DNA of 64,000 bases from an uncultured Fidelibacterota bacterium (GCA_902578385.1 CACHCR010000003.1:43048-107047), one strand, 5' to 3'. Counted from the stretch's first letter, positions 1 to 64,000 are shown. Translations and numbers: made by a program. Notes: a model not told the origin generated them from the letters alone.

Positions 1-1021
1 CTAAATCTACTCCATACTTATCGAATAATGGTTTCCAGCGTTTACGTCTTTCTGGGTAATCTCTTTTGGTTGTTGCGGAGTATAATGGATGATGAAAAAA
101 AGCAATAGTCCATTTATGTGGATTGGTTTTTAAAACAGTTTCTAGCCATTCCATTTGTTCCTCAATTTTTACATTACTATTTAAAGCAATAAAACGCACC
201 CCTTGATAGTCTAGAAAGTAATTTGTTTCAAGAAGGCCACTAACTCCATTATTTGGAAGAGTAAATTGATGATTCCATTGAATAGATAATGTTTTTTTTC
301 TTATAGGAATATCTTTTTGATATAATGGTCTATATTCATGATTTCCAGGAACTGCTAAAGAGGGAAGAGTTCTATGAATCCATCCTCCTGCAGCAAACCA
401 TTCATGCCATTCTTCTTCATTATGTGCATCGTCTACTAAATCTCCAGCATGTAAAATGAAACTAGCTTCAGGAGCTTTTTTATATCCTTCTCTTATCAAT
501 CTTGACCATAAATCATATATGTAATTTTGAGCATCTCCCACATACAAAAAAGAAAATGGTTCGTTGGTTTTATATGCAGTAGTAAACTGTATCCATTCGC
601 TCCAATGTTTACCATCACCTACACGATATGCATAAGTAGTGTTCGGTTCTAAATCAGTAAAAGTAACTGAATGATAGTTGTGGTTTAAGCTATTAAAAGA
701 TTTTTTAGAATTAAGATAATGATTTACAACATTCGAATACCTTAGATTTGAAGTCTTGGCTAGAAATCTTTCTGAGTTTAATACAAACCTTGGATTTGCT
801 TTTGCTTGAGCAATTTCACCAAAACCTTTATTTATTTCTCTGTTCGTTCTCCATGTAACACTAATAGTAGTAGCGGGATCATCTGAGTAGTTTAATAAAA
901 TATGATCAGGAAACTTTTTGGGATTACTCCAATTTTTTTCAAATTCAGTTTTTTTAGGAATAGACTGTGCAAAAATTATATTTAAAAATATAAGTGTCAA
1001 TATCATTAGTTTTTGATACAT
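1..1021 (-). CDS. Purple acid phosphatase-like metallophosphoesterase with N-terminal fibronectin-III-like domain (C-terminal part runs off window start)
   Basis: Minus-strand translation from ATG at 1021 is open to position 1: MYQKLMILTLIFLNIIFAQS..., GDAQNYIYDLW, HAGDLVDDAHN, VPGNHEY, FFHHPLYS metallophosphatase motifs. Confidence 0.8.
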   Translation of the reverse strand, partial: MYQKLMILTLIFLNIIFAQSIPKKTEFEKNWSNPKKFPDHILLNYSDDPATTISVTWRTNREINKGFGEIAQAKANPRFVLNSERFLAKTSNLRYSNVVNHYLNSKKSFNSLNHNYHSVTFTDLEPNTTYAYRVGDGKHWSEWIQFTTAYKTNEPFSFLYVGDAQNYIYDLWSRLIREGYKKAPEASFILHAGDLVDDAHNEEEWHEWFAAGGWIHRTLPSLAVPGNHEYRPLYQKDIPIRKKTLSIQWNHQFTLPNNGVSGLLETNYFLDYQGVRFIALNSNVKIEEQMEWLETVLKTNPHKWTIAFFHHPLYSATTKRDYPERRKRWKPLFDKYGVDL

Positions 1022-1099
1022 CTTTAATAATAACAATTATTTAGTTGATTGCGTAATTAAAAAATAAGATTTAAGTTTTTTAAACGTCAGGACATTAAA

Positions 1100-2116
1100 A
1101 TGAAAAAATTAATTTTTATAACACTATTCTTATTTCTTTCTTGTGAAGAAAATCAACCAACACAAAATATTAAAGATCCAAACATCTATAGTATTGGATT
1201 TGGTTCTTGTCTAACGCAAGAACGTTCCATGCCTATTTTTAATTCCATCAAATCTGAGAATTATGATTTATTTTTAATGTTAGGTGATAACGTATATGGA
1301 GATTCAGAGCGTGAAGATTTACTTGAATTAAGAGAAGCTTATGATAAGCAAAGAGAAAATTTTGACAGCTTAAATTTAAATTTTCCATTTGAAGCTATTT
1401 GGGATGATCATGATTATGGATTGAACGATGCTGGTAAGGAATATGCCTACAAAGAAGATGCTGAACAGTTATTCTTAGATTTTTGGAATATTCCAGAAGA
1501 CGATATTAGAAGAACAAGACCTGGTTTGTACTTCGAATGGATTGAAAATATTGATGGAATTGAAGTCCAAATGTTGTTTTTAGATACAAGATATTTTAGA
1601 GATGCTTTACTTCCTACAGATGAAAGGGGAGCTCCTGGAAAAGAACGTTATCTTCCTCAAACAGATACATCAACGACTATGCTTGGAGATGTACAGTGGA
1701 ATTGGTTAGAGCAAAAGATGGCTACAGAAGTAGATCATAGAATTATTGTTTCATCTATTCAATTTTTAGCAATGGGGCATGGTTGGGAGGCTTGGAAGAC
1801 ATTACCTCACGAACGTCAAAGACTCATTGATTTAATTGATCAATCATCTTCTGATACCGTTTTATTTATTTCTGGGGATAGACATAGAGCAGGATTATAT
1901 CAATTATCATCTGACTCAGGAAAAAATATTTTTGAAATGACTTCATCTAGTTTAAACCTATCATTCACCAACGATGAAGAGGCAGGTCCTTTAAGAATTG
2001 GTCCAACATTTGTAGATGAAAATTATGGTGAAATTCTTTTAAATAAACTGACCAATGAAATCATAGTTAACTTAAAAGATAATCAAGGTAAAGTAGTACA
2101 GTCTCTTAGTCTATAA
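1100..2116 (+). CDS. PhoD-like phosphatase (alkaline phosphatase D family), lipoprotein-like signal
   Basis: FGSCLTQ, MLGDNVYGD, IWDDHDYG, SGDRHRAGL motifs; N-terminal signal with LSC. Confidence 0.8.
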   Translation: MKKLIFITLFLFLSCEENQPTQNIKDPNIYSIGFGSCLTQERSMPIFNSIKSENYDLFLMLGDNVYGDSEREDLLELREAYDKQRENFDSLNLNFPFEAIWDDHDYGLNDAGKEYAYKEDAEQLFLDFWNIPEDDIRRTRPGLYFEWIENIDGIEVQMLFLDTRYFRDALLPTDERGAPGKERYLPQTDTSTTMLGDVQWNWLEQKMATEVDHRIIVSSIQFLAMGHGWEAWKTLPHERQRLIDLIDQSSSDTVLFISGDRHRAGLYQLSSDSGKNIFEMTSSSLNLSFTNDEEAGPLRIGPTFVDENYGEILLNKLTNEIIVNLKDNQGKVVQSLSL

Positions 2117-2898
2117 TGCCTGAAATATCTGAAGTCAAGCTAACAGCTGAATTTGTAACAGAAACGAACAAAAATCGTCTAATCGAAGAAGTATTATTCC
2201 TTAAAACAAATAAATTAAAGCTCATTGAAGAAATCGACCTGAAAGGTAAAAAAATAAGCGCTCAAAGTAGAGGAAAAGAACTCAAGTTGTTTTTTGACAA
2301 AGAACCAGTAGTGATTTCATTAGGGATGACAGGATGTTTTAAAAACTTTAAAAAAAGAGGATACAAAAATAAGCACTGGAAGCATGGACATATTCGTTTT
2401 CGCATGAGCGATAATACATGGTTTTGTTGGAGTGATGTTAGAAGATTTGGAAAAAGTATCTCAAAAGATTGGAATCCAAACAGGGGGCCAGATGTGTTTA
2501 ATGAAGAAAAGGCTTTTCGTGACCACATTATGAATAATGTTAATCATCGAGATTTTTTAAAGCCAGCTCACACTGCAATCATGAATCAGAAATGGTTTAA
2601 TGGGATGGGAAATTATCTTAGAGCTGAGATTTTAGGTAAATGGGGTAAGAATCCTTTTCAACCCCTAAAAAAGCTTATAAATAAGCCTTTTTTAGATCAT
2701 GTTATTGAACAGATACATGATACCTATAGATTAGGAGGTGGAGAGTTATATTCTTGGATGAATGAAAATAGATCTCATCAAGATCAAGCATTTCATGAAT
2801 GGATGCAATTTTATGGAAAAACTCAAAAAATGACTGACTCTCAAGGAAGGACTTTTTGGTATGCAAAAAAATGGCATAAAGCTCTTAAAGTTTTATAA
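2116..2898 (+). CDS. Fpg/Nei family DNA glycosylase
   Basis: MPEISEV N-terminus (catalytic P/E), SRGKEL lysine, H2TH region NQKWFNGMGNYLRAEIL; start overlaps upstream stop (TAATG). Confidence 0.85.
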   Translation: MPEISEVKLTAEFVTETNKNRLIEEVLFLKTNKLKLIEEIDLKGKKISAQSRGKELKLFFDKEPVVISLGMTGCFKNFKKRGYKNKHWKHGHIRFRMSDNTWFCWSDVRRFGKSISKDWNPNRGPDVFNEEKAFRDHIMNNVNHRDFLKPAHTAIMNQKWFNGMGNYLRAEILGKWGKNPFQPLKKLINKPFLDHVIEQIHDTYRLGGGELYSWMNENRSHQDQAFHEWMQFYGKTQKMTDSQGRTFWYAKKWHKALKVL

Positions 2899-2906
2899 AT
2901 TGTAAT

Positions 2907-4142
2907 ATGGATTCATCAATAATCATAACGTTTGCTATCCCATTATTTTTTGGACTAATTCTCATTGAATTTTTTTATGGTATATTGACGAAACAAAATA
3001 ACTATCGCATCAATGATGCTATCACAAGTATGTCGCTTGGTCTTATAAGTCGTTTTGTCCCTATATTGGGTCTAGGATTCCAGTATGTAGTTTATAAAGC
3101 TGTTGCAGAGCAATATAATTTAAAGTTATTAGATGGTGAAGAAATATGGGTTTGGGTCACTGCATTTGTTTTATATGATGTATGTTATTATTGGATGCAT
3201 AGGATTCATCATGAAATTAAAGTTTTTTGGGCAACTCACGTGGTTCATCATCACGGAGAGGAGTTTAACTTATCAACAGCTTTAAGACAGACAAGCACAG
3301 GCTTCTTATGGAAATGGGTATTTTTTCTTCCATTATTTATAATTGGTATTCCTCCTCATATGTATGTAACTGTTGCAGGTTTAAATCTAGTTTATCAGTT
3401 TTGGGTTCACACGGAGCATATTGGTAGATTAGGTTTTTTGGAGTATATATTTGTTACTCCGTCAAATCATCGTGTTCACCATGCTCAAAACGAAGATTAT
3501 TTAGACGCAAATTATGGAGGTGTTTTTATCCTTTGGGATAGAATTTTTGGTACCTTTATCGATGAAAGATCTGATCTAAAACCTGTATATGGTACTGTAA
3601 AGCCTTTAAAATCATTTAATCCTTTCTGGGCCAATATTGAAGTATTTTATCAAATGATTTTTGATTCCTACCACACAGTAAAGTGGTCTGATAAAATTAG
3701 AGTATGGTTTTCACCACCTAATTGGAGACCGGAGGATGTTTCTACCAAATATCCAATTCAAAAAAATGATTTATCAAGTTTTGAAAAGTATGACCCACAA
3801 ATTGGTTTGAGGGAAAAAATATTCGCAGGCACTCAATTTACTGTAATAAATATAATGACCCTTATTATGCTGTTTAACGTCCAGAATTATGTTTATAATG
3901 AAATTTTAGCAGTTATTCTTTTAGTAGTATTTGCTGCAGTAACAAACTCATTTATTCTTGATGGAAAACGTATTGGTTTTAAAGCTGAATTATTAAAATC
4001 AATTGCAGTTTTAGCTTTATTACAGCTTGGATATTTTTCTTCCTCAATGAGTTTCTTTGTTATGTGCTATGCAGTATTTACTTTATTGGCTTCAACTTTC
4101 ATTTTACTATCAAAAGATAAAAATATTATTTCTCCAGTATAA
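2907..4142 (+). CDS. Sterol desaturase / fatty acid hydroxylase family membrane protein
   Basis: HRIHH, HVVHHH, HRVHHA histidine boxes plus multiple TM segments. Confidence 0.85.
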   Translation: MDSSIIITFAIPLFFGLILIEFFYGILTKQNNYRINDAITSMSLGLISRFVPILGLGFQYVVYKAVAEQYNLKLLDGEEIWVWVTAFVLYDVCYYWMHRIHHEIKVFWATHVVHHHGEEFNLSTALRQTSTGFLWKWVFFLPLFIIGIPPHMYVTVAGLNLVYQFWVHTEHIGRLGFLEYIFVTPSNHRVHHAQNEDYLDANYGGVFILWDRIFGTFIDERSDLKPVYGTVKPLKSFNPFWANIEVFYQMIFDSYHTVKWSDKIRVWFSPPNWRPEDVSTKYPIQKNDLSSFEKYDPQIGLREKIFAGTQFTVINIMTLIMLFNVQNYVYNEILAVILLVVFAAVTNSFILDGKRIGFKAELLKSIAVLALLQLGYFSSSMSFFVMCYAVFTLLASTFILLSKDKNIISPV

Positions 4143-4143
4143 T

Positions 4144-5409
4144 ATGTCAGAGAACCCAAAGATTGCAATTATAGGTGCTGGTCCATCTGGATTAACGGCA
4201 TTAAAAAACTTGGTAACTAATGGGTTTGATGTTACTTGTTTTGAAATGAATGATCAAATAGGTGGTAATTGGGTATATAAAGATAAAACAGGTCATTCAA
4301 GCGTATTTAAAACAACTCATATAATTAGTTCAAAAAAATTCTCTGAATACACTGATTTTCCAATGCCCGATGACTATCCAGACTATCCATCTGGAGCTGA
4401 ACTCTTAGCCTATTTTAATAGTTATGTTGATACTTTCAATTTGAAGCAGTACATAAGATTTAATACCAAAATTAAAAAAGCTATTCCTTTGGATAATAAA
4501 TGGAAGTTATTTTATGAAGATTCAAGTAAGGATTTTGATTATTTGATAATTGCAAATGGTCATCATTGGAGTCCAAGAATACCTAAGTTTGAAGGTAGTT
4601 TTTCTGGAGAACTAATGCATTCTCATCAGTTTAAGAATAACGAATATTTTAAAAATAAATCTGTCTTAGTCGTTGGTGGAGGTAATTCAGCATGCGATAT
4701 TGCTGTTGAAATAAGTAGGGTAGCTAAGAAAACATCTATTAGCATGAGAAGAGGATATCACTTCATTCCAAAGTTTATGATGGGTATGCCATCAGATGAG
4801 TATTATGCTAAAACATTATGGATACCGCAACGAATTAGATTATTCTTACAAAAATTAGCACTTAGAATAGTTCAGGGTAAATATGAAAACTATGGATTGC
4901 AAAAACCAGATCATGACATACTACAATCCCATGCAACAGTAAATTCAGAGCTACTTTATTTTATTAAGCATGGCAAAATTAGCCCTAAAAAAAATATAAG
5001 ATGTTTTTCAGAAGAGAATGTAGAGTTTGTGGACGGAAAAAAAGAAGATTTTGACGTAGTACTTTTTGCTACTGGCTATGAAATAAGCTTTCCATTTTTT
5101 AGCACTTCTAATATTGATTATGAAAATAATGATATTGATTTATATAATTTTTGTTTTCATCCAAAGTATACCAACTTGATGTTTGTCGGACTGCTGCAAC
5201 CTTTAGGATGTATTTGGCCTTTATCTGATTTACAGTCACAACAAATTGTTAAATATTTGAAAAATGAATGGAATTATCCTAAGAATTTTGAACAAGCTGT
5301 CATTAAACAACAAAATAATATGCCATACGACTTTATTGATACTCCTAGACATAAACTAGAAGTAGACTTTCATACATTTAGAAAGCATTTAGAAAATGAA
5401 ATTAATTGA
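4144..5409 (+). CDS. Flavin-containing monooxygenase-like NAD(P)/FAD oxidoreductase
   Basis: IAIIGAGPSGLTAL and VLVVGGGNSACDIAVE Rossmann motifs; start moved to ATG 4144 (MSENPKI) directly after the upstream stop. Confidence 0.8.
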   Translation: MSENPKIAIIGAGPSGLTALKNLVTNGFDVTCFEMNDQIGGNWVYKDKTGHSSVFKTTHIISSKKFSEYTDFPMPDDYPDYPSGAELLAYFNSYVDTFNLKQYIRFNTKIKKAIPLDNKWKLFYEDSSKDFDYLIIANGHHWSPRIPKFEGSFSGELMHSHQFKNNEYFKNKSVLVVGGGNSACDIAVEISRVAKKTSISMRRGYHFIPKFMMGMPSDEYYAKTLWIPQRIRLFLQKLALRIVQGKYENYGLQKPDHDILQSHATVNSELLYFIKHGKISPKKNIRCFSEENVEFVDGKKEDFDVVLFATGYEISFPFFSTSNIDYENNDIDLYNFCFHPKYTNLMFVGLLQPLGCIWPLSDLQSQQIVKYLKNEWNYPKNFEQAVIKQQNNMPYDFIDTPRHKLEVDFHTFRKHLENEIN

Positions 5410-5413
5410 TTAA

Positions 5414-5512
5414 ATGAAAAATGAACCTGCTTATAAAATTATCATTTTTCTTGTAGCTGCTTGGATTATTATTTTTTTAGCTTTAATTATATCATTTAAG
5501 ATTGGATTTTAA
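5414..5512 (+). CDS. Small single-TM protein (32 aa)
   Basis: Manual translation MKNEPAYKIIIFLVAAWIIIFLALIISFKIGF, immediately downstream of the monooxygenase. Confidence 0.35.
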   Translation: MKNEPAYKIIIFLVAAWIIIFLALIISFKIGF

Positions 5513-5564
5513 TAAAAAACTACCCCTTTTTTATTCAAAAAAATTAGTTTTGACATTAAAGTGT

Positions 5565-5580
5565 GTAAAGTGTACTTTAC
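5565..5580. promoter_or_regulatory. Inverted repeat GTAAAGT-GT-ACTTTAC just upstream of the DUF2207 gene
   Basis: Perfect 7-bp arms, 2-nt spacer, 3 nt before ATG at 5584. Confidence 0.4.
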
Positions 5581-5583
5581 AAT

Positions 5584-7293
5584 ATGGGAAAGTTTATTTA
5601 TTCAATTAGATTTTTATTTATTGCGCTATTTACTATAACCTTTCTGAGCGCAGCAGATAAATCATACAAAATTGTATCTACAGATATTCAAACTATAATT
5701 AATAATGATGGTACGGTTGATTTTATTGAAACCAGAGAATTTAGTTTCAAAGGAAGTTTTACTTTTGTTTATCAAGTTATTCCAAAAAGAGGATACGATA
5801 AGATCTACGATATTCAAGTTTTTGAAGATGGTGTAGCATATTTAAATAAAGATACAAAGCAAGATGGTACATTTTTAATCGATGAAAGAAAGAGTTCTTA
5901 TAGAATTTATCTTTACCACAATTCTTCCAATGAAGCCAAAAAATTTACTGTAAAGTACACTTTAGAAAATCCATTTACAATTGGTGATAAGGACAGTCAA
6001 TTTTACTGGATTTATTTATCTGATAGGTGGGATAAAAGACCAGGAAATTTATCTATTTCACAAAAATTTTCATCAAACATTCAAAAAAATGATATTATTT
6101 ACGACATAGAAAATCCTTCTAATTCAAAGAAGTATAAGTTAAATATTGAAGATGATTCATTATCATTTTTCTCTTCTGACTTTTCAGTCAATAATGAAAT
6201 GAAATTAAGAACAATATTTCCATCTTCGTATTTTATTAATCCGGTTGTGACTGATTCAAATTTTTCATTAGCTGCAATTGAAAAGAAAAAAAGAGATAAA
6301 GACCTTGCTCAATATTTTATTGGTCTTTTAGCATTATTTTCATTAGTAACATTTATTAGTTATGCCAGAAGAAATCTTACAAAATTCAAAATAGAACCTG
6401 ATGAAAATCAGCAATTCACATCATTTCCTTCAAATGATCATCCAGTAATAGTAAACGGCCTTATTTATCGTGAATTAACGCTTGGTCCTACTGGTGGCGG
6501 TGTATTATCTACGCTTTTTGAACTAGCATCATTAAATAAGCTTAAAATTGAGGTTATTGAAGTAGGTAAGTGGTTCAAATCTAAACGTCTTAAAATTACA
6601 ATTAATAATACTGACACAGATAATGTAAAAAGTAGTTTTGCTAAATTGTTATTAAAAAGAATGAAAAAATTTGGTTCTGAAACTTCATTTAGAGATGTTT
6701 TTAGTGATTTTAGTTTGCATTCATCAGATTGGAAATCTTTAAAGCAAGAAGAGGTATATGGTAAAGGCTGGGTTGATATGTCATATCAGGACGAAAGATA
6801 TCGATTAGCGATATTACAATTTTTGATTTTAAATATAATTGTTTTTTGTGCAATTTGGTTCCAAACTTTTCTTGGTTTTGTATCAATAGCACCTTTTATG
6901 TTTTTTATTGTAACTATTGCAAGTAGCAGATTAACCAAAGAAGGGCAATTGTTATATAATCAATGGGGCTTATTTATGAGTAAGTTAAAAGAAGGTGAGG
7001 TTGATATTAAAAAATTTGATCCTGATTTAATGCTTCAATATTGTCTTGCACTAGGTACACAACCAGAAGAGCTTAAGAGTATCATAAAAAATATTGAGTC
7101 AGAGCATACAGACGGCTTTATTTGGGTCGGTAATGTGGGAGACACTTCAAGCTTATCATCTGCAGCTTCCATGGTAAGTGATATTGCTTCAACCGGTACA
7201 ACCATATCTGCTTCTTTTGCAGGGGATGGTGGCGGTGGCGCTGGCGCTGGCGGTGGTGGCGCTGGCGGTGGTGGCGGTGGTGGCGCTGGATAA
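5584..7293 (+). CDS. DUF2207-type membrane protein with C-terminal Gly-rich tail
   Basis: Signal peptide, DUF2207-like N-terminal domain, TM segments, terminal GGGGAGAGGGGAGGGGGGGAG. Confidence 0.75.
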   Translation: MGKFIYSIRFLFIALFTITFLSAADKSYKIVSTDIQTIINNDGTVDFIETREFSFKGSFTFVYQVIPKRGYDKIYDIQVFEDGVAYLNKDTKQDGTFLIDERKSSYRIYLYHNSSNEAKKFTVKYTLENPFTIGDKDSQFYWIYLSDRWDKRPGNLSISQKFSSNIQKNDIIYDIENPSNSKKYKLNIEDDSLSFFSSDFSVNNEMKLRTIFPSSYFINPVVTDSNFSLAAIEKKKRDKDLAQYFIGLLALFSLVTFISYARRNLTKFKIEPDENQQFTSFPSNDHPVIVNGLIYRELTLGPTGGGVLSTLFELASLNKLKIEVIEVGKWFKSKRLKITINNTDTDNVKSSFAKLLLKRMKKFGSETSFRDVFSDFSLHSSDWKSLKQEEVYGKGWVDMSYQDERYRLAILQFLILNIIVFCAIWFQTFLGFVSIAPFMFFIVTIASSRLTKEGQLLYNQWGLFMSKLKEGEVDIKKFDPDLMLQYCLALGTQPEELKSIIKNIESEHTDGFIWVGNVGDTSSLSSAASMVSDIASTGTTISASFAGDGGGGAGAGGGGAGGGGGGGAG

Positions 7294-7375
7294 GCTATTA
7301 GTCACATAATACTACCTACTTGTTATAAAAAAAAATCTTCACTAAAATTGATAGTCAACCAATTGGAGTAAAATA

Positions 7376-7795
7376 ATGAAAAAAGCTATAATACTTTTTT
7401 TACTTTTAAGTTTTGGACTTTCACAATCTAAAGTTTCTATACAAGATAAAGAAATTGAGATTAATGAAAACGAAGCAGTGATGGAAGTTTTAGGAATGGT
7501 TTGTTCAATGTGCGCCTTTGGAATTGGAGAAGGTTTTTCAAAAACTGATTTTATTGATAAATCTAAGTTTTCAGATGGAGTTTCAGTTGATATTGATGCT
7601 CAATATGTTCAGCTTGGATTATTAGAATCTGCAAATATAAATCCTGAAAAAATAGTTCAAGTTATTCAAGATGCAGGGTATGATGTTAGTCTACTTTTTA
7701 TATTACAAAATGATAAATTAACTAAGTTTGGTACAGATAAACTTGGAATTTTGCAGCCAATAGCATTTAACCTTACTTCTGATAGAAGTAACTAA
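7376..7795 (+). CDS. Secreted heavy-metal-associated (HMA)-like protein
   Basis: Signal peptide; VLGMVCSMCAFGIGEG...VQVIQDAGYDV resembles an HMA domain. Confidence 0.55.
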   Translation: MKKAIILFLLLSFGLSQSKVSIQDKEIEINENEAVMEVLGMVCSMCAFGIGEGFSKTDFIDKSKFSDGVSVDIDAQYVQLGLLESANINPEKIVQVIQDAGYDVSLLFILQNDKLTKFGTDKLGILQPIAFNLTSDRSN

Positions 7796-7806
7796 AAAAA
7801 TAATTC

Positions 7807-8409
7807 ATGTTTAGAATTTTTTTTACTCTAATTATCATCTTTAGCAGTGTATCTGCTCATCCAGTAATATTTAAAAATGGTAAAGTGTTTTGGATAACAC
7901 AAAACCCAAGTTTTAATGATATAAGGTTTGGAATTTCTAAGACAAGTAATTGGTTAATTGGTGGAAGAATTCTCCAGGATAGAAAGACTGATGAGACTTT
8001 TGCATTAATGAATAACAACTATTTAGTCAAAAGATGGAATAATAAAAATTCACAAGCAAATATTTATTTATTATCTAGTGTTGGTTTAAATACTGAAAAT
8101 TCAGAAAGTATGGCTACTGTGGGTATCCATGGTGATTGGGAAAATCGTCAGTTTATGGTAATGGAAATGCTTGAGTATTATTCATACAATAATGCTTGGG
8201 TATCAAATACAAGAGTAGCTTATAGTCCTTTTAAAGTAGACTATTCTAAGACATCAGCTTGGTTTATAGCACATTATCGAGTTGAATATCATAATGATAG
8301 TTATTCCTATATGTTTTTTCCAGTGATTCGTCTTTTTAAAAAAAATTACCTATTCGAACTAGGATCGAATGGAAAAAACTCATTTTTATCTTTTATGACA
8401 CATTTCTAA
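7807..8409 (+). CDS. Secreted protein of unknown function
   Basis: 200-aa ORF with signal peptide, coupled to upstream gene. Confidence 0.5.
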   Translation: MFRIFFTLIIIFSSVSAHPVIFKNGKVFWITQNPSFNDIRFGISKTSNWLIGGRILQDRKTDETFALMNNNYLVKRWNNKNSQANIYLLSSVGLNTENSESMATVGIHGDWENRQFMVMEMLEYYSYNNAWVSNTRVAYSPFKVDYSKTSAWFIAHYRVEYHNDSYSYMFFPVIRLFKKNYLFELGSNGKNSFLSFMTHF

Positions 8410-8456
8410 TGCGTACTAATTGATTTTTAAAATTGTAAGCCTTACTTTCTTCTCAA

Positions 8457-8591
8457 ATGTTAAAGCAAATAAACAACCTGTCTGATAATCTTATATCAAT
8501 TCTTGATACTAAAATTGGTTTTTATATATCTTTATTTTTTACGCTTACTGTTGCAATATTAATCTTTTTAAAGGTGTTAATTGATGGATAA
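8457..8591 (+). CDS. Small membrane protein (44 aa)
   Basis: Manual translation MLKQINNLSDNLISILDTKIGFYISLFFTLTVAILIFLKVLIDG. Confidence 0.35.
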   Translation: MLKQINNLSDNLISILDTKIGFYISLFFTLTVAILIFLKVLIDG

Positions 8592-8689
8592 ATTAATAGA
8601 TAAAATTGTACATTTTTGTTTAGATAGTAAGTTAGTTTTATTTTTAATTTTTATAGCGTTAATACTAAAATTATTAAGTATTTATTAAT
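8585..8689 (+). CDS. Small membrane protein (34 aa)
   Basis: Manual translation MDKLIDKIVHFCLDSKLVLFLIFIALILKLLSIY; overlaps end of previous small ORF. Confidence 0.3.
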
Positions 8690-8710
8690 ACAAACTAAAG
8701 GGGATAAAAA

Positions 8711-8890
8711 ATGAATTCAAACTCATGGTATCTTTTAATGATTATTTCGATTTTGATGGCAGTATTACTATTTCTAAATGTTCCTGGATATGAAGACGCG
8801 GGATCGGCTAGGCAGGTAGGAGTTTTTGTCGGATTATGGGCTCCAACTTTTGGAATATTAGGGGTACGAGCTCAGTTAAATGAAAAATAA
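8711..8890 (+). CDS. Small membrane protein (59 aa)
   Basis: Manual translation MNSNSWYLLMIISILMAVLLFLNVPGYEDAGSARQVGVFVGLWAPTFGILGVRAQLNEK; followed by terminator. Confidence 0.55.
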   Translation: MNSNSWYLLMIISILMAVLLFLNVPGYEDAGSARQVGVFVGLWAPTFGILGVRAQLNEK

Positions 8891-8902
8891 TCTTTCATTT
8901 TA

Positions 8903-8938
8903 TTAAAAAGGGGCTTTTTTATAGCCCCTTTTTTTTTA
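8903..8938 (+). terminator. Rho-independent terminator
   Basis: aaaaaggggct-ttttta-tagcccctttttttt hairpin plus T run. Confidence 0.8.
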
Positions 8939-8947
8939 AATTTCATA

Positions 8948-9061
8948 ATGATAGAATGGGGACCATTTACATTTCAACATCCAATCGAACTACCAATGTT
9001 CTTTTTATGTATTCTTTTTGTTGTATTTATGGTATTCAATCTAGCTATGGATGACGATTAG
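8948..9061 (+). CDS. Small membrane protein (37 aa)
   Basis: Manual translation MIEWGPFTFQHPIELPMFFLCILFVVFMVFNLAMDDD; overlaps GNAT gene start. Confidence 0.35.
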   Translation: MIEWGPFTFQHPIELPMFFLCILFVVFMVFNLAMDDD

Positions 9062-9515
9062 AATGCTTTCTATTAGAGAATACATCCATCAATTAGATTG
9101 GGACAATTTATGTAGAATTCATGATAGTGCTAGGCTATTCGAACTTGACGGCTCTGCGCCAGAAAAGGCCTTTTTACCGTTAGCTGAATGTTACAAGGAA
9201 GAAGAGCTTTTTGACTCCTCCATATTTGTAGGAGAGCAAAATGGTGAAATAGTAGGTTTTGTTGCTTTTTGTGATAACAGTATTACATGGTTATATGTTG
9301 AACCTAAATTTTTTCGCAATGGATATGGAAGAATGTTGCTTGATTTTGTGTTAAATCGTATTTCAAAACCTGCATCAGTTACAGTTCTTATTAATAATTT
9401 TAGAGCAATAGCTCTATATAAATCTTGCGGATTTAAAGTTCATTCAGAAAAAAAAGGAATAATACCTCTAACAAACGTTGAGGTAATTTCTTTAAAGATG
9501 GTTCTAAGTAGATGA
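9051..9515 (+). CDS. GNAT family N-acetyltransferase
   Basis: EIVGFVAFCDNSITWLYVEPKFFRNGYGRMLLDFVL acetyl-CoA binding motif. Confidence 0.8.
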   Translation: MTIRMLSIREYIHQLDWDNLCRIHDSARLFELDGSAPEKAFLPLAECYKEEELFDSSIFVGEQNGEIVGFVAFCDNSITWLYVEPKFFRNGYGRMLLDFVLNRISKPASVTVLINNFRAIALYKSCGFKVHSEKKGIIPLTNVEVISLKMVLSR

Positions 9516-9649
9516 GAAAAGAGCATCTTCCTTCTAAAATTTGTCCAGTGTGCGGTTTTTCCTTTAACTGGAGAAAGAAATGGAAAAAATCTTGGGAAAA
9601 TGTTAAATATTGTAGTGAAAAGTGCAAGAGAAACAAATATAAAATCTAA
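9512..9649 (+). CDS. DUF2256 small zinc-finger-like protein (45 aa)
   Basis: Manual translation MRKEHLPSKICPVCGFSFNWRKKWKKSWENVKYCSEKCKRNKYKI; matches remembered DUF2256 pattern. Confidence 0.8.
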   Translation: MRKEHLPSKICPVCGFSFNWRKKWKKSWENVKYCSEKCKRNKYKI

Positions 9650-9656
9650 ATTAAAA

Positions 9657-10415
9657 ATGATAAATAAATTCATATGTTATATTTTAATGATTTCCTTTAT
9701 TTACCCATGGGGTAAAACTGGACATAGGGCAACTGGTGAAATAGCAGAATCATATTTAACCGAAAAAACTCGTTCTGAGATAAGTAAAATTTTAAAAGAT
9801 CCTTCTTTAGCAGTTGCAAGTACTTGGGCAGATGAAATGCGATCCAATCCAGATTTTAAAAAATATAGTACATGGCATTACGTAAATATGCCACATAATG
9901 TTAGATATGTCGATTCAAAGAAATCCTCTAAAGGCGATGTGGTTCAGGCTATAAAAATCTGTAAAAATAAATTAAAAGATTCTAATGTAAGTATAGAAGA
10001 AAAAGCATTTTATCTACGTTTTTTAGTGCATCTTATTGGAGATATTCATCAGCCCTTGCATGTTGGAAGAGCAGAAGATAGAGGCGGTAACGATATAAAA
10101 GTAAAATGGTTCGGAAATGATACCAATTTACATAGAGTTTGGGATACACATATTATTGATGACTTCCAAATGAGCTATACAGAATTGGCTATGCATTTAC
10201 AAAATAATTTTGATGCAGCAGATATTAAATTAATGAATGAAGATCAATGGATTGATGAATCACAACAAATAGTTAATAAGGTTTATTCAGAGGTAAAAAA
10301 TAAAGATAATCTAGGATATAATTACATCTATAAAAATTTTGATTTAGTGAAGTTACAATTGTTCAAAGCTGGAGTAAGATTAGCTAGCACTTTAAATGAG
10401 ATTTTTGATGAATAA
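9657..10415 (+). CDS. S1/P1 nuclease family secreted nuclease
   Basis: Signal peptide then WGKTGHRATGEIAESYL, WADEMR, WHYVNMP, HLIGDIHQPLHVG, HRVWDTHII zinc-ligand motifs. Confidence 0.85.
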   Translation: MINKFICYILMISFIYPWGKTGHRATGEIAESYLTEKTRSEISKILKDPSLAVASTWADEMRSNPDFKKYSTWHYVNMPHNVRYVDSKKSSKGDVVQAIKICKNKLKDSNVSIEEKAFYLRFLVHLIGDIHQPLHVGRAEDRGGNDIKVKWFGNDTNLHRVWDTHIIDDFQMSYTELAMHLQNNFDAADIKLMNEDQWIDESQQIVNKVYSEVKNKDNLGYNYIYKNFDLVKLQLFKAGVRLASTLNEIFDE

Positions 10416-11826
10416 AATAGCAATACATTGGTTTAGGAGAGATTTAAGGGTTGAAGATAATCCATCTCTGCAATTTGCAGCTCAAAATGGCCCTATAACA
10501 CCTATTTACATTCTTGATACAGTAAATAACACTCAAAAGGAGTTTAAATTAGGAGAAGCAAGCGCATGGTGGCTCCATCATTCATTGCACTCATTAGATA
10601 AATCCTTAGCAAATAAACTCAATTTCTTTTCAGGGGATCCTATTGAAATCATTAAAGAATTAATTGAAAATAATGAGATTGAATCTTTTTCATGGAATAG
10701 ATGTTACAGTCCTTGGGAAATAAAGAGAGATACAGAAATTAAAGTCTTGCTAAAAGAAAATAATATAAATGTTAAAACTTTTAACGGATCATTATTATGG
10801 GAGCCATGGGAGATTTTGAAAGATGATAATACGCCATATAAGGTTTTTTCTCCGTTTTATCGAAAAGGATGTTTAGTAAAACATAATGGCCCCAGAGGTA
10901 TTGTCAGTTTAGAAAATGTTACTTTTTGTAAAAAGTTAGATTCATCAGGAGATATCGATTCACTTAATTTGCTTCCAAACCATGAATGGAAAGACAAGTT
11001 TGAGAATTACTGGAATATTGGAGAAAAAGCAGCAATGACCAAATATATCCATTTCAGAGATAATGGATTAACTGGATATAAGGAAGGTAGGAATTTTCCT
11101 ATTAAAGATAATGTTTCTATATTGTCACCTCACCTACATTTTGGAGAAATTTCCCCGCATCAAATTTGGCATGATAATAAAGATTTATGCCCTGAAAAAG
11201 ATGTAGCACACTTTCATAGTGAACTTGGATGGAGAGAATTTTCTTATTATTTGATTTATCATTTTCCTTTTATGTGTACTGAAAATCTAAATAAACGTTT
11301 TGACAAGTTTCCTTGGTCAACAAATAAAGATTACCTAAATGCTTGGAAGAAAGGAAATACAGGATATCCAATTGTAGATGCAGGTATGAGGCAATTATGG
11401 GAAACAGGGTACATGCATAATCGCGTAAGAATGGTTGTTGCTTCATTTTTAGTAAAAAACCTTTTGATTGATTGGAGGAAAGGTTTAGAGTGGTTTAATG
11501 ATTGTTTATGTGATGCTGATTTAGCTAATAATACTGCAAGTTGGCAATGGACTGCAGGAAGTGGAGCAGATGCTGCACCGTACTTTAGAATATTTAATCC
11601 TATCTTACAAGGTAAGAAATTTGACCCTGATGGAACATATACTAAAAAATACGTGCCTGAATTAGAGAATATGCCTACAAAATATCTATTTGCTCCTTGG
11701 GAGGCGGATGATTCAGTGTTCAAAGAAGCAGGAATTGAATATGGTAAAGATTACCCAAAACCAATAGTTTCTATTGAAGAATCAAGGGATATTGCTTTAA
11801 AAGCTTATAATCAAATAAAAGGATAA
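10408..11826 (+). CDS. Cryptochrome/deoxyribodipyrimidine photolyase family
   Basis: IHWFRRDLRVEDNPSL; GYPIVDAGMRQLWETGYMHNRVRMVVASFLVK; WQWTAGSGADAAPYFRIFNP. Confidence 0.9.
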   Translation: MNKIAIHWFRRDLRVEDNPSLQFAAQNGPITPIYILDTVNNTQKEFKLGEASAWWLHHSLHSLDKSLANKLNFFSGDPIEIIKELIENNEIESFSWNRCYSPWEIKRDTEIKVLLKENNINVKTFNGSLLWEPWEILKDDNTPYKVFSPFYRKGCLVKHNGPRGIVSLENVTFCKKLDSSGDIDSLNLLPNHEWKDKFENYWNIGEKAAMTKYIHFRDNGLTGYKEGRNFPIKDNVSILSPHLHFGEISPHQIWHDNKDLCPEKDVAHFHSELGWREFSYYLIYHFPFMCTENLNKRFDKFPWSTNKDYLNAWKKGNTGYPIVDAGMRQLWETGYMHNRVRMVVASFLVKNLLIDWRKGLEWFNDCLCDADLANNTASWQWTAGSGADAAPYFRIFNPILQGKKFDPDGTYTKKYVPELENMPTKYLFAPWEADDSVFKEAGIEYGKDYPKPIVSIEESRDIALKAYNQIKG

Positions 11827-11888
11827 ATTGAATTAATTATTTTTAATATATAGATTAATGATGGTAGCCAACTGAACTAGGAGAAAAA

Positions 11889-12554
11889 ATGTATCTAGAA
11901 AAATTAAATAAACAATTAGACGAACTTCATTTATTAAAACATCCATTTTATGTTGCATGGAATAATGGAGAGTTAAATCAAACTATATTGAGGGATTACG
12001 CTGAACAGTATTACCAACATATTAAGGCATTTCCTCGCTATATAAGTGCAACACATTCAATTTGCGAAGATATCGAAAATAGAAAAATTTTACTCGATAA
12101 TCTTAGTGATGAAGAAGATTTCAACAAAGATCACCCAATGCTTTGGAAGCAGTTTGCATTAGCTGTAGGTGCAGATGAAAGCTCTGTTGAAACAGTTGAT
12201 CAGGAACATTTCACAAAAGAAATGATTGATAATTTTTTTAGACTTTCTAGATCAACTTATGCTGAAGGATTAGGTGCTTTATATGCATATGAAAGACAAG
12301 TTCCTGAAATTGCAGATACTAAAATTAAAGGACTTGTAGATCATTATGATGTGTCATCAGATAAAGGTTTAGAATATTTTGTTGTACATAAAGATGCTGA
12401 TGTAGAGCATAGAGAACAAAGTGCTGAATTGATGAATAAGCTTTCAGATGAAGAAAAGATATTAGCTAAAGAAGCTGGATTGTCTACTGTAAAAGTACTT
12501 TGGGACTTTTTAAGTGGTCTATGTGAGAAGCATAATATTTCTGCAAAAGCTTAA
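11889..12554 (+). CDS. CADD/PqqC-like haem-oxygenase-fold protein, candidate para-aminobenzoate synthase
   Basis: HPFYVAW, AFPRYISATHSICED, KILLDNLSDEE, LWKQFALAVG, LYAYERQVPEIADTKIKGL closely track Chlamydia CADD. Confidence 0.8.
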   Translation: MYLEKLNKQLDELHLLKHPFYVAWNNGELNQTILRDYAEQYYQHIKAFPRYISATHSICEDIENRKILLDNLSDEEDFNKDHPMLWKQFALAVGADESSVETVDQEHFTKEMIDNFFRLSRSTYAEGLGALYAYERQVPEIADTKIKGLVDHYDVSSDKGLEYFVVHKDADVEHREQSAELMNKLSDEEKILAKEAGLSTVKVLWDFLSGLCEKHNISAKA

Positions 12555-12622
12555 TTAAATAATATCATTCTAATATAATGTTTGAATTCACATGATATTT
12601 GCGTATTATGCGCGCAATAAAT

Positions 12623-13150
12623 ATGAATATAGAACAAATTAAAGAAACAATAACAATCGTTAAAGACTATCCAATAAAGGGTATAGTTTTTAAAGATATC
12701 ACTACGCTTTTAGAAAATCCTGACGCATTTAAATCTACTGTTGATATTATGATAGATAAAGTAAGGCATTTAGATTTTAATAGAGTCGTAGGAGTTGAAT
12801 CCAGAGGATTTTTCTGGTCTGGACCAATTGCATATGCTTTATCAAAATCATTTGTTTTAGCTAGAAAGCCTGGAAAGTTACCGAGAAAAGCAGCTGAAAA
12901 ATTCTTCTCCTTGGAATATGGTACTAATACTGTGCATATACATGAAGATGCTATTTCGGAAGGCGATAAAGTATTAGTTGTAGATGATTTAATTGCAACA
13001 GGTGGTACAGCAATGGCAACTGCTGAGCTATGTCAAGAGCTTGGTGCATCTGAGGTTCATATCATCGCACTAATTGATTTACCAAAATTAGGTGGATCTA
13101 AAATGCTTTCAGAAAAATTTGGTGAAGTTATAACACTGATTGATTATTAA
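12623..13150 (+). CDS. apt: Adenine phosphoribosyltransferase
   Basis: IVKDYPIKGIVFKDITTLL; VGVESRGFFWSGPIA; VLVVDDLIATGGTAMA PRPP motif. Confidence 0.93.
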   Translation: MNIEQIKETITIVKDYPIKGIVFKDITTLLENPDAFKSTVDIMIDKVRHLDFNRVVGVESRGFFWSGPIAYALSKSFVLARKPGKLPRKAAEKFFSLEYGTNTVHIHEDAISEGDKVLVVDDLIATGGTAMATAELCQELGASEVHIIALIDLPKLGGSKMLSEKFGEVITLIDY

Positions 13151-14850
13151 TCGTTATTAAAAAGCGAAGAGAATTGTAAAAATTTTATTGATTCTCCATC
13201 AATTTTTAATTTACCCGAAGCTATTGCTTGAACAGCACTGACTGTTTTTAAAACTATTCCTTTCCAAGTATTTGAATCAACTGAAACAATAACATCAAAA
13301 CTATCATCATAAGAATTCGATATTTCAGCTATTTGATTTCTAACAATAACTCCAAATTTTTCATCGGAATCTGTTATGTTAAAACCAATCTTGATTAGTT
13401 TATTTTTTGCCTTTTCAGAATTAAGTCTTGGTCCCATAGCATCAAAAAATGTGCTGAGAGGGATGTTTTTAGCCTGTTCAGCAGAAACTGTATATTCCAA
13501 TGATGGATTTATCTTATTTGTCAGTTCATATGCCTCTGATAGATAATAATTTCTTGCTATAGGATTGGTTTCTACTAGTGAAAGATTTTCAAGCGAAATA
13601 CTATAAAGATTTTTGATTTGATCATCATTTGGAAAGTTTAATAATCCTACATCACTTAACTCTGCAGCCCATTGATAATTCTTTGATTGATTAGCTTTAT
13701 TTATTTCAGAAATTAATTGTTCTTTTGAACCAATAAGTTCAAAAATATGTTTTGCTCTTTTATGAGCTGATAAAGGCTCTAAATTAACTGCTTTACCGTC
13801 AAAAAATCCAAGATATCCATTGTATACATTTCTTATACTCCATGAAACTTTTCCATATTTTTCTTGTAAATCATAATTCTCTAGAAAGAATGATGGATAT
13901 TCAAAATTTTCAACAAGCTCATCAGGCGTTTTTCCAAGATTTGCTCCGCGGACAGCATAATCATGAATGTACTGAATGGCATCTCTATAAATAGTTAGGC
14001 GTTCTTCAATTATTTTCTCTCCAGTTAGAAAAGGTCCATGACAACTAATTAAGAAGTCAGGCTTATAAGATCTCATAGCATCTACAGATTTGTACCAGCT
14101 TTTTGTATCTCGATAGGATGTTCCTCTTATAGTATATAAATTTGGAAAGCGCATGTAATAATTATCAGCACTGATAACAACATCTTTTTCAGGATAGTAA
14201 ATAATAATTTGGTCATCTGTTTCTCCTGGAGTGTGTTGAATTTCTAAATCAATTCCTCCAATTGAAAGCATACTAGTTTGTTGATTAAGAAAATCAGTAG
14301 GATATATAACCGGAGGTTGTTCAAAGTCAAAATTTAAAGTAAAGCCTAATCCATGTCCTCGTTTAAGACTATCTGGGAGGAAATGTCCAAACTGTTTCAT
14401 TCCTCTTTCTGTAAGAATAGGTCTTAATAAATTATTTTGATCAAAAAATCCTTTTTGAAAAGTTGAGTGAGCAAAAACTTTTGTATTTTCTTCAAAAAAA
14501 CCAGGTGCTCCTCTCCAGTGATCAACATGAGAATGCGTATAAATGATAGCTTTGTTTGGAAGGTTAGAAATCTTCTTAAATTCCGCATTAATTTGTTTTC
14601 CAAGTTCTGGATCTTCTGTGGTATCAATTATAATGTTTCCAGTTTCACCAGCAATCAGAACTGAATTTGCTAATCCATATCCAATAGCAACATAAACATT
14701 ATCAACAACTTGATAGATACCTTTTTCAAAATAAAAGTCATCATCAATATGAATTTCTTCCGTAAATGGAGCAGCAACATTGGTTTTTGACTCACTTTTA
14801 CTATTGCAAGCAAAGATGATAATTAATGATAGATATAATAATATTCTCAT
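13147..14850 (-). CDS. Alkyl/aryl sulfatase-like metallo-beta-lactamase-fold protein (SdsA1/BDS1-like) with C-terminal SCP2-like domain
   Basis: YTHSHVDHWRGAPGF, HTPGETDDQIIIY, SCHGPFLTG; lipoprotein signal. Confidence 0.8.
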   Translation of the reverse strand: MRILLYLSLIIIFACNSKSESKTNVAAPFTEEIHIDDDFYFEKGIYQVVDNVYVAIGYGLANSVLIAGETGNIIIDTTEDPELGKQINAEFKKISNLPNKAIIYTHSHVDHWRGAPGFFEENTKVFAHSTFQKGFFDQNNLLRPILTERGMKQFGHFLPDSLKRGHGLGFTLNFDFEQPPVIYPTDFLNQQTSMLSIGGIDLEIQHTPGETDDQIIIYYPEKDVVISADNYYMRFPNLYTIRGTSYRDTKSWYKSVDAMRSYKPDFLISCHGPFLTGEKIIEERLTIYRDAIQYIHDYAVRGANLGKTPDELVENFEYPSFFLENYDLQEKYGKVSWSIRNVYNGYLGFFDGKAVNLEPLSAHKRAKHIFELIGSKEQLISEINKANQSKNYQWAAELSDVGLLNFPNDDQIKNLYSISLENLSLVETNPIARNYYLSEAYELTNKINPSLEYTVSAEQAKNIPLSTFFDAMGPRLNSEKAKNKLIKIGFNITDSDEKFGVIVRNQIAEISNSYDDSFDVIVSVDSNTWKGIVLKTVSAVQAIASGKLKIDGESIKFLQFSSLFNND

Positions 14851-14944
14851 ATTTTAAAATATAAGTCATATTAAGTTATATTTTAAATAAATTAGATTAT
14901 TAGAATAATTGGAACAAAAAAACTAAAATCACATTCATAAAACA

Positions 14945-15814
14945 ATGACTTTAATATCATTTTCTAGAGATAAATTTATTCCTTCTGAAGAAGTCTCATT
15001 GAGTATTAAGAGTAATTTTTTAAGTATTGTAAGAGGATATCAAGTTTTTACTTTTTTCAAAACTGTCAACAATGGCAACCCTGTTTTTCTTGATGATCAT
15101 ATAAATAGAGTTTTTTCAAATGCTAATGATATGAAAATGAAAATTTCTCATTCCAAAGAAGAAATAAAATTATTAGTACTTGAAACTTTAGAAAAAAACG
15201 ATTTTTCAGAATGCGAGTGTAATATAATGATTCTTTTAGCAGGAACTACTCCATACGATAATTCTGGATTAATTTCATCAAGCTTTGTTGATTTATTTAT
15301 TATTACATCCCCAATAAAAGTTTATCCACCTGATTCATATGAAAAAGGTATATCCTTAGGTTTATATGAATATGAAAGAATTGATGCTGAAATTAAAACA
15401 CCTTATACATATTATGGAGGAGTAAAAGCGCAACAAGCTCATGTTCAAAATGGAAAATATGATGAAGTTTTATTTACTAGCAAAAATAATATTCTTGAAG
15501 GCACAACATTTTCTTTCTTTGCTATTAAAAACAATAAAGTTATTACACCAAAAGCTGATGGAAGAATTCTTGGAAGTGTAACAAGAAAAAATTTAATTAA
15601 GATAATGCAAGAGCATCAAATTGACTGCATTGAAGAACCTATTTCAGTTGAAGATATAGATAATTTTAGCGAAGCTTTTATTGCTTCAGCAAATAGAGAT
15701 ATCATTCCGGTAGTTAGTATAGATAACCATACTATTGGCGACGGTAAAGTGGGATTGATTTATAAGAGATTAATATCTCTATATCAAAAAGAAATATTAA
15801 AAAATACTGTATAA
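14945..15814 (+). CDS. Class IV PLP aminotransferase (branched-chain / aminodeoxychorismate lyase-like)
   Basis: GVKAQQAHVQNGKYDEVLFTSKNNILEGTTFSFFAIKNNKVITPKADGRILGSVTR. Confidence 0.8.
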   Translation: MTLISFSRDKFIPSEEVSLSIKSNFLSIVRGYQVFTFFKTVNNGNPVFLDDHINRVFSNANDMKMKISHSKEEIKLLVLETLEKNDFSECECNIMILLAGTTPYDNSGLISSSFVDLFIITSPIKVYPPDSYEKGISLGLYEYERIDAEIKTPYTYYGGVKAQQAHVQNGKYDEVLFTSKNNILEGTTFSFFAIKNNKVITPKADGRILGSVTRKNLIKIMQEHQIDCIEEPISVEDIDNFSEAFIASANRDIIPVVSIDNHTIGDGKVGLIYKRLISLYQKEILKNTV

Positions 15815-15897
15815 TTTAACACATATTTTTAGTATACTGGGAACAAGTCGATTATTTTTAATGTATAATTAGAAATAACAAAAATAGAGAGGAAAAA

Positions 15898-16302
15898 ATG
15901 AAAAATCTAACTATTGTATTATTTTTATCTTTCATTCTATCTGGATGTGCGATGCAAGCACCAACTGCACCTGCAGAATCTAATGATTTTACTTTAGGTA
16001 AAGTGCAATCACAGTTAAAAGAAGGAATGAGTTCATCTCAAGTAGTATCTTTACTTGGATCTCCAAACTTAGTAACAAGTACTAAAGATGGAGGAGAAGC
16101 ATGGACCTATGATAAAATTTCTCAAGAATCTGAGTCATCCAGTGTTTCTGGAGCTGGAGCAGGTTCAAGCGGTAATTTTTTCGGTATTTTTGGTGGAGGT
16201 CGTTCAAAATCATCAAACTCTAGTAAAAATCTTACTTTGATAGTAAAATTAAATGCTGATGGTGTTGTAACAGACTATAAATATCAAAGTATAAAATACT
16301 AG
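15898..16302 (+). CDS. Lipoprotein with SmpA/OmlA (BamE)-like domain
   Basis: LSGC lipobox; LKEGMSSSQVVSLLGSPNLVTS...EAWTYD. Confidence 0.7.
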   Translation: MKNLTIVLFLSFILSGCAMQAPTAPAESNDFTLGKVQSQLKEGMSSSQVVSLLGSPNLVTSTKDGGEAWTYDKISQESESSSVSGAGAGSSGNFFGIFGGGRSKSSNSSKNLTLIVKLNADGVVTDYKYQSIKY

Positions 16303-16307
16303 GGAAA

Positions 16308-16805
16308 ATGAACAAAAACTTACTTTTAGCCTTTTCATTAGGCATTATACTTAATGGATGTGCATCTATGATGCCAGAACGTACTACTGCTGTAAAAAGG
16401 GCAACTGAAACAAAAGAATATGATGTTTCAGCAAAAGAGCTTATTACAGCTTCAATAGGAACGTTTCAAGATTTAGGTTATACCATAGATGTATTAAATG
16501 CAGAATTTGGTTTAATTACAGCTAGTAAAACGCAAGGCACAACTACTACAAGGACAAACCTTGAAGAAGATCCATTTGAGGCTTTTATCCGTGCTTTAAC
16601 CGGTATTGAAGATAATAGTGATGTAGTTATTGCACCATTAACTCTATCTGCTACAATAACTGTAAAAGAAATTTCAACCGATCCATTACTTTCATCATTA
16701 AGAGTAAACTTTGAAGGCGGAGATAGGAAATTCTCTGATTTATTTTTTAAAAGTTTCTTTGCTGCATTAGATAAATCATTATTTTTAGATCAAGCGATTG
16801 AATAG
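16308..16805 (+). CDS. Lipoprotein, paralogue of the next gene
   Basis: LNGC lipobox; RATETKEYDVSAKELITASIGTFQDLGYTIDVLNAEFGLITASK. Confidence 0.65.
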   Translation: MNKNLLLAFSLGIILNGCASMMPERTTAVKRATETKEYDVSAKELITASIGTFQDLGYTIDVLNAEFGLITASKTQGTTTTRTNLEEDPFEAFIRALTGIEDNSDVVIAPLTLSATITVKEISTDPLLSSLRVNFEGGDRKFSDLFFKSFFAALDKSLFLDQAIE

Positions 16806-17375
16806 ATGTTTAAAAAAATTGCAATTCACTCCTTTCTAATAACTTTCTTGATAATGAGCTGTGCATCATCAGGTGGCTCATCTAAAAAATCTACCGCAGC
16901 TCAAAGAGCAGTAGAAACAAGAGAATATGATGTGGCTTCCAATGCATTGATGCAGTCTACTATTGGTGCATTTCAAGATTTAGGTTTTACAATTGACACC
17001 TTGAGTGAGGAGTTTGGTTTAATAACAGCAAGTAAAATAGAAAAACCAAAGAAAAAAGAGCCTTCCAGTGCAGAGAAAGCCTTAGGTGTACTTGCAGCAA
17101 TTGCAGTTATTTGGTGGCTGGTTGCTAGTGATGGCGATGGAGATCGTCCGGGAGGTAGAGGAGACGATGGTGGTGAAACTGTTGTTGTTAAGGATTATAA
17201 ATTAACTGCAACAGCTACTATAAAATCAATAAATGATAGTGAGCCATATTTATCTTCATTGAGAGTTAATTTTGGTGGGGGAGAAAGAAAAAGATCAATG
17301 CAATTTTTTTCTGAATTTTTTGCTGCAATCGACAAATCTTTGTTTCTTGATGAATCGATAGAAGAATTATCTTAA
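16806..17375 (+). CDS. Lipoprotein, paralogue of the previous gene with inserted TM/Gly-Asp-rich segment
   Basis: IMSC lipobox; RAVETREYDVASNALMQSTIGAFQDLGFTIDTLSEEFGLITASK. Confidence 0.65.
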   Translation: MFKKIAIHSFLITFLIMSCASSGGSSKKSTAAQRAVETREYDVASNALMQSTIGAFQDLGFTIDTLSEEFGLITASKIEKPKKKEPSSAEKALGVLAAIAVIWWLVASDGDGDRPGGRGDDGGETVVVKDYKLTATATIKSINDSEPYLSSLRVNFGGGERKRSMQFFSEFFAAIDKSLFLDESIEELS

Positions 17376-17425
17376 AAATAGATTCTTATTTCTAGATTTT
17401 TTCCTTATACTTTATCTCTAAGATT

Positions 17426-20400
17426 ATGATAAAAAATCTACAAAAATTTTTTTTAACGATAATTCTTTTCAGCGTAACTTTTGCTGGTTCAGCAGCAAAA
17501 AGTCATTCTGCTGAGCTTTTAAGCAGAGGAAGATCTGTTCCTATGGCAATATCTGATGATACTTTAGTTACTGCTAAAACGTTCTCATCTTTAACTTCCA
17601 GAGTTCTAGATATTTATAGTATTGATTCCAATTCTGGTATATTTACTAAAAAAGGAGAAATTAATTCTCCGAATCCAATGGCAGGTGATGATTTTGGATT
17701 TAGTATTGCCATTTCTGATAATCATATGATAGTTGGATCACCAGGATTTAATAAAGGTCATGGTGCTGCATATTTATATAAAAAAATTAATGAACAATGG
17801 GAGCTTGAAAAAGTATTTGAAAATCCTATTCAATCAGTAAACGAAGGTTTTCCTCATAGATTTGGATATAGTGTTTCCTTAACAGATGATTATTTTTCTA
17901 TTTCATCCCCATTTTATAATGATGGATTAGTTTATGTCTATAGTTTGAATTCTTCCAATTCTAGATTATCATCAAAACCTATACATTCAATCGATGTAAG
18001 AAATCTTGGCGATGTTGAAGGGTGTTATGCAGAAGGTCCAAATAAATTTGGTTTTGGTATTTCAACTTCATTTAAAAACAACAAATTATTAATTGGATCT
18101 TTAAAAGACTTTGTACATTTAATAGAATATCAAGATGGAATTCCTTTTAGTATTGATATTCCAAATCCTTCAATAGATGATGACTCAAGTGCTGAAAAAA
18201 TAAAGTTTGGTGAATCGGTTTATGTTGGAAATAAAAATATATATGTATCTGCATTGAATGCAGATAACGGACGAGGGAAAGTTTTTGTATATCCTTTTTT
18301 AAATTCATCAAGAACAGATGAAAATCCATGGACAAACCCTTTTATAATTCAGCCAAATACTACATTAGATAACTCTCATTTTGGTTATAAGATTTCAGAA
18401 AGTGGTAATAAAGTTTCTATTTCTACATTTAACCAAAGAACAATTTATAATTATGTAATTAACGATTTAGACAAACTTGAATTAATTGATGAGCTTACAA
18501 GTAGTTCATCCAAAGATTATTTTGGAAGAAATATTATTCTTACAAACGAATTTTTATTAGCTGGTGATTACTATGCTAACAAATTTCATATTTATAAAAA
18601 TGAAAATCAAAGTAGAGTTTTAAACAGTAGTTTTTCAACTGCTGGGCAAATCGTTTCAATTAGAAATAAGGTAGAATGTGTAAATGGTTTTGCCGGACAA
18701 TTTGCATGTAATGAAATTGATTTAATGTCATATTTAGATAAGACAGAAATTGGTGGTTCTAATTCTACATCTTTAAATGATATATGGGGTTGGACAGACC
18801 CTCAAACTAACAGAGAATATGCAATCGTTGGAATGAGTAATGGTACCTCTTTTGTTGATATTTCTAATCCTGAAAATCCTTCCTACCTTGGTAGATTGCC
18901 AACTCAAACTAGTAATTCTACATGGAGAGATATAAAAGTATATCAAAACCATGCATTTATTGTTTCTGAGGCTAGTGGTCATGGTATGCAAGTTTTTGAT
19001 TTAACTGAACTTAGAAACATATCTTCACCAACTACTTTTTCAAATACTGCCTACTATAGTGGTTTTGGTAATGCTCATAATATTTTTATAAATGAAGATA
19101 CTGGCTATGCTTATGCAATTGGAACTTCAACATGTGGTCCTGGAGGACTTCATATTGTTGATATTTCAACTCCATCGATACCTTCAAAATCTGCATGTGT
19201 TTCAGATCCAAATACTGGTAGAAATGGTACGGGATATTCTCATGATGTTCAATGTGTTATTTATAATGGACCAGATACAGCATATGTTGGAAAAGAAATT
19301 TGTTTCGGTTCCAATGAAACAAAAGTTTGGATAGCAGACTTAAGTACAAAATCAGATGATTCTTCAGGAGGAAAAACGATTGGTTTAGGAAGTTATGACA
19401 ATTACTATACGCACCAAGGATGGTTGACTGAAGATCATAAATATTTTATTGTTAATGATGAGTTAGATGAAAATAATAATGCTTATAATAATACAAGAAC
19501 GCTTATTTGGAATGTTGAAGATTTGAGCAACCCAGTTGTTGAAACTACATATTTTGGACCAACTCCATCCATTGATCATAATAATTATATTATCGGAGAT
19601 AAAGTTTACATGTCTCATTATACTAGTGGACTAAGAATTCTTGATATTTCAAATATTTCATCTCCAACAGAATCTGCATTTTTTGATGTTTATCCAGCAA
19701 ATAATAATACATCTTTTGATGGAACATGGAGTAATTATCCTTATTATTCAAGTGGTGTTATTGCAGTTACTGGTATTGATGAAGGCTTATTTGTTGTAAA
19801 TCCAAAAGGTAATGTACAAGGAGAGGCACCAACAGTAACTTATGCTGTTCCATCAGAAGGTAGTGTAACACTTTCTTGGAATCTTATTGGTGATACCACT
19901 ACAAAAGTAAATATTTACAGATCAGTAGAAGAAGGATTTACTCCAAGCAATTCTACTTTTTTAGCTAGTGTAAGTTATCCAGGGACTGAATATACAGATT
20001 CAAGCTTAGATGTAAATGTATTTTACTATTACAAATTAACTGTTGAAACAAATGGTCAGGAAGGACCATTTTCAAATGAAATTAAAGTAAAGCCTATCGT
20101 TGCTCCAAATCAGCCACCAACAATAGATACTCCTAGTAATGTTGAATTTTTTGAAGATACAGAACTTAATATTACTCTAAGTGGTATTTCATACGGAGGT
20201 GATGTTAACCCGCAAAATATTACTATCACTGCAAAAGCAGACAATAGTGAATTATTTTCTGAAATTAATATATTAGAATCCTCTCCAGAACAACTAGCGT
20301 TAATACCAATAGAGAATAAGTTTGGAACATCAGTTATAAGTATAACAGTTAAAGATGATGGTGGTGTTTTAAATGGTGGTATTGACTCAACAACTGTTTC

Positions 20401-21109
20401 ATTCAATGCTACTGTTAATCCCGTTAATGATCCACCTTCTTCATTTGGAGCTATTGGAGAATATTTGGTTGGTAGTGGACAATATTTACCTGGGTCAGAT
20501 TTCAGAACATTATATGTGACACCAGAAAATGTAGCAGATTCAATAAAATTTGTCTGGGAACCTGCAGAAGATGTAGATGGTGATTATGTCCAATACAGAA
20601 TGATAGGGTATCAAGGACTAGAATTTTTATCGATGACAACATATACTTCTGATAATTTTAAAACTTGGGCTTTAAAAGACTTGATTGCGCAGACTGATAC
20701 CGTAACTGTATCAGAAGGAGCCTGGAATGTAATAGCTACAGATGGTCAGTCATTTAATACTGCAGTAGCTATTGGCGGTAAATTAAGAGTTGATGGAAGA
20801 CAATTGATTCCTGATGTTCTTGAGATTAAGCAAAGTTATCCTAATCCATTTACTAACTTCACTACAATTGAATATGATGTGCCTAGCGAACAAAATGTAG
20901 TTTTAAGAATATTTAATATAAGAGGTCAAATAGTGAAAACTCTTGTAGACGAAGATAAAAGTCCAGGTTACTATTCAGTGGTTTGGGATGGAACCAACGA
21001 TAATGGCGATGAGGTAAGCTCAGGAGTATATTTCTGTCAAATGTATACACCTAAAAATCCAAATGGTGGTCAATTCGTTAAAGCCAAAAAAATGGTTAAA
21101 ATTCGTTAG
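17426..21109 (+). CDS. Large secreted multidomain protein: FG-GAP-like propeller, choice-of-anchor-B/LVIVD region, FN3, FlgD-like/T9SS-type C-terminal sorting domain
   Basis: Signal peptide; NEIDLMSYLDKTEIGG...DIWGWTDPQTNREYAIVG; C-term QSYPNPFTNFTTIEYDVP...SSGVYFCQMYT...KAKKMVKIR. Confidence 0.85.
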   Translation: MIKNLQKFFLTIILFSVTFAGSAAKSHSAELLSRGRSVPMAISDDTLVTAKTFSSLTSRVLDIYSIDSNSGIFTKKGEINSPNPMAGDDFGFSIAISDNHMIVGSPGFNKGHGAAYLYKKINEQWELEKVFENPIQSVNEGFPHRFGYSVSLTDDYFSISSPFYNDGLVYVYSLNSSNSRLSSKPIHSIDVRNLGDVEGCYAEGPNKFGFGISTSFKNNKLLIGSLKDFVHLIEYQDGIPFSIDIPNPSIDDDSSAEKIKFGESVYVGNKNIYVSALNADNGRGKVFVYPFLNSSRTDENPWTNPFIIQPNTTLDNSHFGYKISESGNKVSISTFNQRTIYNYVINDLDKLELIDELTSSSSKDYFGRNIILTNEFLLAGDYYANKFHIYKNENQSRVLNSSFSTAGQIVSIRNKVECVNGFAGQFACNEIDLMSYLDKTEIGGSNSTSLNDIWGWTDPQTNREYAIVGMSNGTSFVDISNPENPSYLGRLPTQTSNSTWRDIKVYQNHAFIVSEASGHGMQVFDLTELRNISSPTTFSNTAYYSGFGNAHNIFINEDTGYAYAIGTSTCGPGGLHIVDISTPSIPSKSACVSDPNTGRNGTGYSHDVQCVIYNGPDTAYVGKEICFGSNETKVWIADLSTKSDDSSGGKTIGLGSYDNYYTHQGWLTEDHKYFIVNDELDENNNAYNNTRTLIWNVEDLSNPVVETTYFGPTPSIDHNNYIIGDKVYMSHYTSGLRILDISNISSPTESAFFDVYPANNNTSFDGTWSNYPYYSSGVIAVTGIDEGLFVVNPKGNVQGEAPTVTYAVPSEGSVTLSWNLIGDTTTKVNIYRSVEEGFTPSNSTFLASVSYPGTEYTDSSLDVNVFYYYKLTVETNGQEGPFSNEIKVKPIVAPNQPPTIDTPSNVEFFEDTELNITLSGISYGGDVNPQNITITAKADNSELFSEINILESSPEQLALIPIENKFGTSVISITVKDDGGVLNGGIDSTTVSFNATVNPVNDPPSSFGAIGEYLVGSGQYLPGSDFRTLYVTPENVADSIKFVWEPAEDVDGDYVQYRMIGYQGLEFLSMTTYTSDNFKTWALKDLIAQTDTVTVSEGAWNVIATDGQSFNTAVAIGGKLRVDGRQLIPDVLEIKQSYPNPFTNFTTIEYDVPSEQNVVLRIFNIRGQIVKTLVDEDKSPGYYSVVWDGTNDNGDEVSSGVYFCQMYTPKNPNGGQFVKAKKMVKIR

Positions 21110-21114
21110 AATTA

Positions 21115-21729
21115 ATGAATCCATTAAAAAACTTGTATCAATGGGTATTATCATGGGCAGAGAGTGCCTATGGCACGTTAGTTTTATTTTTAGTAGCGTT
21201 TGCTGAATCCTCTTTTTTCCCAGTTCCTGCAGATCCTTTGCTTATGGCATTATGTCTTGGTAAAGTAAAAAAATCTATGTACTACGTTTTTATGTGTACT
21301 CTAGGTTCGGTTTTAGGAGGAATTTTTGGTTTTATTATTGGTTATTTCTTATGGTACACCCCATCAGGAGATCTTACTGGTATTGCTAATTTCTTTTTTA
21401 GTGTAATTCCTGGTTTTACACCTGAAGTTTTTAATAATGTTGGAGCACAATATGATGCCCATAATTTTCTAGTAATTTTCACTGCAGCGTTTACTCCAAT
21501 TCCTTATAAAGTATTTTCAATTACAGCTGGAGTTTTTCAAATAAATCTTCCAGTATTTATTATTGCATCTATCTTAGGTAGAGGGGGAAGGTTTGTAATT
21601 ATAGGGTTGCTAATAAGATTTTTTGGTGAACCAATTAAAGAAATGATGGATAAGCATTTTAATACATTTATTATAGTTCTTACTATCATTTTTGCATTAA
21701 GTTATGTTTTAATAGGATATTTATTTTAA
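21115..21729 (+). CDS. VTT/SNARE-associated (DedA/YqaA-like) membrane protein
   Basis: AFAESSFFPVPADPLLMALCLGKVKKS; TPIPYKVFSITAGVFQINLPVFIIASILGRGGRF. Confidence 0.8.
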   Translation: MNPLKNLYQWVLSWAESAYGTLVLFLVAFAESSFFPVPADPLLMALCLGKVKKSMYYVFMCTLGSVLGGIFGFIIGYFLWYTPSGDLTGIANFFFSVIPGFTPEVFNNVGAQYDAHNFLVIFTAAFTPIPYKVFSITAGVFQINLPVFIIASILGRGGRFVIIGLLIRFFGEPIKEMMDKHFNTFIIVLTIIFALSYVLIGYLF

Positions 21730-21739
21730 AGGAGAAATA

Positions 21740-22768
21740 ATGAAATTACTTATATTATTTTTATTGTTTACTGTTTCATGTTCAGAGTCAAGTCAAAGAT
21801 ATATTTCAAATAATTCTATTAAATTATTTGATACTTCATCTGAAATAACAATTACAGATTTAAAAAACCATGTGGGGTTTTTAGCATCAGATGAGCTTGA
21901 AGGTAGAGCTTCAGGTACATTAGGTGATGAAATGGCAAAAGACTATATCAAAAAGTTTTTTAAAGATACTTCATTGCCAACAGAAAGAAAAGTTGAGATT
22001 CAAGAACATTATGTTCCAGCTGAAAGAAAATGGGATTTAAAACCAGAAGATATGACAGTTAAAACATATAATATTATTGCAACTTTACCAGGAAATGATC
22101 CTATTTTAAAAGATGAATATGTTGTAATTGGTGGTCATTATGACGGTGGGGCTGCAACAGCTGCAGATCTTAAAAAAATGCTCGGTGGAGATAAAATTTA
22201 TAATAATGCTGATGATAATGCTTCTGGTACAGCAACTGTTTTAGAGTTATTTGAAAAATATGCTTCATCAAATACTAATAAAAGAACATTAGTTTTCATT
22301 CTTTTTGGAGGAGAAGAGTTAGGACTATTGGGTTCAAAATACTATGTAGAAAATCCAACAATTGACCTAGATAAGGTACAGTTAATGATTAATTTAGATA
22401 TGATGGGAAGATTAACTGATGAGTTGTTATATGTTGGAGGTGTTACATCTGGAGTAGGCTTTAAAGAACAACTAGATGTGCATTTTAATAAAACTGACAT
22501 GAATATTGATGCATATTCAAATACACCACACGCGGAAGACAGAAGATATAATAGATTATTTCAAAGGTCAGATCATTATAATTTTTATAAAAAAGGAATA
22601 CCTTGCATTTTCTTTTTTACTGGCATTCATGATGATTATCATATGCCATCAGATGAAATTGATAAACTAAATTTTGATGGAATCCAAAAAATTGCCAATC
22701 TGGTAGATTCAATTGTTGTTGAATTTTCTTCCAATAATCGTCTTGAATTCCAAGAAATAACAGAATAA
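21740..22768 (+). CDS. M28 family zinc peptidase, lipoprotein
   Basis: VIGGHYDGG, NNADDNASGTATVLEL, FGGEELGLLGSKYYV, NLDMMGRL motifs. Confidence 0.9.
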   Translation: MKLLILFLLFTVSCSESSQRYISNNSIKLFDTSSEITITDLKNHVGFLASDELEGRASGTLGDEMAKDYIKKFFKDTSLPTERKVEIQEHYVPAERKWDLKPEDMTVKTYNIIATLPGNDPILKDEYVVIGGHYDGGAATAADLKKMLGGDKIYNNADDNASGTATVLELFEKYASSNTNKRTLVFILFGGEELGLLGSKYYVENPTIDLDKVQLMINLDMMGRLTDELLYVGGVTSGVGFKEQLDVHFNKTDMNIDAYSNTPHAEDRRYNRLFQRSDHYNFYKKGIPCIFFFTGIHDDYHMPSDEIDKLNFDGIQKIANLVDSIVVEFSSNNRLEFQEITE

Positions 22769-22774
22769 AAATAT

Positions 22775-22797
22775 TTATTGAGACTTAATCTCAATAA
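22775..22797. promoter_or_regulatory. Fur-family-like palindromic operator, copy 1
   Basis: ttattgagacttaatctcaataa, near-perfect palindrome upstream of TonB receptor. Confidence 0.55.
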
Positions 22798-22825
22798 TAC
22801 TTGTATTTAAAATTTTTTCTCTTTA

Positions 22826-22850
22826 TTATTTGAGACTTAATCTCAATAAA
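22826..22850. promoter_or_regulatory. Fur-family-like palindromic operator, copy 2
   Basis: Same 17-bp core ttgagacttaatctcaa repeated 52 bp downstream of copy 1. Confidence 0.55.
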
Positions 22851-22860
22851 AGGGGAAAAA

Positions 22861-25050
22861 ATGAAAAAAATATTTTTAAGTTTATTTTTATTAAATGTGA
22901 TTTTTGCAAGTAATCCAAACGTTGTTGCAGAGTCAGATTCAACAAAACCGATTGCTTTAGATGCTGTTGAAGTATTAGCAGATTCAAAAAGTATTACTTC
23001 TGGATTGTTCTTAAGAAATGCTGAACCTAGTGATGTAGTTAGTAAATCTGAGTTAGATCAATTTAGATACACAGATATTCATCGTATTGTTGGTAGAATA
23101 CCGGGCGTATATATTTCTGAAGAAGATGGTTTAGGTTTAAGACCTAATATTGGTGTTAGAGGTACTGGTTCATTAAGAATGGAAAAACTTAATGTTATGG
23201 AAGATGGTGTTTTAATTGCTCCAGCTCCATATGCTTCACCAGCAGCTTATTATTCACCAACAGCAGGTAGAATGGAATCTATTGAAGTTAGAAAAGGGTC
23301 AACACAAATTAAGCACGGTCCTTTTACAACTGGTGGTTCTTTAAATTATATTTCAACACCAATTCCTTCTTCAAAATATAATTCTGTTTCGTTAGACCTT
23401 GGAAGTTTTGGAAAAACACTACTACAAGTTAGATCTGGAGATGTTTTAGGTGACTTTGCGTACTTAATTGAACTTTATTCCGATAAAACGGATGGTTTCA
23501 AAGAGCTTGATGGCGGGGGAGACACTGGATATTCTAAAACTGATTTTTTGACAAAATTAAGATATAGTTTTAGCGAGTCTCATGCCCTAGAATTTAAATA
23601 TTCTATGACTGATGAAATATCAGATGAAACCTACTTAGGTTTAACCGATAGTGATTTTAGCGATAATCCATTACGAAGATATAGAGCAACTGCTTTAGAT
23701 GAAATGGATGCTGATCATTCACAAATTACGTTATCTTATGCTGCAAAGCTGAATGATAACATGAGTTTAGCTATTGTAGGTTATAGCAACGATTTTGCTA
23801 GAAACTGGTACAAGTTAAACAAAGTTAATGGTATGAGTTTAAGCTCAATTACAAAAACAACTGCAGATGGATGGAATGATTTTTATCTATTAATGGATGC
23901 ACAAAATAGCGCAGATGATGCTTATAGAATTAAAGCTAATAATAGAGAATATTATTCTTCAGGAATTCAAGCAGTATTTAACGTTAATGCAGGTGGACAT
24001 GATATTCAAGCTGGACTAAGAGTTCATAATGATGAAATGGACAGATTCCAGTGGGAAGATCGCTATGGAATGCAAAACGGTAAACTAGTAATGACTACTC
24101 AAGCAACAAAAGGTTCAGATTCAAATAGAATTGATTCTGCTGAAGCAACTGCTTTATTTGTTGAAGATAGATTTACAACTGGAGCAATTACTGTTACAGC
24201 TGGCGCTAGATATGAAGAAATTACAGTTATGAGAGATGATTGGGGTAAGACAGACCCTGATAGATCCGAAACTCCATCAAAAAGAGAACATACTATGGAT
24301 GTAATAGTTCCAGGTGTTGGAGTTGAATATGCTATAAATGAATTTCAATCTGTTTCAGTTGGAGTTCATAAAGGTTTCGCTCCTCCAGGACCAGGAACAT
24401 CTGGAGTTACTGATAAAGCAGTAGATCCAGAAACAAGTATGAACACTGAAATTGGCTTTAAATCTAATCAAGGTTTAAATAGTCTAGAGTTCACTTTATT
24501 TATGAATAGCTATGACAATCTTCTTGGAGCAGATACTGCTGCTTCTGGTGGAGGTTCTGATGAGTTATTTAATGGTGGTGCTGTTGATATTTCAGGATTC
24601 GAGCTTTACTTAAGAAGAATCCTGGTTGATAATGGTAGAATTCAAATGCCATTCGAGTTAGCATGGACAAACACAAATTCAGAATTTCAGGAATCATTTG
24701 ACGGATTCTGGGGAGATGTATCCAAAGGTGATGAATTACCATATCTTCCAGATACAATGGTTTCTCTAAATCTTGGATTAAATGTTAATAAAATTTCGGC
24801 TAATATAAGTATGAAGAAAACATCAGAAATGAGAACAGTTGCAGGTTCTGGAAGTATTTCAGGCTCTGATGCAACAGATGAAATCACAATTATTGATCTT
24901 GGCATGAGATATGCTCTTCAAGACAATGTTACCCTATCAGTTGGTATCAACAACTTCATGGATAGCGATGGTATTGCTGCTAGACGTCCTTATGGCGCTA
25001 GACCAACAATGCCTCGTAGTTTCAATTTAGGAGTCGATTATACTTTTTAA
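22861..25050 (+). CDS. TonB-dependent outer-membrane receptor (FecA-like)
   Basis: Signal peptide, plug RIVGRIPGVYISEEDGLGLRPNIGVRGTG...MEDGVLIAPAPY, beta-barrel ending FNLGVDYTF. Confidence 0.9.
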   Translation: MKKIFLSLFLLNVIFASNPNVVAESDSTKPIALDAVEVLADSKSITSGLFLRNAEPSDVVSKSELDQFRYTDIHRIVGRIPGVYISEEDGLGLRPNIGVRGTGSLRMEKLNVMEDGVLIAPAPYASPAAYYSPTAGRMESIEVRKGSTQIKHGPFTTGGSLNYISTPIPSSKYNSVSLDLGSFGKTLLQVRSGDVLGDFAYLIELYSDKTDGFKELDGGGDTGYSKTDFLTKLRYSFSESHALEFKYSMTDEISDETYLGLTDSDFSDNPLRRYRATALDEMDADHSQITLSYAAKLNDNMSLAIVGYSNDFARNWYKLNKVNGMSLSSITKTTADGWNDFYLLMDAQNSADDAYRIKANNREYYSSGIQAVFNVNAGGHDIQAGLRVHNDEMDRFQWEDRYGMQNGKLVMTTQATKGSDSNRIDSAEATALFVEDRFTTGAITVTAGARYEEITVMRDDWGKTDPDRSETPSKREHTMDVIVPGVGVEYAINEFQSVSVGVHKGFAPPGPGTSGVTDKAVDPETSMNTEIGFKSNQGLNSLEFTLFMNSYDNLLGADTAASGGGSDELFNGGAVDISGFELYLRRILVDNGRIQMPFELAWTNTNSEFQESFDGFWGDVSKGDELPYLPDTMVSLNLGLNVNKISANISMKKTSEMRTVAGSGSISGSDATDEITIIDLGMRYALQDNVTLSVGINNFMDSDGIAARRPYGARPTMPRSFNLGVDYTF

Positions 25051-25094
25051 GGTTGTCTTCATTGCATTTTACTCTTAGGCCTTATAAAGTACCT

Positions 25095-25132
25095 GAACGC
25101 CCGATCTTCTGTCATTCGGGCGTTCTTTTTTT
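25095..25132 (+). terminator. Rho-independent terminator
   Basis: gaacgcccga-tcttctgtcat-tcgggcgttc followed by ttttttt. Confidence 0.9.
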
Positions 25133-25210
25133 AAGGAACTTTGATAAATATTTTTTGTCAAATAATTAGTATATTTTTTAAACTTTTTTTTACTTATAAT
25201 AACACGTCAA

Positions 25211-27424
25211 ATGAAAACTATATTAATTACAATTTTTACAATATCTTCAGTTTTTAGTCAATCAATTAAGGATTTAACTGAAAGACCTGTTTATAATTCT
25301 ATAAAAACGACCGAAAATATTACAATAGATGGAAATTTTGATGAATATGCATGGAGCAATGCTCAAATAGCTACAAATTTTACTGGAGCTGGAATTTTTC
25401 AAGGTCAACCTGCAGATCTAAAAACAGAAGCTAAAATTCTTTATGATGATAAGTATTTATATTTAGCCTTTACAGCATACGTTGATAAAAATGATTTAAG
25501 ATATTCTGTTACTAAAAGAGATAATTTAGATGGTAGAGATGATAGAGTATTTATTCAAATTGATGCATTTGATGATGAATCACTAATTTATGGTATTGGT
25601 GTTAGTGCAAGTAATGCTCAAATTGACGGTAGGGCTGGCTTTGGCTGGGATCAGTCTTTAGATTTAATTTATGAAACTGCTGTAACTATTTTTGACGATA
25701 GATATCAAGCCGAATTTGCAATTCCGTTTTCTAGTATTCGTTATTCTATTGCGGAAAAACAAGATTGGAGAATTACGTTTGGAAGAGGTTATACCCTTGA
25801 TGATGAGATAACAAGGTTTGTATGGTGGGCAAACAAAGTTGACGGAATTGAATGTCAAACATGTCAATTAGGATATCTTAAGGATATTTATCCTCCAAAA
25901 TTAAAAAGAGGAGAGCCAAGCTATATACCTGCTTTGGTCGGTGGATTATCTGATGATTTTGAAAACGATGAATCTTCCAGCTCAAACGAAGCTTCTTTAT
26001 TTGTAAAATATCCTATTTCTTCAGTTGATTTGTTTGAAATTGCCATAAATCCTGATTTTAGTCAAATTGAGTCTGATGATATAAGAAATGATATAAACTC
26101 TGTTAATGCATTATATTTTCCAGAAAGAAGACCATTTTTTAGTGAAGGTTCAGAGCTTTTTAAATTTCAATCTGAAAGAGGATTTATAAATCTTTTTTAT
26201 TCTAGAACAATTAATGATCCTTCAATTATAGGAAAGTATACAGGTAAGATAGGAAAAACCTCTTATGGGGTTATATCTGCTAGAGATGATTCATCTTTAT
26301 TGTTATTACCATTTGAAGAAAGTAGTACAATTGTTTCAATGGGTGAGGCAACAAATCACGTTTTTAGATTAAAACAGATGTTAAAAAATGGAAGTTCGGT
26401 TGGTGCATTTATTTCTAACAGGAATTTTGACATTGGTGGAGATATGACAACTAGCGGCATCGATTTGCATTATCATCCTGGTTATAATATTCACTTAACT
26501 GTTCATGCAGCATTATCCGTTCATAATGAGTCAAATAATTTGGAATATTCTCCGGAAGATGAAGAAGACCAAACATTTGATGATGATAGACATACTAAAG
26601 CATTTGATGGAGAAGAAATTAATGGTTCAGCATTAGGGATTGGAATTAGCCAATGGACAAGAACAGACAGTAGAGGAATTGTTGCTCGATTCAGATCTCC
26701 AGGATTTAGAACAAGCAATGGTTTTGAGCAAAATAATAATACTAAATGGATTAAAGTCTCGAGGGGTAAAAGTATTTTTCATAATAATCATCCAAAACTA
26801 CTTAAATCAGACTATAAGATTGAAATTACACATAAAGAAAATTTTAGTGGTTTAGTCAAAAGACATGAAATAGAAATTGAAGGAGATTATAAACTTAATA
26901 ATGGTATTAATTTTTATTGGGATCTTGAATCTCAAAATGAAAATTTTAAAGGTGTTCAATTTAATGGGGATAATGAAGTTAGATTTGGATTTGATGCTCA
27001 GTTAAATAAAAAGATTAATTTAAGGGCTGGCGTTAATCATGGAGGTAGAATAATTAGATATTTGGATATACCTGAAATTGGTACTGAAAATAGTTTTGGT
27101 ATTAAATTAAATTATAAGCCATCAAATCAAACAGACTTTGGTATAGGTTTTGATTATGAAGATGTAAGCGATTATTATCATGGGTTTTTACTAAAATCTT
27201 CAGTTAAGCATGCATTTTCATCTAATTTATCTTTAAGGACAAAAATTCAGTACAGTGATTATTCAAATACTTGGTTTATTGAGCCTATGGTAACATATCA
27301 ACCCAGCGCTTATAGTGCATTTTATGTTGGCATAAACGATCTTTTAGAATCTCAAGATGGTATGTTTTCAAAATTAAGAGAAAATGAGAGACAGTTTTTT
27401 ATTAAATTCCAATACTTATTCTAG
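25211..27424 (+). CDS. DUF5916 protein with CBM9-like N-terminal domain
   Basis: ITIDGNFDEYAWSNAQIATNFTG...PERRPFFSEGSELFKF typical of DUF5916. Confidence 0.8.
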   Translation: MKTILITIFTISSVFSQSIKDLTERPVYNSIKTTENITIDGNFDEYAWSNAQIATNFTGAGIFQGQPADLKTEAKILYDDKYLYLAFTAYVDKNDLRYSVTKRDNLDGRDDRVFIQIDAFDDESLIYGIGVSASNAQIDGRAGFGWDQSLDLIYETAVTIFDDRYQAEFAIPFSSIRYSIAEKQDWRITFGRGYTLDDEITRFVWWANKVDGIECQTCQLGYLKDIYPPKLKRGEPSYIPALVGGLSDDFENDESSSSNEASLFVKYPISSVDLFEIAINPDFSQIESDDIRNDINSVNALYFPERRPFFSEGSELFKFQSERGFINLFYSRTINDPSIIGKYTGKIGKTSYGVISARDDSSLLLLPFEESSTIVSMGEATNHVFRLKQMLKNGSSVGAFISNRNFDIGGDMTTSGIDLHYHPGYNIHLTVHAALSVHNESNNLEYSPEDEEDQTFDDDRHTKAFDGEEINGSALGIGISQWTRTDSRGIVARFRSPGFRTSNGFEQNNNTKWIKVSRGKSIFHNNHPKLLKSDYKIEITHKENFSGLVKRHEIEIEGDYKLNNGINFYWDLESQNENFKGVQFNGDNEVRFGFDAQLNKKINLRAGVNHGGRIIRYLDIPEIGTENSFGIKLNYKPSNQTDFGIGFDYEDVSDYYHGFLLKSSVKHAFSSNLSLRTKIQYSDYSNTWFIEPMVTYQPSAYSAFYVGINDLLESQDGMFSKLRENERQFFIKFQYLF

Positions 27425-27426
27425 AT

Positions 27427-27879
27427 ATGAAAAAAATATCAATCATTATTGCCACACTATTATTATCTGCTTGCGTTGTTCCAGTATCAATTGGAAATAA
27501 AGCTGTTGTAGAACCAAAAGATAACAATGAAGTAGTTAATACTGTTTATGCTAAAAATGGAAAAACCATGGTAGCCCTAAATTATATTTTGCCTCAAAGA
27601 GCAGCTCAGTTTGAGATGTTAACTAAAACCATAATTATGCCTGCAATAAAAAGACAAGACATCGAAGTATTTAACAGTTTGAAATTTTTAGTTCCAGAAG
27701 AGCCTAATGAAGATGGAAACTTAACATATATGTTCATTGCTGATCCTTATCTTGAAGATAAAAATTATGATATTTTTGAAATTTTAGTTTCGCAGTATGG
27801 TAGAGCTAGAGCTGAAGAGTATTTTGATAGATGGATTACCTGTTTTGCATACGAGCAAGAAGTCATTTCTTTCAGATGA
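27427..27879 (+). CDS. Putative lipoprotein of unknown function
   Basis: LLLSAC lipobox, 150 aa. Confidence 0.5.
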   Translation: MKKISIIIATLLLSACVVPVSIGNKAVVEPKDNNEVVNTVYAKNGKTMVALNYILPQRAAQFEMLTKTIIMPAIKRQDIEVFNSLKFLVPEEPNEDGNLTYMFIADPYLEDKNYDIFEILVSQYGRARAEEYFDRWITCFAYEQEVISFR

Positions 27880-27923
27880 TAAAAACATATCTTTTTGAGC
27901 ACATCTATATTAAATTTTCTTTA

Positions 27924-28592
27924 ATGAAATCATTAAAAACGTTTTTAAGTCTAATAATCTTAATGAACATAGCACTTTCTCAAAGTTCTGAAGATTTGGA
28001 GGCAGAAAATCCATCGAGCGATAATTGGCAGGAAAATTATAGATCACTTTCAAGAAATGAATCTACAATTAATATTTATTCTAATGCTGCTGTTGCTGAT
28101 GTATTTGTGTGGAATTCTCCATGGCAATCTACAGAACGTACATTTCCAGCTGTAATCTCATTACCTACAGATAATAGGGTTTACACTATTAGTTTATATT
28201 CTCAATCACAATTTCAATATATTACAAATGAGTTACAAAATTTTGATTTTGATAATAGAGATATTGCTGAATTTGAGCTTTTACAAGATGAGTTTGAGCG
28301 TATGAAGATGGGCACAAAGAGCGTAAGACCTATTCCTGGAACTGGTGAATCTGTATTTTTAACATATTGTGACTCAGATGACGCAAATTGCGAAGAAGGA
28401 ATGCATTGGTTGGATAAGTTTTATGCAAAATTTTATGACTCAAAACAAGAAAAAGTTTTGGCTTCAGATCTTAATGGAACAGATCTAACTGATGCTGAAA
28501 AAGCCTTAGTAAGAAGACATCGTTTGGGGGTGGCTGGAATGGTTGGATTTTTCACCATGGCCGTATTTTTAATTGATAGTTCAGCCTTGTGA
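27924..28592 (+). CDS. Secreted protein of unknown function
   Basis: Signal peptide MKSLKTFLSLIILMNIALSQ; 222 aa from ATG 27924. Confidence 0.5.
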   Translation: MKSLKTFLSLIILMNIALSQSSEDLEAENPSSDNWQENYRSLSRNESTINIYSNAAVADVFVWNSPWQSTERTFPAVISLPTDNRVYTISLYSQSQFQYITNELQNFDFDNRDIAEFELLQDEFERMKMGTKSVRPIPGTGESVFLTYCDSDDANCEEGMHWLDKFYAKFYDSKQEKVLASDLNGTDLTDAEKALVRRHRLGVAGMVGFFTMAVFLIDSSAL

Positions 28593-30529
28593 GTAAGATT
28601 TCAGTAAATATCAAAGGTCTTAGTTTACAAGAGTTCTCTAAAGGAATTACTCCTCTTGAAATAATGAATGAAGCTAAGGGTGTACCTAAAGATTCAATTA
28701 TTTGTAAAGTAGACGGTTTACTAACAGATTTATCTGCTCAGTTATCGAATGATTGTGAACTGCAGTTTATGGATGCTCAAAGCAAAGAAGGTCATAGCGT
28801 TTTACTTCATAGCACTGCTCATTTGATGGCTCAGGCTGTAAAAAGATTATTTCCAAAAACAAAAGTAACTATTGGACCATATCTAGAAAATAGGTTTTAC
28901 TATGATTTTGACGTTAAGACACCATTTACGGAAGAAGATTTATTAAAAATTGAAGATGAGATGACCAAAATTTCAGAGGAAAATCTTCAAATTACCCATG
29001 AAATCAAATCTAGAGATGATTCTATAAGTTATTTTGAGAAAATTAATGAAAATTATAAAGTTGAAATAATAAATGATTTAGATCCAAATGAAACATTAAA
29101 AGTATATTCGCAGGGTGAATTTACAGATTTATGTAGAGGTCCGCATGTTCCTTATACAGGTGTCATTAAACATTTCAAGCTTTTATCTTCATCAGCGGCT
29201 TATTGGAGAGGCGATGAAAAAAATCAAACTCTTCAAAGAGTTTATGGAACTTCATTCCAGAATATTAAAGATTTAAAAAAATATCTTTTAATGTTAGAAG
29301 AGCAGAAAAAACGTGATCATAGAAAAATTGGTAAGGAGCTTGATTTATTTTTCTTTGATGATGAGGTTGGTCCAGGTTTGCCACTTTGGACACCATCTGG
29401 GACTGTGTTAATTGATCAGTTAGAGGCTCTAGCAAAAGAAAAAGAAACAGCGGGTGGATACTTAAGAGTTAGAACACCTCACTTAACAAAAGGTGATTTA
29501 TTTTCAAAGTCAGGACATTTAGACCATTACATGTCAAGTATGTTTTCTCCGATGGATGTTGATGGTATCGATTATTATATGAAACCAATGAATTGTCCAT
29601 ATCATCATAAAATTTATGCTAATACCCCTAAAAGCTATAGAGATTTACCTTATAGAATATCCGAATATGGTACTTGCTACAGGTATGAAAAATCTGGTGA
29701 ATTATTTGGTTTAATGCGTGTTAGAAGCATGCAAATGAATGATGGTCATATTTATTGTACAGAGGAACAGTTTAAAGAAGAATTTATAAATGTGTGTAAT
29801 CTATATATGGAATATTTTAAAATTTTTGGAATAGAAAAATATGAAATGAGATTAAGCCTTCATGACCCAGAAGGTCTTGGTGATAAATTTATAGATAACC
29901 CAACACTTTGGAAAAAGACTGAGGATGATGTAAGAAATGCTCTTAAAGGAGCTAAATTAAAATTTGTCGAATCTGTTGGTGATGCAGCATTTTATGGTCC
30001 TAAAATTGATGTTCAGGTTTGGAGCTCAATCGGAAGAGAATTTACCTTGGCAACCAATCAAGTAGATTTTGCTATTCCCGAGAGATTTGATCTAACTTAT
30101 ACAGATAAAGATGGTACTGCTAAGACGCCTTTATGTATTCATAGAGCTCCGTTAGGAACTCATGAACGTTTCATTGGATTTTTAATTGAACATTTTGGAG
30201 GAAATTTTCCTCTATGGTTAGCACCTAAACAAGTAACTATTCTTCCTGTATCAGATAAATTCAATGATTATGCACAAGAAATTACAACCCACTTAATAAC
30301 AAAAGGCGTGAGAGCTTCTATTGATAATAGATCAGAAAAAATTGGTTCAAAAATTAGAGATGCAGAGATGCAAAAAATTAATATCATGGTAATTGTTGGA
30401 GAGAAAGAACAAGAAAATAAAACTTTAACAATCAGAAGAAGATTTGTAAAAGAGCAAGAAGAATTAAATTTGGATGATTTTTCTAAAAATATCTTAAGCG
30501 AAATAAATGAAAGGAGAGTTTCGAATTAA
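28589..30529 (+). CDS. thrS: Threonyl-tRNA synthetase (GTG start)
   Basis: TGS domain, HSTAHLMAQAVKRLFP, MKPMNCPYHHKIY, HRAPLGTHERFIGFLIEH. Confidence 0.96.
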   Translation: MSKISVNIKGLSLQEFSKGITPLEIMNEAKGVPKDSIICKVDGLLTDLSAQLSNDCELQFMDAQSKEGHSVLLHSTAHLMAQAVKRLFPKTKVTIGPYLENRFYYDFDVKTPFTEEDLLKIEDEMTKISEENLQITHEIKSRDDSISYFEKINENYKVEIINDLDPNETLKVYSQGEFTDLCRGPHVPYTGVIKHFKLLSSSAAYWRGDEKNQTLQRVYGTSFQNIKDLKKYLLMLEEQKKRDHRKIGKELDLFFFDDEVGPGLPLWTPSGTVLIDQLEALAKEKETAGGYLRVRTPHLTKGDLFSKSGHLDHYMSSMFSPMDVDGIDYYMKPMNCPYHHKIYANTPKSYRDLPYRISEYGTCYRYEKSGELFGLMRVRSMQMNDGHIYCTEEQFKEEFINVCNLYMEYFKIFGIEKYEMRLSLHDPEGLGDKFIDNPTLWKKTEDDVRNALKGAKLKFVESVGDAAFYGPKIDVQVWSSIGREFTLATNQVDFAIPERFDLTYTDKDGTAKTPLCIHRAPLGTHERFIGFLIEHFGGNFPLWLAPKQVTILPVSDKFNDYAQEITTHLITKGVRASIDNRSEKIGSKIRDAEMQKINIMVIVGEKEQENKTLTIRRRFVKEQEELNLDDFSKNILSEINERRVSN

Positions 30530-31034
30530 AAAACAAAAAATAAGAGTTAACGAAAGAATTTATGCTGATGAGGTAAGACTTATCAGTGAAAACAAAGAAC
30601 AAATTGGTGTTGTAAGCGTAAAAGAGGCTTTATCAAAAGCTCAAGATGCTGGATTAGACCTTGTAGAAATATCACCAAATGCAAAGCCACCAGTCTGTAA
30701 AATAATGGATTTTGGGAAGTTTAAATATGAAGAAAAAAAGAAAGCTCAACAAAGTAAAAAGAAGCAACAAGTTATAAAAGTTAAAGAATTAAGAATGAGA
30801 CCAAATATTGGTGATCATGACTTAGATAATAAATTAAAAATGGGAAAAAAGTTTTTAGCTGAAGGTTATAAGTTAAAATTAACCTTAATGTATAGAGGAA
30901 GAGAAATGTCTCGTCAAGATTTAGGACAAGAGTTAATGCAGCGTGTTTTGTCGACGCTAAGTGAGCATGCTGAACTTGAAAAAGATTCTCCTTTGACTGG
31001 AAGAAAAAAATCTATAATATTAGCCCCGAAATAG
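30507..31034 (+). CDS. infC: Translation initiation factor IF-3 (probable true start AUU at 30525)
   Basis: IKKQKIRVNERIYADEVRLISE...VKELRMRPNIGDHDLDNKLKMGKKFLAEGYKLKLTLMYRGREM. Confidence 0.95.
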   Translation: MKGEFRIKKQKIRVNERIYADEVRLISENKEQIGVVSVKEALSKAQDAGLDLVEISPNAKPPVCKIMDFGKFKYEEKKKAQQSKKKQQVIKVKELRMRPNIGDHDLDNKLKMGKKFLAEGYKLKLTLMYRGREMSRQDLGQELMQRVLSTLSEHAELEKDSPLTGRKKSIILAPK

Positions 31035-31043
31035 GAATTTATT

Positions 31044-31247
31044 ATGCCAAAACAAAAAACAAGAAAAAGCGTATCAAAAAGATTTAAAGTTACAGGTTCT
31101 GGAAAATTGAAACGTAACAAAGCGGGGCACAAACACATGCTTATTCGTAGAGATGGTGATGTTAAACGTGCTGCTAAGAAAGCTACTGTTGTAGCTCCTT
31201 CTTTTGAGAAGCGCATGAAAAAAATGATGGCGAAAGCAGGAAGTTAA
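31044..31247 (+). CDS. rpmI: Ribosomal protein bL35
   Basis: [32 protein letters not shown]. Confidence 0.95.
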
Positions 31248-31248
31248 G

Positions 31249-31599
31249 ATGCCAAGATCAAACAGTTCAGTTCCAAGACATAGAAGACACCGTAAAATTG
31301 TTAAACTAGCCAAGGGATATTTTGGAGCTAGAAGTAGAAACTTTAAAGCAGCAAAAGATGCAGTAACAAAAGCTGGACTTTATGCTTATAGAGATAGAAG
31401 ACAGAAAAAGCGTCAGTTTAGAAGACTTTGGATTGTAAGAATTAATGCTGCATCAAGATTAAATGGTTTATCCTATTCAAATTTTGTACATTTACTGAAG
31501 GAGAAAGGGGTCGATTTAGATAGAAAAGTATTGGCAGATTTAGCTGTTAATAACCCATCTGTCTTTGAAGACCTTGTAAAATACTTAAAGAAAAAATAG
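31249..31599 (+). CDS. rplT: Ribosomal protein bL20
   Basis: [68 protein letters not shown]. Confidence 0.96.
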
Positions 31600-31608
31600 A
31601 AAAATACG

Positions 31609-32589
31609 ATGTCATTAGATAAAACCATTAAAGGATTAAAGGCATCATTTTCTAAAGAGTTATCCAAAAGTAAGACCTCATCTGATCTCGAAAAATTCCG
31701 AATAAAATATTTAGGCAGAAATGGAAAACTAGCTTCTTTATTTGAAGAGTTCAATAAGTTGCCAGCATCTGAAAAACCTCGCTTTGGCAAGGAATTAAAT
31801 ATTTTAAAGAATGAATTATCATCAATGTATCAAGATGTTGTAGGTGGTTCTAAAGGTAGTTCTATTTCAAATAATACAGATTTTTCACTTCCTGGATATA
31901 ACTTGCCAGATGGAAATGTTCATCCATTAGAACAAATTACTTACGAAATAAAGTCTATTTTTCAGTCAATTGGTTTTTCTGTCGCCTATGGTCCCGAAAT
32001 TGATGATGATTATCATAATTTTGAAGCATTGAATGTTCCAAAACATCATCCTGCGAGAGATATGCAAGATACTTTTTTTATCAATCCTAATACGGTATTA
32101 AGAACTCATACATCAAATGTTCAGATTCATTTAATGGAAAATCAAGATCCTCCTCTTAGACATATTTGTTGTGGAAGGGTATATAGAAATGAGGCAGTAA
32201 GTTATAAAAGTTTTTGTTTATTTAATCAAGTTGAAGGACTGGTAATAAATGAAGACTCTTCCTTCGCAGAGATGAAAGGCACTCTTGAGTATTTTGTTCA
32301 AGAAATGTTTGGAAAAAATACGAAAATGCGTTTTAGGCCGAGTTATTTCCCATTTACTGAACCGAGTGCTGAAGTTGATATATGGAATGAAAAATTAAAC
32401 CAATGGATGGAGATTTTAGGCTGTGGAATGGTAAATCCTAATGTACTAACCAATGTTGGATATGATAATAAAAAATATCAAGGATTTGCCTTTGGAATGG
32501 GTATTGAAAGAATAGCAATGATTAAATATGGTATTAAAGATATCCGTTTATTTTACCAGAATGACAAAAGATTTTTGGAGCAATTTTAA
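31609..32589 (+). CDS. pheS: Phenylalanyl-tRNA synthetase alpha subunit
   Basis: LEQITYEIKSIFQSIGFSVAYGPEIDDDYHNFEALN; HTSNVQIHLM; GFAFGMGIERIAMIKYGI. Confidence 0.96.
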   Translation: MSLDKTIKGLKASFSKELSKSKTSSDLEKFRIKYLGRNGKLASLFEEFNKLPASEKPRFGKELNILKNELSSMYQDVVGGSKGSSISNNTDFSLPGYNLPDGNVHPLEQITYEIKSIFQSIGFSVAYGPEIDDDYHNFEALNVPKHHPARDMQDTFFINPNTVLRTHTSNVQIHLMENQDPPLRHICCGRVYRNEAVSYKSFCLFNQVEGLVINEDSSFAEMKGTLEYFVQEMFGKNTKMRFRPSYFPFTEPSAEVDIWNEKLNQWMEILGCGMVNPNVLTNVGYDNKKYQGFAFGMGIERIAMIKYGIKDIRLFYQNDKRFLEQF

Positions 32590-34970
32590 TGAAGGTTTCC
32601 TTACATTGGTTAAAAAGATTTGTCGATTTTGATTTAACTGCTACTGAATTAGCTGATATGTTGACAATGCGTGGTTTTGAATCTGAAGTAGTTACCGATT
32701 TTGATAATATTGATAATTTAGTTGTTGGAGATGTATTAACTGCTAAAAAACATCCAAATGCTGATAAATTAAAATTATGTAGCGTCTCGGACGGATCTGA
32801 AACATTTAGCGTTGTATGTGGAGCTCCAAACGTTGATAGTGGTCAAAAAATTGTTTTCGCTAAAGTAGGAGCTATTCTTCCTGGAGATTTCAAGATAGGT
32901 AAAGCAAAGATTAGAGGTATTGAAAGCTTTGGAATGATTTGTTCAGAAAAAGAACTTGGAATTTCTGAAGAACATGATGGAATTATGGTTTTAGACAGCT
33001 CTTTAAAAGCCGGAACACCAATAAAAAAAGTTCTTGGTCCAATATTTAATGCAATTGATATTGAGGTTACACCGGACAAAGCTTTTGGTCTTAGTCATAG
33101 AGGGATTGCTAGGGAGGTAGCAACTATGGTTAATGCTAAGCTTAAAACTCCTATTTCAGCTGTAAAATTGAATTCTAAGTCTAAAGACGTTATATCTGTC
33201 GAATTGGATAAAAAAAATGGATGTACACGCTATATTGCAGGTGTAATGAAGGGTGTAAAGGTAGGACCTTCTCCTCAATGGCTAGCTGATTACTTAAAAT
33301 CTGTGGGTCAAAAAAGTATTAATAATTTAGTTGATATATCAAATTTTATGCTTTTAGAGATTGGTCACCCAACACATATATTTGATTTAAATAAATTAGC
33401 AAAACCTGCTATTAAGGTTTCTTGGGCAAAAAAGGGTGAAAAGTTTGATGCTTTAGATGAAGAAACATATGAATTGAGTAATGATCATATGGTTATCACT
33501 GATACAAAAAATACAATAGCATTAGCAGGTATTATTGGTGGAATGGATAGTTCCGTTACAGATACAACCACAGAAGTATTAATAGAAAGTGCCTATTTTG
33601 ATCCTGTTGTAATAAGAAAAGGGTCAAAAAAATTAAATTTATTATCAGAAGCATCTAGAAGATTTGAAAGAGGAACGGATCCAAATGCAGCTTCAGAAGC
33701 ATTTAATATGATTGTTCAGTTAATGCAAGAAGTTGCTGGAGGTACTTTAGAGTCTATAATCACTGATGAATGTTCAATGAATTTAAGTAATTCTAAGGTT
33801 GAATTATCCTCAGAAAAACTACTAAAGTATGCAGGTCAGGTAATTCCGTCTAAAAATGTAGAATCAATCTTAAAAGGGCTTCATATTGATATTAAAAAAT
33901 CTAAAAAAGGGTGGAGTTGTTCAATTCCTACTTTTAGAACTGATTTATCATCCGAGACCGACTTAATTGAAGAGGTTTTTAGATGTTATGGTTATGATAA
34001 TATTAAATCTTCATTTAATTATTCATCAATTATGCAGTTTGCAAATGATGAAGAATCAACTATTTTTTCTTTAAAACATCATCTTTCATCTCTTGGATTT
34101 CATCAATCTTACAATAATTCCTTAGAAGATCTCGAAGAAGTAAAGCTGTTTGGAAAAGATCCCATAAGTGTTATGAATCCATCTTCAGAAAGAATGAATA
34201 CCTTAAGAACAACGCTTCATTTAGGATTATTAAAAAATCTTGATTTTAACTATAGAAATGGATCGTCAAATACAATGATATATGAATATGGAACAATATT
34301 TGAAGGCAAGAGTGAAAAATTAGAAAGTATAACACAAAATAGCAGTCTTTCTTGTTTGGTGCATGGTGATTTGTTTTCTAAGAATGTACACTTTGATTCT
34401 ATTTCTGCATCATTTGCTTTTTTAAAGGGGATAGCCTTAAATATTTTTGAAGATAAAAAACTAAATATAAATATTAAGCTTCTTGAGGAAAAACATCATT
34501 ATTGCGAGACATATTTTGCAATTTTAGATGGTAGAAAACAAAAAATTGGTGGAATTGGAGTGATTGGTGAAACTTTATTAAATAAGCTAGATATTGCTCA
34601 TAAACATGATGTAGTAGTTTTAGATATAGATCCTACAATTTTCATAGATTATAGGAATTTTAAAATAAAAGTTAATGACGTTGTGCCATATCCGGCTGTT
34701 GCAAGAGATTTAAATTTCAAAATGGATAGCTCAATAAGTGTAGGTGATGTTACAACTGCAATCAAATCAGTAAATCAATCAATCTTACAAACTGTATTAC
34801 CTGTAGATATTTATATATCAAAAAAAGATAAATCATCTAAAGATGTTTTGTTTTCATTAACGTTTCAATCGCCTAAAAAAACACTTGAAGATAATGATGT
34901 AAATACAGTTATTACTGAAATTATAAATGTTGTATCTAAAAAATTTAATGCTAAATTAAGAGATAATTAG
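32589..34970 (+). CDS. pheT: Phenylalanyl-tRNA synthetase beta subunit
   Basis: MKVSLHWLKRFVDFDLTATELADMLTMRGFESE; GDVLTAKKHPNADKLKLCSV; B3/B4 and FDX-ACB regions. Confidence 0.95.
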   Translation: MKVSLHWLKRFVDFDLTATELADMLTMRGFESEVVTDFDNIDNLVVGDVLTAKKHPNADKLKLCSVSDGSETFSVVCGAPNVDSGQKIVFAKVGAILPGDFKIGKAKIRGIESFGMICSEKELGISEEHDGIMVLDSSLKAGTPIKKVLGPIFNAIDIEVTPDKAFGLSHRGIAREVATMVNAKLKTPISAVKLNSKSKDVISVELDKKNGCTRYIAGVMKGVKVGPSPQWLADYLKSVGQKSINNLVDISNFMLLEIGHPTHIFDLNKLAKPAIKVSWAKKGEKFDALDEETYELSNDHMVITDTKNTIALAGIIGGMDSSVTDTTTEVLIESAYFDPVVIRKGSKKLNLLSEASRRFERGTDPNAASEAFNMIVQLMQEVAGGTLESIITDECSMNLSNSKVELSSEKLLKYAGQVIPSKNVESILKGLHIDIKKSKKGWSCSIPTFRTDLSSETDLIEEVFRCYGYDNIKSSFNYSSIMQFANDEESTIFSLKHHLSSLGFHQSYNNSLEDLEEVKLFGKDPISVMNPSSERMNTLRTTLHLGLLKNLDFNYRNGSSNTMIYEYGTIFEGKSEKLESITQNSSLSCLVHGDLFSKNVHFDSISASFAFLKGIALNIFEDKKLNINIKLLEEKHHYCETYFAILDGRKQKIGGIGVIGETLLNKLDIAHKHDVVVLDIDPTIFIDYRNFKIKVNDVVPYPAVARDLNFKMDSSISVGDVTTAIKSVNQSILQTVLPVDIYISKKDKSSKDVLFSLTFQSPKKTLEDNDVNTVITEIINVVSKKFNAKLRDN

Positions 34971-34978
34971 AGGTATAT

Positions 34979-35272
34979 ATGGAATCAAATAAAAAACTAG
35001 TTAATGTGAGAATCTTTGGACAAGAATACCCAATAAGAGCTTCATCAAATGAAGAATATATTAAAGAAGTTGCATCTTATGTAGATAAGAAAATGCATGA
35101 AGTGCAACGATCTGTACCATCGTCAATGAATGCATCCAAAATTGCAATTTTAGCTGCTATGAATATATCAGATGAATTGTTTGGTGCTAGACGAGGTGAA
35201 TATTCCTTTAAAGGCGAAGTAGAGTCCAAAGTTAAGTCATTAATTGAGCGTATAGAAGAAATTACAGATTAA
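34979..35272 (+). CDS. zapA: Cell division protein ZapA-like
   Basis: NVRIFGQEYPIRASSNEEYIKEVASYVDKKM; downstream of pheT. Confidence 0.8.
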   Translation: MESNKKLVNVRIFGQEYPIRASSNEEYIKEVASYVDKKMHEVQRSVPSSMNASKIAILAAMNISDELFGARRGEYSFKGEVESKVKSLIERIEEITD

Positions 35273-35284
35273 GGGGATATTGTA

Positions 35285-36154
35285 ATGGAAACTGCCATAT
35301 TATCTGGCCTGGATGCCAGTAAAGCTTTATATCAAAGTCTCGAAGAAAGAATTGCTCGTTTAAAAGATCAAAATATTACTCCTGGTCTAGCAGCAGTTTT
35401 AGTAGGTAATAATCCTGCGTCTGAAATCTATGTAAAAAATAAAACTAAGAAGTTTGAAGCTTTAGGTTTAAAAACTGATGTATTTCGATTAGAAGAATCT
35501 GTTTCTGAAGACGAGCTTCTTTCACTTATATTAGATTTAAATAAAAATGCTGATTTTCATGGAATATTGGTTCAATTACCATTACCTAAACACATAAATA
35601 GTGAAAAAGTATTAAATGCTATAGTTTCTACAAAGGATGTTGATGGTTTTCATCCAGAAAATGCAGGATTACTGTCTATCGGTAAACCTAGGTTTATTCC
35701 ATGTACACCTAAGGGAATAATATTCATTTTAAAGCATTTTAAGATAGATTTAACTGGAAAACATGTTGTTGTAATAGGTAGGAGCAATATTGTAGGAAGA
35801 CCAATATCTATCTTGGCAAGTTTAAAAGATTTAGGAAATGCAACAGTTACTCTCTGTCATAGTGGTACAAAAGACTTAAAATATTTCTCAAAACAAGCAG
35901 ACGTTTTGGTTGCAGCATTAGGATCGCCTGAATTTGTAGACGCATCTTATATTAAAGAGGGAGCATGTTTGATAGATGTAGGTATAAATAGGGTCGAACA
36001 AGATGGAAAATCAAAAATCGTTGGTGATATCAATCAAGAAAGTGTATCAGGTATAGCAAGCGCATTAACTCCTGTTCCAAAAGGAATTGGACCAATGACA
36101 ATAGCTATGTTAGTAGAAAACACCGTATTGTCAGCAGAATTATTATTAAATTAA
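35285..36154 (+). CDS. folD: Methylenetetrahydrofolate dehydrogenase/cyclohydrolase
   Basis: PGLAAVLVGNNPASEIYVKNK; GILVQLPLPKHI; KDVDGFHPENAG; VVIGRSNIVGRPI. Confidence 0.95.
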   Translation: METAILSGLDASKALYQSLEERIARLKDQNITPGLAAVLVGNNPASEIYVKNKTKKFEALGLKTDVFRLEESVSEDELLSLILDLNKNADFHGILVQLPLPKHINSEKVLNAIVSTKDVDGFHPENAGLLSIGKPRFIPCTPKGIIFILKHFKIDLTGKHVVVIGRSNIVGRPISILASLKDLGNATVTLCHSGTKDLKYFSKQADVLVAALGSPEFVDASYIKEGACLIDVGINRVEQDGKSKIVGDINQESVSGIASALTPVPKGIGPMTIAMLVENTVLSAELLLN

Positions 36155-36172
36155 TCCGATTTTACAGGAGAT

Positions 36173-37963
36173 ATGATGTTTAGAAAATTATTTATTATTT
36201 TAGTGCCAATTTTACTTTTTTCATGCACATCTAGTATAGATGAAACTGAAGTAAAAAAAGCACGTCAATTTTTTGAGTCAATTTTTCAAGATTCAGTAAT
36301 TGATAGCCCAGAATTTCAAGCATCTTTAGGATATAAGTCCAATTATGATAAATGGGATGATATTACTTGGCAACATTCAAGAAAAAAGGCAAAGCAAGCC
36401 ATTACTGACTTAGATTATTTACATAAAAATATTGATTATCAAAAACTAGATGAAAGCACCAAAATTAGCTATCGCCTAATGGAAAAAAGGCTGCAAAGAA
36501 CTATTGATAATGATAATTATATTTTTCATAGCTATATGATAACTCATAGAGGAGGGAAACACTCTCGAATTCCTTCTTTTTTAATTAATTATCATAAGGT
36601 TGATGAAGAGCAAGATATTAAAGATTATATAGGTAGATTACGTAATGTAGAGCCATTAATGGATGATCTGATTGAGCAGTTAAGACTAAGACAAGATGTG
36701 CGAAAAATTGCTCCAGCATTCGTTTTTCCTCAAGCAATCAAAACTTCAGAAAATATTATATCAGGATACCCGTTTGAAGAAACTGATACAAAGAATGTTA
36801 TTTATAATGATTTTATGAAAAAATTAAATGCGCTTGATATATCAGATGCTCAAAAATTACGTTATCAAAGCGAAGTAGAAGCTGTGCTAGTTACAATTGT
36901 AAACTATTCTTATACAAAGCTTATAGATTTTCTTAAAGAACAGCAAAAATTAGCAGATAATAATCATGGTGTTTGGAAGTATGATGATGGAGCTGAATAT
37001 TACCAACATACACTTGATGGATATACGACTTTAGGTTTAACTGCAGAAGAAATTCATGAAATTGGTCTTAGTGAAGTTGAAAGAATACATGGTGAAATAT
37101 ATCAAATCATGGATCAAGTAAGTTTTGAAGGAACACTTAAAGAATTTTTTGATTTTATGAGGGAAGATGATCAGTTTTATTATCCTGAAGGACCAGTTGG
37201 CAGACAAATGTATTTAGATCAAGTTCAAGTTGTGGTCGACACCCTTGCAAATCGTATAGAAGAATTATTTTACGGTTTACCTTCTATACCGCTTCAAGTT
37301 AAGGCAGTAGAAGCATATAGGGAAGCTTCTGCAGGGATTGCATTTTATCAACGAGGTCAAGCTGATGGTAGTAGACCTGGAACGTATTATGCCAACCTTT
37401 ATAGAATGAGAGATATGCCTATTTATAAGCTTGAAAATTTAGCATACCATGAGGCTATTCCTGGTCATCATATGCAAATATCTATACAGTTAGAAGTCGA
37501 AGATATGCCAAGCTTTAGAAAGTATGGTGGTTACAGTGTATTTGCGGAAGGATGGGCATTATATTCAGAAACGCTTCCTAAAGAAATAGGACTTTATAAA
37601 GATCCATATTCTGATTTTGGAAGACTCTCAGGAGAGCTTTGGAGAGCTTGTAGACTAGTGGTTGACACTGGTGTTCATCATTACAAATGGACCAGAGAAG
37701 AAGGTATTGATTATTATATGAATAATACTGCAAATCCAGAGGGTGATTGTATTGGAATGGTTGAAAGACATATTGTTTGGCCAGGGCAAGCTGTTTCATA
37801 TAAAATTGGCATGATAAAGGTGCAAGAGTTAAGAGCTTACGCAGAACAAGAGTTAGGTAGTAAATTTTCACTGCAAGAATTTCATGATGTTGTATTAAAA
37901 AATGGAAGCGTAACAATGAATATCCTTGAAGATATTGTATATGCTTGGGTAGATAGTAAATAA
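36173..37963 (+). CDS. DUF885 family lipoprotein, putative metallopeptidase
   Basis: NLAYHEAIPGHHMQISIQLE; FAEGWALYSETLPKEIG. Confidence 0.85.
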   Translation: MMFRKLFIILVPILLFSCTSSIDETEVKKARQFFESIFQDSVIDSPEFQASLGYKSNYDKWDDITWQHSRKKAKQAITDLDYLHKNIDYQKLDESTKISYRLMEKRLQRTIDNDNYIFHSYMITHRGGKHSRIPSFLINYHKVDEEQDIKDYIGRLRNVEPLMDDLIEQLRLRQDVRKIAPAFVFPQAIKTSENIISGYPFEETDTKNVIYNDFMKKLNALDISDAQKLRYQSEVEAVLVTIVNYSYTKLIDFLKEQQKLADNNHGVWKYDDGAEYYQHTLDGYTTLGLTAEEIHEIGLSEVERIHGEIYQIMDQVSFEGTLKEFFDFMREDDQFYYPEGPVGRQMYLDQVQVVVDTLANRIEELFYGLPSIPLQVKAVEAYREASAGIAFYQRGQADGSRPGTYYANLYRMRDMPIYKLENLAYHEAIPGHHMQISIQLEVEDMPSFRKYGGYSVFAEGWALYSETLPKEIGLYKDPYSDFGRLSGELWRACRLVVDTGVHHYKWTREEGIDYYMNNTANPEGDCIGMVERHIVWPGQAVSYKIGMIKVQELRAYAEQELGSKFSLQEFHDVVLKNGSVTMNILEDIVYAWVDSK

Positions 37964-38274
37964 TGATCATAATTAAAACCAGCACAGATAGTCATAAGGT
38001 TATGAAGCTTATTGCTAATACATTGCTTAATAATAAGCTTGCAGCTTGTGTAAATATGATTCCCCGTATGCGTTCAAAGTATATCATGGATGGTAGAATT
38101 ACTGAATCAAGAGAAATTATTATATTGATAAAAACAACTAAAAATCTTGAGAAAAAAGTATATAAAACTATTAAAGAGCTACATAATTATGAGATACCTG
38201 AAATTTCAACTATCCAAACATCAAATGTTGACAAAGACTATGAAAAATGGTTGAAAGATTTTGTTGAAAAGTAG
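37963..38274 (+). CDS. cutA: CutA divalent-ion tolerance family protein
   Basis: LNNKLAACVNMIPRMRSKYIMDGRITESREIIILIKTT...HNYEIPEI. Confidence 0.9.
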   Translation: MIIIKTSTDSHKVMKLIANTLLNNKLAACVNMIPRMRSKYIMDGRITESREIIILIKTTKNLEKKVYKTIKELHNYEIPEISTIQTSNVDKDYEKWLKDFVEK

Positions 38275-38277
38275 TTC

Positions 38278-39378
38278 ATGAAAATAGAAAACCTTTCTGA
38301 AAAAAACGTTTTAAAACTTGTTGTTGTAACATTGTTTTCAATAATGCTCTTAACTGTAGCGGTTGTATTATCATTTAATTTGGATACTTTAAAACAAAAT
38401 TTTTTTGATAAACAAGTCGAAACCTTAACACTAATTCCAGATAACGAAGAAAATGTACTCAGAGTAGTATTTACTGGTGTCAGTTCACCGTTAACTCCTC
38501 ATATTGCGCAACAAAGTGTTGTTATATCAATAAATAATAAAAACTATGTATTTGATGCAGGTTCTAGATCTACAGCTAATTTTATATCTCAAGGAACCTT
38601 AGATGCAGCTTTTATTGAAGCTGTTTTTATTACGCATACGCACTCAGATCATATAGGTAGTTTGGGAGAGCTTGTATTAGCTTCATGGGGTAGAGGAAGA
38701 ACATCATCTCTTCCAGTTTATGGTGCAGGTAAAGAAATTCAGAATGTTGTTGATGGATTTAATCTTGCATACCTACCAGATCGAGAACATAGAACAGTCC
38801 ATCATGGTGAAGAGTTTTTTAAGCCTGAAAATGGACTTTTAATAGCAAAAATCTTTCAGATGCCTAACCCAGAAAGATTAGTGTTTGAAGATAGTAATAT
38901 TAAAGTTTTTGCTTTTGTAGTTCCTCATGGACCTATTCACGGCGCTGTTGGATATAGAATTATTGCTGATGATAGATCGGTGGTGATATCAGGCGATACT
39001 GATGTTATGGACAATTATGATTTTGTAAATGGGGTAGATGTATTGATTCATGAGACAATAATTGAGGAAATAAGTACAAAAGTTAGTGAATCAGCTTATC
39101 GATTAGGCAATGAAAGAATTGGTGAGATTTTTAAGGATATTAATGATTATCATGCTAACTTAATTGATTATGATAATAGACCAGGCTTATTGAGTAAGCT
39201 TGAAGAAATAGATTTAGGAATACTAGCTCTAATTCATATTATTCCAGATAAAGATAACATTATTGTAAAAAGAGCATTAAAGCGTTTTAAATCAAAATCT
39301 AAACATAATGTTGTAATTGCTGATATTAATATGGAAGTACAATTACCACTAAACTCTAAGGAGATTATAGTAAAATGA
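38278..39378 (+). CDS. Membrane-anchored metallo-beta-lactamase-fold hydrolase (RNase Z-like)
   Basis: N-terminal TM; VFITHTHSDHIGSLGEL; VISGDTDVMDNY; VLIHETI. Confidence 0.8.
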   Translation: MKIENLSEKNVLKLVVVTLFSIMLLTVAVVLSFNLDTLKQNFFDKQVETLTLIPDNEENVLRVVFTGVSSPLTPHIAQQSVVISINNKNYVFDAGSRSTANFISQGTLDAAFIEAVFITHTHSDHIGSLGELVLASWGRGRTSSLPVYGAGKEIQNVVDGFNLAYLPDREHRTVHHGEEFFKPENGLLIAKIFQMPNPERLVFEDSNIKVFAFVVPHGPIHGAVGYRIIADDRSVVISGDTDVMDNYDFVNGVDVLIHETIIEEISTKVSESAYRLGNERIGEIFKDINDYHANLIDYDNRPGLLSKLEEIDLGILALIHIIPDKDNIIVKRALKRFKSKSKHNVVIADINMEVQLPLNSKEIIVK

Positions 39379-40016
39379 ACATAATTGATAGTTTAAATTG
39401 GAGATATGCTACTACAAAATTTGATACACAACGTATCATTTCAGATAGTGATATTGATAAACTAAAAGAGATTGTAAAATTAGCACCTTCATCATGGGGT
39501 ATGCAATTTTATAAGATAATAATAATTAAAGATAATGAATTGAAACAGAAGTTGTTGCCTGCTGCATATAATCAAAATCAAGTAGCTGATTGTTCACATT
39601 TATTTGTTTTTTGCAGCTTAAAAAAGGTGTTTGAAGAAGATATTAATCAAATGATTGATGAGTTTCATCGTCTAAGGGTTAACGATGATAATTATAGTAA
39701 AGAGGGAACAGATAAGTATGCTTCAGGTGCAAAAAAAAGTATTTTAGGAATGGAGCCTAAAAAACAATCAGAATGGCTTAAAAAACAATGCTATATTGCT
39801 TTAGGTCAATTAATGGTAGGATGTGCAGATATGCGTATTGATTCCTGTCCAATGGAAGGGTTTAAATCTGATGAAGTGGATGAGATATTAGATCTTCAAT
39901 CTCAAAATTTAACCTCTGTAGTTCTTTTGCCTTCAGGTTATAGATCTGAAGATGATAAATATCAACACAAAACAAAGGTTCGAAAACCAAATAATCTTCT
40001 TTTTGAAGACAAATAA
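39375..40016 (+). CDS. NAD(P)H nitroreductase family protein
   Basis: LNWRYATTKFD; LAPSSWGMQFYKIIIIKD; YIALGQLMVGCADMRIDSCPMEGF. Confidence 0.9.
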   Translation: MNIIDSLNWRYATTKFDTQRIISDSDIDKLKEIVKLAPSSWGMQFYKIIIIKDNELKQKLLPAAYNQNQVADCSHLFVFCSLKKVFEEDINQMIDEFHRLRVNDDNYSKEGTDKYASGAKKSILGMEPKKQSEWLKKQCYIALGQLMVGCADMRIDSCPMEGFKSDEVDEILDLQSQNLTSVVLLPSGYRSEDDKYQHKTKVRKPNNLLFEDK

Positions 40017-40034
40017 ACATTAAATTATTAAACC

Positions 40035-41144
40035 ATGGAATATATTATAATTTTATTATTAATTGTTTTAATCGTTATGATTTTTATGCAAAATCAAAAA
40101 TCAGATAATGATACTTCAGACGAGAAAATTAAAAATATTGTCGATGAGCTAAATAATTCTTTCAAAAATCTTTCTAATGAAGTTTTGGTTGATCAGTCAG
40201 ATAAATCCTTAGAGAAAATGAAAAATAGTTTAAATGAGCTTTTAGACAATTTTACCAAGAATCAAATTAACTCATTAAATGAAAACACTGATGATTTAAA
40301 AAAAGAAATAATAAAGCAAAAAGAGCTCACAAAGCAAATTGGTGATGATAACAAAAAATTTGAAAGAATTCTTAGTTCACCTGGACCAAGAGGAGATTGG
40401 GGTGAATTGAAAATAAGGACTATTTTAGAGTTAGCAGGTTTAAAAGAAGGAATCCACTTTATACACAATAAAAAGACTGAAACTTCTAAAGACAGGCCTG
40501 ATTATGTAATAAATCTAGCTGATGGAAAAAAACTTATTTTAGACTCAAAATTTCCTTTTACTGCATTTAATGAACTAGTTCAAACAGATGATAAGGAAGA
40601 GCAAAAAAAACTTGTTAAAAAACACTCATCTGAGGTAAGAAAGCAAATGGAATCTTTATCTGATAAAGAGTATTGGAATCAATATAAAAATGCTGCTCCT
40701 TATGTTATTATGGTACTTCCAACTGAAGAATTGTTATACACTGCTTTTCAAGGAGATGATAGTCTTTATAAAGATGGTGTAGATAAAAATGTATATTTAT
40801 GCTCTCCATTAAATTTATTAGCAATGATGCAGGTTGTTTATCAAGGTCATACAAACATAAATCTTAATAAAAATGCTGAGCAAGTTATACTTGTTGCTAA
40901 AGAAATTCTAAAACATGCGACGATATTCAATGAGAAATTTAAAAAAATTGGATATCATGGTGAAAAACTAGTTGAATTTCAAAAAGCAGCAGCTAAGAGT
41001 TTATTAAACCAATTAATTCCAAAATTAGAAAGTCTGGAAGAAATGGGTGCTTCGATGGATAAAGGAAGAAAAATTGATCCAGGTATAAAAATGATTGATG
41101 ATGCACCATACACTCTTGATGAGGATAAAATCGAAGAAGAATAA
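40035..41144 (+). CDS. rmuC: DNA recombination protein RmuC
   Basis: N-terminal TM plus coiled coil; GPRGDWGELKIRTILELAGL; RPDYVINLADGKKLILDSKFPFTAF. Confidence 0.9.
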   Translation: MEYIIILLLIVLIVMIFMQNQKSDNDTSDEKIKNIVDELNNSFKNLSNEVLVDQSDKSLEKMKNSLNELLDNFTKNQINSLNENTDDLKKEIIKQKELTKQIGDDNKKFERILSSPGPRGDWGELKIRTILELAGLKEGIHFIHNKKTETSKDRPDYVINLADGKKLILDSKFPFTAFNELVQTDDKEEQKKLVKKHSSEVRKQMESLSDKEYWNQYKNAAPYVIMVLPTEELLYTAFQGDDSLYKDGVDKNVYLCSPLNLLAMMQVVYQGHTNINLNKNAEQVILVAKEILKHATIFNEKFKKIGYHGEKLVEFQKAAAKSLLNQLIPKLESLEEMGASMDKGRKIDPGIKMIDDAPYTLDEDKIEEE

Positions 41145-41158
41145 GTAATAATTATCTA

Positions 41159-41500
41159 TTACTTAATGTAGCTTAATGCCCAATCATTTAACTGATCTAA
41201 AACTGGTACTAGTGATTTACCTTTTTTAGTCAATGAGTATTCAACTCTTGGAGGAATTTCAGCAAAAATTTTTCTAGAAATTATATTATTTTTTTCTAAG
41301 TCTCTTAATTCTCTTGTTAACATATTTTTACTTATGCCATCAATGCCTCGATGTAATATCCCAAATCTGTTGATATTTTGAGAGATCCTCATAATAATAA
41401 TTGGTCTCCATTTACCACCAATCATTTTCATTGAATAGGTAATGGGACATGAGTCAACTGTACATCCACATATATCTTCAAAACATAGTTTATCTTTCAT
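41159..41500 (-). CDS. HxlR family transcriptional regulator with Cys-rich N-terminus
   Basis: CPITYSMKMIGGKWRPIIIMRI...FGILHRGIDGISKNMLTRELRDLEKNNII. Confidence 0.9.
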   Translation of the reverse strand: MKDKLCFEDICGCTVDSCPITYSMKMIGGKWRPIIIMRISQNINRFGILHRGIDGISKNMLTRELRDLEKNNIISRKIFAEIPPRVEYSLTKKGKSLVPVLDQLNDWALSYIK

Positions 41501-41518
41501 AATAGTCCTTTTTTTGTT

Positions 41519-41536
41519 ACTATATTAATAAATAGT
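41519..41536. promoter_or_regulatory. Possible HxlR operator in divergent intergenic region
   Basis: actat-attaataa-atagt inverted repeat between divergent genes. Confidence 0.3.
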
Positions 41537-41600
41537 GCCTACTTGCGCAATTTACTATTACTTAATAATTTTTCATATAATTTTTTGAAAGGAAAAAAAC

Positions 41601-41912
41601 ATGAAAAATAAACCTTATTTAGTAAAGCTTGAAAAAGATAAGAATTATGCATGGTGTGAATGCGCAGAATCAAATAATCAACCATTTTGTGACGGTAGTC
41701 ATAATAAAGTAAAAGAGAAGTTTGATAATATCGTAGAAACACTAGTTGACATAAATCTTATCTCTAATGAAAATGAATTATTAAGATTGATCACACAAAA
41801 TGATAAAAAACCAGTTTTATTTAAAGCTGAAAAAGATATCGAAGTTAATTTGTGTGGGTGTAAACAATCTGAAAATGCACCATATTGTAACGGTTCTCAT
41901 TTAAATGTATAA
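41601..41912 (+). CDS. Dual CDGSH iron-sulfur domain protein
   Basis: AWCECAESNNQPFCDGSH and VNLCGCKQSENAPYCNGSH. Confidence 0.9.
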   Translation: MKNKPYLVKLEKDKNYAWCECAESNNQPFCDGSHNKVKEKFDNIVETLVDINLISNENELLRLITQNDKKPVLFKAEKDIEVNLCGCKQSENAPYCNGSHLNV

Positions 41913-41943
41913 AAAAAGGCGCCTTCGACTTGGCGCCTTTTTC
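41911..41943. terminator. Bidirectional-looking hairpin terminator
   Basis: aaaaaggcgcc-ttcgactt-ggcgccttttt between convergent genes. Confidence 0.85.
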
Positions 41944-41968
41944 ATATACTCGAGGTAACTTGAGATAA

Positions 41969-42475
41969 CTATTTTGAGTTACTAAAAGCAAGACTTTCGT
42001 CTTCGTCGACTTGACTAAGTTGTGGTTCAGTCTCATCAATTAATATATCTTCTACAGCAACTTCGCTTTGTAATACATCAGGTAGTTCGTCCGCGTAATT
42101 AGTAGAATAAAGATTTCCATTCCATTCAAATGTATTACCAGGACCTAATTCGGCTCTAGCAATTAAGAATGCTTCATTAAAAGAGGGAACAGGGGTTGTT
42201 TCGATTTCGTCAAGTGGTTCAACATTTTCTGAAAATGTTGGCACTGTTTCTGAAGTCATGGCTTCATCATTGACTGAATTCCCCATATTTGCGTTATTAA
42301 CTAATGAGGTAATCTCAACATCCACAGCGCCTTCATTAAAGGTTTCTGTATATGAATTATCCGAGAGTTTGACTTCTTCAGATTGCTCCATTAGAAAAAA
42401 CAAGGAACCGATACATAAAATTACAGCTACTAACACAAATTTTTCAACATTATTGTACATATTTTTTAACTCCAT
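41969..42475 (-). CDS. Single-TM protein with FxEAFxxARxELGPG motif
   Basis: N-terminal TM; PSFNEAFLIARAELGPGNTFEWNGNLYSTNYADE. Confidence 0.55.
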   Translation of the reverse strand: MELKNMYNNVEKFVLVAVILCIGSLFFLMEQSEEVKLSDNSYTETFNEGAVDVEITSLVNNANMGNSVNDEAMTSETVPTFSENVEPLDEIETTPVPSFNEAFLIARAELGPGNTFEWNGNLYSTNYADELPDVLQSEVAVEDILIDETEPQLSQVDEDESLAFSNSK

Positions 42476-42539
42476 TTGTTACACCTCTTAATGTCGCTTT
42501 CATACCTAATTAACATTTAATAGATAAAATTGTTTCCAA

Positions 42540-42971
42540 TTATTTGTATCGTTTAGCGATTTTATTTAAAAACGTATAGTTAATCTCGTATTTATCGCTA
42601 TCCTTATACGATCTCACTGCTACAACATCTCCTAATGTTTCTTCCGAAGTATAAGTTTTGCTCTCTTTATTGACATCTACCACCTCATCTGCAATGACAA
42701 TTACAGTTTCATAATAAAAATTGGTAGTAAAGTATCGATTATTCCACATGAAGATTTTACCAGGACCTAATTCTTTTCGTGCAGCTCTAAAGGCTTCTGA
42801 AAAGGAAATTTGATCATTACGGTATTGTTCTAAGTAATAGGTTCGTTCAATCATTCCATCACTGTCTATACGTTGATTGTCATTTAAGTCAGAAGAGTAA
42901 AAGGCAAGAAAGATAAATATATTTGTTAGCATTAAAGCTCCTTTTGAGTTGTCCTCAAAATTCTTTCTCAA
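42540..42971 (-). CDS. Single-TM protein with FxEAFxxARxELGPG motif (paralogue)
   Basis: ISFSEAFRAARKELGPGKIFMWNNRYFTTNFYYE. Confidence 0.55.
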   Translation of the reverse strand: MRKNFEDNSKGALMLTNIFIFLAFYSSDLNDNQRIDSDGMIERTYYLEQYRNDQISFSEAFRAARKELGPGKIFMWNNRYFTTNFYYETVIVIADEVVDVNKESKTYTSEETLGDVVAVRSYKDSDKYEINYTFLNKIAKRYK

Positions 42972-43026
42972 TGATATTAATAGAAGTAATTGAAAAAAGT
43001 TCCGTATTTAAGTACTTTAAGTAAGA

Positions 43027-43734
43027 ATGAATGCTCATGCACTAGAATTGATGATTGATGGTGTAACAAAGTTTACTGCGTTTTATCAATTAGTTTGCGA
43101 GAAGTATGTTGATACCATCGATCAGAGCAATTTTGAAAATAGCTTAATGAAAATTGCTGAGTACAAAAATCAACAAAATCTATCAGCATATTTCCTAGGC
43201 GTGGTTGACGACATAGAACTTTCAATTGGTTTGTACGCAGTTTCAGATGATATAGCAACTTCTGAAGATGGTTTAACATACAAGCAGGTTTTTAGAGGAA
43301 TGATTTGCAAGCAATTAGACAACATGTTGGATAAGGGCGTATCTACTCCAATTTTAATTCCAGAATTTTTCAAAGATGAATCAAAGAAAGAATCATATGA
43401 ATATACAGATAGCCAAAAACTTTTGTATGCTTTTGGAAAAAGTAATTCCGATACTTTTTTTAATGGAGACACACCTATCAAAAATTTAAAAGGAGATACT
43501 TTTTATATCAATTATGAAGGATGTAATCCTTCACATATTGAATCAGTTATAAATTATGAGGCTAAAGTAGATAATTTTAAAGAAGAAGATGAAGATGCTA
43601 AATTCCAATATGAACCATCTAATGATAGTAAAGATGACTGGTATGACATAAAATATTCAGAGGAAGAACAAGATAGATATAAAAATGAACAAAAGGTTAT
43701 GGATGTTGTTGACGACGACGATCTCCCTTTTTAA
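43027..43734 (+). CDS. Unknown protein ending in an SSB-like acidic tip (DDDDLPF)
   Basis: 235-aa ORF; C-terminus ...NEQKVMDVVDDDDLPF*. Confidence 0.75.
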   Translation: MNAHALELMIDGVTKFTAFYQLVCEKYVDTIDQSNFENSLMKIAEYKNQQNLSAYFLGVVDDIELSIGLYAVSDDIATSEDGLTYKQVFRGMICKQLDNMLDKGVSTPILIPEFFKDESKKESYEYTDSQKLLYAFGKSNSDTFFNGDTPIKNLKGDTFYINYEGCNPSHIESVINYEAKVDNFKEEDEDAKFQYEPSNDSKDDWYDIKYSEEEQDRYKNEQKVMDVVDDDDLPF

Positions 43735-43763
43735 TAAATAAATATGCTTGAAAGAAAAAAAAT

Positions 43764-43928
43764 ATGAAATTTGAAGATATTTTTGCTGCAATATTCTATA
43801 TAATATGGACGCCAATTATGGCAATATTTGCATTTGGTGGAATGATTTTCATGGCTTTTTTTAGTATTATTGCTTTTTTAAGCGATATTATATACATGAT
43901 TATTTATGGTGAAAATCCAAGAAATTAA
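43764..43928 (+). CDS. Small membrane protein (54 aa)
   Basis: Manual translation MKFEDIFAAIFYIIWTPIMAIFAFGGMIFMAFFSIIAFLSDIIYMIIYGENPRN. Confidence 0.45.
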   Translation: MKFEDIFAAIFYIIWTPIMAIFAFGGMIFMAFFSIIAFLSDIIYMIIYGENPRN

Positions 43929-43954
43929 TGATAAGTAAATATTAAGAGGAAAAT

Positions 43955-44239
43955 ATGAGAAGTGATTTATTTTTTGAAGGCGAAGTGGTATTTGTTAGCC
44001 AAGGATTTTTTAGAGCTACTTATTGCTTACTGGAAGATCCAACAACATTGATAGCAGTAAAAAATAGTACCCACGTAAGGAAGATTTTAGATCAAACAGG
44101 TAGATTTCCTCCTTCATTTGAAATTATTGCTCCAATGTCTGCTGTTAGAATTAAAAGAGGAACGATTCCATCAAATTATCAAAAGTTTTATTCACATGAT
44201 TATTATCTAACACTTAGGTATCAATATTTAGGTCATTAA
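43955..44239 (+). CDS. Unknown small protein (94 aa)
   Basis: ORF with aagaggaaaat RBS-like sequence. Confidence 0.5.
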   Translation: MRSDLFFEGEVVFVSQGFFRATYCLLEDPTTLIAVKNSTHVRKILDQTGRFPPSFEIIAPMSAVRIKRGTIPSNYQKFYSHDYYLTLRYQYLGH

Positions 44240-44278
44240 ATATTTATAGTATAAATAATTATATAAAGGAGGTTAATT

Positions 44279-44527
44279 ATGAAAATAGTTGCAGTTATGT
44301 TGTTTTTAGGAGCTTTGCCATTAGGTGGTGGTTATTACGATCTTTTACGAATTGTTGTTAGTATTGCTGCCTTAATTAACGTTTTAAGAGGATCATTTTT
44401 ATTTATTCCAATTCTTATCTTATTTAATCCAATTGTACCTGTTTATCTTTATGATAAAGGTTTATGGACAATTATTGATATAGCTTCTGGAATAGCATTT
44501 TGGTACGAATCTGAATATAACGATTAA
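44279..44527 (+). CDS. DUF6804-like small membrane protein
   Basis: LPLGGGYYDLLRIVVSIAAL...ILFNPIVPVYLYDKGLWTIIDIASGIAF; AGGAGG RBS. Confidence 0.55.
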   Translation: MKIVAVMLFLGALPLGGGYYDLLRIVVSIAALINVLRGSFLFIPILILFNPIVPVYLYDKGLWTIIDIASGIAFWYESEYND

Positions 44528-44532
44528 TAAAT

Positions 44533-44727
44533 ATGGGCTGCTTTAACACATTATTCATATTATTACTAGGCGGAATATACTTATTCTGGCCCGATTTAAT
44601 GCAAGTAGAAGGCTTTTGGTTTAGCTTTATAGCTATTTGGCTATGTTTCTTTGTTTCTTGGGCGTTATTTGGTGATATTGCAGACGAAATTTCAGGAGTG
44701 AATAAATATAAAGATGATGAGTTTTAA
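44533..44727 (+). CDS. Small membrane protein (64 aa)
   Basis: Two TM segments; directly follows DUF6804-like gene. Confidence 0.45.
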   Translation: MGCFNTLFILLLGGIYLFWPDLMQVEGFWFSFIAIWLCFFVSWALFGDIADEISGVNKYKDDEF

Positions 44728-44730
44728 GAC

Positions 44731-45045
44731 ATGTTTTATGTTTATGTGATCAATCTTGATAAGAAAGTTTTAAACAGTAAAAGATTCAAAGAACGCAATC
44801 CAGCTTATATCAAAGGAAAACCTTGTGTATATGTTGGACAGTCCGTTCATGAACCAAAAGTTCGTTTTAAACAGCATTTAGAAGGTTATAAATCCAATAG
44901 GTTTGCAAGAAAGTATGGTACATTTTTAAGACATAAAAATACCGGTGTTAAGAATCCATATAATAAACGTTCTTTAGCAGAAAGAGCAGAAAAGGACACC
45001 GCTAAAAGACTTCAAAAGAAAGGTTACGGAGTGTGGAGCGGTTAA
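44731..45045 (+). CDS. GIY-YIG-like small protein
   Basis: FYVYVINL...KPCVYVGQSVHEPKVRFKQHLEGYKSN. Confidence 0.55.
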   Translation: MFYVYVINLDKKVLNSKRFKERNPAYIKGKPCVYVGQSVHEPKVRFKQHLEGYKSNRFARKYGTFLRHKNTGVKNPYNKRSLAERAEKDTAKRLQKKGYGVWSG

Positions 45046-45172
45046 CATGAAGTATTGTTTTTAAGTTAATAATCGAAGATTTTAAAAAAATGATGAAACT
45101 TTTTATTGTTAAAATGATTTTAGATATGTACTATTTGCCGGTTAATTCAATAAATTACATTGGATTACCTTG

Positions 45173-48100
45173 ATGAGAATAAATTTTAAAAACTTCAAAT
45201 CGTTTAAAAGCGATCACTCCATTGATATTAAACCATTAACAATCCTTATTGGTAAAAATAATGCAGGAAAATCTACTATATCAGAATTGATAAACTACTT
45301 TACTGAATTAAAAACCCCTTATATGGAAAATACCTTGTTTTCAAGTTCTATTGATATAAAAGATTATATTAATATCCAGCATTATAAAAAATTTAAACGC
45401 AATCGTTTTCTATTGCATGAAGTAGAAACTCCTGGACCAGCTGTTTACGACGATAAAAGAATAGTAAATTATTTTGTACCTGTTTTCTGGAAGCTTGGAA
45501 AAGGTGACTATAATGAAAGTAGGTATTTAAATAGATTTGTAAAATCAATCCCTGATACAATGACGAACTGTTTATCTTTAGAGTATCATGGTGCAACCAA
45601 GAATATTAGATATCACGATAAGCATATACCGAATTCAGTTTCTTGGTCAAGAGATTTAGCAGCACTTTTTATTGAATTAGAAGCAGAAGATTATCTTTGG
45701 AATTACAAAGATAAAGTTGACAAACTTCAGGAAAAAATTGAAAATGATCAAAAGTCTGAATTTGAAATTGGTAGTTTAATTATGGATTTTGTAGATATTG
45801 TTTCAGATAATGCTCCTAATTCATTTAAGTACAGATTTAACATTAATATCAATGAAGAAAAATCACAACTACACTTCCATTCTGATGCTACAGTTTTTGA
45901 TCAATTAAAAGTAGATATAGATCCCGCCCAAAGAATACCTAATAGAATTTTTTATGAAAGCAATTCAAGTATGTTTAAGATGATTAATAGCTTAGTTGAT
46001 AATCTTGCCAAGCAGGTTTTTAAAACGACTTATACAAGATTAAGAAAAAGACACAAAGAATCTTTTGCAGCAAATGATTACCTTTCAAATAATATATATT
46101 ATAAACCAAAATTAAGAAATAGAATGCAATCAAGTTCTTTTTCATTCAATGATATTTTAGAATATTCACCAAAAGAAAATTATCTTAATGGAATAGAAAC
46201 TGACTATGCTAAATCTATAGATAACCTCGTAATTGGTTTAAGAGATTCTAATAGCAGTTTAGACAAAGCCGATCAGAAATATTTATTCAATAAAGATATT
46301 AAATCTCAATACATTAATTCTAAAATAATAGAAAGTGTAAAAAAACAAATTGAATTAAATGAAACCATTGGTCCAACAAGCAAGAAATATGTAGCGGATG
46401 GAGATTTTATTTTAAATCCAGATTTTTCAGATAAAAATGAAGTAATTACATCATTTAATTCTGCAAACGATGAAATATCAGATGATCTAATTTTTAATAC
46501 AAAAACTAATAATTATATACTTAAAACAAATAACGATATAACAAATTTTAGTGCATACAGTTCTTCCGTATCAAGTATTCTAGATTTAAATGAATTTCAG
46601 AAAATCAAATTAAAAAATCTTGAAGAAACTCTTCGAAGAAATATATTAATTCTAGATCTTCCAAATAATGAAACCAAACGAAAACTACAGCTTGCGGTAA
46701 GAGTCCATGATCCTGGCAACTATTTTATGGATTTTAGAGATCGAGATGTCTTTGCTAAAAGAACTTTTGAAGATGTACAAAGAGGTATAGCCATTAAAAA
46801 CGATTTTAACAAGTTAAATGAAATAAGAAATAATGAAGATCCCAGTGAGTTTATTCAAATTGTAAGAAGAAGCTTTGCTGTGGAGGGTATTCCAAATTAT
46901 TTAGCTCCAGAATTAGATAAGGACGATGAAAGTGCATGGAAATTTATTCAGGATAATATTAGTATAGAAGAAGGTGTTTCTCTTGAATATTCAGTAAAAC
47001 ATATTTACGATACAAATTCATTTCTTGAATTAGAAAATCTCTCAACAAATTTTCATATAACTAATTTTTCGGAAGATATGGACTCAAAAAAATCAATAAT
47101 TCTACAATATGTACATGAAGAAGAGTTATTAAGCAAAATGAATTCAGACTCGGATGAACGAATAAGCAGCTTTACGCTTAAAAAAGATTTTAAGAAGTGT
47201 GTAAATTTAGTATCCAGAAAAAGCGATATTAAGACTTTATCAGATTTACTACAATATGGTCAAAATAACGCTATTAACAAAATTATAGATGAGATTGGTC
47301 TCTCAAGTGTAGTTAAAGTTATTGGAGCTCAAAATAAGATGTTTGAAATCCAAAAATCAATAATGAATAGCAAATTTTTATCAAGATTTCCCTACGAACT
47401 TGATGAATCAAATAATAGAATAACAATGAAACGTTTTAATCAATTTCATGAAAAGGCTGAGAAGTATTTAAAGATTTTTGAGGTTTCCAAATCCAGTTTT
47501 GATGATCATCTAAATCAAAAATTATTAGAATACTCGGAAGGTGGAAGACAGCAGAAAACACTATTAATATCATTAATTAGTCATTGTGAAAATGCTCTTG
47601 ATATTTTCTCACGAATTAAATCTGAAAAATTTGGAAAACAAAAAATAGATGATATTGATATGAAGTTGTTTCAAGATTTTATCCTTGCTAATTGTATTGC
47701 AGATTTTAAGAGAGATTGCTTTGATATTATTTATGATTTTTTAGCAAATAAATATTTTAGCAAAACTATTTTTAAAAGTGAGAATATTAATATTCAATCA
47801 TCCGATTATTTTAATGATTCTTTAGAAGATTGGGATCAATGGACATATAATGAATTCTTACATGACATAAGTTATCATACCACTATTATTAGACCTGATG
47901 GTTTAAGTCTTATTGGAAGTGTCTATAGTCTAGATGATATCAAGTCACTTTTAGGAGCTGAAATTGCTCTTAAGCTTAAAATGGACCCTTCATTTGCTTC
48001 GAGAATTTCGCAATCAATAAATGAAAAGCTTGAATTAATAGATTTGGGAGATTACAAGGTTAAAATCTCAGAAATTGAAAAAGAAATTTATTCAATATCA

Positions 48101-48568
48101 GTTGATCATAATGATAATACAGTTTCTATGAATAATATTGGAGCAGGAACAAGAAGTTTAATTTCTATTTTTGGACATCTCTCAGGCTTTGAGCTAGTTA
48201 CACTTTCAAAGAAGAAAGGCTCTATTAAAAGCAATGATATATTAATTATCAGAGAGCCTGAAAACTTTATTCATCCATCATTAGTTGGAAAATTCATTGA
48301 GTATATCACAGATTTTAGAGAAAAATTTGGGGATGCAGTAAATATTGTAATTGAAACACATTCAGAAATTATTTTAAGAAAAATTCAGGTTCTAAGCAAA
48401 AAAAGTAAATTGAACTCTAATCATCTTGGCATTTATTACATTCATAAAGACGATAAAAGTAGTATAATTTCAAATATTGAATTAAAAGAGGACGGTTCAT
48501 TTAAATCAAATGCGCCTGAAGATTTTTTCGATATAAATACAAAATTAGCACAGGAGCTCTGGGATTAA
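45173..48568 (+). CDS. Large SMC/OLD-like AAA ATPase (1131 aa), DUF3696-like C-terminus
   Basis: INFKNFKSF...LTILIGKNNAGKST (Walker A), NNIGAGTRSLISI signature, ILIIREPENFIHPSLVGKF (Walker B), VIETHSEIILRKIQ (H-loop). Confidence 0.85.
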   Translation: MRINFKNFKSFKSDHSIDIKPLTILIGKNNAGKSTISELINYFTELKTPYMENTLFSSSIDIKDYINIQHYKKFKRNRFLLHEVETPGPAVYDDKRIVNYFVPVFWKLGKGDYNESRYLNRFVKSIPDTMTNCLSLEYHGATKNIRYHDKHIPNSVSWSRDLAALFIELEAEDYLWNYKDKVDKLQEKIENDQKSEFEIGSLIMDFVDIVSDNAPNSFKYRFNININEEKSQLHFHSDATVFDQLKVDIDPAQRIPNRIFYESNSSMFKMINSLVDNLAKQVFKTTYTRLRKRHKESFAANDYLSNNIYYKPKLRNRMQSSSFSFNDILEYSPKENYLNGIETDYAKSIDNLVIGLRDSNSSLDKADQKYLFNKDIKSQYINSKIIESVKKQIELNETIGPTSKKYVADGDFILNPDFSDKNEVITSFNSANDEISDDLIFNTKTNNYILKTNNDITNFSAYSSSVSSILDLNEFQKIKLKNLEETLRRNILILDLPNNETKRKLQLAVRVHDPGNYFMDFRDRDVFAKRTFEDVQRGIAIKNDFNKLNEIRNNEDPSEFIQIVRRSFAVEGIPNYLAPELDKDDESAWKFIQDNISIEEGVSLEYSVKHIYDTNSFLELENLSTNFHITNFSEDMDSKKSIILQYVHEEELLSKMNSDSDERISSFTLKKDFKKCVNLVSRKSDIKTLSDLLQYGQNNAINKIIDEIGLSSVVKVIGAQNKMFEIQKSIMNSKFLSRFPYELDESNNRITMKRFNQFHEKAEKYLKIFEVSKSSFDDHLNQKLLEYSEGGRQQKTLLISLISHCENALDIFSRIKSEKFGKQKIDDIDMKLFQDFILANCIADFKRDCFDIIYDFLANKYFSKTIFKSENINIQSSDYFNDSLEDWDQWTYNEFLHDISYHTTIIRPDGLSLIGSVYSLDDIKSLLGAEIALKLKMDPSFASRISQSINEKLELIDLGDYKVKISEIEKEIYSISVDHNDNTVSMNNIGAGTRSLISIFGHLSGFELVTLSKKKGSIKSNDILIIREPENFIHPSLVGKFIEYITDFREKFGDAVNIVIETHSEIILRKIQVLSKKSKLNSNHLGIYYIHKDDKSSIISNIELKEDGSFKSNAPEDFFDINTKLAQELWD

Positions 48569-49785
48569 TGCTTACAAATCCGATGACAAATAGATTTGTT
48601 TTGGATGCTAAGCTGATCAATGACTTTGTTGATAATAATTTTGAAATAAAAGAAGATAGTAATAATAGAAAAAACTACAATTCCTTTAATGAATGTATAA
48701 CTAAATCTAAGGGAGGCTATATCCTTAATAATGAATTTATAAGTCATTTAAGTAACATCGTTTTTAAAAAATTTCAGAATGAAGAACTTAGTAATGATGA
48801 AAATGAAACTTATAAAAACATTGTAAATTCAGATTTCAAAGATTTTCTTCTTTCATACAGGTTAGATAATAGTTGGAATAAAGTTGATTCTCTAGAAAAT
48901 GAAAAAAGTATAAATATCGACGATATTAATACAGATTGGTTTGCAGCTTTTACTCTTGAAGAAAACGAGCTATTAAAAAGTAGATGCTCTAAGAATTTAA
49001 ACTATTATGCATACAAAGATGTTATTCTTTCGTGCTTTGATCAATTTTCAATGAAAGAGCAATTTTCTGCAACTAAAGTTGATCCAGACCAATTTTTTAA
49101 AGACTTTTCTATTGTATCATCTCATTTTATGATTTTAGATCCTTACTCATTGAAAACAGGTAAATATCAAAAAAAAGATAGTATTGATTATTTAATTAAC
49201 AAGAGTAGGCTTTTATTATTTTTCTTTAAGTGGATTAATACAGTAAGTAATAAAATGGATTTTACAGGTTATAATCCAAAAATATCATTTATATCAAGAA
49301 TGCCAGAAAATACTTCTCCTAATAATTTTAAGGAGTTATTTAAAAACTATTGGAATCCATTATCAAAAAATTTTCAGGGCGAAGCAAAAGAAAATTATGA
49401 AATATTCATAAAGTTTTTAGATAAGTCAGACTTTTACAACTTTGATAGCTTAAAGGAAGATCAGATTAAAGAAATAAAATGGAATGCTCCATATAGAAAT
49501 ATTATGCATGATATCACAATTTTGACCGATTATGGATTTTTAAGCAACCCCTCAAGAGAGTTAAATTTTAATTTTTTATCAAAAAGCTATATTAATAATG
49601 TAATTGAAAGATTCAATGATAAGCATGCGTATTTTTTTAAAAATAACTTAAAGTTTGAAGGAGATGTTTTCATACGTCATCATTGTTTATCTAGAGACTT
49701 TTCAGAGGCTAATAAAAATCATTTACTTCAAAAAAGGTATGATAGTGTAATGATGGTATTAGACAAAATAAAAAATAATTCTTGA
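48568..49785 (+). CDS. Unknown protein coupled to ATPase (405 aa)
   Basis: ATG overlaps ATPase stop (TAATG); C-term RNIMHDITILTDYGFLSNPSRE. Confidence 0.7.
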   Translation: MLTNPMTNRFVLDAKLINDFVDNNFEIKEDSNNRKNYNSFNECITKSKGGYILNNEFISHLSNIVFKKFQNEELSNDENETYKNIVNSDFKDFLLSYRLDNSWNKVDSLENEKSINIDDINTDWFAAFTLEENELLKSRCSKNLNYYAYKDVILSCFDQFSMKEQFSATKVDPDQFFKDFSIVSSHFMILDPYSLKTGKYQKKDSIDYLINKSRLLLFFFKWINTVSNKMDFTGYNPKISFISRMPENTSPNNFKELFKNYWNPLSKNFQGEAKENYEIFIKFLDKSDFYNFDSLKEDQIKEIKWNAPYRNIMHDITILTDYGFLSNPSRELNFNFLSKSYINNVIERFNDKHAYFFKNNLKFEGDVFIRHHCLSRDFSEANKNHLLQKRYDSVMMVLDKIKNNS

Positions 49786-49817
49786 TTTATATGCTTTGAA
49801 TTATTAATATTTATACT

Positions 49818-49836
49818 GAATTACTTCTTGTAATTC
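49818..49836. promoter_or_regulatory. Inverted repeat GAATTAC-N5-GTAATTC immediately before operon start
   Basis: Perfect 7-bp arms ending 3 nt before ATG 49840. Confidence 0.4.
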
Positions 49837-49839
49837 TCG

Positions 49840-50316
49840 ATGAAACTCAACGATTTACCAAAAAAATATCTAGTAAATAATACCATTTTTTCGTCTATAA
49901 TTAGTGCTTGCAACCGCATAAAAAGTAAATTTGGTACATTTATTGAATTTCAATTAATTAAATGGCTAGGTCCTTATTTGCACTATGCTATAGATCGAAT
50001 TCATAGTGAAAAAGAGCAAAGCAAATTTATTCCAAAATACGAAATTGATTCAAGAGACTATGATTCTATGAAGTATGTCGTTAAAAACTACTTCAAGCTT
50101 CAAAATAAATTACATACAAATTTAGGAGCTGAAAAAGAATTAATGAGACAGATTGATAGAATGTCATTTGACGAAATAAAAGATAATTTTGATGTTATTA
50201 ATGATTCTATTAATCATTGTAGGAAAAAAACCTTTGAGCTCCCAAGCAAAGAATGCGAACAAGAATCAAAAATGATTCAACTTTCAATAGATAAAAAAGA
50301 AAACGAGAATAAATGA
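49840..50316 (+). CDS. Unknown protein (158 aa), first gene of compact operon
   Basis: Overlaps next gene by 4 nt (ATGA). Confidence 0.55.
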   Translation: MKLNDLPKKYLVNNTIFSSIISACNRIKSKFGTFIEFQLIKWLGPYLHYAIDRIHSEKEQSKFIPKYEIDSRDYDSMKYVVKNYFKLQNKLHTNLGAEKELMRQIDRMSFDEIKDNFDVINDSINHCRKKTFELPSKECEQESKMIQLSIDKKENENK

Positions 50317-51035
50317 ATTTGATAAAAAAAATTAAAAAATATATTAGCGATTTTCGTTCTAAACAGTCGTTTCAAGATAGGTTGAAGCTTTTATCTGTTA
50401 AAGCAATATCAATTTTCTCAACTCAACGTAAATGTACCAGATGTAATGGAGAAGGTTATATTGAAAAATGGAATATGTACAGATCTCATAATAAAAAATT
50501 TAATTGTGAATATAATAAAAAAAGCTATGGAGTATGTTTCATATGTAGAGGGGGAGGGTATGAATGGAAAATTCAACATATAATAACCCCAAACGAAACT
50601 TTGGAAGATATTTGTCTAAAGTATAATCTTATTAACGACAGAAATCATTCCATGAAAACCCAATTTGTAATATCATGGAATAAAATTTTAAGATATAGGG
50701 ATATTTCACAATGCGATAAACTTATTTTGTGGGTTGATTTTCATATTATGGCAGAGAATAGATCTTCATTTGTAAGAATTAAAAATGGTTATATACAAAT
50801 TAGAAACAAAGTTTCAAAAAAATGGGATTGGTTCCATAGAAATGTATCATCAAAAATTGCAGGAACTATACAAAAAGGCTATGAAGTTCATCATATCGAT
50901 CACAATAAATTGAATAATAATCCATTAAACTTAGTGCCACTTCCAAGAAAAATTCATCAGCTCTATCATAAACTAATAAATATGAAATTATTTAGAAAAG
51001 AGGAAATAATCACAAATCTTGAGGAAAAGGCATAA
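50313..51035 (+). CDS. HNH endonuclease with DnaJ-type zinc finger and LysM-like segment
   Basis: CTRCNGEGY...CFICRGGGY; HIITPNETLEDICLKYN...SWNKI; YEVHHIDHNKLNNNPLNLVPLPRKIHQLYH. Confidence 0.75.
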   Translation: MNLIKKIKKYISDFRSKQSFQDRLKLLSVKAISIFSTQRKCTRCNGEGYIEKWNMYRSHNKKFNCEYNKKSYGVCFICRGGGYEWKIQHIITPNETLEDICLKYNLINDRNHSMKTQFVISWNKILRYRDISQCDKLILWVDFHIMAENRSSFVRIKNGYIQIRNKVSKKWDWFHRNVSSKIAGTIQKGYEVHHIDHNKLNNNPLNLVPLPRKIHQLYHKLINMKLFRKEEIITNLEEKA

Positions 51036-51043
51036 ATTAGGTT

Positions 51044-51907
51044 ATGAAGTCTAATGATATAGCTACAAAACCGTTTATTAAATGGGCTGGGGGGAAATTT
51101 AAGCTAGCAGAGCAATTTCTTGATCATTTACCAAGAAATTTTAATCCTCATAAAAATAAGTTTATAGAGCCAATGGTAGGTTCTGGAGGTTTTTTCTTTA
51201 GACTTTCACCAAATAACGCTTATTTATCGGATATAAATAAAAACCTTATAACTACCTATCAAATGGTTCAAAATGACGTAGAAAGGCTTATTTCGAAGCT
51301 TGAAGAGTATAAAAAGCTACATATTGATGAAGATTTCTTTAAAGAACAAAAAAAACTATACAACGATCTCTCCAAAAAAGGTAAAAATAATTTAGAAATA
51401 GCTGCATTATTTATTTATCTAAATAAAACATGTTTTAACGGATTATATCGAGAAAATAAAAGTGGTGAGTTCAATGTACCGGTTGGCAGAAAATCAAATG
51501 GTGAATTACTACCTATGAGCGTTGATATGGAAAACCTTAGAAAAGTGAATAAGCTTTTACAGAATGTTGAACTAGCATGTCACAGTTATGAACAATGTCT
51601 TAAAGAGGTAAAACAAGGAGATTTTGTATACATTGATCCACCGTATATTCCTATAGATAAGGTATCTTTTACTCAATATTCAAAAAATGACTTTGGATTA
51701 GAAGATCATATAAAACTATCCAACTTTCTTGAAAAAATATCTGATAAAGGAGCTTTTTTTATGCTCTCTAATTCTGATACAGAAAATACAAGAAAATTAT
51801 ATCACAGAGATGCTTGGAGAATAGAAAAATTTGATGTAAGCAGAAGTATAGCTTCAAAAGCAAAAAATAGAGTTAAGGCAAAAGAATTAATAATTAAGAA
51901 TTACTAA
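51044..51907 (+). CDS. D12-class (Dam/DpnM-like) DNA N6-adenine methyltransferase
   Basis: KPFIKWAGGKFKLAEQFLDHLP; FIEPMVGSGGFFF; NKTCFNGLYRENKSGEFNVP; DFVYIDPPYIP. Confidence 0.95.
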   Translation: MKSNDIATKPFIKWAGGKFKLAEQFLDHLPRNFNPHKNKFIEPMVGSGGFFFRLSPNNAYLSDINKNLITTYQMVQNDVERLISKLEEYKKLHIDEDFFKEQKKLYNDLSKKGKNNLEIAALFIYLNKTCFNGLYRENKSGEFNVPVGRKSNGELLPMSVDMENLRKVNKLLQNVELACHSYEQCLKEVKQGDFVYIDPPYIPIDKVSFTQYSKNDFGLEDHIKLSNFLEKISDKGAFFMLSNSDTENTRKLYHRDAWRIEKFDVSRSIASKAKNRVKAKELIIKNY

Positions 51908-51916
51908 TAAAGAATT

Positions 51917-53320
51917 ATGTTAGAAGTAAATAAATATTATAGTAGAAAAGAATTATACGACATTTTTAGTGTACCTAAAAATAAAAGAAGCGGTGCATGG
52001 TTAAGAGGGCATGTAAACTATGAATATAGTTATGGAGCATATTTTCATTTTATTTTTGCAAACATCGATATTTCAGGATTTAACAAGCGTGAGGAATATG
52101 ACTATGAAAATCATTTTGATGAAAATAATGATCAATTGTTTAACTGGGTAACACAGAATCAGAGGAGTCAAAATAATCCAAGTATGAAAAATCTTTTATC
52201 AGATACACCTTTAATTTTCATCAGAACAGAAGAAGGTAGTGATTGGAAATTTATTGGTCTTGGTATTATCAAGAAAGTATCTGGAAATAAACCAGTTAAA
52301 GTTCAATTTTTAATTGATAATAATGCTAAAAGTATTATCAAATACTTTAATGATAAAAAACTTTCTAATAATGTTTATAAGCCAGTAGAAGATTTTGAGT
52401 TATCGGAAAATATGAAAATATTTAGCTCTGAAATACCTCAAGCAAATAGTTTAGAAAAAATTGAAAAACTCGTTGATTTTGCATCTAAAAATATTTGGAG
52501 ATATTATTTAATTGAGGAAGAGCTTGGAGTTGTTCACAGACAGGTTAAATATTATGTATCAGCTGCGAGTTTGTTAGGTCTAGTTGAAGGTTATAAACCT
52601 CATAAAATTACCGATATTGGTACAAAGTTTCTTTCATTAAACAAAACAGATAAAAATCTTCTTTTAAGGGAATTAATTCTAAATACAAAAGCCATGAAGA
52701 TATATTTATCGCTAATGGACAAAGATCCTAATGTAATTTTTGAAAATTATAAAAAATTTGCCGTAAATATAAATGACAACACTCTTAAAAGAAGGCTTTC
52801 TAACCTTCGAAATTGGGCAGATTTTTGTAATGAAGTAGAACCTCTACCTATTAAAAGTGACAATCCATTCGATAATATCGACGACAATGAATCAAAAACT
52901 TTAAGTGAAATTATAACAATAGAGAAAGATGAAGGAAAGTCTTCTGATGCAAGACTTAGACACAATATGTTAGTTGATCTTATGGAAGAAGTCCTTTCAA
53001 AACATGACAATGCGAAAGTTGAAAAAGAATGGAATAATATTGATCTAGTTTTTGAAAACAATGATAATTTAATTTTCTTTGAAATGAAATCTATAACGGA
53101 TGAAAATAAAGGAGATCAATTAAAAAAAGCGCTTGGACAGCTCATTTTTTATAAAAATGTAGTAAAGAAAGATGCTGAGCTAGTTGTTGTTCTTGAATCG
53201 TATTTTAGTGATGTAGATATTTTAGATAATGATCCAATAAATGTTGTCTGGAAAGAAGGAGATTCATTTAATGCTAATGAAAAAACAAAAGAAAAATTGA
53301 AGGTTATTTTTGATCAATGA
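51917..53320 (+). CDS. Putative restriction endonuclease: DUF3427-like N-terminus, winged helix, C-terminal PD-(D/E)XK
   Basis: YYSRKELYDIF...NPSMKNLLSDTPLIFIRTEEGSDWKFIGLG; VHRQVKYYVSAASLLGLVEG...ITDIGTKFL; NNIDLVFENNDNLIFFEMKSI...LKKALGQLIFYK. Confidence 0.7.
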   Translation: MLEVNKYYSRKELYDIFSVPKNKRSGAWLRGHVNYEYSYGAYFHFIFANIDISGFNKREEYDYENHFDENNDQLFNWVTQNQRSQNNPSMKNLLSDTPLIFIRTEEGSDWKFIGLGIIKKVSGNKPVKVQFLIDNNAKSIIKYFNDKKLSNNVYKPVEDFELSENMKIFSSEIPQANSLEKIEKLVDFASKNIWRYYLIEEELGVVHRQVKYYVSAASLLGLVEGYKPHKITDIGTKFLSLNKTDKNLLLRELILNTKAMKIYLSLMDKDPNVIFENYKKFAVNINDNTLKRRLSNLRNWADFCNEVEPLPIKSDNPFDNIDDNESKTLSEIITIEKDEGKSSDARLRHNMLVDLMEEVLSKHDNAKVEKEWNNIDLVFENNDNLIFFEMKSITDENKGDQLKKALGQLIFYKNVVKKDAELVVVLESYFSDVDILDNDPINVVWKEGDSFNANEKTKEKLKVIFDQ

Positions 53321-55005
53321 GTAAAAAAATTATACGTGATTATTCGTTTCAGCTAGATGCAATTCACTGCATAAAGAGAGATTATAATAAGAAAAAAAAT
53401 GCTCGAATGCTTCTTATTATTCCGACAGGAGGAGGGAAAACTTTAACCGCAATAAGAGCTGTGGATGAAATGATCAAAGATAATGTAATAAATCAAAATA
53501 ATAAATGTCTTTGGATTACACATTTAAACTCTTTAGAACAACAAACCTCTGAGGTAGTAAATAGTCATAAATGGAAGAAAGAATTTAATTTTTCTGATCA
53601 ATTACAATCATGTTTAGAAATTAAAATGAAGCAAGAAGCTATAGAATTACTTGAGAACGATATTAATAATGAATATGGACTTGTAATAATTGATGAATGT
53701 CATCATTCTTCGGCTAAATCCTATCAACAAATTTTTGACAATCCAAAGCTGGCAGTGTTAGGTTTAACTGCGACTCCTAATAGGAGCGATAAAAAATCTT
53801 TAAATTTTGAAGGACCTACATATCAAATTACTTTCGATGAATTAGAGAGACGTAATGTAATTATTAAACCTAAGCCAGATAAAATAACCATTCCTGATGA
53901 AATTGATGCTGACAGCTTAAAATCCCCAAGATTTGACAATTCAAAAAGAAATAATCATATAGTTTCAGCAGTTCTAGAAAGAAGAAGATTATCTTTAAAT
54001 AAAAATAATGAAAATTATTCAAAAATTATTGTCTATGTAAATACTGTAAAACACGCTAAAAACCTTTATGAAACATTCGTCAGCAGATCAAATATTAATG
54101 AATTATATGATTTTGTAGGATTCATTGAGGGTGGAAAAAATTCAAACGGATGTTCAAATGAAGATTTTCTTAAAGATTTTAAACAAAATAAGTCGGGTAT
54201 AATTATTAACGTTAACGTTTTATCGGAAGGATTTGATGACCCTTCCATAAATACTATCTTAATGGCTGTTCCTACAAACTCCTTAATTCGATACATCCAA
54301 TGTGTTGGAAGGGCAATTAGAGTTCCTGATAAGGATAATGTTTGTATTCCTATCATTGTAGAATGTACTGAGGAGCTACCAAATATCGATTACAGAATTA
54401 CTTATGGCTGGTTATTTGCTGATATATCTGATGAATTAGAGCCAATTCTTATCAATCATACAATTAAACCTGTTCCAAGTTTTTTAAGTTGGGTTTATAC
54501 AAATGAAGTAAAGCACTTTTTAACTAGTTTATTTAATGACGATAAATATAATTTAAGAAAATATAATTTTGATAATTTAAAAATTAACAATCTTTCAGAA
54601 ATATCAAATTCAAATATATTTTTATATTGGGCAGGTAGAGATATAAATAGATTAGATGATATCAGATGGAGAAGTATAGTTATTGCTCCAGAGAATAAAC
54701 CTCGATTTATAGAAGCTTATAATAGAATTAATAGCGGAATAATTAATGGATTTAGTGATCGAATAATCTTTGATGAACTTTATCCAGAATTAAAAGAATT
54801 ACCATATTTAAACAATAAAACAAAAAGATATAATCTTTATTTTGCGATGTATATGAGTTATCTAGATAAACTAAATGGTCAACAGAATAATAGATTAAAA
54901 TATATTATATTTAAGAGAGATTCATACAATGAATCGATTTTTACAAGAATTAAAAATTTTATTAAATATTTTTTTAAATTATACTTGAATAAAAAAAGGA
55001 AATAA
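53317..55005 (+). CDS. SF2 (SSL2-like) DEAH-family helicase
   Basis: IIPTGGGKTLTAIRAV; IIDECHHSSAKSYQQI; LGLTATPNRSD; YIQCVGRAIRVPDKDN. Confidence 0.92.
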   Translation: MSKKIIRDYSFQLDAIHCIKRDYNKKKNARMLLIIPTGGGKTLTAIRAVDEMIKDNVINQNNKCLWITHLNSLEQQTSEVVNSHKWKKEFNFSDQLQSCLEIKMKQEAIELLENDINNEYGLVIIDECHHSSAKSYQQIFDNPKLAVLGLTATPNRSDKKSLNFEGPTYQITFDELERRNVIIKPKPDKITIPDEIDADSLKSPRFDNSKRNNHIVSAVLERRRLSLNKNNENYSKIIVYVNTVKHAKNLYETFVSRSNINELYDFVGFIEGGKNSNGCSNEDFLKDFKQNKSGIIINVNVLSEGFDDPSINTILMAVPTNSLIRYIQCVGRAIRVPDKDNVCIPIIVECTEELPNIDYRITYGWLFADISDELEPILINHTIKPVPSFLSWVYTNEVKHFLTSLFNDDKYNLRKYNFDNLKINNLSEISNSNIFLYWAGRDINRLDDIRWRSIVIAPENKPRFIEAYNRINSGIINGFSDRIIFDELYPELKELPYLNNKTKRYNLYFAMYMSYLDKLNGQQNNRLKYIIFKRDSYNESIFTRIKNFIKYFFKLYLNKKRK

Positions 55006-56306
55006 TGATGTCTGATAAAGCAAAAAAAATTATTAAAAACGCATTAAATAAAGTTGATAGAAAGCATATTCCAGTCGAACAATTATTATTATGGAGAAAT
55101 AATCCAAGATTGATTGAATTAAGAGATCAAGAAGTAGATTACGATAAACTTTCTTTAGCTCAGGATGAAGTTCAAGAAATTTTAATGAGCCAACACAAAA
55201 CTAAAGAACTTGTTGATAGTATATTGAGCAGTGGTTGGCTTGATCAAGAATTAATGATGGTTGCTGAGTATGAAAAGGATAGTAGTGGAAAAATGCAATA
55301 TATTGTCCTTGAAGGCAATAGAAGAACAACAGCTATTAAACATATTCTTAATCATGAAAAAAATATTTCTGGAGTAAAAGATGGCTATGATATTAGAAAT
55401 TTTGAAAAAGAGCAGTTGGGTGGAGGAGTATCATGCTTAATTGCTGGAAAATATAAAGAACTGCAAAAAAAGGGTGATATTCAAGCTGAGGTAGACAGAA
55501 TTTTAAATGCTAGACATATGTTTGGTCAAGAAGAGTGGAAACTTCACAGAAAAGCATTTCAAACCTTTAATAAGTATATGGAAGAACTTGCGTTAGTTCA
55601 TTCAGGGGTAGATCCTAATTCACCTGATACATTTTTTATTGACACAAAAGTAGTTAAGCAAAGAGCAAAAATAATGTGTGAAACACCAGCGAAAATTAAA
55701 AACTATCTTTATTTATATACATTGAGACATCAAATCTCTTCAAAGCTGGTTTCAAGCTACGGAATTGATTTTGATAATAATAAAACATCCTTTATAGAGG
55801 AGTTCTTAAAAAAACCAGCCTTAAAAAATAGATATCTATTTGATCCAAATTATGGAGTTATGGGTGATGACGATGTATTGATTGAAGAAATGACACCACT
55901 AGAGCTATTTATTAGTCTTGTTTTTAGATATGAAAGAGCTGATGGTAGCGGAGAAAATAAACCAATTATTTCAGCTGCATCAGCAGGACAATCTAACTTA
56001 AGAGATTATGGTTACGTAGTTGATAACGATAGAAATGAATTGGAATATGTAAAGATGATTGAAGTAGGTGATGGTACAGGTCCTGAATCAAGAGTTATTG
56101 CCAAAATTGCTAGAGCTAAGTGGGATGCACAAAGTCTTCAATGGAAAGTTGGAGAATCTTTTCAGCAAATAGCCAAAATATTGGATGACATTAATACAAA
56201 AACAATCCATGAAGCAAGATCTGATGCAATGGAGCAAGATTATAAGAAAATTAAGGAAAAATTTTCATTAATTGATGCTGCTCTTAAGCAAAAATCTAAA
56301 TTTTAA
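55005..56306 (+). CDS. ParB/sulfiredoxin-fold domain protein
   Basis: HIPVEQLLLWRNNPRL...ELVDSILSSGWLDQELMMVAEY...YIVLEGNRRTTAIKHIL. Confidence 0.75.
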   Translation: MMSDKAKKIIKNALNKVDRKHIPVEQLLLWRNNPRLIELRDQEVDYDKLSLAQDEVQEILMSQHKTKELVDSILSSGWLDQELMMVAEYEKDSSGKMQYIVLEGNRRTTAIKHILNHEKNISGVKDGYDIRNFEKEQLGGGVSCLIAGKYKELQKKGDIQAEVDRILNARHMFGQEEWKLHRKAFQTFNKYMEELALVHSGVDPNSPDTFFIDTKVVKQRAKIMCETPAKIKNYLYLYTLRHQISSKLVSSYGIDFDNNKTSFIEEFLKKPALKNRYLFDPNYGVMGDDDVLIEEMTPLELFISLVFRYERADGSGENKPIISAASAGQSNLRDYGYVVDNDRNELEYVKMIEVGDGTGPESRVIAKIARAKWDAQSLQWKVGESFQQIAKILDDINTKTIHEARSDAMEQDYKKIKEKFSLIDAALKQKSKF

Positions 56307-56355
56307 TTTTGACTTATTAAATAATTTTTAACAATCATTTTCTGGCTCAAAAGAT

Positions 56356-56901
56356 ATGAAAATAGATCAATACTATATAGAAAACATTTGGAATAAGCTC
56401 CAATCAAGCTCAAATATAATATCTGATAATTCAGGACATGTTCAAAGCACATGGGGTCTATATATAGTGCATTGCGAATTACTTGAAAACCAAGAATATC
56501 TTAAAATAGGAAAAGCAAATGATCTTAAAAACAGAATAGTTGATGGACATATGAGTGGAAAAAATGAAGGATTTGGCAAGACAATTTTAAATACTTGGCT
56601 TGCAAGAGATGAAGAATTAAGGAAAAAAGTAAATATTGATTTAACGAAGCAAAATGAAAGGATATCATTTATTAATAAATATTGCAAGTTTCAAATTCTT
56701 GTTTTTGATAGAAAAGATCGAATAAATTGCATGGAAATAGAAGCAAACAATAATCTATATTTGCAGTATAAAGATTATTGGGGTATTAATAAAGGACGCG
56801 ATCCAATTGAATATATAGAAAAACCTATTGAGAAAACTTTAAAAGAAAATAATTTGGTAAGATATATTAGAGGTAATAAATTAGATCAATGCAAATTATA
56901 A
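56356..56901 (+). CDS. GIY-YIG/T5orf172-like protein
   Basis: WGLYIVHCELLENQEYLKIGKANDLKNRIVDGHMSG...MEIEANNNLYLQYK. Confidence 0.6.
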   Translation: MKIDQYYIENIWNKLQSSSNIISDNSGHVQSTWGLYIVHCELLENQEYLKIGKANDLKNRIVDGHMSGKNEGFGKTILNTWLARDEELRKKVNIDLTKQNERISFINKYCKFQILVFDRKDRINCMEIEANNNLYLQYKDYWGINKGRDPIEYIEKPIEKTLKENNLVRYIRGNKLDQCKL

Positions 56902-56970
56902 TAAAAAATCATAGAACTATGTATATAATAACTAATTCGTTGATATATCGTGGTTTATTAACATTTTACG

Positions 56971-56986
56971 CATAATATATATTATG
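56971..56986. repeat. Perfect 16-bp palindrome CATAATATATATTATG
   Basis: Read directly in the sequence, upstream of ATG 57002. Confidence 0.5.
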
Positions 56987-57001
56987 TATAATTAGTGACA
57001 T

Positions 57002-57670
57002 ATGAATAATACATTAGGTAAAACAACAAGAATAATGCTTCTATCCTACCTCGGTCTTTTGACTTTGGCAGGATTCTTTTATGGTGGCGGTAATTATGTA
57101 GACAAAACTACACCCTATTATAACTTTTTTAGAAATTTTATAAGCGATCTTGGTCGCACTACAAGTCACTCTGGTGAAGATAATACCATCTCAATTATTC
57201 TTTTCTCAATTGGTATGTTAATTCAATTAATTGCAGTTTTAATATACCTTGTTAAGGCTGCAAACTATTTTGCTAAGGATTATCCAAAAATTAGTATTTT
57301 AGCAAAATGTTCTGCTATTTTTGGCTCATTTAGCTTACTTGGTGTTATTGTTACACCTGCAGATGTACCTTCGTTGTATGCTCTACATATATTCTTTGCA
57401 AATTCAGTATTTAACGGTGCTTTTGTGACTTTAGGTATATATTCTTACTTATTTTATTCTAAAGGCTTAAAAAACGTTACTTACACCCTCTTTTTATGCT
57501 CATTAGTGATTTTAGGATATATAGTCTTTCTAGAAATTGGTCCTGCTCCATGGAAATCAATACAATCCTTAACAATGCATGCTACTTATCAAAAAGTTGC
57601 TGTATTGAGTTTAATTGCTACTGTTTGGATAATGTCTAAAGGTACAGACTTACTTGACGACAAAATTTAA
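57002..57670 (+). CDS. DUF998-like multi-TM protein
   Basis: NFFRNFISDLGRT... with six predicted TM segments. Confidence 0.6.
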   Translation: MNNTLGKTTRIMLLSYLGLLTLAGFFYGGGNYVDKTTPYYNFFRNFISDLGRTTSHSGEDNTISIILFSIGMLIQLIAVLIYLVKAANYFAKDYPKISILAKCSAIFGSFSLLGVIVTPADVPSLYALHIFFANSVFNGAFVTLGIYSYLFYSKGLKNVTYTLFLCSLVILGYIVFLEIGPAPWKSIQSLTMHATYQKVAVLSLIATVWIMSKGTDLLDDKI

Positions 57671-60091
57671 TAATCTATTAGCAATATAGATTGTTTTAAC
57701 GATAGATCCATCACTTGTAAATTTTTCAACGTTTTCTAAGGTCAATGCTTTAGAAACAACATCTTTTTCAATTGAATCTTTTGCAACACTAATATTCGCT
57801 CTTAATTTTCCGTTAACTTGGACAGCTATAGTTACTTCGTCTAATTCAATCAAATTTTCATCATAGTCAGGCCATGATTCATAAGTTATTGAATCACTAT
57901 GTCCTAATAAGCTCCAAAACTCCTCTGAGAGATGTGGTACAAACGGACATATTATAATCGATAAGTCTTCAATAAGGTCTTTTGGAATAGAATCGCATTT
58001 TTGTAAATGATTACAATAAATCATTAACTGAGAAACTGCAGTATTAAAGTGTAAACTTTCAATATCTTCACCTAACTTTTTAATTGTTTGATGATGTAAA
58101 AAAAGTGTCTCTTTATCTGGTTCTACATCGTTGGAGATTTTTGAGGACAAAAAACCTTCATCATCTGAAATAATTGACCATAATTTATTAATAAACCTAT
58201 AACAACCCTGTAATCCTTTTGTACTCCATGGTTTTGATTTATTTAAAGGACCCATAAACATCTCATAAAGTCTCATAGAATCTGCACCATATTCATCCAT
58301 AATTTCCTCAGGATTTATTACATTCCCTCGAGACTTACTCATTTTTGTACCATCATCTCCAAGAATCATTCCTTGATTATATAATTTTTTGAATGGTTCT
58401 TTTGTAGAAACTAAACCTAAATCGTATAAAACATGATGCCAAAATCTTGAATACAATAAATGAAGTACTGCATGCTCTTGTCCACCAATATATAAATCTA
58501 CTGGCATCCAATAGTTTTCATTTTCTTTTGACCAAGCTTCATTCGTGTTGTTAGGATCAGTAAATCTTAAAAAATACCAACATGATCCAGCCCATTGTGG
58601 CATAGTATTTGTTTCTCTAAGTCCAATAATATTTGAGTTTTCATCTTTTACTTCAACCCAATTATTAATTAAAGATAATGGAGACTTACCATCATCTGAT
58701 GGTTTATAATTTTTAACTTCAGGAAGCATTACAGGCAAATCTTCTTCTGGAATTAATTCTACTTTATCATCTTTGTGAATCAATGGGAAAGGTTCTCCCC
58801 AATATCTTTGTCTAGAAAACAACCAATCTCTTAGTTTGTAATTAACAGTAGCTTTTCCAATTGAATTTTTCTCAATATATATAATTGCTTCCTTAATAGC
58901 TTGATCTACATTCAAACCATCTAATGATAAAGTTTTATCGTTAGAAGAATTTATAATTTTTGCATTACCTTTTGCAGTGAATGCTGCTTTAGATACATCT
59001 CCCCCTTCGACAACTTCAACAATAGGGAGATTGTATTTAGATGCAAAATCCCAATCTCTTTCGTCATGTCCAGGAACTGCCATGATTGCTCCTGTTCCAT
59101 AACTAATTAAAACATAATCAGCTATCCAAATTTCAATTTTTTTTCTTGTAAATGGATTTATTGCATACGAGCCGGTAAAAACACCAGTTTTATCTTTGTT
59201 AATTTCTGTTCTATCAAAGTCAGATTTCTTTTTAGTTTCTTCAATATATGACTCTACTTCTTCCCTTTGTTTATCTGAAACCAATGAATGAATTAAAGTA
59301 TGTTCAGGAGCTAAAACCATATAAGATGCTCCAAAAAGTGTATCAGGTCTTGTAGTATATACATTTATTAAATCGTTACTACCATCTATTTCAAAACCTA
59401 ATTCAACACCTTCAGATCTACCAATCCAGTTTTTTTGAAGTTCTTTTATATTTTCTGGCCAGTCTAAATCATCTAATCCGTCAAGAAGCGACTCTGCATA
59501 GTCAGTAATTTTTAATATCCACTGTTTCATTGGAAGTCTGATTACAGGATGACCCCCAATATCAGATTTTCCATTAACTACTTCTTCGTTAGCGAGAACA
59601 GCTTTCAGTTCAGGACACCAATTAACCGCAACTTCTTGTTCAAATGCCAAACCTTTATTGAAAAGTTGCATAAAAATCCATTGAGTCCATTTATAGTACC
59701 CTGGATCTGTGGTATTTATTTCTCTTGACCAATCATATGAAAAACCTAGACTGTTTATTTGTTTTTTAAAGTTTTCTACATTTTGTTGGGTTGTTACTTT
59801 AGGATGAGTACCTGTTTTTATAGCATATTGCTCTGCTGGTAGACCAAACGCATCCCAACCCATAGGATGGAGAACATTAAAGCCTTTCATGCGCTTATAG
59901 CGAGCAACAATATCCGTTGCTACATATCCTAAAGCATGACCAACGTGAAGACCTGCACCTGATGGATAAGGAAACATATCAAGAACATAATACTTAGGTT
60001 TACTGCTAGATACATCTTCAGACCTAAAAGTTTGATTTTCTAACCAAAATTTTTGCCATTTACTCTCTATGGATTTATGATTATAACTCAA
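57650..60091 (-). CDS. leuS: Leucyl-tRNA synthetase
   Basis: FPYPSGAGLHVGHALGYVATDIVARYKRM; KMSKSRGNVINPEEIMDEYGADSMRLYEMFMGPL. Confidence 0.97.
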   Translation of the reverse strand: MSYNHKSIESKWQKFWLENQTFRSEDVSSSKPKYYVLDMFPYPSGAGLHVGHALGYVATDIVARYKRMKGFNVLHPMGWDAFGLPAEQYAIKTGTHPKVTTQQNVENFKKQINSLGFSYDWSREINTTDPGYYKWTQWIFMQLFNKGLAFEQEVAVNWCPELKAVLANEEVVNGKSDIGGHPVIRLPMKQWILKITDYAESLLDGLDDLDWPENIKELQKNWIGRSEGVELGFEIDGSNDLINVYTTRPDTLFGASYMVLAPEHTLIHSLVSDKQREEVESYIEETKKKSDFDRTEINKDKTGVFTGSYAINPFTRKKIEIWIADYVLISYGTGAIMAVPGHDERDWDFASKYNLPIVEVVEGGDVSKAAFTAKGNAKIINSSNDKTLSLDGLNVDQAIKEAIIYIEKNSIGKATVNYKLRDWLFSRQRYWGEPFPLIHKDDKVELIPEEDLPVMLPEVKNYKPSDDGKSPLSLINNWVEVKDENSNIIGLRETNTMPQWAGSCWYFLRFTDPNNTNEAWSKENENYWMPVDLYIGGQEHAVLHLLYSRFWHHVLYDLGLVSTKEPFKKLYNQGMILGDDGTKMSKSRGNVINPEEIMDEYGADSMRLYEMFMGPLNKSKPWSTKGLQGCYRFINKLWSIISDDEGFLSSKISNDVEPDKETLFLHHQTIKKLGEDIESLHFNTAVSQLMIYCNHLQKCDSIPKDLIEDLSIIICPFVPHLSEEFWSLLGHSDSITYESWPDYDENLIELDEVTIAVQVNGKLRANISVAKDSIEKDVVSKALTLENVEKFTSDGSIVKTIYIANRLLNFVVK

Positions 60092-60093
60092 AT

Positions 60094-60615
60094 TTAATAG
60101 AAGTTCTTAATTTGCTTCATCCAATCAAGAATTATTGCATTTACATCAATTGGTTGATCTGTGGATGTACCATAACCCATATTGTTTGAAGTTGTGCTTC
60201 CAAAAGCATTTGTCATGGGTCCGCTATATTCATCATCCGCAAGAACTTGATTTGCTTGAAACTTTGCAAATACTTTCTTTGTTTTAGGATCTCTAAAAAT
60301 AATATGAGATGTTTTAGGATCTGCTGTGGAACCATAATATGGATCAAAATTGAAATCTTCAAAATTAATCAATACTTCCATATCTCCATCTGTTTCAGGT
60401 GGAAGTATTTCAAAACCAATCTTTACTAGCTCAGATTGAAGAGCTTGTATATGTTCAACCATAAATGGATCTTGAATGTAGTCATTTATGAATTCTTCAA
60501 TTTTATTTGTTTGACTAAGTTTTACTTTCTTTCTTCTAAACTGTCCATTAAGATCTGCGGTAAAAACAAATAGTAATAGTGCAGCTAGTAAATAAGTATA
60601 TTTTTTTAATATCAT
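60094..60615 (-). CDS. Secreted protein of unknown function
   Basis: Signal peptide from internal Met (MILKKYTYLLAALLLFVFTADLNGQ). Confidence 0.55.
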   Translation of the reverse strand: MILKKYTYLLAALLLFVFTADLNGQFRRKKVKLSQTNKIEEFINDYIQDPFMVEHIQALQSELVKIGFEILPPETDGDMEVLINFEDFNFDPYYGSTADPKTSHIIFRDPKTKKVFAKFQANQVLADDEYSGPMTNAFGSTTSNNMGYGTSTDQPIDVNAIILDWMKQIKNFY

Positions 60616-60626
60616 TGTATTCTCCG

Positions 60627-61169
60627 TTAAATTGCGCATCCGTCAATTCCCCTTTTTTTGTAATAATCTTGGTGATAATCTTCAGCATTATAAAATTCTG
60701 AAAGAGCCTCAATCTCAGTGACTATTTTTGATTTAAACTTACCAGATTCGTTAAGTGTATTCACTTTACTTTCAATTATTTTTTTTTCTTCATCGTCTGA
60801 AAAATAAGCAGCTGAACGATATTGTGTTCCAACATCTGGACCTTGACGATTTAAAGTTGTTGGATCATGAAGTTGAAAAAAAGTATCTAATAATTTTTCG
60901 AATGATACAACATTTGGATTGTATTCAACCTCAACAGCTTCTGCATGTCCAGTTATACCCGTACAAACAAGCTCATATGATGGATTTTTAACTTTACCAC
61001 CTATATAACCTACAGTAGTTGACTTTACACCATCCATCTGTTGAAATGTTGATTCTACACCCCAAAAACAACCTGCTGCAAACACAGCCTTCTTATTTTC
61101 AGTATCATTTGCCATAACTAACCCCATCATTGAAATAAAAACTACTAAGTATAATTTAATCTTTATCAT
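60627..61169 (-). CDS. msrA: Exported peptide methionine sulfoxide reductase A
   Basis: Signal peptide; AVFAAGCFWGVESTFQQMDGVKSTTVGYIGG; HAEAVEVEYNP; YHQDYY. Confidence 0.95.
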   Translation of the reverse strand: MIKIKLYLVVFISMMGLVMANDTENKKAVFAAGCFWGVESTFQQMDGVKSTTVGYIGGKVKNPSYELVCTGITGHAEAVEVEYNPNVVSFEKLLDTFFQLHDPTTLNRQGPDVGTQYRSAAYFSDDEEKKIIESKVNTLNESGKFKSKIVTEIEALSEFYNAEDYHQDYYKKRGIDGCAI

Positions 61170-61293
61170 AGTTATAATATAAATATGCTCCTATTAAACT
61201 CATTGGAACGGATACTATTGCACCAATAACTGGTATTAGAAAGGAAGCAAAAAATATACCAACTCCAACGAATATTGTATTGAAAATACGCAC
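61156..61293 (-). CDS. Small membrane protein (45 aa, GTG start)
   Basis: Manual translation (V/M)RIFNTIFVGVGIFFASFLIPVIGAIVSVPMSLIGAYLYYNYDKD; overlaps msrA start. Confidence 0.4.
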   Translation of the reverse strand: MRIFNTIFVGVGIFFASFLIPVIGAIVSVPMSLIGAYLYYNYDKD

Positions 61294-61380
61294 AATTAAT
61301 CTTTGTTGAAAAAAAATCTTTTAATATTTGCAATTTTCATTATGAAAAATTAAGTATAAAAATATTATTTATTAAATAAA

Positions 61381-61407
61381 AAAGCCTCTCAATAAATGAG
61401 AGGCTTT
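61381..61407 (-). terminator. Hairpin terminator downstream of MerR gene
   Basis: aaagcctctca-ataaa-tgagaggcttt, T-rich on minus strand. Confidence 0.75.
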
Positions 61408-61434
61408 GGTGGCTACCATAATAGACTCTTACCC

Positions 61435-61782
61435 TTAATGCCTATTTAGTATATTTAAAATATTTTTTAATTCATTTTTAATTTCATTTAATGCTGAAAC
61501 TTGTGCATTTGATAGCTCTTTATCGTTAACTGGTTTATTAGATCTATTTTTAAGCTCTTCAACCGCTCCTTTAATGGTAAATTTTTTATCATAAAGTAAT
61601 ACCTTAATATCAAGTATTACTTGAATGTCATGCTTTTTGTAGGTTCTATTCCCTGCTTTATTTTTAGTAGGTTTAAGTGAGGGAAATTCTGACTCCCAAT
61701 ACCTTAAGACATAAGGTTTAAGTTCAGTCATTTCACTTACTTCTTTAATACTATAATATAGTTTTGAATTTGATTCAAGCAT
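61435..61782 (-). CDS. MerR family transcriptional regulator
   Basis: LYYSIKEVSEMTELKPYVLRYWESEFPSLKPTKNKAGNRTYKKHDIQVILDIK. Confidence 0.9.
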   Translation of the reverse strand: MLESNSKLYYSIKEVSEMTELKPYVLRYWESEFPSLKPTKNKAGNRTYKKHDIQVILDIKVLLYDKKFTIKGAVEELKNRSNKPVNDKELSNAQVSALNEIKNELKNILNILNRH

Positions 61783-61810
61783 TGCTTTAACAATATATAA
61801 AAAATATAAT

Positions 61811-61825
61811 TAAAGTGATACTTTA
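61811..61825. promoter_or_regulatory. Inverted repeat TAAAGT-GAT-ACTTTA upstream of MerR gene
   Basis: Perfect 6-bp arms about 30 bp upstream of the MerR start. Confidence 0.4.
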
Positions 61826-61844
61826 AATGAAAAAATAAGAAAAA

Positions 61845-62942
61845 TTAAATTGATTTTGAATCTGTAAATTCTAATGAATGAGCTAATGCAACTTCTTCGT
61901 TTGTAAGCTTACCTTTGTATGTATTAAGAGCCATTAATAACTTTTCATCGTTAAAAAATCCGTCTAGTCCAGAATTAGCAAATTTTAATATAAATGGTTT
62001 TGTTGCCTCATTAAGTGCATTTGTTGCAGTAAATGGAACTGCAGAAGGTATATTCTTAACGCAATAATGTATAATATTATCTATTTCATATGTTGGATTA
62101 CCATGAGTTGTAGGTTTTGATGTTTCAAAGCATCCACCCTGATCTACAGAAACATCAGATAATATTGACTTTGGCTCCATCAAACTTAACATATCTCTTG
62201 TAATTACTGTTGGCGGTTTTCCTCCTGGAGTTAAAACTGCACCAACAACAATATCTATCATAGGTAATAAGTTTCGAATAACCTCTTCTGAAGACTCAGC
62301 AACATTAACTGCTGGGTAATTGTTTTTAATTTCATTTAATAAATCATTATTTACATCTAATAATGTTGTGCTGGCACCAAGACCTAGACTCATTTGCATG
62401 GCATTTAAACCAACTATACCACCGCCTATAATTAATACATTTGCTGGTTCTGCTAAACTAGTACCAGCTATAAGCTTACCCTTTCCCCCATTACTCTTTT
62501 TTAATAACTCTATACTGTCGAGTAAAGACAATCTTCCAGCAATTTCGCTCATTGGTTTAAGCATTGGTGTTTGATTATTTATTACAACAGTTTCATATGC
62601 AAGACCTGTAACATTACAATCGAGTAGTTTTTGAGTTAATTCTTTAGATGAACTTAAATGTAGATAGGTAAAAATTGCTTTATTAGATAGCATTTCTACC
62701 TCTTCAAAAGATGGTTCTTTAACTTTAACAATTAGCTCAGAACGATCAAAAACCTCTGATGCAGAGTCAACTATTGTACATCCAAGCTCTAAATAGTCTT
62801 TATCAGGATATCCGCTATCAACTCCTGCTCCAGATTGAATAAACAGTTCGTGAGAACTCTGAAGAAGCATTTTAGCAGTTTCAGGATTAACAGAAACACG
62901 ATATTCTTGAGAAATGATTTCTTTTGGAATACCTATTTTCAT
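61845..62942 (-). CDS. ald: Alanine dehydrogenase
   Basis: MKIGIPKEIISQEYRVSVNPETAKML; SGAGVDSGYPDKDY; DVSVDQGGCFETSKPTTH. Confidence 0.95.
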   Translation of the reverse strand: MKIGIPKEIISQEYRVSVNPETAKMLLQSSHELFIQSGAGVDSGYPDKDYLELGCTIVDSASEVFDRSELIVKVKEPSFEEVEMLSNKAIFTYLHLSSSKELTQKLLDCNVTGLAYETVVINNQTPMLKPMSEIAGRLSLLDSIELLKKSNGGKGKLIAGTSLAEPANVLIIGGGIVGLNAMQMSLGLGASTTLLDVNNDLLNEIKNNYPAVNVAESSEEVIRNLLPMIDIVVGAVLTPGGKPPTVITRDMLSLMEPKSILSDVSVDQGGCFETSKPTTHGNPTYEIDNIIHYCVKNIPSAVPFTATNALNEATKPFILKFANSGLDGFFNDEKLLMALNTYKGKLTNEEVALAHSLEFTDSKSI

Positions 62943-62947
62943 TTTAT

Positions 62948-64000
62948 TTATTTCTCTGGTTTTTCAGTAAGTAGCTTGATACTAAAGTTTAAACGCCCTT
63001 GTTTGTCTATTTCGAAGAGTTTTATTTTAACTTCATCGCCCTCTGAAAGCACATCCTCAACCTTATTAACACGCTCCCATGCTAATTGAGAAATATGAAC
63101 TAATCCTTCTCTACCAGGAGCAAATTCAACAAAAGCTCCAAAATCAAGAATTTTAGTAACTTTTCCATCAAATACTGTTCCAACTTCAGGATCTTGAACA
63201 ACTGCTTTAATTTGAGATATAGCATTATCTAATTTAGCTTTATCTTCAGCTGATACACTTACTGTACCATCATCATCAATATTGATAACACATTCCGCAT
63301 TTTCCTGAAGAGCTTTAATATTTTTACCTCCTGGGCCAATTAAAGCACCAATTTTATCTTTATCTATCATAAAAGATTCGATTTGAGGCGCATATTGCGA
63401 TATAGCGCTAGGTTTATCAATTGCCTTATTCATTTCATCAAGAATGTGTAATCTGCCTTTATTTGCTTGTTCTAGTGCATTAGATAATACATCCATAGAA
63501 AGACCTGGAACTTTTAAATCTAATTGAATTGCACTAATACCATCTTTAGTACCGGCAACTTTAAAGTCCATATCTCCCAAAAAGTCTTCAGTACCTAAAA
63601 TATCACTTAATACAGCATAATTATCTTCATCATCCATTATTAAGCCCATAGCTATACCTGCAACGTGTTCTTTAATTGGTACACCTGCGTTCATCATAGC
63701 TAAAGATCCACCACAAACTGACGCCATTGATGAGGAACCGTTTGATTCTGTAATTTCTGACACAATACGAACTGTGTAAGGAAATTCTTCAGATGAAGGT
63801 AATATCGGCTTTAATGATCTTTCAGCTAAATGACCATGACCAATTTCTCGTCTATTAGTAAAACCAATTCTACCAACTTCTCCAACACAATATGGAGGAA
63901 AGTTATAATGAAGTAAGAATGATTTTTTGTAATCACTCGCCATTGAATCAATAATCTGTTCATCTCGACTTGATCCAAGTGTTAAAGCAGCAATTGACTG
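62948..64000 (-). CDS. pnp: Polyribonucleotide nucleotidyltransferase, C-terminal part (5' end outside window)
   Basis: LTLGSSRDEQIIDSMASDYKKSFLLHYNFPPYCVGEVGR; KH motif IGALIGPGGKNIKALQ; S1 domain; frame open to 64000. Confidence 0.96.
   Translation of the reverse strand, partial: QSIAALTLGSSRDEQIIDSMASDYKKSFLLHYNFPPYCVGEVGRIGFTNRREIGHGHLAERSLKPILPSSEEFPYTVRIVSEITESNGSSSMASVCGGSLAMMNAGVPIKEHVAGIAMGLIMDDEDNYAVLSDILGTEDFLGDMDFKVAGTKDGISAIQLDLKVPGLSMDVLSNALEQANKGRLHILDEMNKAIDKPSAISQYAPQIESFMIDKDKIGALIGPGGKNIKALQENAECVINIDDDGTVSVSAEDKAKLDNAISQIKAVVQDPEVGTVFDGKVTKILDFGAFVEFAPGREGLVHISQLAWERVNKVEDVLSEGDEVKIKLFEIDKQGRLNFSIKLLTEKPEK

What the first reader, a model, noticed from the sequence alone, without database searches (positions are those of the whole stretch)
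49840..56901. Candidate undescribed restriction/defence operon: unknown-HNH-Dam-(DUF3427-like/wHTH/PD-(D/E)XK)-SF2 helicase-ParB-like-GIY-YIG
Seen directly: seven same-strand ORFs almost without gaps (overlaps at 50313-50316, 53317-53320 and 55005; gaps of 8-9 nt around the methylase; 49 nt before the last gene). They encode one adenine methylase, three proteins with nuclease motifs (HNH, PD-(D/E)XK, GIY-YIG), one helicase and one ParB-like protein. Known: D12 methylases normally pair with a single type II nuclease (DpnII, EcoRV). DISARM, BREX, Dnd and type I/III systems have different methylase classes or signature genes (no DrmB, PglZ, DndA-E or HsdS seen here). Inference: a multi-effector R-M-like system in which the methylase gives self-protection and the helicase drives the nuclease.
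Basis: partly seen in the sequence, partly recalled or inferred. Interest (0 to 1): 0.85.

Follow-up and report, generated by a model that had tools for sequence, protein, structure and literature searches.

The report
Composite DNA-restriction island with helicase-ParB pair
A tightly packed, recently acquired gene block in a small-genome bacterium appears to combine an ordinary DNA-marking/DNA-cutting pair with a DNA motor and a ParB-type switch protein that travel together elsewhere, so it is probably a new composite version of a restriction (anti-phage) system rather than a wholly new kind.

Summary
The seven same-strand ORFs are real, with the stated overlaps and gaps. Domain calls were confirmed for HNH, the Dam/DpnM methylase, DUF3427, DUF7226 wHTH, a PD-(D/E)XK motif and the SF2 helicase; the ParB-like call is a weak domain match; GIY-YIG and the first ORF rest on motif or nothing.

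Most likely: a modification-guided, ATP-dependent restriction system built from an R-M pair plus a portable helicase-ParB module. HNH and GIY-YIG membership is unproven. No second copy of the whole operon was found. New variant of a known kind.

The parts
49840..50316 (+). ORF of 158 aa, unknown, translationally coupled to the HNH gene
   Evidence: no match in Pfam, PADLOC, NCBIfam; only noise in PHROGs
50313..51035 (+). HNH nuclease, 240 aa: CxxC..CxxC zinc-finger-like N-terminus, HNH_3 domain aa 173-216 (HHIDHN at 193); homing-endonuclease-like
   Evidence: Pfam HNH_3 1.8e-9; PADLOC HEase 1e-5; PHROG HNH 2e-11; no relative in 244 phylum genomes
51044..51907 (+). Dam/DpnM-type D12 N6-adenine methyltransferase, 287 aa, DPPY at 198
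   Evidence: TIGR00571 dam 9.7e-80; PDB 2dpm (DpnM) 1.6e-47 over the full length
51917..53320 (+). Restriction nuclease, 467 aa: DUF3427 + DUF7226 wHTH + PD-(D/E)XK
51920..52342 (+). DUF3427 domain (aa 2-142), related to the SRA-fold target-recognition domain of SauUSI
   Evidence: Pfam PF11907 32.2 bits vs cut-off 27.7; SauUSI 7clg residues 807-914, E 0.003; SRA fold from PMC7913695
52505..52825 (+). DUF7226 winged-helix domain (aa 197-303)
   Evidence: Pfam 2.3e-11; matches L003, L006, L084/L087
52950..53236 (+). PD-(D/E)XK nuclease domain, approximate limits (D376, E389, K391)
   Evidence: motif conserved with L003; related Tolypothrix protein carries the same motif
53317..55005 (+). SF2 helicase/translocase, 562 aa, SauUSI/RadD-like; Walker A at 38, DECH at 126, TATP at 151, GRAIR at 331
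   Evidence: Pfam ResIII 5e-20; PDB SauUSI 5e-15, RadD 6e-12; motif positions
55005..56306 (+). ParB/Srx-superfamily protein, 433 aa, EGNRRT signature at 103-108
   Evidence: PADLOC PD-Lambda-5_A 3e-12, PDC-M38A 1e-8; PHROG 3694 1.5e-12; full-length homologue in L007
56356..56901 (+). GIY-YIG-like protein, 181 aa, possible cargo rather than core
   Evidence: motif by eye; no Pfam or PDB match; no relative in 244 phylum genomes
45170..49785 (+). Adjacent upstream pair: OLD/AAA-type ATPase (1132 aa) and 405-aa unknown, 1-nt overlap; probably a separate unit
   Evidence: AAA_21 1.4e-8; PADLOC NsnB 7e-25; gap of 54 nt to the block

Best explanation
A modification-guided, ATP-dependent restriction system acquired into a genus-wide defence hotspot. 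Core: (M) a Dam/DpnM-type methylase that marks host DNA, probably at GATC; (R) a nuclease with a SauUSI-type DUF3427/SRA-fold reader, a wHTH and a PD-(D/E)XK catalytic domain; (H) a SauUSI/RadD-like SF2 motor as a separate subunit; (B) a ParB/Srx NTP-binding protein. Proposed action: R (with the wHTH and reader) inspects DNA; a site lacking the host mark, or carrying a foreign modification, recruits H, which translocates on ATP and positions or stalls R for double-strand cleavage, like a SauUSI whose motor and nuclease are on two chains. B acts as an NTP-controlled clamp, loader or nicking subunit for H. Shown: gene order, domains, M-R pairing in relatives, H-B pairing in one distant locus, defence hotspot. 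Inferred: complex formation, self-protection by M, DNA specificity, the role of B.
For: Core ORFs overlap or abut within 9 nt. All three DUF7226 proteins found in 245 phylum genomes sit beside or near a D12 methylase: the window, G220 (next gene) and G021 (two genes from a Dam-type methylase). DUF3427 reader confirmed, and the same domain is fused to other nuclease types elsewhere: NOV_C in L002, HNH in L004/L005. The helicase's best PDB hit is SauUSI. In Curtobacterium plasmids a DUF7226 protein lies one or two genes from an SF2 helicase carrying an Mrr-type nuclease, so nuclease and helicase are linked in another arrangement. Helicase and ParB-like genes are adjacent in the same order on Agrobacterium pTi next to dndBCDE; shuffled-alignment z = 52 and 23, and only this pair is shared. 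Hotspot with restriction-modification cargo in relatives.
Against: The full operon is found once. Helicase-ParB linkage rests on one independent locus (two near-identical plasmids). DUF7226 R-M pairs in L003 and L087 have no adjacent detected helicase, although both contigs are short (4.2 and 14 kb). The GATC assignment is by family only; GATC is no rarer here than in relatives (0.76 vs 0.70 of expected). AlphaFold models were unusable (pLDDT 32 and 36).
Confidence: 0.42

Rival explanations
1. Stacked independent modules: a self-sufficient type II-like R-M pair (Dam + 467-aa nuclease), next to a separate helicase-ParB defence module, with HNH and GIY-YIG as homing-type or hotspot cargo. They share a transcript but not a mechanism.
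For: R-M pairs with DUF7226 nucleases exist without the helicase in view; Agrobacterium has helicase-ParB without a Dam or DUF7226 gene; hotspots stack systems; small GIY-YIG genes of another subfamily recur in the hotspot.
Against: 4-nt start/stop overlap between the nuclease and helicase genes, plus DUF7226-helicase proximity in Curtobacterium, suggest coupling.
Confidence: 0.35
2. The 467-aa protein is a type IV (modification-dependent) nuclease that cuts DNA carrying foreign modified bases; the Dam-type methylase is a solitary or anti-restriction methylase.
For: The DUF3427 reader is shared with SauUSI, whose SRA-fold domain binds 5mC (PMC7913695); SauUSI pocket residue W868 aligns with an invariant Trp here, while the base-reading Asp858 aligns with an invariant Asn, suggesting a different target.
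Against: The catalytic half belongs to DUF7226 nucleases that accompany D12 methylases in both other phylum members, the normal R-M arrangement.
Confidence: 0.12
3. A divergent PD-lambda-5-like system (ParB-like protein plus adenine methylase) with extra genes.
For: PADLOC matches: the ParB-like protein to PD-Lambda-5_A (3e-12) and the methylase to PD-Lambda-5_B (3e-17).
Against: The A match covers only the N-terminal ~100 of ~466 positions; the methylase fits ordinary Dam/type II models far better (6e-85).
Confidence: 0.05
4. Mobile-element counter-defence or replication cargo (ParB-like, SF2 helicase and Dam genes occur together in phages and conjugative elements).
For: Such domain combinations in polyvalent proteins (PMC5512222); SF2 core similar to phage helicases.
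Against: No integrase, capsid or transfer genes seen in the block; chromosomal hotspot with R-M cargo in relatives; no ParB-like or nuclease relatives in the phage records.
Confidence: 0.05

Closest known systems
Type II R-M pairs of D12 methylase + DUF7226 PD-(D/E)XK nuclease (seen here in G220/L003 and G021/L087)
   Same: Methylase class, wHTH domain, nuclease fold, gene proximity
   Different: These lack the DUF3427 domain; no helicase or ParB-like gene seen in their short contigs
SauUSI (type IV, PLD-SF2-coupler-SRA/DUF3427)
   Same: DUF3427 reader and closest solved relative of the helicase
   Different: Here nuclease and motor are on separate proteins, the nuclease is PD-(D/E)XK not PLD, and a methylase is present
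Agrobacterium larrymoorei pTi DGQHR-HNH-helicase-ParB cluster beside dndBCDE
   Same: Adjacent helicase and ParB-like homologues in the same order, a different HNH gene upstream, modification genes alongside
   Different: Phosphorothioation instead of Dam methylation; no DUF7226/DUF3427 nuclease; HNH not homologous
PD-lambda-5 (Vassallo et al. 2022, PMC9519451)
   Same: ParB-like protein and adenine methylase combination
   Different: Only the ParB N-terminal domain matches; the nuclease and helicase are extra
Type I/III R-M
   Same: Methylase plus SF2 motor and nuclease
   Different: No HsdM/HsdS or Mod; the helicase has no fused nuclease; Dam-class methylase

Membership tests
Type II R-M | Cognate methylase and sequence-specific nuclease encoded together | tested here: met
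   Adjacent Dam-type methylase and PD-(D/E)XK nuclease, 9-nt gap; pairing or proximity repeated in both other DUF7226 loci of the phylum. Gene content only; sequence specificity not shown
Type II R-M | Cleavage at the recognition site without ATP, blocked by the cognate methylation | not testable with these tools
   needs biochemistry
Type IV SauUSI-like | PLD nuclease, SF2 ATPase and DUF3427 TRD in one chain | tested here: not met
   DUF3427 and SF2 helicase are on two proteins; no PLD domain found
Type IV SauUSI-like | Cleavage dependent on a modified base | not testable with these tools
   needs biochemistry; the residue aligned to Asp858 is Asn
PD-lambda-5 | Full-length PD-Lambda-5_A ParB-like protein | tested here: not met
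   only profile positions ~4-91 of 466 match
PD-lambda-5 | PD-Lambda-5_B methylase as best match | tested here: not met
   2.6e-17 against 6.4e-85 for a type II methylase model
Type I R-M | HsdM and HsdS genes with HsdR | tested here: not met
   no HsdM/HsdS match among the block proteins
Dnd/DISARM/BREX | DndCDE, DrmAB/MII or PglZ/BrxC | tested here: not met
   no matches in PADLOC or NCBIfam for the block proteins

The most novel reading that the evidence does not exclude
Helicase plus ParB-like protein form a portable, NTP-switched restriction module that plugs into chemically different DNA-marking systems (Dam m6A here, phosphorothioate in Agrobacterium), a previously undescribed general 'restriction engine' with interchangeable modification partners and nucleases.
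Probability: 0.2. Interest if true: 0.8.

Novelty: new variant of a known kind. Interest (0 to 1): 0.5.

Why it matters
If the helicase-ParB pair works with the Dam-type R-M nuclease, restriction motors can be detachable subunits regulated by a ParB-type nucleotide switch, and the same pair next to dnd genes would help explain which proteins restrict DNA when DndFGH is missing, a question raised in PMC10853773. It also records a rich, hardly sampled defence hotspot in a streamlined-genome lineage.

Tried and rejected
Structure prediction of the nuclease and the ParB-like protein from single sequences gave pLDDT 36 and 32; no fold search was run on them. Viral-contig scans with the nuclease, ParB-like, helicase and DUF3427 queries gave nothing; both genome-contig scans also. 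GATC avoidance as a sign of restriction: same in relatives, rejected. Promoter/terminator scan: no more sites than shuffles, uninformative. PDC-M38A family as a ParB tracer: most hits fall in the second half of its profile (positions ~350-480), not in the ParB-like part, so it was dropped. Azospirillum ATPase as a homologue of the upstream ATPase: no similarity. Literature searches found no paper describing this operon or DUF7226.

Full report
OBSERVATION. The ORFs, strand, overlaps and gaps are as described. The block sits in a 946-kb, 14-contig genome (75.7% complete) from a phylum represented by 245 genomes. Two further same-strand genes, a 1132-aa OLD/AAA-type ATPase and a 405-aa unknown, lie directly upstream (45170-49785), and DUF998 and leuS lie downstream.

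DOMAINS. HNH_3, MethyltransfD12, DUF7226 and SF2 helicase domains are significant. The methylase aligns over its full length with DpnM (2dpm, 1.6e-47) and with Dam (7e-36), including the R-x-N-x(3)-[E/Q]-FNVP-x-GR stretch near the target-recognition loop; GATC specificity is therefore likely but not shown. The N-terminal 166 aa of the 467-aa nuclease, scanned alone, match DUF3427 above the curated cut-off, and a four-sequence profile finds the TRD of SauUSI (7clg 807-914, E 0.003). That TRD has an SRA fold with pocket residues Y831, F841, I842 and W868 and base-reading D858 (PMC7913695). In the HMMER alignment W868 corresponds to an invariant Trp of this family and D858 to an invariant Asn, hinting at a different base preference (inference). 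The C-terminus has D376-x12-E389-M-K391, shared with a homologue in L003 and with a Tolypothrix protein next to a cytosine methylase. The ParB-like protein has the EGNRRT signature, but matches known families mainly through its N-terminal part. The GIY-YIG call is motif-only.

LOCATION. In ten same-genus genomes the leuS-DUF998 neighbourhood was compared. Flanking genes are conserved but the DNA between them is not: type I R-M genes in L041, D12-like methylases in L043, cytosine methylases in L044 and L048, other methylases in L049, fragmentary or partial restriction genes in L046, L047 and L050 (contig ends), and only an epimerase-like gene in L045 (several assignments are by reading motifs in the translations, others by Pfam). 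This is a defence-cargo hotspot. The helicase, ParB-like, HNH and GIY-YIG proteins have no relative at the search threshold in the other ~244 genomes of the phylum (for the helicase the threshold was 1e-20, so generic SF2 helicases are not counted), which implies acquisition from outside.

WHAT TRAVELS WITH WHAT. (a) Methylase and nuclease: the only other two DUF7226 proteins in the phylum are a D12 methylase-nuclease pair in G220 (adjacent) and a Dam-type methylase / 168-aa gene / nuclease cluster in G021. (b) DUF3427: fused to NOV_C in L002 and to HNH in Priestia and Geobacillus plasmids, i.e. a reader swapped among nucleases. (c) DUF7226 and helicase: in Curtobacterium plasmids a DUF7226 protein lies close to an SF2 helicase that carries an Mrr_cat_2 nuclease. 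(d) Helicase and ParB: the best plasmid hit of the helicase (27-30% identity over 375-475 aa) is on Agrobacterium larrymoorei Ti plasmids, and the very next gene is a homologue of the ParB-like protein, with similarity also in the C-terminal part (z = 9.4; whole protein 18-23; helicase 52). No other gene is shared between the loci. That cluster also holds a DGQHR protein and an unrelated HNH protein, and lies beside dndBCDE. The next-best helicase hits (Alicyclobacillus) have no ParB-like neighbour.

MECHANISM. The best reading is an R-M pair whose nuclease has a modification/sequence reader and which is served by a separate SauUSI/RadD-like motor and a ParB/Srx switch. SauUSI itself couples an SRA reader, SF2 translocation and nuclease dimerisation in one chain; the nuclease and helicase here supply equivalent parts on two chains encoded with a 4-nt overlap. 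ParB/Srx proteins bind CTP, ATP or GTP and can act as clamps (PMC12704722), and several in conflict systems are NTP-regulated DNases (PMC5512222). Complex formation and roles are inferred. The main rival is that the R-M pair and the helicase-ParB pair are neighbours without a shared mechanism; current data do not decide strongly between them.

KNOWN SYSTEMS. None of PADLOC, NCBIfam or Pfam assigns the block to one system. PD-lambda-5 is excluded as a strict assignment because only the ParB domain is shared and the methylase fits type II models much better. SauUSI membership fails on domain organisation. Type II R-M membership is met for the methylase-nuclease pair by gene content; activity is untested.

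LIMITS. One copy of the full operon; one independent helicase-ParB locus; searchable collections were capped and the single-sequence genome scans have low sensitivity; the genome is an incomplete assembly; no usable structure models.

Noticed in passing
window 43000-57000: The DUF998-leuS junction is a genus-wide hotspot with different restriction/methylase cargo in most relatives and nearly empty in one (L045).
   Followed up: partly
window 45170-49785: A 1132-aa OLD/AAA-type ATPase (PADLOC NsnB 7e-25, weak DUF3696) overlaps by 1 nt a 405-aa protein without any match; possibly a separate two-gene defence system.
   Followed up: partly
L042:14796-15446, L044:12440-13060, L048:8076-8672: Mutually related GIY_YIG_2 proteins recur as cargo of the hotspot in different species.
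   Followed up: partly
L007:4089-11014: Agrobacterium Ti plasmid: DGQHR-HNH-helicase-ParB cluster next to dndBCDE, a candidate restriction partner for phosphorothioation.
   Followed up: partly
window 44731-45045: A second small GIY-YIG-like ORF (104 aa) just upstream of the ATPase.
   Followed up: no
L089:1139-2017: DUF3427 fused to a NOV_C (DUF3883-type) domain, about 3.5 kb from a leuS gene in a different family of the phylum.
   Followed up: no
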